The translations under genes were made by a program, and so were the position numbers. Shown here one piece after another: positions 1 through 41,936 of a stretch of DNA of 41,936 nt (position 1 is its first letter; every line of letters begins with the position of its first letter). This stretch comes from Flavobacterium sp. (lineage in GTDB: Bacteria > Bacteroidota > Bacteroidia > Flavobacteriales > Flavobacteriaceae). The notes under the pieces were generated by a model. That model was given only the letters and a program-made list of their open reading frames with translations. It had not been told where the DNA came from and searched no databases. The DNA lies in the NCBI GenBank assembly GCA_030145825.1, contig JAIXHM010000003.1, positions 1 through 41,936 of the forward strand. Reading direction: 5' to 3'.

Positions 1-982
1 CTTGAGGACTTACTAAAAATGCCGATTCATTTTCGATTAATGCTTCTGAAGCCCACCCAATATTTGAAGCTACAATTGCCTTTTTCATAGCCATAGCTTC
101 TAACCATGATATGGGGAAAGCTTCAGCAAATGAAGGAAAAATACAAATTGTAGATTTTGCTATTTCAACATTCATTTCTTGATAAGAAATAACACCTTTA
201 TACTCTACATTTTTTAGTGCATCGCTTGTAAAAGCATCTTGCATTAATTCCCATGTACTCCTTTGCTCATTAAAATCAACTGAATCTTTACCTATGAGTA
301 TTAATTTAACCTCTTTATTAATGGTATTTAAATAATTAAAAATATAAGGCAATTCTAATACTCCTTTTTTTCTTGCTAAAGTTCCAAAATATAAAATACT
401 ATGATTTTCATTTATTCCTTCAATAGGATTAAATCTAGTAGTATCGATACCGTTATAAATTACTTCAAAATCAAAATTTTTAAATCCGAAAACTTGTTTC
501 GTTTTCATTCCAGAAAATTTACTAACTGCAATTATTTTATTGGATTTTCGTAAAGCAAGCTTTTCGAAAAAATATATGATTTTAGATTTTTTTTTATTTT
601 CTAGATTATTAAAGTATGTTACCGAACCGTGTATTCTTGTTACAAGAGGCACATCAAGTTTAAAAAAAGCGTGATACCCTTCCCAGTCGGGACATTCTAT
701 AATATCAATTGCATTATTTTTAATATATGTTTTAATTATTTTAGAGATATACAATCTATAGAATAATGCTCCGATACTGCTGTTTTTCTTTTTTATTTCA
801 ACAATAGTTATTTCATCTTCTGTTTTCCATTCGGCATTTTTATTTGAATTAATAATGAAAACTGTGACCTGGTGTCCTAAATTTATTAATTCTTTACTTA
901 AATTTTTAATAAAAGAACCTATTCCTCCGGCAGCCGGAAGATTATTATGGGGAAACTCGGTTGATAAATACGCTATATGCAT
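1..982 (-). CDS. Glycosyltransferase family 4 protein, 3' end truncated by the window edge
   Basis: Open frame read by hand from ATG at 982-980 (MHIAYLSTEFPHNNLPAAGGIGSFIKNLSKELINLGHQVTVF...) to the left edge (...FPSFAEAFPISWLEAMAMKKAIVASNIGWASE), the typical GT4 donor-site E-x7-E region. Start overlaps the upstream stop (TAATG). Absent from the ORF track because it has no stop in the window. Confidence 0.9.
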   Translation of the reverse strand, partial: MHIAYLSTEFPHNNLPAAGGIGSFIKNLSKELINLGHQVTVFIINSNKNAEWKTEDEITIVEIKKKNSSIGALFYRLYISKIIKTYIKNNAIDIIECPDWEGYHAFFKLDVPLVTRIHGSVTYFNNLENKKKSKIIYFFEKLALRKSNKIIAVSKFSGMKTKQVFGFKNFDFEVIYNGIDTTRFNPIEGINENHSILYFGTLARKKGVLELPYIFNYLNTINKEVKLILIGKDSVDFNEQRSTWELMQDAFTSDALKNVEYKGVISYQEMNVEIAKSTICIFPSFAEAFPISWLEAMAMKKAIVASNIGWASEALIENESAFLVSPQ

Positions 983-2052
983 TACAGGGAAGGTTTTTTA
1001 AATCTTTTATTTATCGGTTTTTCGAAAAAGTTATAAGCGATATAACTTAAAACTACACTTATAAGAAACGATAACAACGTTATCAAAATCGAAGATTTTG
1101 TAAAATGTAATTTAAAATTTAAAGCCCATAATACCTTTATTACTAATTGATGGATCATATAAAATGAAAAGCTAATTTCTCCAAGTAACAATAAGGATTT
1201 ATGTGATAAAATTTTTGAAATTAATCCTTTTGCTAAGGAAAACACCAAAATAATCCATGTCATTGGTATCCAATAATAAATAGACCATCTGAATGATTGA
1301 TGCACTTGATCTTTAAAAGACACAAAACAAACTAGCATTAGTATTGCTGTAATTTCTACAAATGTGAAATTTATTTTGAAATTGAATTCTTTTAACTTTA
1401 AATAAACCTTAAACAAGAGTATTCCGATAATAAAATCAAAAATTCTAAAAAAGGGATTTACATAAAATAACCAGTAACTATTTGAATAATTGTAAAAAAA
1501 AGACAATGCTAAAATAGGAATGCATAATGATAAAACTGCTAAAAAATAATTTTGTTTCTTTTTATAAATCCACAAAACAAGCAAAGGGAATAAGGTATAA
1601 AAAAACATTTCATCAGAAATACTCCACGAAACCCCATTAAATCCAAAATAAAAATCCTTTACAGGTACAAAACTTTGCAATAAAAATGTGTTTGCTGCTA
1701 ATTTTAGTAAAAAGCCAGTAATATTATTAATATATGCGATTGATAGGAAGATTGAAACAATTAAAGTTAACCAATGCAAAGGCACAATTCTAAAAAATCT
1801 TGCCCTGATATAGTTTTTATAACTAATAGTTTTATTTTTAAATTTATCTAAGTAATTATAACTAAGAATAAAACCACTTAAAATAAAAAAGAAGCTTACA
1901 CCTAAATAACCTTCTTTAAATGAAATATATTCTCTTACAAAAGAATCTAAACCAACATCAGTTTGTGCATTAATACCATACAAGAAACCAAGATGGCTTA
2001 AAAAAACCATTAATGCGAAAAAAAATCTTAAAGATGTTAGTGGTTTTATCAT
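982..2052 (-). CDS. Acyltransferase family 3 membrane protein (putative polysaccharide O-acyltransferase)
   Basis: N-terminal MIKPLTSLRFFFALMVFLSHL, about ten hydrophobic segments, C-terminal FEKPINKRFK; typical acyltransferase-3 layout. Confidence 0.9.
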   Translation of the reverse strand: MIKPLTSLRFFFALMVFLSHLGFLYGINAQTDVGLDSFVREYISFKEGYLGVSFFFILSGFILSYNYLDKFKNKTISYKNYIRARFFRIVPLHWLTLIVSIFLSIAYINNITGFLLKLAANTFLLQSFVPVKDFYFGFNGVSWSISDEMFFYTLFPLLVLWIYKKKQNYFLAVLSLCIPILALSFFYNYSNSYWLFYVNPFFRIFDFIIGILLFKVYLKLKEFNFKINFTFVEITAILMLVCFVSFKDQVHQSFRWSIYYWIPMTWIILVFSLAKGLISKILSHKSLLLLGEISFSFYMIHQLVIKVLWALNFKLHFTKSSILITLLSFLISVVLSYIAYNFFEKPINKRFKKPSL

Positions 2053-3539
2053 TCTTTAAATTTTAAAAAATATTTTTTCTCTGTTTTATCTAATGCATGG
2101 TAAAATATGGCAACAAAAATTATTGTATATACCACATTACTAAAAAGAAACTTATACCATGAACATGATGTAAACTGTTGCATTATAAAAAAAGAAACAA
2201 TAGTTACCAAAACAAAAATAAGAGTAAACTTAAATAATGCCTTCAAAAAAAACTTAGGCATATTTAGTTTTAATTTTAATTGATAGTAAACATTCATTAC
2301 TATTTGTAAAACAACTACTGCTGAAACCAAGCCTAAAATCATTCCATACATTCCGAATTTTTTCGATAAAAAGTAACCTAAAAAAGCTCCTATTATACTG
2401 AAGAAAAAGAAATTTAAGGATTTAAAACGTAACATCTTCTTGGCATCTAAAATCGCATGAGAATAGCCTTGCGCAATTGGAATAATATAAACTGCCATTA
2501 TAGATAATGCAATCCAATAGGCTGGTAAATACAATTCGCCAATCCATAGTTTAATGAAGTCTTGACCTGTTAATAAAAATGCCCCAAATACATAAATGAG
2601 TAACAAATAGGAAATGCGACCAACTTTAATCATTTGGTCTGTTAAAACTTCATTTGATACATTATTATAAACAGCTTGTACTGCTTTTGGCAACAATAAA
2701 CTATTTATGATATTACCAAACGTCGTAAAATAAACTCCTAGCATAACACCAACTCCAAAAATTGCTACAATTGTTGTATTTGTAGTTGAACCTAAAATTA
2801 CTTGTCCGGTTCTCCATTGAAATTGATAAACTAAAGCAAAAAGGAAAATCCAAAAAGAATATTTAAAAATTTCTTTTACAAAAGAAAAATCCCATTGATG
2901 GAGTTTTATCTTAACCTTCAGTTTAAAAAATGTATACCAAATTGTAGTTAAAATAAATACAAGATTAACAATTGTATCCAAAACAACAACGCCAATAGAA
3001 TTTGAACCAAAATGTAAAATAAATATAAGCGTAATGGTTCTAATTATAACTTTTAGTATTGAAAGAATTCTCGGAAAAATAAATTTTTCGTATCCTGAAC
3101 AAATACCTGTAAAAGCACCACCTGGCAATGTAAAAGCAATATTAAAAACCAAAATTATAAGCATAATTTTAGCTTTATGCAATTCTTCTATTGTAAGTGA
3201 TTTAGAAAAAAAATAATCTAGATTAAAATAGAATAAGCTTCCTAAAACTGTTAATAAAACAGCAATAGCACAATAAATGATTAAACTGGTAGCTAAAAAA
3301 TTTTCTTGTGATTTTTCGTCTTTTTGTACTCTATATTGTGCTACATAACGAATGATGGCATTGTTTAACCCTAAATCGAGTACTGATAAATAACCGACAA
3401 AAGCACCTATAAGCGTATACAAACCATACTCTTGGTTGCCTAAAGCCTTAATAACATAAGGTGTTACCAAAATTCCTGTTAAATTAGTTAAACCTAAATT
3501 AACATAAGAAAGTAAAGCCGCAAACTTATGTTCTTTCAC
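2049..3539 (-). CDS. Polysaccharide flippase (Wzx/MOP superfamily)
   Basis: Multi-TM protein with LGNQEYGLYTLIGAFVGYLSVLDLGLNNAIIRYVAQYR, typical of oligosaccharide flippases. Confidence 0.88.
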   Translation of the reverse strand: MKEHKFAALLSYVNLGLTNLTGILVTPYVIKALGNQEYGLYTLIGAFVGYLSVLDLGLNNAIIRYVAQYRVQKDEKSQENFLATSLIIYCAIAVLLTVLGSLFYFNLDYFFSKSLTIEELHKAKIMLIILVFNIAFTLPGGAFTGICSGYEKFIFPRILSILKVIIRTITLIFILHFGSNSIGVVVLDTIVNLVFILTTIWYTFFKLKVKIKLHQWDFSFVKEIFKYSFWIFLFALVYQFQWRTGQVILGSTTNTTIVAIFGVGVMLGVYFTTFGNIINSLLLPKAVQAVYNNVSNEVLTDQMIKVGRISYLLLIYVFGAFLLTGQDFIKLWIGELYLPAYWIALSIMAVYIIPIAQGYSHAILDAKKMLRFKSLNFFFFSIIGAFLGYFLSKKFGMYGMILGLVSAVVVLQIVMNVYYQLKLKLNMPKFFLKALFKFTLIFVLVTIVSFFIMQQFTSCSWYKFLFSNVVYTIIFVAIFYHALDKTEKKYFLKFKE

Positions 3540-3573
3540 AAATTAAACTCTTAATATTTTCTCTTCAGAAAAA

Positions 3574-4833
3574 TTAGTTAATTATCATTCCTGCCGCAAC
3601 AGTTTCGTTTGTTCCTTCATCAATTAAAATAAAACTACCTGTATATCTGTTTTCTCTGTAAGAGTCTATCATTAAAGGTCTTGTGGTTTTAATTTTAATT
3701 CGTCCAATATCATTCATATTCAAATCTTGATCGTCTTCAATTCGCTCATAAGTATTGATATTAACTTTATAAACTACTTCTTTTATCATAGCCTTTTGCT
3801 CATTAGAAGTATGAAGAATTGAATATTTTGCTCTTGGTTGTGCTGATTTTCCGTTTAACCAACAAATCATTGCATCAAATTCTTGCGATTGCTCGGGTTT
3901 GTTATTCGATTTTACAATCATATCGCCTCGACTTACATCAATATCGTCTTCTAATGTAATAGAAACTGACATTGGTGCGAAAGCTTCTTCTAAAGAATCT
4001 TTATAGAAATCGATAGTCTTGATTTTTGACGTAAATCCAGAAGGTAAAACAGTTACTTCATCTCCTTTTCTATAAATTCCGCTTAAAATTCTACCTGCAT
4101 AACCTCTATAATCGATAAACTCATCTTTTTGCGGACGTAAAACTGTTTGCACAGCAAAACGCGCATCAATCTTATTATTATCGCTACTAATATGCATGGT
4201 TTCTAAAGTATCTAATAATGGAGAACCTTTGAACCAATTCATGTTTTGAGATTCGTTTACCACATTATCGCCATCTAGTGCACTAATGGGAATAAAACGA
4301 ATATCTTTTATTAATAATTTAGATGAAAATCCTTCGTAATCTGAAACAATACTATTGAAAACTTCTTCTGAATACTCTACTAAATCCATTTTGTTCTCGC
4401 ATACAATTACATGCGGAATTTGTAGAAGTGAAGCAATATAAGAATGACGCTTTGTTTGTTCGATAACTCCTTTACGAGCATCAATCAAAATAATGGCAAC
4501 ATTTGCAGTTGAAGCTCCTGTAACCATATTTCGTGTATATTGAATATGTCCTGGAGTATCCGCAATAATAAATTTTCTTTTTGGTGTTGTAAAATAACGA
4601 TAAGCAACATCGATTGTAATTCCTTGCTCACGTTCATCACGTAATCCGTCAGTGAACAAAGCTAAATCTACACCGTCATATCCTCTTTTCTTACTTGTAT
4701 TTTCGATAGCCGCTACTTGATCTTCAAAAATTGATTTTGAATCATAAAGTAAACGCCCAATTAATGTACTTTTTCCGTCATCAACACTACCTGCAGTAGC
4801 TAATCGTAATAGTTGATTGTTATCTATTTGCAT
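3574..4833 (-). CDS. cysN: Sulfate adenylyltransferase subunit 1 (GTPase)
   Basis: GSVDDGKSTLIGRLLYDSK, DTPGHIQYTRNMVTGAS and NKMDL GTPase motifs; CysN-type. Confidence 0.96.
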   Translation of the reverse strand: MQIDNNQLLRLATAGSVDDGKSTLIGRLLYDSKSIFEDQVAAIENTSKKRGYDGVDLALFTDGLRDEREQGITIDVAYRYFTTPKRKFIIADTPGHIQYTRNMVTGASTANVAIILIDARKGVIEQTKRHSYIASLLQIPHVIVCENKMDLVEYSEEVFNSIVSDYEGFSSKLLIKDIRFIPISALDGDNVVNESQNMNWFKGSPLLDTLETMHISSDNNKIDARFAVQTVLRPQKDEFIDYRGYAGRILSGIYRKGDEVTVLPSGFTSKIKTIDFYKDSLEEAFAPMSVSITLEDDIDVSRGDMIVKSNNKPEQSQEFDAMICWLNGKSAQPRAKYSILHTSNEQKAMIKEVVYKVNINTYERIEDDQDLNMNDIGRIKIKTTRPLMIDSYRENRYTGSFILIDEGTNETVAAGMIIN

Positions 4834-4842
4834 AATTTTATT

Positions 4843-5748
4843 TTAAAAGTAACCTTGTCTTTTTCTATCTTCCATTGCTGATTCTGAACGTTTATCATCA
4901 GCTCTATTTCCTCTTTCTGTTAAACGCATTGTAGAAACTTCTTCTACAATTTTAGCTAAAGTATCAGCGTCAGATTCAATTCCTCCCGTAATAGTAATAT
5001 CGCCAAGCGTTCTGAAACGAATAGTTTTAACTTCAATTTTTTCGTTATCCTCTAATTTTAAAAACTCAGAATTTGGAATCCAAGAATCGTTTCTCCAAAC
5101 TACTTCTCTTTGGTGTGAAAAGTATAATGAAGGAATGGCGATATTTTCTCTTTTGATATAATTCCAAACGTCTAACTCTGTCCAATTACTGATAGGAAAT
5201 GCTCTGAAATGTTCGCCTTGAAAGTGTTTTCCATTTAACAAATTCCATAATTCTGGACGTTGATTTTTAGGATCCCATTGACCAAAATCATCTCGGTGCG
5301 AGAAGAAACGTTCTTTAGCACGAGCTTTTTCTTCATCTCTTCTTCCACCACCTATGGCACAATCAATTTTATTTTCTTCGATAGTATCTAACAATGTGGT
5401 AGTTTGCAATGCGTTTCTTGATGCATTTTTACCTTTTTCTTCGGCTACTCTACCTTTATCAATTGAACTTTGAACCGAACCCACAATTAATTTAGCTCCT
5501 AATTCATGAACCAAATCATCTCTAAATTGCATGGTTTCAGGAAAATTGTGACCTGTATCGACATGCATTAAAGGAAAAGGAATAGGCGAAGGATAAAATG
5601 CTTTTCTTGCTAAATGAGTCACTACAATAGAGTCTTTTCCTCCTGAAAATAAAATAACAGGATTTTGAAATTGTGCCCATACTTCACGCAATATAAATAT
5701 TGCCTCTGCTTCTAATTCGTCTAAATAGTTTAAATAATACTTACTCAT
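4843..5748 (-). CDS. cysD: Sulfate adenylyltransferase subunit 2
   Basis: SGGKDS PP-loop, LMHVDTGHNFPETMQFRD, GGRRDEEKARAKERFFSHRD; C-terminal ERKRQGYF-like end. Confidence 0.97.
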   Translation of the reverse strand: MSKYYLNYLDELEAEAIFILREVWAQFQNPVILFSGGKDSIVVTHLARKAFYPSPIPFPLMHVDTGHNFPETMQFRDDLVHELGAKLIVGSVQSSIDKGRVAEEKGKNASRNALQTTTLLDTIEENKIDCAIGGGRRDEEKARAKERFFSHRDDFGQWDPKNQRPELWNLLNGKHFQGEHFRAFPISNWTELDVWNYIKRENIAIPSLYFSHQREVVWRNDSWIPNSEFLKLEDNEKIEVKTIRFRTLGDITITGGIESDADTLAKIVEEVSTMRLTERGNRADDKRSESAMEDRKRQGYF

Positions 5749-6340
5749 TTAGTTTTATTTTGTCATTAATCTTTTCAAAAATCAAATTTACTGAATTTTC
5801 TATACTTAACTTTGATGTATCTATTAATATATCTGGATTTTTTGGCACTTCATAAGGAGAAGAAATTCCAGTAAAATCTTTAATTTCTCCTAATCTCGCT
5901 TTTTTATACAATCCTTTTATATCTCTTTTTTCACATTCTTCAATAGATGTATTTACAAACACTTCAACATAATCTTCACTTCCCACAATTTGTTTAACCA
6001 ATGCTCTATCTTTTTCAAATGGAGATACAAAACAGGCAATAACAATTGTTCCAGCGTCTAGAAACAGTTTTGAGACTTCGGCTATTCTTCTAATATTTTC
6101 ACTCCTGTCTTCGTCACTAAAAGTTAGATTTTTATTTAATCCACCTCTAATATTATCGCCATCCAAAGTGTAGGTTTTAAAATTTAATGAGTGCAATTTA
6201 CTTTCTAAAGCATTAGCAACAGTAGATTTTCCTGAACCCGACAAACCCGTAAACCATATCAATATAGATTTTTGGTTTAATAATTGTTCTCTTTGATTTC
6301 TACAAATGTGGAAATCTTGTTTAAAAATGTTAGTACTCAT
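5741..6340 (-). CDS. cysC: Adenylyl-sulfate (APS) kinase
   Basis: IWFTGLSGSGKSTVANALE P-loop, LDGDNIRGGLNKNLTFSDEDRSENIRRIAEVSKLF; overlaps cysD by 8 nt. Confidence 0.95.
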   Translation of the reverse strand: MSTNIFKQDFHICRNQREQLLNQKSILIWFTGLSGSGKSTVANALESKLHSLNFKTYTLDGDNIRGGLNKNLTFSDEDRSENIRRIAEVSKLFLDAGTIVIACFVSPFEKDRALVKQIVGSEDYVEVFVNTSIEECEKRDIKGLYKKARLGEIKDFTGISSPYEVPKNPDILIDTSKLSIENSVNLIFEKINDKIKLNE

Positions 6341-6758
6341 CTTCTTTACTTACTCCAAATTTAACCCTATACCAAACTCTTTCGTGCAAATAATATAAAA
6401 TCATTTTGGTTGCCACCTCAAAAACGCTAATTTTTGCTCCAGTAAATGGATTTCCAGTAATTACCCATCCTAAAATAAATGTATCGATAGAACCAACCAC
6501 TCGCCACGAAATTGTTTTAAAAATATGTCGTTTTCTACTATCTGATTTTGCTCCAAACTTACTTAAATCGACTCTATACCAAATTCTTTCATGAATGTAA
6601 TATAAAACCATTTTAGTAACTAATTCGGCTAATCCAACTTTCAAGCCCAACATTGCATTTCCTGTAATTAACCAGGAAAGAAACATGGTGTCTAATGTTC
6701 CAATTACTCGCCAAGTAATAGCTTTTAAAATATGTCGAATTGGTGAAACCTTTGACAT
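6330..6758 (-). CDS. DUF2061-type membrane protein with two tandem DUF2061-like units
   Basis: Two homologous halves: RHILKAITWRVIGTLDTMFLSWLITGN...KMVLYYIHERIWYRV and RHIFKTISWRVVGSIDTFILGWVITGN...KMILYYLHERVWYRV. Confidence 0.88.
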   Translation of the reverse strand: MSKVSPIRHILKAITWRVIGTLDTMFLSWLITGNAMLGLKVGLAELVTKMVLYYIHERIWYRVDLSKFGAKSDSRKRHIFKTISWRVVGSIDTFILGWVITGNPFTGAKISVFEVATKMILYYLHERVWYRVKFGVSKEDEY

Positions 6759-7561
6759 TATATACTCACTATAAAACTTGGGTTCAACAAATTTTCTTTA
6801 TTGTAAAGCAATTCTTCATTCGTTACTTGAGAAATTACTTTAACACCTACTGCATTGCAAATAGCTTGTCCGGCTGCCGTATCCCATTCCATTGTGGGTG
6901 CTAATCGAGGATAAACTTGCGCTTTGCCAGAAGCCACTAAACAAAACTTTAACGAACTTCCTGCATTTACACTATTTACAACTTCAAACTGCTTTTTTAA
7001 ATCATCAATATAAGATTGCGTTTCTTCGTTTAAATGCGAATTACTACAAACTACATTAATAATGTTATTTTGAACTTTTACTGGTTCCAATTCTGAAGAA
7101 TTATTTATGAAATCTTCTATCGAAAACTCTTCTGTATTTACTTTACAATAAAGACTTTTATTCTCATTTACTAAACCAACATATAATTCCTTAGTAACTG
7201 GAACATAAATCACTCCGAAAATTGGCTTACCATTTTCAACTAAAGCAATGTTCACAGTAAACTGTCCATTTCTTTTGATAAACTCTTTTGTCCCATCAAG
7301 TGGATCAACTATCCAACAAGTATTCCAATTTTTTCTTTCAGAAAAATCAGCATTTTTGATTTCCTCACTAATAATTGGGATTTCAGTTTGAAGTAAAAAC
7401 TTCTTTATGATTTCATTTGATTCTTTATCTGCGATTGTAAGAGGAGAATCGTCATCTTTTGAAATAAATTCGCCATCGAAATCATCATAAATTTCAACAA
7501 TCTTATAACCCGCTTCTACAGCCGCTTGAATCGCTATATTTTGATTTTTATCTAAATTCAT
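6758..7561 (-). CDS. cysQ: 3'(2'),5'-bisphosphate nucleotidase (PAP phosphatase)
   Basis: Inositol-monophosphatase fold motifs DDSPLTIADKESN, WIVDPLDGTKEFIKRNGQFTVNIALVE, PTMEWDTAAGQAI. Confidence 0.93.
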   Translation of the reverse strand: MNLDKNQNIAIQAAVEAGYKIVEIYDDFDGEFISKDDDSPLTIADKESNEIIKKFLLQTEIPIISEEIKNADFSERKNWNTCWIVDPLDGTKEFIKRNGQFTVNIALVENGKPIFGVIYVPVTKELYVGLVNENKSLYCKVNTEEFSIEDFINNSSELEPVKVQNNIINVVCSNSHLNEETQSYIDDLKKQFEVVNSVNAGSSLKFCLVASGKAQVYPRLAPTMEWDTAAGQAICNAVGVKVISQVTNEELLYNKENLLNPSFIVSI

Positions 7562-8838
7562 TATAATCTTCCGTCTGCAACTTCACCCAAAATTCCTTTT
7601 ACATCATAGAGAACACTTGCAGATTTTCTAAGTTTGTTTAAATCAATTTCTTTAAACTCTTTATGAGCAACACCTAAAACAACAGCATCAAATTGGTTTG
7701 ATGGTAATTCTCTAGTACTTTCAATATTATATTCGTGCTTTACTTCTTTTGGATTTGCCCAAGGATCAAAAGTGGTGACTTTAATTCCGTAATCTTCTAA
7801 AGCTTTAATAACATCAACAATTTTAGTATTACGAACATCAGGACAATTTTCTTTGAAAGTGATTCCCATCATTAATACTTCTGCGCCATTTACATTGACA
7901 CCTTTTTTAATCATTTGCTTCACTACTTGTGAAGCAACATATTCGCCCATAGAATCATTTAGTCTTCTTCCAGCTAAAATAATTTCAGGATGATAACCTT
8001 TTTCTTGAGCTTTTTGAGCCAAATAATAGGGATCAACACCAATACAATGTCCACCAACTAAACCTGGTTTAAATGGTAAAAAATTCCATTTGGTACCTGC
8101 CGCAGCTAAAACGGCATGTGTATCAATTTCTAATAAATTAAAAATTTTTGCCAATTCGTTTACAAATGCAATATTGATATCACGTTGTGAGTTTTCAATT
8201 ACTTTTGCTGCTTCGGCTACTTTAATTGTTGGTGCCAAATGCGTACCTGCAGTAATTACACTTTTATATAATGCGTCTACTTTTTGACCAATTTCTGGAG
8301 TTGAACCAGACGTTACTTTTAATATTTTCTCAACAGTATGTTCTTTATCACCTGGATTAATTCGTTCTGGTGAATATCCGGCAAAGAAATCAATATTGAA
8401 TTTCAATCCCGATATTTTTTCTAAAACTGGTATACATTCTTCTTCTGTAACACCAGGATAAACAGTTGATTCATAAATTACAACATCGCCTTTCTTTAAA
8501 ACTTGACCTACAGTTTCACTTGCTTTATACAAAGGAGTTAAATCGGGCTTATTATGTTTGTCTACTGGAGTTGGCACCGTTACAATATAGTAATTACAAT
8601 CAGTAATATCTTCCAATAGATTTGAATTATACAACCCAATTTCATTTGAATTTGAGGATTTTAAGACTGCTTTTAAAATATCGTTCTCTACTTCTAAAGT
8701 AGCATCAATTCCTTTATTTAGTTCTTGAATTCGGTTTTGATTAATATCAAAACCAACAACAGCATACTTTGTAGCAAATAATCTTGCTAAAGGTAAACCC
8801 ACATAGCCTAAACCTATTATTGCAATTTTAGAATTCAT
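7561..8838 (-). CDS. Nucleotide-sugar dehydrogenase, TviB/WbpO type (UDP-GlcNAc/UDP-GalNAc 6-dehydrogenase)
   Basis: [25 protein letters not shown]...GLVGGHCIGVDPYYLAQKAQ...FKENCPDVRNTK; typical of the TviB/WbpO group. Confidence 0.9.
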   Translation of the reverse strand: MNSKIAIIGLGYVGLPLARLFATKYAVVGFDINQNRIQELNKGIDATLEVENDILKAVLKSSNSNEIGLYNSNLLEDITDCNYYIVTVPTPVDKHNKPDLTPLYKASETVGQVLKKGDVVIYESTVYPGVTEEECIPVLEKISGLKFNIDFFAGYSPERINPGDKEHTVEKILKVTSGSTPEIGQKVDALYKSVITAGTHLAPTIKVAEAAKVIENSQRDINIAFVNELAKIFNLLEIDTHAVLAAAGTKWNFLPFKPGLVGGHCIGVDPYYLAQKAQEKGYHPEIILAGRRLNDSMGEYVASQVVKQMIKKGVNVNGAEVLMMGITFKENCPDVRNTKIVDVIKALEDYGIKVTTFDPWANPKEVKHEYNIESTRELPSNQFDAVVLGVAHKEFKEIDLNKLRKSASVLYDVKGILGEVADGRL

Positions 8839-10226
8839 TATTTTCCTATTCCTTGGTATTTAAAACCTATTCTTTCCAATTCTTTTCCGTCTAAAATATT
8901 TCTTCCGTCAAATACAAAAGCCGGTTTCAACATATTATCATAAATTTTTTGCCAATCGTACGCTTTAAACTCATCCCATTCGGTTAAAACAGCAATTGCA
9001 TGAGCATTTTTACAAGCCTCATAAGGGTTGGTTTCTATTGAAATACCTTTAGCGTTCTCTTCTTGAGAACGTGATTCTAGATAATTCAAATCGAAATGAA
9101 TTTGTTTTGATTCAACTTTAGGATCAAAAATTGAAATGTGAGCTTGTTCTGACAGTAAATCGTCAGCTACGTAAATTGCTGCCGACTCTCTAGTATCATT
9201 TGTATCCTTTTTAAATGCCCAACCCAAGAAAGCAATTTTCTTACCTGAGACGGTGTTGTATAATGTTTTAATTATATTTTTAGCAAAACGTCTTTTTTGG
9301 TGGTCGTTCATAATAATTACTTGCTCCCAATAATCCGCCACTTCATTTAAACCGTAGGATTTTGCAATGTAAACCATATTCAAAATATCTTTTTGAAAAC
9401 AAGAACCTCCAAAACCAACTGAAGATTTTAAAAATTTTGGTCCAATTCTACTATCCATTCCAATAGCTCTTGCGACTTCATTTACATCGGCTCCTGTTTT
9501 TTCGCATAATTCACTCATAGCATTAATAGAAGAAACACGTTGTGCTAAGAAAGCATTTGCTGTTAACTTAGAAAGTTCAGAAGACCAAACATTTGTAGTT
9601 AAAATTCTATCTTTTGGGACCCAATTAGCATAGACATCAACTAAAGCTTGAACAGCTTTTTGACCTTCTGGAGAAGTTTCTCCACCGATTAAAACTCTAT
9701 CTGGAGCGAATAAATCTTCTATAGCTGTTCCTTCGGCTAAAAATTCTGGATTTGATAATATTTGAAATTGTACTCCATTTCCGGTATTATCTAAAATATC
9801 TTTAATGGCTTGGGCAGTTCTAACTGGTAATGTAGATTTTTCAACCACAATTTTATCAGTTTTTGCTACGCGAGCAATTTGTCTTGCACAAAGCTCAATG
9901 TATTTTAAATCGGCCGCCATACCTTTACCAACACCATAGGTTTTTGTAGGTGTATTAACCGAAATAAAAATCATATCTGCTTCTTCAATGGCTTTATCTA
10001 CTTCAGTAGAGAAAAATAAATTTCTTCCTCGAGCCTCTTTTACAACTGCATCTAATCCCGGTTCATAAACGGGAAGTTTTGACAAATCTTCGTCATTCCA
10101 AGCGTTAATTCTGTCTTGATTTAAATCTACAACGGTAACTTTTATATGAGGACATTTTTGTGCAATTACTGCCATTGTTGGGCCACCAACATATCCTGCT
10201 CCGATACAACAAATTTTTGTAATCAT
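8838..10226 (-). CDS. UDP-glucose 6-dehydrogenase, resembling the animal-type UGDH
   Basis: [41 protein letters not shown]...[19 protein letters not shown]...[17 protein letters not shown]. Confidence 0.93.
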
Positions 10227-10227
10227 T

Positions 10228-11205
10228 TTATTTTAAATTGTTCCAATACCATAGAACAGCTTCTTTAAGCCCTTCTTGCATTGAATATTTAGGTTTATAA
10301 TTTAATAACTCTTTTGCTTTTTCTATACTTGCTAAAGAATGAGGAATATCTCCCACTCTGTTTGGTCCATGAATTACTTCAACATCAGCTATTTTACTAT
10401 CAAATGCAGACAAATACTCTTTTAAACTTTTAACCAAATCATTTAAAGTTGTTCGATCTCCAAAAGCGGTATTGTATACTGTATTTATGGCTTGTTTATT
10501 CTCAGTTAACATGGCCAATTCATTCATTTGTATTACATTATCTATATAAGTAAAATCTCTTGAAAAGTTTCCATCTCCATTAATTACTGGACTTTCGTAA
10601 TTCATAAACTGCATTACAAACTTTGGAATTACAGCTGCATAAGCTCCGTTTGGATCTTGCTTTCTTCCAAAAACATTAAAATAGCGTAAGCCTATGGTTT
10701 CTAATCCGTATGTTTTACTAAAAATATCTGCATAAAGTTCGTTTACATATTTAGTAATGGCATAAGGAGATAATGGTTTACCAATTCTATCTTCCACTTT
10801 TGGTAACTCTTCAGAATCTCCGTATGTTGACGAACTTGCAGCATATATGAATCTTTTAACTTGAGCTTCTTTTGATGCCACTAACATGTTTAAAAACCCC
10901 GATATATTTACCTCATTAGTAGTAATGGGATCGTTTATTGAACGTGGCACGCTACCTAAAGCCGCCTGATGCAATACATAAGTTACACCAGCAACCGCTT
11001 GCTTACAAACATTAAATTCTCGAATATCGCCTTCTATTAATTCAAAATTTGAATTATTTAAAAAAGTTTCAATATTGTAACGATGACCCGTTGAAAAATT
11101 ATCAAGACATACAACCTGAAAATTTTTACTTAAAAAATATTCCGTTAAATTAGAACCAATAAATCCAGCTCCACCTGTGATTAATATTTTTATTTTTTCT
11201 TCCAT
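10228..11205 (-). CDS. NAD-dependent UDP-HexNAc 4-epimerase, WbpP/TviC type
   Basis: [82 protein letters not shown]. Confidence 0.9.
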
Positions 11206-13658
11206 TTTGTCATCATTTTTTGGAAAAAACTTGGTTCTCTAACATCCTCTAAATATGCTTCTCCATAAGTTCCATAACCATAACCATAGCCGTAACCATA
11301 GCCGTAACCGTAACCATAACCATATTTTGCTTTATTTTGGAAACCATTTAACAAAATACTTATATTATGTAACTCTCCTCTTTTATGTTTTTCGTTAACT
11401 ACTCCTAACATGCCTTTTTTAGTATATCCTTGTCTGGTAACATATAAAGTAGCGTCGCAATAATGTGCTAGTTCTAGAGCATCAGAAACCAATCCAACAG
11501 GAGGTGTATCTAGAATAATATAATCATATTTTGTTTTTAATTCATCTATCATCTGTCTCATTGCATCACTCATTAAAAGTTCTGCTGGATTCGGTGGAAT
11601 TGGCCCCGATGAAATTAAATCTAGATAAGGTATGTGGGTTTTTTGAATTACTTCATCAATATTCTTTTGTCCTATTAAATAATTTACGACTCCTGTAACA
11701 TTATCAATATTGAAATCCCCAAATATTTTAGGTTTTCTTAAATCTAATCCCACAATTACCGTTTTCTTCTCGCTTAATGCAAAAACTGTTGCTAAATTTA
11801 TTGAACAAAATGTTTTACCTTCTCCACTAACTGAAGACGTTAACATAAGTATTTTTGCACCTTCTTTTTCTTGTTTTTTATACAAAAATTGTAATGAAGA
11901 TCTTATAGCCCTAAAGGATTCTGCTAAAGGTGATTTTGGTTTTTCAAAAACTGCTAAATTATTAGTAGTATTCTTTTTACCTACTACTCCAATAAGTGGG
12001 ATTTTTGTTAATTTAGAAATGTCTTCTGCAGTATTGATACTGTTATCTAGCAAGACAATTAAAAACACAATTATAAATGGAATTAAAAAACCTACTAAAG
12101 CTGCCAAAATATAATTAATACTAGTTTTTGGTCCTTTTAACCCTCCACCAACATCTTTTGCCGAATCGATAAATTCTATATCGGAAATATTTGCGGCTTT
12201 TACAATTTCTGCTTCACTTCTTTTTTGTAAAAAAGTATTATAAATGTTATCTTTAAGGTTATATTTTCTAGTAATCTTTATATGTTCTTGATTAAGTTCT
12301 GGCAATTGACTTACTTCTCCTTCTGCTCTTGAAATTCCATTGTTAACTACACTCAAATCTATTGCAATAGCTCCTTTTGCCGATGCAATATTTTCTAACA
12401 ATACTTTTTTAACCGCTTCCATTTCAGAATCAAACTCTGAAAAATAAGTATTATTTTTAACTGCATAACCTAATTCATCTCTTTGAGTAGACAATTGTAT
12501 TAATCGACTAACATTAGCCAGAATATTAGGATCTTCGATACCTGCAACTGAAGGTGCAGGAAGTTTTGAAAAATCGTTGTTTTTTTCTAAATAAGCTTTA
12601 AGATGATTCAAATACTTTAATTTCCTATCTATATCATCTTTTTGAACATCATATTCCGAAAGCTTTTGAGTTAGCATAGCTCCACCAGTTTCTAACTCAT
12701 AAATATTTTTACCTCTTCTAAAATCTTTTAATTCATTTTCAGCGTCTTTTATTTGATTTTCCATCACTAAAAGAGTACTGTCGATAAAATTAATAGTGTT
12801 TGTAGCAAACTTGTTTTTACTATCTAATTGTTTGTCTTTAAGAACTTCTACAGTTTCATTGAGGTATTCAACTAATCGATTCTTATTAGTACCTTGTAAT
12901 TGCAAAATAACAACTGATTGTGCTTTCACATCTACTGATACATCAATTGATTTATATCGAGCAACTGTTTCATTAAAATCATCAAATCGAATTAAATATT
13001 CACTTCCAACATAATTATCTGCATCGGGATTTATGTGTAATGAAAAATTTGCAAAAGGTAAATTAATCTGTTGATTTATTTTAAATTTCGCTTTAAACTG
13101 TTTTTCATACGTTTTATAGTTACTTCTTGTATCATCAATGTAGTGACACAATTGTACATTAGGTCTTTCTTTAAAATCTGCAAACAGTTCGAATTCTGTA
13201 GGAGAAACAAATTTTATGGTTAAAGGAAGCATTAAAACTTGCCCTTTATTTTTATCTAAATTTATATAAAACGGTGTTTCTCCATAAACATCTTTTAAAT
13301 AATATTTCCCTTGTTTAAAGTAATTGATATAATATTCTAATTTACCTACAACTTGTTCGTTATGTGATCTCGATTTTAAAGTAGTAATTACCGTTTGTAC
13401 TTTATCGGAAACTCCTCCCCAATTAAATACTAAACTTGTATTTGAGGTAAAAAAAGAATTATTCTCATCTTTAACGACGATTGAAGCATCTAAACCAAAA
13501 ATTTTTTCTTTTCTAATGTTAATATTGTAAGCAACTAAAAAAGTAATTACTAAAGAAATTACAAACCATTTCCAGTAACCTAAAAGCTTTAAAGCAAAAC
13601 CTTTAAAATCGAAGGTAGATTGTGACTCAAAAAAATTAAAATCTTTTGTATCTAACAT
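11190..13658 (-). CDS. wzc: Polysaccharide co-polymerase / BY-kinase (Wzc type)
   Basis: N-terminal Wzz-like region, Walker A-like TSSVSGEGKTFCSINLA, VIVGLDLRKPK, YDYIILDTPPVGLVSDA, Tyr-rich C-terminal cluster (YG)9. Confidence 0.94.
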   Translation of the reverse strand: MLDTKDFNFFESQSTFDFKGFALKLLGYWKWFVISLVITFLVAYNINIRKEKIFGLDASIVVKDENNSFFTSNTSLVFNWGGVSDKVQTVITTLKSRSHNEQVVGKLEYYINYFKQGKYYLKDVYGETPFYINLDKNKGQVLMLPLTIKFVSPTEFELFADFKERPNVQLCHYIDDTRSNYKTYEKQFKAKFKINQQINLPFANFSLHINPDADNYVGSEYLIRFDDFNETVARYKSIDVSVDVKAQSVVILQLQGTNKNRLVEYLNETVEVLKDKQLDSKNKFATNTINFIDSTLLVMENQIKDAENELKDFRRGKNIYELETGGAMLTQKLSEYDVQKDDIDRKLKYLNHLKAYLEKNNDFSKLPAPSVAGIEDPNILANVSRLIQLSTQRDELGYAVKNNTYFSEFDSEMEAVKKVLLENIASAKGAIAIDLSVVNNGISRAEGEVSQLPELNQEHIKITRKYNLKDNIYNTFLQKRSEAEIVKAANISDIEFIDSAKDVGGGLKGPKTSINYILAALVGFLIPFIIVFLIVLLDNSINTAEDISKLTKIPLIGVVGKKNTTNNLAVFEKPKSPLAESFRAIRSSLQFLYKKQEKEGAKILMLTSSVSGEGKTFCSINLATVFALSEKKTVIVGLDLRKPKIFGDFNIDNVTGVVNYLIGQKNIDEVIQKTHIPYLDLISSGPIPPNPAELLMSDAMRQMIDELKTKYDYIILDTPPVGLVSDALELAHYCDATLYVTRQGYTKKGMLGVVNEKHKRGELHNISILLNGFQNKAKYGYGYGYGYGYGYGYGYGTYGEAYLEDVREPSFFQKMMTKWKKK

Positions 13659-13659
13659 A

Positions 13660-14460
13660 TTATAGGTTTTTTATCAACAAATAAGTGGTTATTACTAACG
13701 TAAAAGCTGAAACAACAGCACTTAGAGTTTGAGTACCAGTAGTTCCTGTTCCCCAAGATTTTTGCGGCAATGGTTTAATATAGATGTAATCGTTAGGTTG
13801 AATATAAAAATAAGGTGATTTCATTATATTAGCATCTGTTAAATCTAAATAATGTGTTTCAAATCCCTGTGGAACTTTTCTAATTATTTGTACTTTTTTC
13901 CTATTTCCAGTAATATTTATATCACCAGAATTAGCGATAGCTTCCATTATTGTTGCTTTATCTTGATACAATACATTTGTCCCGGGCGAACCAATTTCAC
14001 CATTAATTGTATATCTTAAACCTGCTAGTTTAACATTCACAAAGATTCTTGCTTCTTTTTTAAAGTATTCGTCGAGTAATTTTTTTTCGACAGTTTCTCT
14101 AATTTCTTCTACTGTATAACCTAATACATTTATTTCTCCCAAAACAGGAATTCTTATATTTCCGTGATCATCAACAGAATATCCATTAAAATATAAATTA
14201 TTAATATTTGTTTGATTTTGACTTCCACTAGTTGAAGACGCATTAAACATTTCAACAAGCTTTTGGTCTAATGCTTTAATGGTGATATTTAAGATATCAT
14301 TTGTTTGAACACGGTATGGTTTTGAAAATGAATTATCTACTTCAATAGAATATTCATTTTTATTTTTATCTTGAAGATAAACCAAATCTTTATTTGGAAT
14401 ACAAGATACAACTCCCGAAATAAGTAATGTAAAAAGTAGTAATTTATATATATTATTCAT
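13660..14460 (-). CDS. wza: Polysaccharide export lipoprotein (Wza type)
   Basis: Lipoprotein-type start MNNIYKLLLFTLLISGVVSC, then PYRVQTNDILNITI and two SLBB-like segments. The ATG at 14460 is preferred over the track start at 14517. Confidence 0.9.
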   Translation of the reverse strand: MNNIYKLLLFTLLISGVVSCIPNKDLVYLQDKNKNEYSIEVDNSFSKPYRVQTNDILNITIKALDQKLVEMFNASSTSGSQNQTNINNLYFNGYSVDDHGNIRIPVLGEINVLGYTVEEIRETVEKKLLDEYFKKEARIFVNVKLAGLRYTINGEIGSPGTNVLYQDKATIMEAIANSGDINITGNRKKVQIIRKVPQGFETHYLDLTDANIMKSPYFYIQPNDYIYIKPLPQKSWGTGTTGTQTLSAVVSAFTLVITTYLLIKNL

Positions 14461-14479
14461 TGAAATCAACTTAAGGAAA

Positions 14480-14487
14480 CAAATATA
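14480..14487 (-). promoter_or_regulatory. Candidate -7 element (TATATTTG) before wza, for the polysaccharide operon
   Basis: Exact match to the Bacteroidota TAnnTTTG element 20-27 nt before the wza ATG. No clear TTTG at the -33 spacing. Confidence 0.5.
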
Positions 14488-14549
14488 GTTTTTTGGATTA
14501 AAAAACCGAAAAAACAAAGGCCTTTTAATATAAAATAATCGTTATTTTT

Positions 14550-15158
14550 TTAATTTTCTAAATATGGTATTCTTTGAAGCAAACTTCGTCCTAATGTAAC
14601 TTCATCTGCATATTCTAATTCGTCGCCAACAGCAATACCTCGCGCAATAGTTGAAGTTTTAATATTATAACTTTGAATTTGTTTGTAAATATAAAAGTTT
14701 GTAGTATCTCCTTCCATTGTAGAACTCAATGCAAATATCACTTCTTGAACATTTCCAGATGCCACTTTCTCTACCAATGTTTTTATATTTAACTGACTTG
14801 GACCAACACCTTCAATTGGATTAATTTTTCCTCCAAGTACATGATAAACTCCTTTAAAAATACCCGTATTTTCAATTGCCATTACATCGCGAACATCTTC
14901 TACTACACAAACTAATGATTTTTCTCTAGAAGTATTTGAACAAATATCACAAATTTCTAAATCAGAAATATTATGACAACTTTTACAATATTGTATTTGA
15001 TTACGCAACACTACTAATGCATTTGCTAAATCATTTGTTTGCTCCTGTGGTTGCTTTAATAAATGCAAAACTAAACGCAAAGCAGTACGCTTACCAATTC
15101 CTGGTAATTGCGAAATTTCGTTCACTGCATTTTCTAAAAGTCTAGATGGTAATTCCAT
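14550..15158 (-). CDS. recR: Recombination mediator protein RecR
   Basis: [34 protein letters not shown], zinc finger [16 protein letters not shown], Toprim [15 protein letters not shown]. The ATG at 15158 fits RecR N-termini better than the track start. Confidence 0.95.
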
Positions 15159-15228
15159 AACTGCAAAAATACAAAAGTCTAATTTTAGATAAGTATTTAT
15201 TCTTTTATATTTGCTAAAATTAATAGAT

Positions 15229-16677
15229 ATGCAACCTACTACCATTTTAGTTTTAATACTCGCCTATTTTTCAGTTTTAATTCTGTTTTCTTACTTTACA
15301 GGAAGAAACGAAACCAGTAATAATAATTCGTTTTTTAAAGCAAACAAACAATCTCCTTGGTATTTAGTTGCATTCGGAATGATAGGCGCTTCACTTTCTG
15401 GAGTTACTTTTATTTCAGTTCCTGGAAAAGTTGAAACCTCGCAGTTTGTCTATTTTCAATTAGTTTTAGGTTACATTTTAGGATATTTTGTAATTGGTAC
15501 TGTTTTACTACCACTTTATTACAAATTAAATTTAACCACAATTTATACTTATTTAAAAGATCGATTTGGAAACTATTCTTATAAAACTGGAGCTTGGTTC
15601 TTTTTAATTTCAAGAACAGTAGGCTCAAACTTAAGGCTATTATTAGTGGCTAATGTTTTACAAACTTTAGTTTTTGATCCTTTAAACATTCCATATTGGA
15701 TTACTGTAACTGCAACTATTTTATTAATATGGTTATACACTTTTAAATCAGGAATAAAAACTATTATTTGGACAGATACTTTACAAACTCTTTTTATGCT
15801 GGTTTCAGTTGGAATTTGCATTTATGTTGTTTCTTCCGATTTAGGCATTTCTATTTCAAATTTTTCAGATTACTTAGCAGAAAGTTCTTTTTCCAAAACA
15901 TTCTTTTTTGAAGATATTAGTTCTCCTAAATATTTTTGGAAACAATTTCTTTCGGGAGTGTTCATTGCCATTGTAATGACAGGACTTGACCAAGACATGA
16001 TGCAAAAAAATTTAACTTGTAGGAGTTTAAAAGATGCGCAAAAAAATATGTTTTGGTTTACAATTGTTTTAACTATTGTAAATTTCTTTTTTTTAGTAAT
16101 GGGATTACTTTTTACAGAATATGCCGCAAAAAATGGAATTGACGCTCATGGCGATAACTTATTTCCAATATTAGCCAATCATCATTTAGGAATTGTAGTT
16201 GCTTTTAGCTTTATACTTGGACTTATTGCAGCTGCTTATTCTAGTGCCGATAGTTCGCTTACCTCTTTAACCACTTGTTTTTGTGTTGATATTTTAGATA
16301 TAGAATCTAAACACAGTGAAGTAAAACAAATACAAATAAGAAAGCGAATTCATTTTTCATTTGTAATTGTTTCGATACTGGTAATTTTATTTTTCAAATA
16401 TGGTTTTGAAGATAAAAGTATTATTGATAAAGTATTGAAATATGCAGGATTTACGTATGGACCATTACTAGGATTATTTGCTTTTGGTTTATTTACTAAA
16501 TGGCAAATAAAAGATAAACTTTCACCAATCATTGCTCTTAGTGCTGTTGCTATTTCATTAGTTTTAAATGCTAAAAGCAACGATTGGTTTGGTTTTGATT
16601 TCGGATTTGAAATATTAATCGTAAATGGAATTTTAACTTTCTTAGGTTTAATATTGATTCGTCGCCAACAGCACTAA
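15229..16677 (+). CDS. Sodium:solute symporter (SSS family)
   Basis: [32 protein letters not shown], about 13 hydrophobic helices. ATG at 15229; the upstream TTG at 15211 overlaps a TATATTTG promoter-like element. Confidence 0.88.
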
Positions 16678-17004
16678 AGTACAAGCTTCTTCACCTTTAA
16701 TATTATGTTGTTTTAATAAAGATTTAAACTCATCGTTTTCAGTTCCAGGATTGAAAATCACCCTTCTTGGTTGAAGCGAAACGATGTAATCATAATATTC
16801 TTTTTGGTGTAGTGGATTCAGGTAAAGTGTTACGGTATCAATTCCATGAAAAGGCAGTTTTTCTGTTTCAATGGGTACGTCTAAAGCCATTCCTTTTTTA
16901 GCTCCAATAGCTACAACTTGATGACTTTTATCTACTAAACTATGAATTGCTTTGTAAGCATAACGCTCTTTATTGGTTGTAGCCCCTATTACTAAAGTCT
17001 TCAT
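16648..17004 (-). CDS. CoA-binding domain protein (Rossmann, YccU-like)
   Basis: MKTLVIGATTNKERYAYKAIHSL...VVAIGAKKG...VIFNPGTENDE; overlaps the 3' end of the convergent symporter gene. Confidence 0.8.
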   Translation of the reverse strand: MKTLVIGATTNKERYAYKAIHSLVDKSHQVVAIGAKKGMALDVPIETEKLPFHGIDTVTLYLNPLHQKEYYDYIVSLQPRRVIFNPGTENDEFKSLLKQHNIKGEEACTLVLLATNQY

Positions 17005-17117
17005 CTTTTAAAATTATTTTCTATAAAGTTAAAAAATATTGCTAAATTATAACCTTGAAATAACTTTATTTTAAACCCAACTTTTTAATTAAAAATATAA
17101 TTTTGTAAAAAAATTCT

Positions 17118-17741
17118 ATGGACAGTTTTATTTATTTATTTGCCGCTCTATTTTCAGTTTTAAACCCGCTGGGAACAATCCCTATTTTTGTTGGATTAAC
17201 CTCCGATTACACACAAAAAGAACGTGCAGTAGTTTCTTTAAAAACATCCATTAATGTATTTATTATTCTAATAATTTCTTTCTTTGTTGGCCAATATGTT
17301 TTAACGTTTTTTGGCATTACCATAACCGCATTAAGAATTGCAGGAGGTTTAATTATTACAAGTTCAGGATTTGGTTTATTAAACGGTCAGTTTAGTAAAA
17401 ATAAAGGAATTAATAAAAAAGTAAGAAAAGAAGTAGAGGAAAGACATCATATTGCTCTTACTCCACTTGCAATGCCCATGCTAGCAGGACCTGGTTCTAT
17501 TTCTCTCCTAATTGCATATTATCAAGACCATCATTCTACAGTTGAAATAATTGCTTCAAGTTTAGCAATTTTAGCTGTCGCAATTACTATTTATTTTATT
17601 TTAAGAGGCGGGCATTACTTAGCTAGAATTTTGGGCTCATCAGGAATTGTTGCTATTTCAAGAGTAATAGGTTTCTTAACTATTGCTATTGGAATTCAAT
17701 ATATAATAAGTGCTATAATTAGTATAATAAATGAAATGTAA
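17118..17741 (+). CDS. MarC family integral membrane protein
   Basis: LFAALFSVLNPLGTIPIFVGLT, ITALRIAGGLIITSSGFGLL, LTPLAMPMLAGPGSISLLI. Confidence 0.92.
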   Translation: MDSFIYLFAALFSVLNPLGTIPIFVGLTSDYTQKERAVVSLKTSINVFIILIISFFVGQYVLTFFGITITALRIAGGLIITSSGFGLLNGQFSKNKGINKKVRKEVEERHHIALTPLAMPMLAGPGSISLLIAYYQDHHSTVEIIASSLAILAVAITIYFILRGGHYLARILGSSGIVAISRVIGFLTIAIGIQYIISAIISIINEM

Positions 17742-17765
17742 TTCTTGGCTGAGAATTACATTTCA
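17732..17765. terminator. Bidirectional hairpin between convergent marC and cysH
   Basis: Perfect 14-bp stem TGAAATGTAATTCT / AGAATTACATTTCA with loop TGGCTG; it includes the marC stop codon. Confidence 0.65.
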
Positions 17766-17770
17766 ATAGT

Positions 17771-18505
17771 TTAATTATTTTCTTCCATATGAATGTGGAG
17801 CCCACATTCTTTTTTCCCATTCTCCCACCACCAACGACCGGCTCTAAAATCTTCACCTGGTTCTAATGCTCTAGTACAAGGTGCGCAACCAATACTTAAG
17901 TATCCATTTTTATAAAGACTATTAATTGGAATATTAAATTCATTTACTTGAGCTTCAATATCCTTTAAAGTAAAATGTAAAAGCGGATTAAACTTCACTA
18001 ATTGATGTTCTTCATCCCATTCTAAAAACTGCATACTTTCTCTATTAGCAGACTGCTCTGCGCGTAAACCAGTAATCCAAATGGAAGCACCTTTTAAAGC
18101 TTTATTCAAAGGTTTTACTTTACGAATAAAACAACATTGTTTACGTTCTTCTATACTATTATAAAAACCATTAACACCTGATTTTTTGTAATATTCTTGA
18201 ATATCAGCTTCATCTGGATAATAAGCTTTTATAACTAAATTAGGATACTTACTTTGTGTTTTTTGAAACACTTCATAAGTTTCATTAAACTGGCGACCAG
18301 TATCTAATGTAAAAACTTCAACTTTATTATAAAAAGGATTCAAATAATGTGTTAAAACCTGATCTTCAACACCAAACGAAGTAGAAAAAACTATTTTACT
18401 TTCATCATTTAAACTTGTTATAACAATATCTAGAATTTCTGGTAGCGAAAGTTTACTTAACTTTTCATTCCAAAAATTTAATTTTTTTTTATTAATTATT
18501 TCCAT
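17771..18505 (-). CDS. cysH: APS/PAPS reductase with [4Fe-4S] APS-reductase cysteines
   Basis: IVFSTSFGVEDQVL, EVFTLDTGRQFNETYEV, KQCCFIRKVKPL, SIGCAPCTRALEPGEDFRAGRWWWE..KKECGLH. CC and CxxC both present. Start chosen at MEIINKK. Confidence 0.93.
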   Translation of the reverse strand: MEIINKKKLNFWNEKLSKLSLPEILDIVITSLNDESKIVFSTSFGVEDQVLTHYLNPFYNKVEVFTLDTGRQFNETYEVFQKTQSKYPNLVIKAYYPDEADIQEYYKKSGVNGFYNSIEERKQCCFIRKVKPLNKALKGASIWITGLRAEQSANRESMQFLEWDEEHQLVKFNPLLHFTLKDIEAQVNEFNIPINSLYKNGYLSIGCAPCTRALEPGEDFRAGRWWWENGKKECGLHIHMEENN

Positions 18506-18532
18506 TCTACAATCGCATAAATTTACAAAAAA

Positions 18533-18540
18533 CAAATATA
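18533..18540 (-). promoter_or_regulatory. Candidate -7 element TATATTTG for cysH
   Basis: Exact TAnnTTTG match 28 nt before the cysH ATG; a dyad CTATA-N5-TATAG lies just upstream. Confidence 0.5.
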
Positions 18541-18580
18541 CTATTATTCTATAGATTTTATAGATTAATGGCTTAAAAAT

Positions 18581-18991
18581 TTACTTTGTTAAATCATATA
18601 AAGTTTGTCTTTCTAAAATTGATAATGCATTATCTCTAACTTGTATCATAACTCTATTTAACGAACATGTTTCTTCACTTGGACAATCGTCACATTTTTC
18701 ATAAAAATTAAGACTTACGCATGGTAAAAGAGCAATTGGCCCATCTAATATTCGAATTAATGATGCAATTTTAATTTCATGTGAACTTTTTAGAAGATAA
18801 TAACCGCCTCCTTTACCCATTTTAGAACCTAAAACTCCGTTCTTCTTTAAATCGAGTAAGATTGTTTCGAGGAACTTTTTAGAAATATTTTCGTGTTCTG
18901 CTATTTCAGAAATTAATACAGGCTTTGATTTATCTTGTTTTGCAATATAAATCAAAGCTTTTAATCCGTATTTTGTTTTTCTTGTTAGCAT
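18581..18991 (-). CDS. Rrf2 family transcriptional regulator
   Basis: MLTRKTKYGLKALIYIA...ISEIAEHENISKKFLETILLDLKKNGVLGSKMGKGGGYYL; Cys-rich segment PCVSLNFYEKCDDCPSEETC. Confidence 0.93.
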   Translation of the reverse strand: MLTRKTKYGLKALIYIAKQDKSKPVLISEIAEHENISKKFLETILLDLKKNGVLGSKMGKGGGYYLLKSSHEIKIASLIRILDGPIALLPCVSLNFYEKCDDCPSEETCSLNRVMIQVRDNALSILERQTLYDLTK

Positions 18992-18995
18992 TAAG

Positions 18996-19931
18996 TTACG
19001 CTTTAGGTAAAAAAACTTCAGCCATCATACAACGTGCACTTCCACCACCACATGCTTCAATAATATCTAAACTTGCATACACAATTTTACAATGCTTTTC
19101 AATTTTAGTAACTTGATCTTTTGTTAAAGACTGATACGCTGCATTACTCATTACAAGAAAACGTTCATCATTTGCTCCGCGAACTTGCAACATATTCCCA
19201 GCAAAATTATTAACTTGAGTTTCTGTGATTAAAATAATTTCTTTTCCACTATTCTTCAAGCTTTCTAAAACCATTTTGCGCTCTGCTTTATCGTCAATGC
19301 AATCTGCACAAATAACTGCAAATGTTTCCGCAATACACATCATAACATTAGTATGGTAAATATGTTTTCTTTCACCCTCTACTGTTTGAAATGCTTCAAA
19401 AATAATTGGATTATATTCAAAATCTTCACAAAATTCGATAAACAATTCTTCATCTGCTCTAGGAGATAAAGCACAATAAGCAATTTCATTTGTCCTATCC
19501 AAAATGATACTTCCTGTACCTTCTAGAAAAATATTATCTTCTTCAGCAGAAGTGTAATCCATTATTTCATTGATTTGAAATCCAGATTCTTCTAAGATAT
19601 CTAAGACATCTTCTCTACGTTCTAAACGACGATTTTCGGCAAACATTGGATACAAAACAACATCTCCACTTTCGTGAAATGATATCCAGTTGTTTGGAAA
19701 AATACTATCTGGTGTATCTGGATTGATTGTATCGTCTACCACAACAACATTTACTCCTACAAAACGCAACTTTTCAACATAAGCATCAAATTCTGCCTGA
19801 GCTTTAGCATTAACTGTTGCTGGCGTTAAATTATCTAAAACTTTTTGGTAATAATTATTAACCGCAGTTTGTTCGTTCATTCGGAATGCAACCGGACGAA
19901 TCATTAAAATAGTATTAGTTGTTTGATTCAT
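18996..19931 (-). CDS. ctlX: Citrulline-utilization-type hydrolase / amidinotransferase-fold protein (CtlX-like)
   Basis: MIRPVAFRMNEQTAVNNYYQ, DSIFPNNWISFH, FLEGTGSIILDR, catalytic-Cys tail ACGGGSARCMMAEVFLP. Confidence 0.87.
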   Translation of the reverse strand: MNQTTNTILMIRPVAFRMNEQTAVNNYYQKVLDNLTPATVNAKAQAEFDAYVEKLRFVGVNVVVVDDTINPDTPDSIFPNNWISFHESGDVVLYPMFAENRRLERREDVLDILEESGFQINEIMDYTSAEEDNIFLEGTGSIILDRTNEIAYCALSPRADEELFIEFCEDFEYNPIIFEAFQTVEGERKHIYHTNVMMCIAETFAVICADCIDDKAERKMVLESLKNSGKEIILITETQVNNFAGNMLQVRGANDERFLVMSNAAYQSLTKDQVTKIEKHCKIVYASLDIIEACGGGSARCMMAEVFLPKA

Positions 19932-19941
19932 TTTTTTATGT

Positions 19942-20004
19942 TTATGTTAATTGTTCATCGTTTTTAGTTTACTAACAATAAACCACAAACTCTAAACTAC
20001 AAAC
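19942..20004 (-). repeat. 7-nt-period GTT/AAC repeat filling the gap between two amidinohydrolase genes
   Basis: Minus strand: GTTTGTA GTTTAGA GTTTGTG GTTTATT GTTAGTA AACTAAA AACGATG AACAATT AACATAA (nine consecutive heptamers). Confidence 0.85.
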
Positions 20005-20007
20005 TTT

Positions 20008-20922
20008 TTAATCTCTAATTAACGGTAATGTTGAACATCTTAAAAGTCCTTCTTGTTTTGCAATTTCAGCATACGGAATTTCTTCTACAGTAAATCCATT
20101 ATCTCGTAACCAATTATTTAATCTTGTAAAGTTTTTTTCCGAAACTACAACATCAGGAGCAATAGAAAACACATTCGAATTCATGTGATACATTTCTTCT
20201 CTTTCGATATGAAATAAATTTTCTTTACCAAATAAATCTACTAAATACATATAATCTGCTTCTTCACGGAAGCCACTTTTATAGATTATACCTTTGTTTG
20301 GTCCTACAGGCTGAAAACAACAATCTAAATGTAATGCATTATCACGCGGTTCAATTTTAGATTTAACTAAATCAAATTCTTTAACAATTTTATTTGGAAA
20401 TAATTCTTTTAGATAATTTACGCCATGCATATTTGTTCTAGCCGTAATGTAGTCTTTATAATCTGAACCTTTATATGTTCCAACAAAAATATGGTTATTC
20501 CACAACATTACATCACCACCTTCTACATGAACTTCTTCAGGAGGTCGAACTACTTTTAACGGATCAATTTGATCAATAACATATTGTATTGCATCTAATT
20601 CTCTTTCTCTATCTGGCAAAATATTGGCTTTAATAAAAATATCATCAATTACGAAACCAATATCACGGGAAAAAATTTGATTGTAGTTTTCGATAGTTTC
20701 GGGCCGAAAAACTTGAACATTATATTTTTGAAACACTTGATTAAAAGCTTCCATTTCTTTCACCATATCTTCCTCAACAGGATAAGTTCCTGCTTTAATA
20801 TGTTCTAATGATTTTGGATCATATGCTTCATCTATTGTAGGTGTAGGTCCATTACTTACAGCAGTACCTAAAACTACAGCACGTAATCTAGATGTTTCAT
20901 CTTTTACATTTAACTGTAACAT
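20008..20922 (-). CDS. Arginine deiminase / dimethylarginine dimethylaminohydrolase-like protein
   Basis: FSRDIGFVIDDIFIKANI, EGGDVMLWNNHIFVG, LHLDCCFQPVG, C-terminal LLRCSTLPLIRD. Confidence 0.85.
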   Translation of the reverse strand: MLQLNVKDETSRLRAVVLGTAVSNGPTPTIDEAYDPKSLEHIKAGTYPVEEDMVKEMEAFNQVFQKYNVQVFRPETIENYNQIFSRDIGFVIDDIFIKANILPDRERELDAIQYVIDQIDPLKVVRPPEEVHVEGGDVMLWNNHIFVGTYKGSDYKDYITARTNMHGVNYLKELFPNKIVKEFDLVKSKIEPRDNALHLDCCFQPVGPNKGIIYKSGFREEADYMYLVDLFGKENLFHIEREEMYHMNSNVFSIAPDVVVSEKNFTRLNNWLRDNGFTVEEIPYAEIAKQEGLLRCSTLPLIRD

Positions 20923-21004
20923 AAAGTTTGGTTTAGTTTTCTAGTTTGATTTGTAGCAAAGATAGAAAAATAGCACTACTAGAAAAAAAGAGTTATAAAC
21001 AAAA

Positions 21005-21026
21005 AAATCCCGATTGCTCGGGATTT
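21005..21026 (-). terminator. Intrinsic terminator downstream of the citrate synthase gene
   Basis: AAATCCCGA-TTGC-TCGGGATTT hairpin flanked by A/T runs. Confidence 0.85.
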
Positions 21027-21029
21027 TTA

Positions 21030-22313
21030 TTATCTATCTTTTACTTCTTTGAAAGGTCTTAAAGGAGAACCTGTATAAACCTGACGCGGACGCCCAATAG
21101 GTTCTTTGTTTAAACGCATTTCTTTCCATTGTGCAATCCAACCTGGTAATCGACCAATAGCAAATAATACTGTAAACATTTCAACAGGAATTCCCATAGC
21201 ACGATAAATAATTCCAGAATAGAAATCTACGTTTGGATATAAATTTCTTGCTTTGAAATATTCATCTTCTAAAGCTACTTTTTCTAATTGCTTAGCAATA
21301 TCTAATAATGGATCATCAACACCTAAAGCTGATAAAACATCATCAGCAGCTTTTTTAATAATCGTTGCTCTAGGATCGAAGTTTTTGTAAACTCTGTGTC
21401 CGAATCCCATTAAACGGAAAGGATCGTCTTTATCTTTTGCTTTAAGAACGAATTTAGCTACATCACCTCCATTATCATGGATTTCTTGTAACATTTCTAA
21501 AACCGCTTGGTTAGCACCACCATGTAATGGTCCCCAAAGAGCAGAAACTCCAGCAGAAATAGATGCAAATAATCCTGCATGAGAAGAACCAACAATTCTT
21601 ACAGTTGAAGTAGAACAGTTTTGTTCATGATCAGCGTGAAGAATGAATAATTTATCTAAAGCACTAACAACTTTTGCATCTGCTTTATAAGGGCCAGTTG
21701 GTAATTCAAACATTAAACGCATGAAATTCTCTACATAGCCTTTAGTGTTATCATAATAATTTAATGGATAACCCATTCTTTTTCTATAAGTCCAAGTTGC
21801 AATAACTAAGAATTTACCCATAGTTTTACAAACTGCCTCATACATTTCTTTTTCATTATCAACATTAACAGATTTAGGATTAAAAGCTGTTAAAGCACTT
21901 GTTAACGATGATAAAACACCCATTGGGTGAGCAGTTTTAGGGAAACCATCAATGATATTTTTCATTTCTTCATTTACAAGTGTGTACTTGCGAATATCAT
22001 TTTCAAATTTCTCTAATTGAGCAGTAGTTGGTAATTCACCAAAAACTAATAAATAAGATACTTCAAGGAAGTTTGCTTTATCAGCTAAATCTTCAATAGC
22101 ATATCCTCTATAACGCAAAATTCCTTCTTCACCATCTAAGAAAGTAATTTCACTTTTACATGAACCTGTATTTTTGTATCCCGGATCAATTGTGATTGCT
22201 CCTGTTGCACCACGCAACTTTTCAACATCGATAGCAACTTCGTTTTCAGTTCCTACAATCACAGGAAACTCATACTTATTACCATCTAACTCTAATATTG
22301 CAGTTTTAGACAT
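21030..22313 (-). CDS. gltA: Citrate synthase
   Basis: MSKTAILELDGNKYEFPVIVGTENE, GILRYRGYAIEDLA, LHADHEQNCSTSTVRIVGSSHA, MGFGHRVYKNFDPRA. ATG at 22313. Confidence 0.96.
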   Translation of the reverse strand: MSKTAILELDGNKYEFPVIVGTENEVAIDVEKLRGATGAITIDPGYKNTGSCKSEITFLDGEEGILRYRGYAIEDLADKANFLEVSYLLVFGELPTTAQLEKFENDIRKYTLVNEEMKNIIDGFPKTAHPMGVLSSLTSALTAFNPKSVNVDNEKEMYEAVCKTMGKFLVIATWTYRKRMGYPLNYYDNTKGYVENFMRLMFELPTGPYKADAKVVSALDKLFILHADHEQNCSTSTVRIVGSSHAGLFASISAGVSALWGPLHGGANQAVLEMLQEIHDNGGDVAKFVLKAKDKDDPFRLMGFGHRVYKNFDPRATIIKKAADDVLSALGVDDPLLDIAKQLEKVALEDEYFKARNLYPNVDFYSGIIYRAMGIPVEMFTVLFAIGRLPGWIAQWKEMRLNKEPIGRPRQVYTGSPLRPFKEVKDR

Positions 22314-22413
22314 ATATATTAATATTTTTTTATAATGAAACTCTGCGAATTTAATCAATTTCAATCGATTTCTAAAGAATTTAATATTATTTTATGCTTA
22401 ATTATTATATATA

Positions 22414-22445
22414 AAAAAACCCAACACATTGATGTTGGGTTTTTT
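22414..22445 (-). terminator. Intrinsic terminator downstream of enolase
   Basis: AAAAAACCCAACA-CATTGA-TGTTGGGTTTTTT, 13-bp perfect stem. Confidence 0.88.
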
Positions 22446-22461
22446 AAATTATTTTTATAAA

Positions 22462-23787
<1,326 letters not shown>

Positions 23788-23855
23788 TTAAACAAAAATA
23801 TAACTATTATTTTTAATAATTTTTATTTCTAAAAAAACTTATAAACGATAACGTT

Positions 23856-24965
23856 TTAGTTTTTTGAAGCTTTAATATTTTCAATAAATTGATCGAAAAG
23901 GTATGAAGAATCGTGAGGCCCTGGACTCGCCTCTGGATGATACTGAACTGAGAAACAGTTTTTAGATTTCATTCGCATTCCTGCAACTGTTCCGTCATTC
24001 AAATGCATGTGAGTTAATTCGAAATCATTATTCTTATCTAACTCTTCTTTTGAAACCGCAAAACCATGGTTTTGAGACGTAATTTCTCCTTTTCCTGTGA
24101 TTAGGTTTTTAACAGGGTGGTTAATTCCTCTATGTCCGTTAAACATTTTATAGGTAGAAATTCCGTTTGCTAAAGCTATTACTTGATGTCCTAAACAAAT
24201 TCCGAACAAAGGTTGGTTTTCATTTAAAATATCACGAGCTACTTGCTGAGCTGATGCTAATGGTTCAGGATCTCCAGGACCATTTGACAAGAAATAACCA
24301 TCAGGATTAAACGATTTCAAATCATCATAAGATGCGTTAAAAGGAAAAACTTTTATATAACAATCTCTTTTAGCTAAATTTCTAAGAATATTAGTTTTAA
24401 TACCTAAATCTAAAGCTGAAATTTTAAAGGTTGCATTTTCGTTGCCAAAAAAGTAAGGCTCTTTTGTTGAAACAACAGATGCTAACTCTAACCCATTCAT
24501 ATCTGGGACTTCAGCTAATAAAGTTTTTAATTCTTCAATTGGAGTACCATCAGTACAAATTACAGCATTCATAGCTCCATTATCTCTAATATAACTCACC
24601 AAAGCCCTTGTATCCACATCAGAAATTACGATTAAATTTTGTTTTTCGAAATAATCGAATAAACTTTCAGAGGCAACTGTACGTGAATAATTGAAACTAA
24701 AATTTTTACAAACCAAGCCAGCTATTTTCACTCCGTTCGACTCAACTTCTTCAGAATTTATGCCATAATTACCAATATGCGCATTTGTAGTGACCATTAT
24801 TTGTCCATAATAAGATGGATCAGTAAAAATTTCTTGATAACCAGTTGTCCCGGTATTAAAAGCAACTTCACCAAAAGTTTTCCCCTCAATACCAATTGAT
24901 TTACCATAAAAAATTGTTCCATCTTTTAGCAATAAAACTGCTTGTTTTCGATTTGTGTATTTCAT
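23856..24965 (-). CDS. carA: Carbamoyl-phosphate synthase small subunit
   Basis: AVLLLKDGTIFYGKSIG, FLSNGPGDPEPL, PLFGICLGHQVIAL, QYHPEASPGPHDSSYLFDQF. ATG at 24965 preferred. Confidence 0.96.
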   Translation of the reverse strand: MKYTNRKQAVLLLKDGTIFYGKSIGIEGKTFGEVAFNTGTTGYQEIFTDPSYYGQIMVTTNAHIGNYGINSEEVESNGVKIAGLVCKNFSFNYSRTVASESLFDYFEKQNLIVISDVDTRALVSYIRDNGAMNAVICTDGTPIEELKTLLAEVPDMNGLELASVVSTKEPYFFGNENATFKISALDLGIKTNILRNLAKRDCYIKVFPFNASYDDLKSFNPDGYFLSNGPGDPEPLASAQQVARDILNENQPLFGICLGHQVIALANGISTYKMFNGHRGINHPVKNLITGKGEITSQNHGFAVSKEELDKNNDFELTHMHLNDGTVAGMRMKSKNCFSVQYHPEASPGPHDSSYLFDQFIENIKASKN

Positions 24966-25033
24966 TGTTGTGTTGTTGTAATTATTGTGCAAATTTAATT
25001 CTATTTCAAACTATTTAAAAATAAAAAATAAAA

Positions 25034-25061
25034 AAAGGATAAACTAAGAAGTTTATCCTTT
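25034..25061 (-). terminator. Intrinsic terminator downstream of the secreted orphan protein gene
   Basis: AAAGGATAAACT-AAGA-AGTTTATCCTTT; minus strand followed by a T-run. Confidence 0.85.
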
Positions 25062-25065
25062 GAAC

Positions 25066-25725
25066 TTACAATGTATTATAATATGTAATAATCTTTATTA
25101 CATCTTTTTCATTCGAAAAAGATAATTTATTTCTTTTTGCAAAGTCTTTAACTTCTTTTTCTTTGTCACTCATATGATTGATTATATCATTTTTTTTCAA
25201 TTTAATATCGAAAATTTTATCATTTAACCTTATCACATAATGTTCAACCTTAATAATTTCTTCAGGTGTTAACTCATCATGTGTTAAAGGATTGAATACC
25301 GCATCTTTAGTTTTTAAGCTATACTTAATATATAAACCAACTTTTCCAGCGATTAATTCTTTCATAAATTCAGAATCAATCAATTTAAAAGTAGAATTCA
25401 TTATTCTCACCTTTTCAATACCCTCACTATTAAATTGAAAAACTGAATCATTAGAAATTTTGGCTTCTAATTTTTTACTTTTAATATTATAATTTAAATT
25501 GGTAACTCTAAAAACATTTCCATTTTCAGAATGTATATTAGCAAAATTTTCCCATTTTTCAAATAAATAATTAGAACCTTTAATGTTTTTATTAATTTTC
25601 GATGCAGGAATCCAAAAGCCAGATGTTAATAAATCACCGGTACTTTGTGTTCTATAGTTTTCACTATCCTGAGAAAAAACAAAACCAGAAAAGAAACCGA
25701 AAACTAAAAGAAAAAAACTTTTCAT
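25066..25725 (-). CDS. Uncharacterised secreted protein
   Basis: Signal peptide MKSFFLLVFGFFSGFVFSQ; own terminator; no recognised domain. Confidence 0.8.
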   Translation of the reverse strand: MKSFFLLVFGFFSGFVFSQDSENYRTQSTGDLLTSGFWIPASKINKNIKGSNYLFEKWENFANIHSENGNVFRVTNLNYNIKSKKLEAKISNDSVFQFNSEGIEKVRIMNSTFKLIDSEFMKELIAGKVGLYIKYSLKTKDAVFNPLTHDELTPEEIIKVEHYVIRLNDKIFDIKLKKNDIINHMSDKEKEVKDFAKRNKLSFSNEKDVIKIITYYNTL

Positions 25726-25761
25726 AAATTATTATTTTTTAAATTTTGGTAAATATAAAAA

Positions 25762-25792
25762 AAAAGGGATGAACTAACAGTTCACCCCTTTT
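25762..25792 (-). terminator. Intrinsic terminator downstream of rplQ (end of alpha operon)
   Basis: AAAAGGG-a-TGAACT / AGTTCA-c-CCCTTTT hairpin with flanking A/T runs. Confidence 0.75.
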
Positions 25793-25813
25793 ATATTTAA
25801 CATAATTTCATGA

Positions 25814-26299
25814 TTATTCTTGAGTTTCTGAAGTTTCAGAAGCATCAGCTGCAGGTGCTTCAGGAGCAGCAGTTTCAGCTTTTTTAGATCTACCACGACG
25901 AGTAGTTTTCTTAACTTCTTTCTTACCTCCGTTGTAAACTGTATTGAAGTCTACTAACTCAATCATTGCCATATCAGCGTTATCTCCTAAACGGTTACCT
26001 AACTTGATGATACGAGTGTATCCTCCTGGACGGTCACCAACCTTAGCAGCAACTTCTCTGAACAACTCAGTTACAGCATATTTATTTCTTAAATAAGAAA
26101 AAACAATACGTCTGTTGTGAGTAGTATCTTCTTTAGATTTTGTTACTAAAGGTTCAACAAACTGCTTTAAAGCTTTAGCCTTAGCAACTGTAGTATTAAT
26201 ACGTTTGTGCTCAATTAACGAACACGCCATATTAGCTAACATTGCTTTTCTATGACCTGTTTGTCTACTTAAGTGATTTACTTTTTTTCCGTGTCTCAT
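25814..26299 (-). CDS. rplQ: 50S ribosomal protein L17
   Basis: [34 protein letters not shown]; low-complexity Ala/Glu/Lys-rich C-terminal extension. Confidence 0.98.
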
Positions 26300-26315
26300 G
26301 ACGTTTCTATTTAAC

Positions 26316-26357
26316 CTTCATCTTGCATCAATCCTTTATGGAGCGCAAAATATGAAG
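26316..26357 (-). promoter_or_regulatory. Structured rpoA-rplQ spacer, candidate leader of rplQ
   Basis: CTTCAT / ATGAAG and TTGC / GCAA nested stems spanning most of the 62-bp gap. Confidence 0.4.
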
Positions 26358-26361
26358 TAAT

Positions 26362-27354
26362 TTATTCTTTATCTAATTTATATTTGCTTAAATCCATTCC
26401 GAAGTTTAAACCTTTAGAAGCTACTAATTCATCTAGCTCAGTTAAAGATTTCTTACCGAAATTACGGAATTTCATTAAGTCGTTTTTGTTGAAAGAAACC
26501 AAGTCTCCTAATGTATCAACTTCTGCCGCTTTTAAACAATTTAATGCTCTCACTGATAAATCCATATCAACAAGCTTAGTTTTTAATAACTGACGCATGT
26601 GTAAAGATTCTTCATCATAAGATTCAGTTTGAGCAATTTCATCAGCCTCCAATGTAATTCTCTCATCAGAAAACAACATAAAGTGATGAATCAACGTTTT
26701 AGCTGCTTCAGTTAAAGCATCTTTTGGATGTATTGAACCATCGGTAATGATTTCGAAAACTAATTTTTCATAATCAGTTTTTTGCTCAACACGATAGTTC
26801 TCAATTGAATATTTTACATTTTTTACCGGTGTATAGATAGAATCTGTAAAAATAGTACCAATAGGTGCATTTGCTTTTTTGTTTTCTTCAGCAGGAACAT
26901 AACCTCTACCTTTTTCGATAGAAAGCTCCATGTTGATAGTTGTTTTACTATCTAAATTACAAATTACTAAGTCTGGATTTAAAACTTGAAAACCAGAAAT
27001 AAATTTTTGGAAATCTCCAGCTGTAATTTGCTCTTTACCAGATAATGAAATTGAAACTGATTCATTATCTACATCTTCAATTTGACGTTTAAAACGTACT
27101 TGTTTAAGATTTAAAATAATTTCAGTTACATCTTCAACTACTCCAGTAATTGTAGAAAATTCATGCTCTACACCTTCAATTCTTACTGAAGTAACAGCAT
27201 GACCTTCTAATGAAGATAGTAATACTCTTCTTAATGCATTACCAACAGTCAATCCGTATCCCGGTTCTAAAGGTCTAAATTCAAATTTACCTTCAAAATC
27301 GGTTGAATCGATCATGATAACTTTATCGGGCTTTTGAAAATTAAATAATGCCAT
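26362..27354 (-). CDS. rpoA: DNA-directed RNA polymerase alpha subunit
   Basis: [40 protein letters not shown]-terminal [21 protein letters not shown]. Confidence 0.99.
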
Positions 27355-27373
27355 ATTGGACTAAAGTCAATTA

Positions 27374-27979
27374 TTATTTGTTATACAACTCAACGATTAG
27401 TTGCTCTTTAATGTTTTCAGGAATCTGAATTCTTTGTGGAACAGCTACAAAAGTACCTTCTTTAGTATCATTGTTCCAAGTAATCCACTCGTATACAGCA
27501 GATGCGCTAGATAAAGAGCGATCGATTACATCTAAAGATTTAGATTTTTCACGAACCGCGATTTTATCTCCTGGTTTTAAATGATATGAAGGGATATTTA
27601 CAACTTCCCCATTTACAGTAATATGACGGTGAGAAACAATTTGACGTGCAGCTCTTCTTGAAGGAGCAATACCCATTCTGTAAACAACATTATCTAAACG
27701 AGCTTCACATAATTGTAATAAAATTTCACCAGTTACCCCAGATGCAGCAGATGCTTTTTCATATAAGTTTCTGAATTGTTTTTCTAAAATACCATAAGTA
27801 TATTTAGCTTTTTGCTTTTCCATTAACTGAACAGCATATTCAGATTTTTTACCTCTTTTACGAGCTAAACCATGTTGCCCTGGAGGGTAATTTCTTCTTT
27901 CGAAAGATTTATCGTCACCGAAAATTGCTTCACCAAATTTACGTGCGATTTTAGTTTGTGGACCAGTATATCTTGCCAT
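27374..27979 (-). CDS. rpsD: 30S ribosomal protein S4
   Basis: [21 protein letters not shown]...[11 protein letters not shown]4 domain [31 protein letters not shown]. Confidence 0.99.
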
Positions 27980-27995
27980 TTTAAAAAAAATTATA

Positions 27996-28050
27996 AAGGT
28001 AGGGATTATGAATTCAGGTCTATATCCTTCGATAATCGTAAACCTACCTT
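27996..28050 (-). promoter_or_regulatory. Structured rpsK-rpsD spacer, candidate S4 leader RNA
   Basis: Outer perfect 8-bp stem AAGGTAGG / CCTACCTT (27996-28003 / 28043-28050), inner GATTA / TAATC (28004-28008 / 28033-28037), further GAA / TTC. Confidence 0.5.
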
Positions 28051-28067
28051 AGTTTATACTAAAAAAA

Positions 28068-28451
28068 TTATACTCTTCTTCTCTTTGGAGGACGACATCC
28101 ATTGTGAGGAATTGGAGTAACATCAATAATTTCTGTAACTTCGATACCACCATTGTGGATAGAACGAATTGCAGATTCTCTACCGTTACCTGGACCTTTA
28201 ACGTAAACTTTTACTTTTTTAAGTCCTGCCTCAAGTGCTACTTTTGCACAATCTTCTGCTGCCATTTGAGCTGCATATGGAGTATTCTTTTTAGAACCTC
28301 TAAAGCCCATTTTACCAGCTGAAGACCAAGAAATAACTTCCCCTTTTTTATTAGTTAAAGAGATAATGATGTTATTAAAAGTAGCATTAATATGTGCTTC
28401 TCCTGAAGATTCAACGATAACTTTACGTTTTTTTGCTGTAGTCTTAGCCAT
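28068..28451 (-). CDS. rpsK: 30S ribosomal protein S11
   Basis: [45 protein letters not shown]...[13 protein letters not shown]. Confidence 0.99.
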
Positions 28452-28463
28452 ATTACTTACTTA

Positions 28464-28838
28464 TTATTTAGTTGCTTTTTTCTTGTTAGCAACAGTTTTT
28501 CTCTTACCTTTTCTAGTTCTAGAATTATTCTTAGTTCTTTGACCTCTTAATGGAAGTCCAGCTCTGTGACGAATTCCTCTTTGACATCCAATATCCATTA
28601 AACGTTTGATGTTTAATTGAATTTCTGAACGCAATTCACCTTCAATCTTGAAATAAGAAACAGCCTCACGAATTGCGCTGATTTCATCATCATTCCAATC
28701 TTGAACTTTTTTATCTTCACTCACTTGAGCTTTAGCTAAGATTTCTTTAGCTCTACTTTTACCTATACCAAAGATATAAGTTAAAGCAATTATTCCTCTT
28801 TTTTGTTTAGGTACATCTACCCCTGCGATTCTTGCCAT
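28464..28838 (-). CDS. rpsM: 30S ribosomal protein S13
   Basis: [34 protein letters not shown]...[24 protein letters not shown]. Confidence 0.99.
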
Positions 28839-28840
28839 AA

Positions 28841-28957
28841 TTATCCTTGTCTTTGTTTAAATCTAGGATTCTTTTTATTGATCACGTATAATCTTCCTTT
28901 TCTACGTACGATAATGCACTCTGCACTTCTCTTTTTTACTGATGCTCTTACTTTCAT
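28841..28957 (-). CDS. rpmJ: 50S ribosomal protein L36 (38 aa, not in the ORF track)
   Basis: Translated by hand: [38 protein letters not shown], between rpsM and infA. Confidence 0.97.
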
Positions 28958-28967
28958 TTTAATAGCT

Positions 28968-29183
28968 TTAGTATCTGTATGTAATTCTTGCTTTTGACAA
29001 ATCGTAAGGGCTCATTTCAAGTTTCACCTTGTCTCCTGGTAATAATTTAATATAATGCATACGCATTTTACCAGAAATATGAGCTATTACAACATGTCCA
29101 TTTTCTAATTCAACTCGAAACATAGCATTTGATAATGCTTCTACAATTGTTCCGTCTTGTTCTATTGCTGATTGTTTTGCCAT
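28968..29183 (-). CDS. infA: Translation initiation factor IF-1
   Basis: [71 protein letters not shown]. Confidence 0.99.
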
Positions 29184-29188
29184 AAATA

Positions 29189-30532
29189 TTAAGCTACTGC
29201 CTTTCTATTTTTACCACTTTTCATCAAACCATCATAATGTCTATTCAATAAATATGAATTTATTTGCTGAATAGTATCAATTGCAACTCCAACCATAATT
29301 AACAAAGAAGTTCCACCATAGAAATAACCCCATGCTCCTTGAACGTTTAATAAGCTTACCACTATTGCAGGTAATATTGCTATTAAAGCTAAGAATAATG
29401 AACCAGGGAAAGTAATTAAAGACATTAACTTATCTAAATAATCACTTGTCTCAACACCTGGTCTAACGCCTGGGATAAAACCACCACTTCTCTTTAAATC
29501 GTCAGCCATTTTGTTTGTTGGTACAGTAATTGCGGTGTAAAAATACGTAAAAATAACGATTAATAAACCAAACACTATATTATAAACCAATCCAAATGGA
29601 TTGTTAAACATTGTTGTTAACGATTGAGCCGTTTCAGATTCTTTAGCAAAACCTGAAATTGCAGCTGGAATAAACATGATAGCTTGTGCGAAAATGATTG
29701 GCATAACTCCAGAAGCATTTAACTTCAACGGAATAAATTGTCTTGCACCATCTTGCTCAAAATCTCCAGAAACTGTTCTTCTTGCATATTGTACAGGCAC
29801 TTTACGCACTGCCATTACTAATAATATAGATGTAATAATTACTAAGAACCATAAGATTACTTCAATAATTATCATCATTGCTCCACCACCAACTTCTTGA
29901 GATGTTCTTGACATCACCTCTTGAATAAAGGCCTGTGGCATTCTAGCAATAATACCTACCATGATCAATAATGAAATACCATTACCAATACCTTTATCAG
30001 TAATTTTTTCACCTAACCACATTGCAAAAATAGTTCCTGTAACTAAAATTAAAACAGAAGAAAACAAGAATGCAAACGAGCTAAACCCTAATAAAAAAGC
30101 ATCACTTGGTAGTGTTCTATACAAGTTATAGATATAACCTGGCCCTTGAACTAGAGTAATTAAGATAGTTAACCATCTTGTAATTTGGTTGATTTTTTTT
30201 CTACCGCTTTCTCCATCACTTTGTAATTTTTGCAAATAAGGAATTGCAATTCCCATTAACTGAACTACAATCGATGCAGAAATGTATGGCATAATACCTA
30301 AAGCAAATACAGAGGCTTGCGAAAACGCGCCCCCTGTAAATACATTTATTAACCATCCGATACCACCTTCTGTTTGATTAGTAAGATTTCCTAATTTAGT
30401 AGCATCAATACCTGGAAGTGTTACTTGCGCACCAAAACGATACACTAATAACAAACCTAGAGTTAATAAAATTCTATTTTTTAACTCTTCAATTTTCCAA
30501 ACATTGATAAAAGAATCTATAAATTTCTTCAT
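29189..30532 (-). CDS. secY: Preprotein translocase subunit SecY
   Basis: [57 protein letters not shown]. Confidence 0.98.
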
Positions 30533-30545
30533 GTTACTAAAAGGA

Positions 30546-30998
30546 TTATAATGTTACAACTTCTCCTCCAGCAGCTTCTATAGCAGCTTTTGCAGACGCA
30601 GTAAACTTGTGAGCACTTACTTTAAGTTTAGCTTTTAGCTCACCTCTTCCTAAAATCTTTACTAAGCTATTTTTTGTAGCTAAACGATTCTCTACTAACA
30701 CGTTGAAGTCAACTGTATCAGTAACTAAACCATTGTCTACTAACAATTGTAATGTATCTAAGTTTACACCTTGATACTCAACTCTATTTATATTTTTAAA
30801 TCCAAACTTAGGTACACGTCTTTGAAGTGGCATTTGACCTCCTTCAAAACCAATTTTCTTAGAATAACCAGAACGTGACTTAGCTCCTTTGTGACCTCTT
30901 GTTGAAGTACCACCTTTACCAGAACCTTGTCCTCTACCTACTCTTTTATTTTGGTTGTGAACTGAACCTTCAGCTGGCTGTAAGTTACTTAAATTCAT
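30546..30998 (-). CDS. rplO: 50S ribosomal protein L15
   Basis: MNLSNLQPAEGSVHNQNKRVGRGQGSGKGGTSTRGHKGAKSRSGY. Confidence 0.99.
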   Translation of the reverse strand: MNLSNLQPAEGSVHNQNKRVGRGQGSGKGGTSTRGHKGAKSRSGYSKKIGFEGGQMPLQRRVPKFGFKNINRVEYQGVNLDTLQLLVDNGLVTDTVDFNVLVENRLATKNSLVKILGRGELKAKLKVSAHKFTASAKAAIEAAGGEVVTL

Positions 30999-31009
30999 AA
31001 CGAAAATTA

Positions 31010-31192
31010 TTATTTAGTTTCTTCTACAGAAACTAAGTGTTTAACTTTATTTACCATTCCAAGGACTGCAGGACTTGCGTCATGCTCAACAACTCGTCCT
31101 AATTTTCTTAACCCTAAAGAATCTAAAGTTCTTTTTTGGGTTTCTGGACAGTTAATTCTACTTTTAACTTGTTTTACTAAAATTTTTGCCAT
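31010..31192 (-). CDS. rpmD: 50S ribosomal protein L30
   Basis: KILVKQVKSRINCPETQKRTLDSLGLRKLGRVVEH. Confidence 0.98.
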   Translation of the reverse strand: MAKILVKQVKSRINCPETQKRTLDSLGLRKLGRVVEHDASPAVLGMVNKVKHLVSVEETK

Positions 31193-31206
31193 TTTCCTTG
31201 AATTTT

Positions 31207-31731
31207 TTATCCTTTAAATACTTTATCAAGAGAAACTCCTCTTTGTTTTGCAACAGTAGCAGCACTTCTCATTTGTAATAAAGCATCAAAAGTAGCTTTA
31301 ACAACGTTATGAGGGTTAGATGAGCCTTGAGATTTTGACAATACATCATGAATCCCAACTGACTCTAATACCGCACGCACAGCACCACCAGCAATTACTC
31401 CAGTACCGTGAGAAGCAGGCATTAAAAATACTCTAGCTCCACCAAACTTACCTTTTTGCTCATGAGGAACAGTAACACCACTCAAAGGAATTCTTACTAA
31501 ATTTTTCTTCGCATCTTCAACTGCCTTTGCAATTGCTTCAGAAACATCTTTCGATTTACCTAATCCGTGACCCACTACACCGTTTTCATCTCCTACTACA
31601 ACAATAGCAGAGAAACCAAATGCTCTACCACCCTTAGTAACCTTAGTAACACGATTTACACTAACCAAACGATCTTTTAACTCAAGACCTCCTGGTTTTA
31701 CTAGTTCTACATTTTTATAATTTTGATACAT
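31207..31731 (-). CDS. rpsE: 30S ribosomal protein S5
   Basis: [50 protein letters not shown]. Confidence 0.99.
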
Positions 31732-31737
31732 AACTTC

Positions 31738-32088
31738 TTAGAATTTTAATCCAGCTTCTCTAGCGCCTTCAGCTAATGATTTAACACGTCCATGGTATAA
31801 ATTACCTCCTCTATCAAAAGAGATTTCAGATATACCTGCTTTAAGAGCTCTTTCAGCTACTAATTTACCTACTGCTGATGCAGTTTCAGTTTTTGTACCT
31901 TTTGCTACTTCTTTTTCACGAGAAGATGCAGAAACTAATGTAACACCGTTTACATCATCTATGATTTGCGCATAGATTTCTTTATTAGATCTAAAGACAG
32001 AAAGTCTAGGTTGAGAAGCAGTACCGCTTACAATCTTTCTTATTCTGAACTTAATTCTTTGTCTTCTTTCAGTTTTTGTTAATGACAT
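31738..32088 (-). CDS. rplR: 50S ribosomal protein L18
   Basis: [31 protein letters not shown]...[26 protein letters not shown]. Confidence 0.99.
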
Positions 32089-32099
32089 AACCTTAATTT

Positions 32100-32642
32100 T
32101 TAAGCTGATTTACCTGCTTTTCTTCTTAATTCTTCACCAACAAACTTAATTCCTTTTCCTTTATAAGGTTCAGGCTTACGGAAAGATCTGATTTTTGCAG
32201 TTACCTGTCCTAATAATTGTTTGTCAAATGATGATAATTTCACTATTGGGTTTTTCCCTTTTTCAGAGATAGTTTCTACCGTTACTTCTGGCACAACTTC
32301 AAGAACTATGTTGTGAGAATAACCTAATGCTAAATCAAGTTTTTGTCCTTGATTAGAAGCACGGTAACCAACACCTACTAATTCTAATTGTTTAGTAAAA
32401 CCTTCAGAAACCCCAACCACCATATTGTTGATTAGAGCACGATATAACCCATGTTTCGCTCTCTCAACTTTATTATCTGATGAACGTTCAACAACCACTT
32501 GATTGTCTTCAACTTTAACCGTTACATCAGAAAATTCTTGAGAAAGCTCGCCTAATTTTCCTTTTACTGTAACTACAGCATCTTTCACTTCTACAGTTAC
32601 TCCTGCTGGAATTGCAATTGGATTTTTACCTATTCTTGACAT
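32100..32642 (-). CDS. rplF: 50S ribosomal protein L6
   Basis: [19 protein letters not shown]...[23 protein letters not shown]. Confidence 0.99.
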
Positions 32643-32657
32643 GCTTTCGTCTTTTTA

Positions 32658-33056
32658 TTAATATACGTAACAAATTACTTCTCCACCAACATTAAGTTGT
32701 TTTGCTTGTTTTCCCGTCATAACACCTTTTGATGTAGAAACAATAGCACAACCTAAACCATTTAAAATTCTTGGTAAGTTAGAAGAGCTAGCATATTTAC
32801 GTAAACCTGGTTTACTAATTCTTTGGATATCTCTAATTACAGACTCTTTAGTTTCTTTATCATACTTAAGAGCGATTTTAATAGTACCTTGCACACTATT
32901 ATCTTCGAATTTGTAACTCAAGATATAACCTTGATCGAATAAAATTTTTGTAATTTCCTTTTTTAAATTAGATGCAGGAATTTCAACAACTTTGTGTTGA
33001 GCTCTAGATGCATTTCTAACTCTTGTAAGAAAATCTGCAATTGGATCTGTATACAT
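32658..33056 (-). CDS. rpsH: 30S ribosomal protein S8
   Basis: [35 protein letters not shown]. The ATG at 33056 is chosen; the track extends to a TTG at 33116 through structured leader sequence. Confidence 0.97.
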
Positions 33057-33144
33057 ATTAAACAATTTGCGGTTCCGGTTTTCAAGAGGCAACCCACTCC
33101 TTGAACCTAAAACCAATTAATTTCAAATTTATATTTACTCCTAT

Positions 33145-33184
33145 AAGCCGCAATAGCACTCTTTTTAGAGCACTTTTGCGACTT
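33145..33184 (-). promoter_or_regulatory. Long hairpin in the rpsN-rpsH gap, candidate rpsH leader RNA element
   Basis: Minus strand AAGUCGCAA-A-AGUGCUCU-aaaa-AGAGUGCU-A-UUGCGGCUU: 17 pairs (3 G-U) around one A/A mismatch. Confidence 0.6.
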
Positions 33185-33213
33185 ACAAGAATACTTTTCA
33201 AACAAAAAGTGTG

Positions 33214-33244
33214 CAAATGTACACTTTTTATTTATAATAACAAA
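33214..33244 (-). promoter_or_regulatory. Candidate internal promoter for rpsH and downstream spc genes
   Basis: Minus strand TTTG (33244-33241), 19-nt spacer, TACATTTG (33221-33214): full match to the Bacteroidota -33 TTTG / -7 TAnnTTTG pattern. Confidence 0.6.
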
Positions 33245-33250
33245 TTTTTC

Positions 33251-33520
33251 TTACCAGCTTGATTTTTTAACACCTGGAATTAATCCTTGGTTAGCCATCT
33301 CACGGAATGTTACACGTGAAATACCAAATTGACGCATGTAACCTCTTGGTCTTCCTGTTAATTTACAACGATTGTGTAAACGTACAGGTGAACCATTTTT
33401 AGGTAATTTCTGTAATGCTTCATAATCTCCAGCTTCTTTTAAAGCTTTTCTTTTTTCAGCATATTTAGCTACTAGCGCTTCTCTTTTAGCCTCACGGGCT
33501 TTCATAGATTCTTTAGCCAT
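33251..33520 (-). CDS. rpsN: 30S ribosomal protein S14 (long, zinc-independent form)
   Basis: [40 protein letters not shown]...[40 protein letters not shown]. Confidence 0.98.
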
Positions 33521-33523
33521 GTC

Positions 33524-34075
33524 TTAATTCTTTTTAAAAGGTAAACCTAATTCTGCTAATAATGATTTTGCTTCTTTATCTGTGTTAGCAGATGTAACGA
33601 AAGTGATGTCGAAACCAGCAATTCTATTTACTTTATCGATATCAATCTCAGGGAAGATGATTTGCTCAACAACTCCTAAGTTATAGTTACCTCTACCATC
33701 GAAACCATTAGATTTGATTCCACCGAAGTCACGTACACGAGGTAAAGATGAAGTAACAAGTCTATCTAAAAACTCATACATTCTTTCGCCACGTAAAGTA
33801 ACTTTAGCACCAATTGGCATACCTTTTCTTAATTTGAAAGACGCAACGTCTTTCTTAGAAATAGTAGCTACTGCTTTTTGACCAGTAATTTTGGTGATTT
33901 CTTCTACAGCGTGATCAACTAATTTTTTATCAGATACAGCTGCACCAACTCCACGGCTTACAACAATTTTTTCAAGTTTAGGAACTTGCATTACATTTTT
34001 GTAACCGAACTCTTCTGTAAGAGCAGCGATAACTCTACTCTTATATTCTTCTTTTAATCTAGGTATATAAGCCAT
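33524..34075 (-). CDS. rplE: 50S ribosomal protein L5
   Basis: [40 protein letters not shown]...[23 protein letters not shown]. Confidence 0.99.
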
Positions 34076-34077
34076 AA

Positions 34078-34395
34078 CTATAATACTTGATTAGATTTTT
34101 TTGAAAATCTTACTTTCTTATCTCCTTCAATTTTATAACCAACTTTAGTAACCGATTTTGTTTTAGAATCGATTAAAGATAAGTTAGAAATATGAATAGG
34201 AGCCTCTTTCTTAACGATACCACCTTGAGGGTTTTTAGCACTTGGCTTAGTGTGTTTAGACACCATATTTACACCTTCAACTATCGCTTTATTTGCTTCA
34301 CGAAGAACGCGCACAACTTTACCTTCAGTACCTTTATGGTCACCTGCGATAACTTTCACAACGTCTCCTGATTTAATTTTTAGCTTTGCCATCAT
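34078..34395 (-). CDS. rplX: 50S ribosomal protein L24
   Basis: [49 protein letters not shown]. Confidence 0.99.
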
Positions 34396-34403
34396 TTTTA
34401 GAA

Positions 34404-34772
34404 TTAAAGCACCTCAGGTGCTAATGATACAATTTTCATGAATTGTTTTTCACGAAGTTCTCTAGCTACAGGGCCGAATACACGAGTACCTCTCATTTCA
34501 CCTGCTGCGTTTAATAAAACACAAGCATTATCATCGAAACGGATGTAAGATCCATCAGCTCTTCTAACTTCTTTCTTAGTACGAACAACAACTGCAGTTG
34601 AAACAGCTCCTTTTTTAACGTTTCCGTTAGGAGTTGCATCTTTAATTGCAACTACAATTTTGTCACCTACAGAGGCGTAACGACGTTTCGTTCCTCCTAA
34701 AACACGAATAGTTAAAACTTCTTTAGCTCCCGTGTTGTCTGCTACTTTTAATCTTGACTCTTGTTGTACCAT
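34404..34772 (-). CDS. rplN: 50S ribosomal protein L14
   Basis: [48 protein letters not shown]. Confidence 0.99.
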
Positions 34773-34774
34773 AA

Positions 34775-35032
34775 TTACTTCGCTCTTTCAATGATTTCAA
34801 CTAATCTCCAACATTTAGATTTACTTAAAGGACGTGTTTCCATGATTCTTACAGTATCTCCAATATTACAATCGTTCGTTTCGTCGTGTGCAACATATTT
34901 TTTAGTTTTCAACACGAACTTACCATATAATGGGTGCTTCACTCTTCTAGTTTCAGAAACAACAATAGATTTCTCCATTTTGTTACTTGTAACAACACCA
35001 ATTCTTTCTTTTCTTAAATTTCTATTTTCCAT
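34775..35032 (-). CDS. rpsQ: 30S ribosomal protein S17
   Basis: [47 protein letters not shown]. Confidence 0.99.
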
Positions 35033-35049
35033 CTTTCAGCAGAATACAA

Positions 35050-35241
35050 TTATTGTAACTCTCTTTTAGTTAACTCTGTAGCTATTCTCGCAACCGCTCT
35101 TCTTACATTTCTTAATTGAAGAGGATTTTCAATAGGAGAAATAGTGTGAGCATTTTTAAGGTCGGCATAAGTTTTCTTTAACTCACTAAGTTTCTCTTGT
35201 AACTCAGCTGCAGATAGATTTTTTATTTCTGATTGTTTCAT
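35050..35241 (-). CDS. rpmC: 50S ribosomal protein L29
   Basis: MKQSEIKNLSAAELQEKLSELKKTYADLKNAHTISPIENPLQLRNVRRAVARI. Confidence 0.98.
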   Translation of the reverse strand: MKQSEIKNLSAAELQEKLSELKKTYADLKNAHTISPIENPLQLRNVRRAVARIATELTKRELQ

Positions 35242-35254
35242 AATAATTAATTAA

Positions 35255-35674
35255 TTATGCTTCGAAATCTCTAGCAACAATAAACTTAGTTTTAACAGGA
35301 AGTTTTTGTGCAGCAAGACGTAAAGCCTCTTTTGCAACAGATAGTGGCACACCACCAACTTCAAACATAATTCTTCCTGGTTTTACAACTGCAGCCCAAT
35401 ATTCAACTGCACCTTTACCTTTACCCATACGTACTTCAAGAGGTTTCTTTGTAATAGGCTTATCTGGGAAGATTTTAATCCATAACTGTCCTTCTCTTTT
35501 CATAAAACGAGTTGCAGCGATACGTGCAGCTTCGATTTGACGAGAAGTAATGAAAGAATAATCTAAAGATTTAATTCCGAACATTCCGTTAGAAAGTTCA
35601 TGACCTCTTTGAGATACTCCTTTCATTTTACCTTTCTGTACCTTACGGTATTTTGTTCTTTTAGGCTGTAACAT
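35255..35674 (-). CDS. rplP: 50S ribosomal protein L16
   Basis: [38 protein letters not shown]. Confidence 0.99.
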
Positions 35675-35694
35675 TTTTCTTTAATTTAAAATAA

Positions 35695-36423
35695 TTACTT
35701 TCTTTTACGAGCTGGTTTACCAGATTTACCTTGATTTCCATTTCCTGAAGATTTAGACTTTTGTTTGTCCATACCTACAAGTGGAGATAAATCTCTTTTA
35801 CCGTAAACTTCACCTTTCATGATCCATACTTTGATACCCATTCTACCGTAAGTAGTATGAGCTTCAGCTAAAGCATAATCGATGTCTGCTCTAAAAGTTG
35901 ATAGAGGAATTCTACCTTCTTTGAAGTGCTCTGAACGAGCCATTTCAGCACCGTTTAAACGACCAGAAATCATAACTTTGATTCCCTCTGCATTCATTCT
36001 CATTGCAGCAGCGATAGCCATTTTAATAGCTCTTCTGTAAGAAATTCTGCTTTCAATTTGACGAGCAATACTGTTAGCTACTAAATAAGCATCTAACTCA
36101 GGTCTTTTAATTTCAAAGATGTTAATTTGAACCTCTTTGTCAGTAATTTTCTTAAGTTCTTCTTTTAACTTGTCTACCTCTTGACCACCTTTCCCGATAA
36201 TGATACCAGGTCTAGCAGTAGTGATAGTAACGGTTACAAGCTTTAAAGTTCTCTCGATAATTATCTTAGAAACACTAGCTTTTGATAAACGCGCATGGAT
36301 ATACTTACGGATTTTGTAATCCTCAGCGATTTTATCTCCGTAGTCATTTCCACCGTACCAGTTTGAGTCCCATCCTCTGATGATACCAAGTCTATTTCCG
36401 ATTGGATTTGTCTTTTGTCCCAT
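35695..36423 (-). CDS. rpsC: 30S ribosomal protein S3
   Basis: [25 protein letters not shown]...[18 protein letters not shown]; Lys-rich C-terminal tail. Confidence 0.99.
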
Positions 36424-36431
36424 ACTGTTTA

Positions 36432-36839
36432 TTAGCTTTGTGTGTTATTATTTTCTCCTAACACGATAGTTACGTGGTTAGAGCGTTTTCTAATTCTGTG
36501 TGCACGACCTTGTGGAGCTGGACGAAGTCTTTTTAACATCATACCACCATCAACACGGATCTCTTTTACAAATAAGCCAGCTTCTTCTAAATTAGCCTCA
36601 GCATTTTTTTGCTGATAGTTGTTAATTGCTGATAACAACAATTTTTCTAATTTTCTAGAAGCTTCTTTTTGACTAAATCTTAATATATTTAGAGCTAATT
36701 CTACTTTCTTACCTCTTACTAAGTCAGCTACTAAACGCATCTTTCTAGGTGAAGTAGGGCAATTGTTTAATTTAGCGAAAGCAACTTGTGCTTTAGCTTC
36801 CTTAACTTGCTCGGCTCTTTCTCTTTTACGAACTCCCAT
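36432..36839 (-). CDS. rplV: 50S ribosomal protein L22
   Basis: [35 protein letters not shown]...[24 protein letters not shown]. Confidence 0.99.
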
Positions 36840-36848
36840 AGCTTCTTA

Positions 36849-37127
36849 TTATTTTTTACCTTTATTTTTTGCACCAGCGTGACCACGGAATGATCTAGTT
36901 GGCGAAAATTCTCCTAATTTATGACCTACCATGTTCTCAGTTACGTAAACAGGAACAAATTGACGACCATTATGTACTGCGATAGTTTGTCCAACGAAAT
37001 CTGGAGTAATCATAGAAGCTCTTGACCATGTTTTGATCACAGCTTTGTTTCCATTCTCAGCGTTTTCTAAAACTTTCTTCTCTAATTTATAGTGTACGTA
37101 AGGTCCTTTTTTTAATGAACGTGCCAT
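36849..37127 (-). CDS. rpsS: 30S ribosomal protein S19
   Basis: [20 protein letters not shown]...[47 protein letters not shown]. Confidence 0.99.
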
Positions 37128-37137
37128 GTCTATCTAA

Positions 37138-37962
37138 TTATTTCTTTCTACGTTCTACAATATACTTATTACTCGGGTTAACCTTAGAACGAGTTCTATA
37201 ACCTTTAGCAGGTAAACCTTTTCTTGAACGTGGGTGACCTCCAGAAGAACGTCCTTCACCACCTCCCATTGGGTGATCAACAGGGTTCATTGCTACCGGT
37301 CTAGTTCTAGGTCTTCTACCTAACCATCTTGATCTACCGGCTTTACCTGATACAACTAATTGGTGATCTGAGTTAGATACTGCTCCAATTGTAGCCGTAC
37401 AAGTTAACAAGATTAATCTTGTTTCGCCAGAAGGCATTTTAATTGTAGCATATTTTCCATCTCTTGCCATTAATTGAGCAAAAGTTCCTGCAGAACGAGC
37501 AATAACTGCTCCTTGACCTGGTCTTAATTCGATACAAGAAATAACTGTACCTAGAGGAATTTTACTTAAAGGTAATGCATTTCCAATTTCAGGAGCTGCA
37601 TTCTCACCAGAAACTACAGTTTGTCCAACTTGTAATCCGTTTTGCGCAATGATGTAAGTTTTAGCTCCATCAGCATAAGCGATTAATGAAATAAAAGCTG
37701 AACGATTTGGATCGTACTCAATAGTTTTAACTACAGCTGGAACACCAGCTTTAGCTCTTTTAAAATCTACAACACGATACTTTTGTTTGTGACCACCACC
37801 TGTGTAGCGCATGGTCATCTTTCCTTGACTATTTCTACCTCCTGAGTTTTTTTTCGGAGCCAATAATGACTTTTCCGGCTTATCAGTTGTAATAGTGTCA
37901 AAGCTATTTACAACTCTAAAACGCTGACCCGGGGTAATAGGTTTTAATTTTCTAACTGACAT
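37138..37962 (-). CDS. rplB: 50S ribosomal protein L2
   Basis: [23 protein letters not shown]...[40 protein letters not shown]. Confidence 0.99.
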
Positions 37963-37968
37963 TTTCTA

Positions 37969-38259
37969 TTAGATATTATTATAAAAATCTATTGTTTCAC
38001 CCTCTTGAACTTGAACAACTGCTTTTTTGTAAGCATTTGTTTTTCCACTGATTAAACCACTTTTGGTGTATTTAACACTTCTATCAGCTCTATAGTTCAT
38101 AGTATTTACAGCAACAACATTCACTCCATAAGCAGCCTCAACTGCATTTTTGATTTGAATTTTGTTAGCATTCTTAGCAACTACAAAACCAAAACGGTTA
38201 AAAACTTCACCATCTTTGGTAATTTTTTCAGTAATAATTGGCTTAATAATGATACTCAT
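37969..38259 (-). CDS. rplW: 50S ribosomal protein L23
   Basis: MSIIIKPIITEKITKDGEVFNRFGFVVAKNANKIQIKNAVEAAYGVNVVAVNTMNYR. Confidence 0.98.
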   Translation of the reverse strand: MSIIIKPIITEKITKDGEVFNRFGFVVAKNANKIQIKNAVEAAYGVNVVAVNTMNYRADRSVKYTKSGLISGKTNAYKKAVVQVQEGETIDFYNNI

Positions 38260-38269
38260 AACCTTATTA

Positions 38270-38896
38270 TTAACTTAAATTAGATTCAATTCCGTTTACC
38301 GAACCTTCAGTTAAAACTAAACTTTTTGCATTCATTACTGCATAAGTATTTAATTCTGAAGCAGTTACAACAGAAGTTGATTGTAAATTGCGTGACGACA
38401 AATATACATTTTTATTTGTATCACCCAATACGAATAATGACTTTTTACTTTCTAACCCTAAAGCTTTCAATACATTAATGAAATTTTTAGTGCTTGGTGC
38501 TTCAAATGTAAAATCCTCAACAACTACTAAGTTAGACTCTTGAGCTTTTAATGATAAAGCAGATTTACGAGCTAATCTTTTTAAGTTTTTATTTAATTTG
38601 AAAGAATAGTTTCTTGGTTTTGGACCAAAAATTCTACCACCACCTACAAATACAGGAGATTTAACACTACCTGCACGCGCTGTACCTGTACCTTTTTGTT
38701 TTTTAATTTTACGAGTACTTCCAGCTACCTCAGCTCTCTCTTTAGACTTGTGAGTACCTTGTCTTTGATTTGCTAAATATTGTTTAACATCAAGATAAAG
38801 AGCATGGTTATTAGGCTCAATTGCGAAAACAGAGTCAGAAAGTTGTACTTTACGACCTGTATCTTTTCCGTTGATATCTAATACTTTTACTTCCAT
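38270..38896 (-). CDS. rplD: 50S ribosomal protein L4
   Basis: [74 protein letters not shown]. Confidence 0.99.
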
Positions 38897-39513
38897 TACT
38901 TCTGAATGATTACGTAAGAGTTTTTATGACCAGGAACACAACCTTTAACAACTAAAAGGTTTTTTTCCGCAACCACTTTTAAAACTCTAAGGTTTTGAAC
39001 TGTTACATTTTCTCCTCCTGTTCTACCCGCCATACGCATTCCTTTGAATACTCTTGATGGATAAGAAGATGCTCCAACAGAACCTGGCGCTCTTAAACGG
39101 TTATGTTGACCGTGAGTTGCTTGCCCAACACCACCAAATCCGTGACGTTTCACAACCCCTTGAAAACCTTTACCCTTAGACACACCTTGTACATCTACAA
39201 ATTCTCCTTCGTTGAATAAATCAACAGTTAACACATCTCCTAAATTGTGTTTTTCTTCAAAATACTTGAATTCAACGACTTTCTTCTTAGCATCAGTTCC
39301 AGCTTTCTTGAAGTGACCTGCTTCAGCTTTTACTGTATGCTTTTCAGTCTTGTCATCGAAACCAAGTTGAAGAGCTTCATACCCGTCAACCTCGTTGGTT
39401 CTGACTTGGGTAACAACGCATGGACCTGCTTCAATAACTGTACACGGAATGTTTTTTCCGTTTTCGTCAAAGATACTAGTCATGCCGATTTTTCTTCCGA
39501 TTAACCCAGACAT
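38896..39513 (-). CDS. rplC: 50S ribosomal protein L3
   Basis: [41 protein letters not shown] at 39513 preferred over the track start at 39522. Confidence 0.98.
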
Positions 39514-39586
39514 ATTTAACAATTATTAATTAATATTCTTATTTTCAAACACATCTATACAGATGCACTACCTCAATTTGAGGGTG

Positions 39587-39618
39587 CAAATATATAATTT
39601 TATTTTAAATCAAACAAA
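39587..39618 (-). promoter_or_regulatory. Promoter of the rplC-led S10/spc/alpha cluster
   Basis: Minus strand TTTG (39618-39615), 20-nt spacer, TATATTTG (39594-39587); a second TTTG gives N16. Confidence 0.7.
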
Positions 39619-39626
39619 TTTAATTA

Positions 39627-39655
39627 GTTACAAATTTTTTATCATAATTTGTAAC
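39627..39655. repeat. Perfect 10-bp inverted repeat upstream of the rplC promoter
   Basis: GTTACAAATT-TTTTATCAT-AATTTGTAAC. Confidence 0.75.
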
Positions 39656-39680
39656 CAAAATGAACGATTTAAAACTTAAA

Positions 39681-39715
39681 AAAAACCGCTGAACCTTTGG
39701 ATTCAGACGGTTTTT
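39681..39715 (-). terminator. Intrinsic terminator downstream of rpsJ
   Basis: Minus strand AAAAACCG-T-CTGAA-TCCAAAGG-TTCAG-CGGTTTTTTTT; GC stem plus T-run. Confidence 0.85.
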
Positions 39716-39734
39716 ATATCAGATTAAAATATTA

Positions 39735-40040
39735 TCAAACTTTAATTTCTACTTCAACACCACTTGGCAACTCTAATTTCATTAAAGCATCAATAGTCTT
39801 TGAAGAAGAACTATAAATATCTAATAATCTTTTATAAGAGCTTAATTCAAATTGCTCTCTAGATTTTTTGTTTACGTGTGGAGAACGTAATACAGTAAAA
39901 ATCTTTTTATGCGTTGGTAACGGAATTGGACCAGTTACAACTGCACCTGTACTTTTTACAGTCTTAACGATTTTCTCAGCTGATTTATCAACTAAGTTGT
40001 GATCGTATGATTTTAATTTTATTCTAATTTTTTGACTCAT
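39735..40040 (-). CDS. rpsJ: 30S ribosomal protein S10
   Basis: [65 protein letters not shown]. Confidence 0.99.
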
Positions 40041-40051
40041 CTTTTTAAAAA

Positions 40052-41936
40052 TTAAGCATTAGCACCTTTAGCTTTCTTAATAACTTCTTCAGAAATATTA
40101 GAAGGAGTTTCTGCATAGTGAGAAAATTCCATAGTTGAAGTTGCTCTACCAGAAGACAATGTTCTTAAAGTAGTTACATAACCAAACATTTCAGAAAGCG
40201 GAACAGAAGCTTTAATTACTTTAGAACCCGCTCTATCATCCATATTGTTTACTTGACCTCTTCTTCTATTTAAATCCCCAACGATATCACCCATATTTTC
40301 TTCCGGAGTTAACACCTCTAATTTCATGATTGGCTCAAGGATTACAGCACCTGCAGCTTTAGCAGATTCTTTATATCCTAATTTAGCTGCCAATTCGAAA
40401 GAAAGCGCATCCGAATCTACAGGGTGGAAAGATCCATCTAACAAAGTTACCTTTAAACTATCAACTTCATAACCTGCTAAAGGTCCTGATTTCATAGCTT
40501 CTCTGAAACCTTTTTCTACAGCTGGAATATATTCTTTAGGTACATTACCACCTTTTACTTCGTTAACAAATTGCAACCCTACAGGCACTTTTCCATCAAC
40601 TTCGTCAGCTGGTCCAATTTCGAATACGATATCACCAAATTTACCACGTCCACCTGATTGTTTCTTATAAACTTCTCTGTGTTGTGCTTTTCTAGTGAAT
40701 GCCTCTTTGTACTCAACCTGTGGTTCACCTTGATTCACTTCAACTTTAAACTCACGACGCATACGGTCTACAATGATATCTAAGTGAAGCTCACCCATTC
40801 CAGAAATAATTGTTTGTCCTGAAGCATGGTCAGTTCTTACTGTGAAAGTAGGATCCTCCTCAGCTAATTTAGCTAAAGCCATACCCATTTTATCAACATC
40901 AGCTTTTGTTTTAGGCTCAACTGCGATACCGATTACAGGATCAGGGAATACCATTGATTCTAACACGATTGGGTGTTTTTCATCTGATAAAGTATCACCT
41001 GTTTTGATGTCTTTAAATCCTACAGCTGCTCCAATATCTCCAGCTTCAATATATTCAATTGCATTTTGCTTGTTAGCATGCATTTGGTAGATACGAGAGA
41101 TACGCTCTTTGTTTCCTGAACGATTATTCAATACATAAGAACCAGCATCTAAACGTCCTGAATAAGCACGGAAGAAAGCCAAACGACCAACATAAGGATC
41201 AGTAGCAATTTTAAATGCTAAAGCCGCGAATGGATCATTTACAGATGGTTTTCTTGAAATAGGCTCATCAGTATCAGGGTTTGTTCCTTCGATAGCTTCT
41301 TTATCCAATGGAGAAGGTAAGAATTTACAAACTGCATCTAACATGAACTGAACTCCTTTGTTTTTGAATGAAGATCCACATAACATTGGAATAATAGCCA
41401 TATCGATAGTTGCTCTTCTTAATGCATTATTGATTTCTTCCTCTGTAATAGAGTCTTCATCTTCCATGAATTTCTCTAATAAGTTTTCATCATATGCAGC
41501 AACTTCCTCAATTAACTGCGCTCTATATTGTTTAGCTTCAGCAACTAAATCCTCTGGAATTGGAACAATATCAAAAGTAGCACCTTGAGTTTCATCATGC
41601 CAAACAATTGCTTGGTTTTTGATTAAGTCAACTACTCCTTTGAAATCAGCCTCATCACCGATAGGTAAAACTAAAGGCACTGCATTTGATTTCAACATAT
41701 CTTTTACTTGCTGACATACCGCTAAGAAGTTAGAACCTTGACGGTCCATCTTATTAACAAATCCCATACGAGGAACTTTATAATTATCGGCCAATCTCCA
41801 GTTAGTTTCTGATTGAGGCTCAACACCATCTACTGCAGAAAACAAGAATACTAAACCATCTAATACACGTAAAGAACGATTCACCTCTACTGTAAAGTCA
41901 ACGTGACCTGGAGTATCGATAATATTAAAGTGGTAA
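40052..41936 (-). CDS. fusA: Elongation factor G, 5' end truncated by the window edge
   Basis: Frame continues past the track start (a GTG inside the gene) to the right edge: [43 protein letters not shown]...; C-terminal EF-G domains. Confidence 0.98.

Follow-up and report, generated by a model that had tools for sequence, protein, structure and literature searches.

The gap between rpsN and rpsH very probably carries an autogenous leader for ribosomal protein S8. As read from the sequence of the window (the whole 41,936-nt stretch of Flavobacterium DNA analysed here), an S8-bound hairpin would block initiation on rpsH, and the genes downstream would follow through spacing or coupling. The hairpin is a conserved structure with compensatory changes, it is found almost exclusively before rpsH, and it matches the S8 site of 16S rRNA at all S8-essential positions; S8 binding and the repression step are what we infer.

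The gap measures 194 nt (33057-33250), as the earlier note had claimed. It is flanked by the genes of S14 (33251-33520) and S8, both on the minus strand, where the gene order is ...rplE, rpsN, gap, rpsH, rplF, rplR, rpsE, rpmD, rplO, secY... (NCBIfam equivalogs). A second rpsH of the assembly (G000:C196:4057-4446), 47% identical, probably lies on a contaminating contig.

Structure and covariation of the hairpin next to rpsH

In 58 loci of the genus and family, the sequence upstream of about -60 is variable or missing, and a hairpin recurs directly before the ATG. It has six pairs, an unpaired A, GG/CC, an upper stem starting with UU(C/U) and an AA bulge on the 3' side; about 14 nt, usually containing GCAAAT, separate it from the ATG. 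In the window, this hairpin is the only conserved part of the gap. It had been noticed as an imperfect stem at about 33073-33107: the stem is real, and its extent had been drawn too small, the actual limits being 33071 and 33114. From its base upwards, a lower helix of 6 bp is followed by an unpaired A, two pairs, a bulge of 2 nt in the 3' strand and finally the upper stem (Table 1), and a thermodynamic fold of the window sequence alone yields the same topology as the conserved one. The match of covariance model R1 to the leader in its own genome spans 33064-33119, with an E-value of 2.3e-17.

Most of the six pairs of the lower helix show compensatory changes; the outermost G-C is invariant and the innermost pair is often open. 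Above the pair 598:640 (16S numbering of the corresponding positions), the upper stem is free in sequence and length, with pairing kept. An AATT...AATT extension of the lower helix was rejected because of mismatches in several relatives.

The earlier note had proposed covariance analysis of this gap in related Flavobacteriaceae, and the resulting signal is strong: among 92 aligned sequences, 13 of the 16 pairs vary in both partners and still pair. Covariation scores 0.454 here, compared with 0.160 ± 0.009 for shuffled data; sliding the partners gives no more than 0.118. Relatedness is removed by the slid control and retained by the shuffle control. This alignment was fitted to the covariance model, and two of its rows (L088, L089) are false members. 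An independent MAFFT alignment gives the same covariation result, as does a second independent alignment that includes the most divergent members. The helices on both sides of the S8-like core are thus supported by covariation.

Table 1 Features of the rpsN-rpsH gap and the downstream genes; "~" marks corresponding 16S positions
Feature	Position	Strand	Remarks
rpsH, ribosomal protein S8	32658..33056	-	NCBIfam PRK00136, E 5.5e-54; proposed ligand and first regulated gene
rplF, rplR, rpsE, rpmD, rplO, secY	29189..32642	-	NCBIfam equivalogs, short gaps; likely under the same control (co-control inferred)
Putative S8-site hairpin (leader core), GGTTTT A GG TTCAAGGAGTGGGTTGCCTCTTGAA AA CC GGAACC	33071..33114	-	Compensatory changes, 92 aligned sequences
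Lower helix, 5' strand, ~589-594	33109..33114	-	Pairs with 33071-33076
Lower helix, 3' strand, ~645-650	33071..33076	-	Ends 14 nt before the rpsH ATG
Unpaired A, ~A595	33108..33108	-	A in 92/92 leaders; A595 in 24/24 distinct 16S helices 21
GG, with CC at 33077-33078, ~pairs 596:644 and 597:643	33106..33107	-	G-C at 597:643 in all true members
3' bulge AA, ~641 and A642	33079..33080	-	A642 in 92/92; 641 is A in 90, U in 2
Upper stem-loop, first pair ~U598:A640	33081..33105	-	U-A at 598:640 in all
14-nt spacer GCAAATTGTTTAAT, hairpin to ATG	33057..33070	-	Conserved GCAAAT
Bacteroidota promoter pattern TTTG-N19-TACATTTG	33214..33244	-	Exact match
9-bp inverted repeat around the -7 element	33204..33229	-	Perfect; analogues in L014, L017, L018, L024, L025
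Strong hairpin, core 33145-33184	33136..33193	-	Folded; accessory, not conserved

Resemblance of the core to the S8 site of 16S helix 21

The primary S8 site on helix 21 of 16S rRNA is made up of A642, the (G597-C643)-641 triple and A595-(596-644) (PMC4176348); by our reading, the pair U598-A640 lies above these elements. The 16S gene is absent from this assembly, and the comparison was made with 24 distinct Bacteroidota 16S sequences from relatives. Their core positions read AAGUC/GAUACU, and counting back from 685 in the E. coli manner puts the A at 595; in the same topology, the leader core reads AGGUU/AAAACC. Six nucleotides, A595, G597, U598, A640, A642 and C643, are the same in leader and rRNA and invariant in true members, and the differences amount to two base pairs swapped as pairs, plus A at 641.

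Both RNAs share the lower helix, A595, the pair 596:644, G597-C643, the 641/A642 bulge, U598-A640 and the upper helix, whereas in the leader 596:644 is mostly G-C, 599:639 mostly U-A and 641 mostly A, and the upper stem is shorter. Rare leaders carry the rRNA letters at exactly these places: A596-U644 in L043 and L058, U641 in L018 and L087, and C599-G639 in L118 and L185; two others (L045, L056) have an A.C mismatch at 596:644. The determinants of the S8 site are thus present by sequence: G597-C643 together with a base at 641 capable of forming the triple (A or U), the triple itself being invisible in sequence, and both A642 and A595 in all 92 rows, A595 lying beside the 596:644 pair.

An S8-like core appears by loose rules in 53 of 5000 shuffled gaps (about 1%), so the case for S8 rests on the invariance of the core and its gene context, not on its presence in a single sequence. 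A model built from the leaders alone does not pick out 16S helix 21 by score; the mimicry is therefore one of the core, not of overall similarity.

Distribution of the putative leader

The covariance model finds 104 matches in 151 Flavobacteriaceae genomes, and in all 101 that are linked to rpsH the model ends 6-9 nt before the ATG. The three off-site matches (G192, G134, G097) lie away from rpsH and have weak E-values, from 2e-4 to 3e-3. Divergent copies, missed by fast filters, occur in three more genomes (L104, L110, L118), so that the leader precedes rpsH in 104 of the 143 family genomes that have this gene, and is present in 45 of the 49 genomes of the window's genus. In about a quarter of the family it is missing: the element is thus dispensable. 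The gap there is mostly 10-25 nt long, which makes the leader either present or cleanly absent. Clean absences with a gap of about 20 nt are scattered over the genus (L008, L011, L013, L134) and the family (L052, L053 and others), and suggest repeated loss.

A scan of 84,980 species genomes with the exact pattern returned at least 119 matches; among the matches listed, 117 stand directly before rpsH, one is truncated by a contig end just past the ATG and one is a chance match. Outside the family, the models find almost nothing convincing in the order and phylum samples; the weak matches L088 and L089 in other families have no rpsH downstream and are due to chance. Direct reading of rpsN-rpsH gaps reveals the same S8-like core, with other helix sequences, in both sampled members (L185, L415) of another family of the class.

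Other hairpins stand before rpsH as well. In L415, about 60-140 nt before the gene, a promoter-like TACTTTTGC comes first, then a perfect hairpin and eight Ts, then the S8 core, an order like that of a terminator or attenuator. In another family of the order (L181, L210, L212), what precedes rpsH is a 9-bp hairpin and then a T run; the S8 core is lacking there. Yet another conserved hairpin, UAUAAUUA-stem-UAA(C/G)AUAUAAA, occupies the last 30-50 nt before rpsH in eight other members of the class (L188, L189, L191, L192, L201, L202, L417, L419). The same topology can be drawn for it if 597/643 is taken as U.C or U.G; it has no Rfam match in those searched, and is possibly a third S8 leader.

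Promoter pattern and structures upstream of the hairpin

The promoter pattern claimed in the earlier note is exact, with TTTG, a 19-nt spacer and TANNTTTG at 33244-33214; among 3000 dinucleotide-shuffled versions of the gap, 35 contain a looser form, TTTG-N17-21-TANNTTTG. Upstream of the leader, a TANNTTTGC element is found in about 22 of the 49 genus genomes: 16 members have TTGG-N19-TACTTTTG, with TTGG overlapping the rpsN end, and TACATTTG or TAAGTTTG, set within inverted repeats, occurs in the window and five other members. A promoter before the leader is thus recurrent, not universal; from its sequence it is plausible, but accessory.

The 9-bp inverted repeat is present as described and perfect, and only marginally unusual (7 of 300 shuffles are as good). 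In the window and in the five members with analogues, the -7 element lies within the repeat, and the hairpin would consequently form in read-through RNA, not in RNA started there. The 40-nt hairpin at 33145-33184 is also present and very stable; extended to 33136-33193, it reaches about 26 pairs. Taken from the predicted start down to the ATG, the fold has -50 kcal/mol (z = -6.7), and none of 200 shuffles is as low. As a candidate for the leader, the 40-nt hairpin was rejected: it is absent from the examined relatives and single-copy in its own genome.

The earlier suggestion that the gap is a start-and-regulate point, perhaps with a leader for S8 or another r-protein, gains support from the covariation and the S8-site core. 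What needs correcting is the place: the regulatory part would be the stem next to rpsH, the one element that is conserved, rather than the promoter with the inverted repeat or the 40-nt hairpin.

A model of S8 autoregulation and its alternatives

We propose that the hairpin is a mimic of the core to which S8 binds in 16S helix 21, so that S8 in excess over 16S rRNA would bind the hairpin on its own message. Bound S8 would lock the hairpin, which occupies the upstream half of the zone where ribosomes land, and block initiation on rpsH, and the block may spread to rplF-rplR-rpsE-rpmD-rplO-secY through close spacing or coupling. Flavobacterium initiates translation without Shine-Dalgarno pairing, and RNA structure between -20 and +20 tunes initiation in F. 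johnsoniae (PMC6847099). With the base of the hairpin at -15 relative to the rpsH start, the S8-locked form should get in the way at the upstream margin of this zone. For many species, the leader is simply intercistronic; in this genome and roughly half the genus, where a promoter pattern stands upstream, the leader could double as a 5' UTR.

Alternatively, the ligand could be another protein of the operon (S5, L6, L18, L15, L30 or S14), the likeness to the S8 site having arisen by chance. A polycistronic r-leader often binds something other than the product of the adjacent gene (PMC7247131), but here that gene encodes the known E. coli repressor of the operon (PMC10931766), and the S8-essential positions are invariant with variants shifting to rRNA letters; from an rRNA comparison that covers the S8 site, we regard such a leader as improbable. 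The hairpin might also act without any protein, as a determinant of RNA processing or stability or by tuning initiation, and so insulate rpsH from rpsN. Such a role would fit the unrelated hairpins that often share the gap, and the effect of start-codon-proximal structure on initiation in F. johnsoniae (PMC6847099), yet it would have no need for a 5' A that never changes, an AA bulge on the 3' side that almost never does, or unvarying G-C and U-A pairs amid freely changing helices, which makes it quite improbable. That a regulated internal promoter is the main feature, as the earlier note had emphasized, with the RNA structures incidental, is most improbable: in its favour are the exact pattern in the window and the presence of the element in about 22 of the 49 genomes of the genus, but the leader occurs without such an element in about half of the genus and in many other genera, often in gaps of only 59-78 nt.

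If S8 is indeed the ligand, the hairpin would be a concrete candidate operator for a large family that initiates without Shine-Dalgarno pairing, and its homologues a natural set of putative S8-binding RNA variants.

Comparison with known systems

In Rfam 15, the gap has no match above the gathering score, and up to E 10 only unrelated hairpin models appear, far below their cut-offs; seven relatives likewise give no match. The leader is the same kind of element as the r-leaders of Eckert & Weinberg 2020, which were found by conservation upstream of r-protein genes; none of the 20 tabulated there is for S8 (PMC7247131). By its anatomy this would be an S8 leader, and we found no earlier description of one for this large bacterial group in the open literature, although it may exist elsewhere. 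The S4-Flavobacteria r-leader RF03141 is likewise a hairpin r-leader of the same lineage and stands in the same window (28004-28037), which places two r-leaders within one r-protein cluster. Unlike the rpsH leader, it stands before rpsD and, according to its description, does not mimic rRNA (PMC7247131).

The closest parallel is the E. coli spc operon, of which S8 is the repressor (PMC10931766). Its S8 operator, at the rplX/rplE junction of the same operon, is also an mRNA mimic of the helix 21 core. Read directly, it has GAAACU at +6 and AAGUC at +80 of rplE, which fits the triple A+80-(A+81-U+11) published for it (PMC4176348), so that A at 641 is natural in an mRNA site for S8. A641, A642, C643, G597, U598 and A595 are identical in the leader and the E. 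coli operator. However, the strands of the E. coli operator come in the opposite, permuted order and overlap the rplE start, whereas the Flavobacteriaceae leader keeps the rRNA strand order and forms a single compact hairpin ahead of rpsH itself. We accordingly rejected an E. coli-type operator at rplE for the present element: the site is at rpsH, with its strands in rRNA order.

The chances are about even that S8 autocontrol was invented more than once in this operon: Flavobacteriaceae and another family of the class would have a helix 21 mimic at rpsH, gammaproteobacteria one with permuted strands at rplE, and Bacteroidales-like members of the class perhaps a third hairpin before rpsH. If so, control of the spc operon by S8 would have recurred across bacteria through RNA mimics that arose by convergence. 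The comparison suggests one regulatory idea invented repeatedly.
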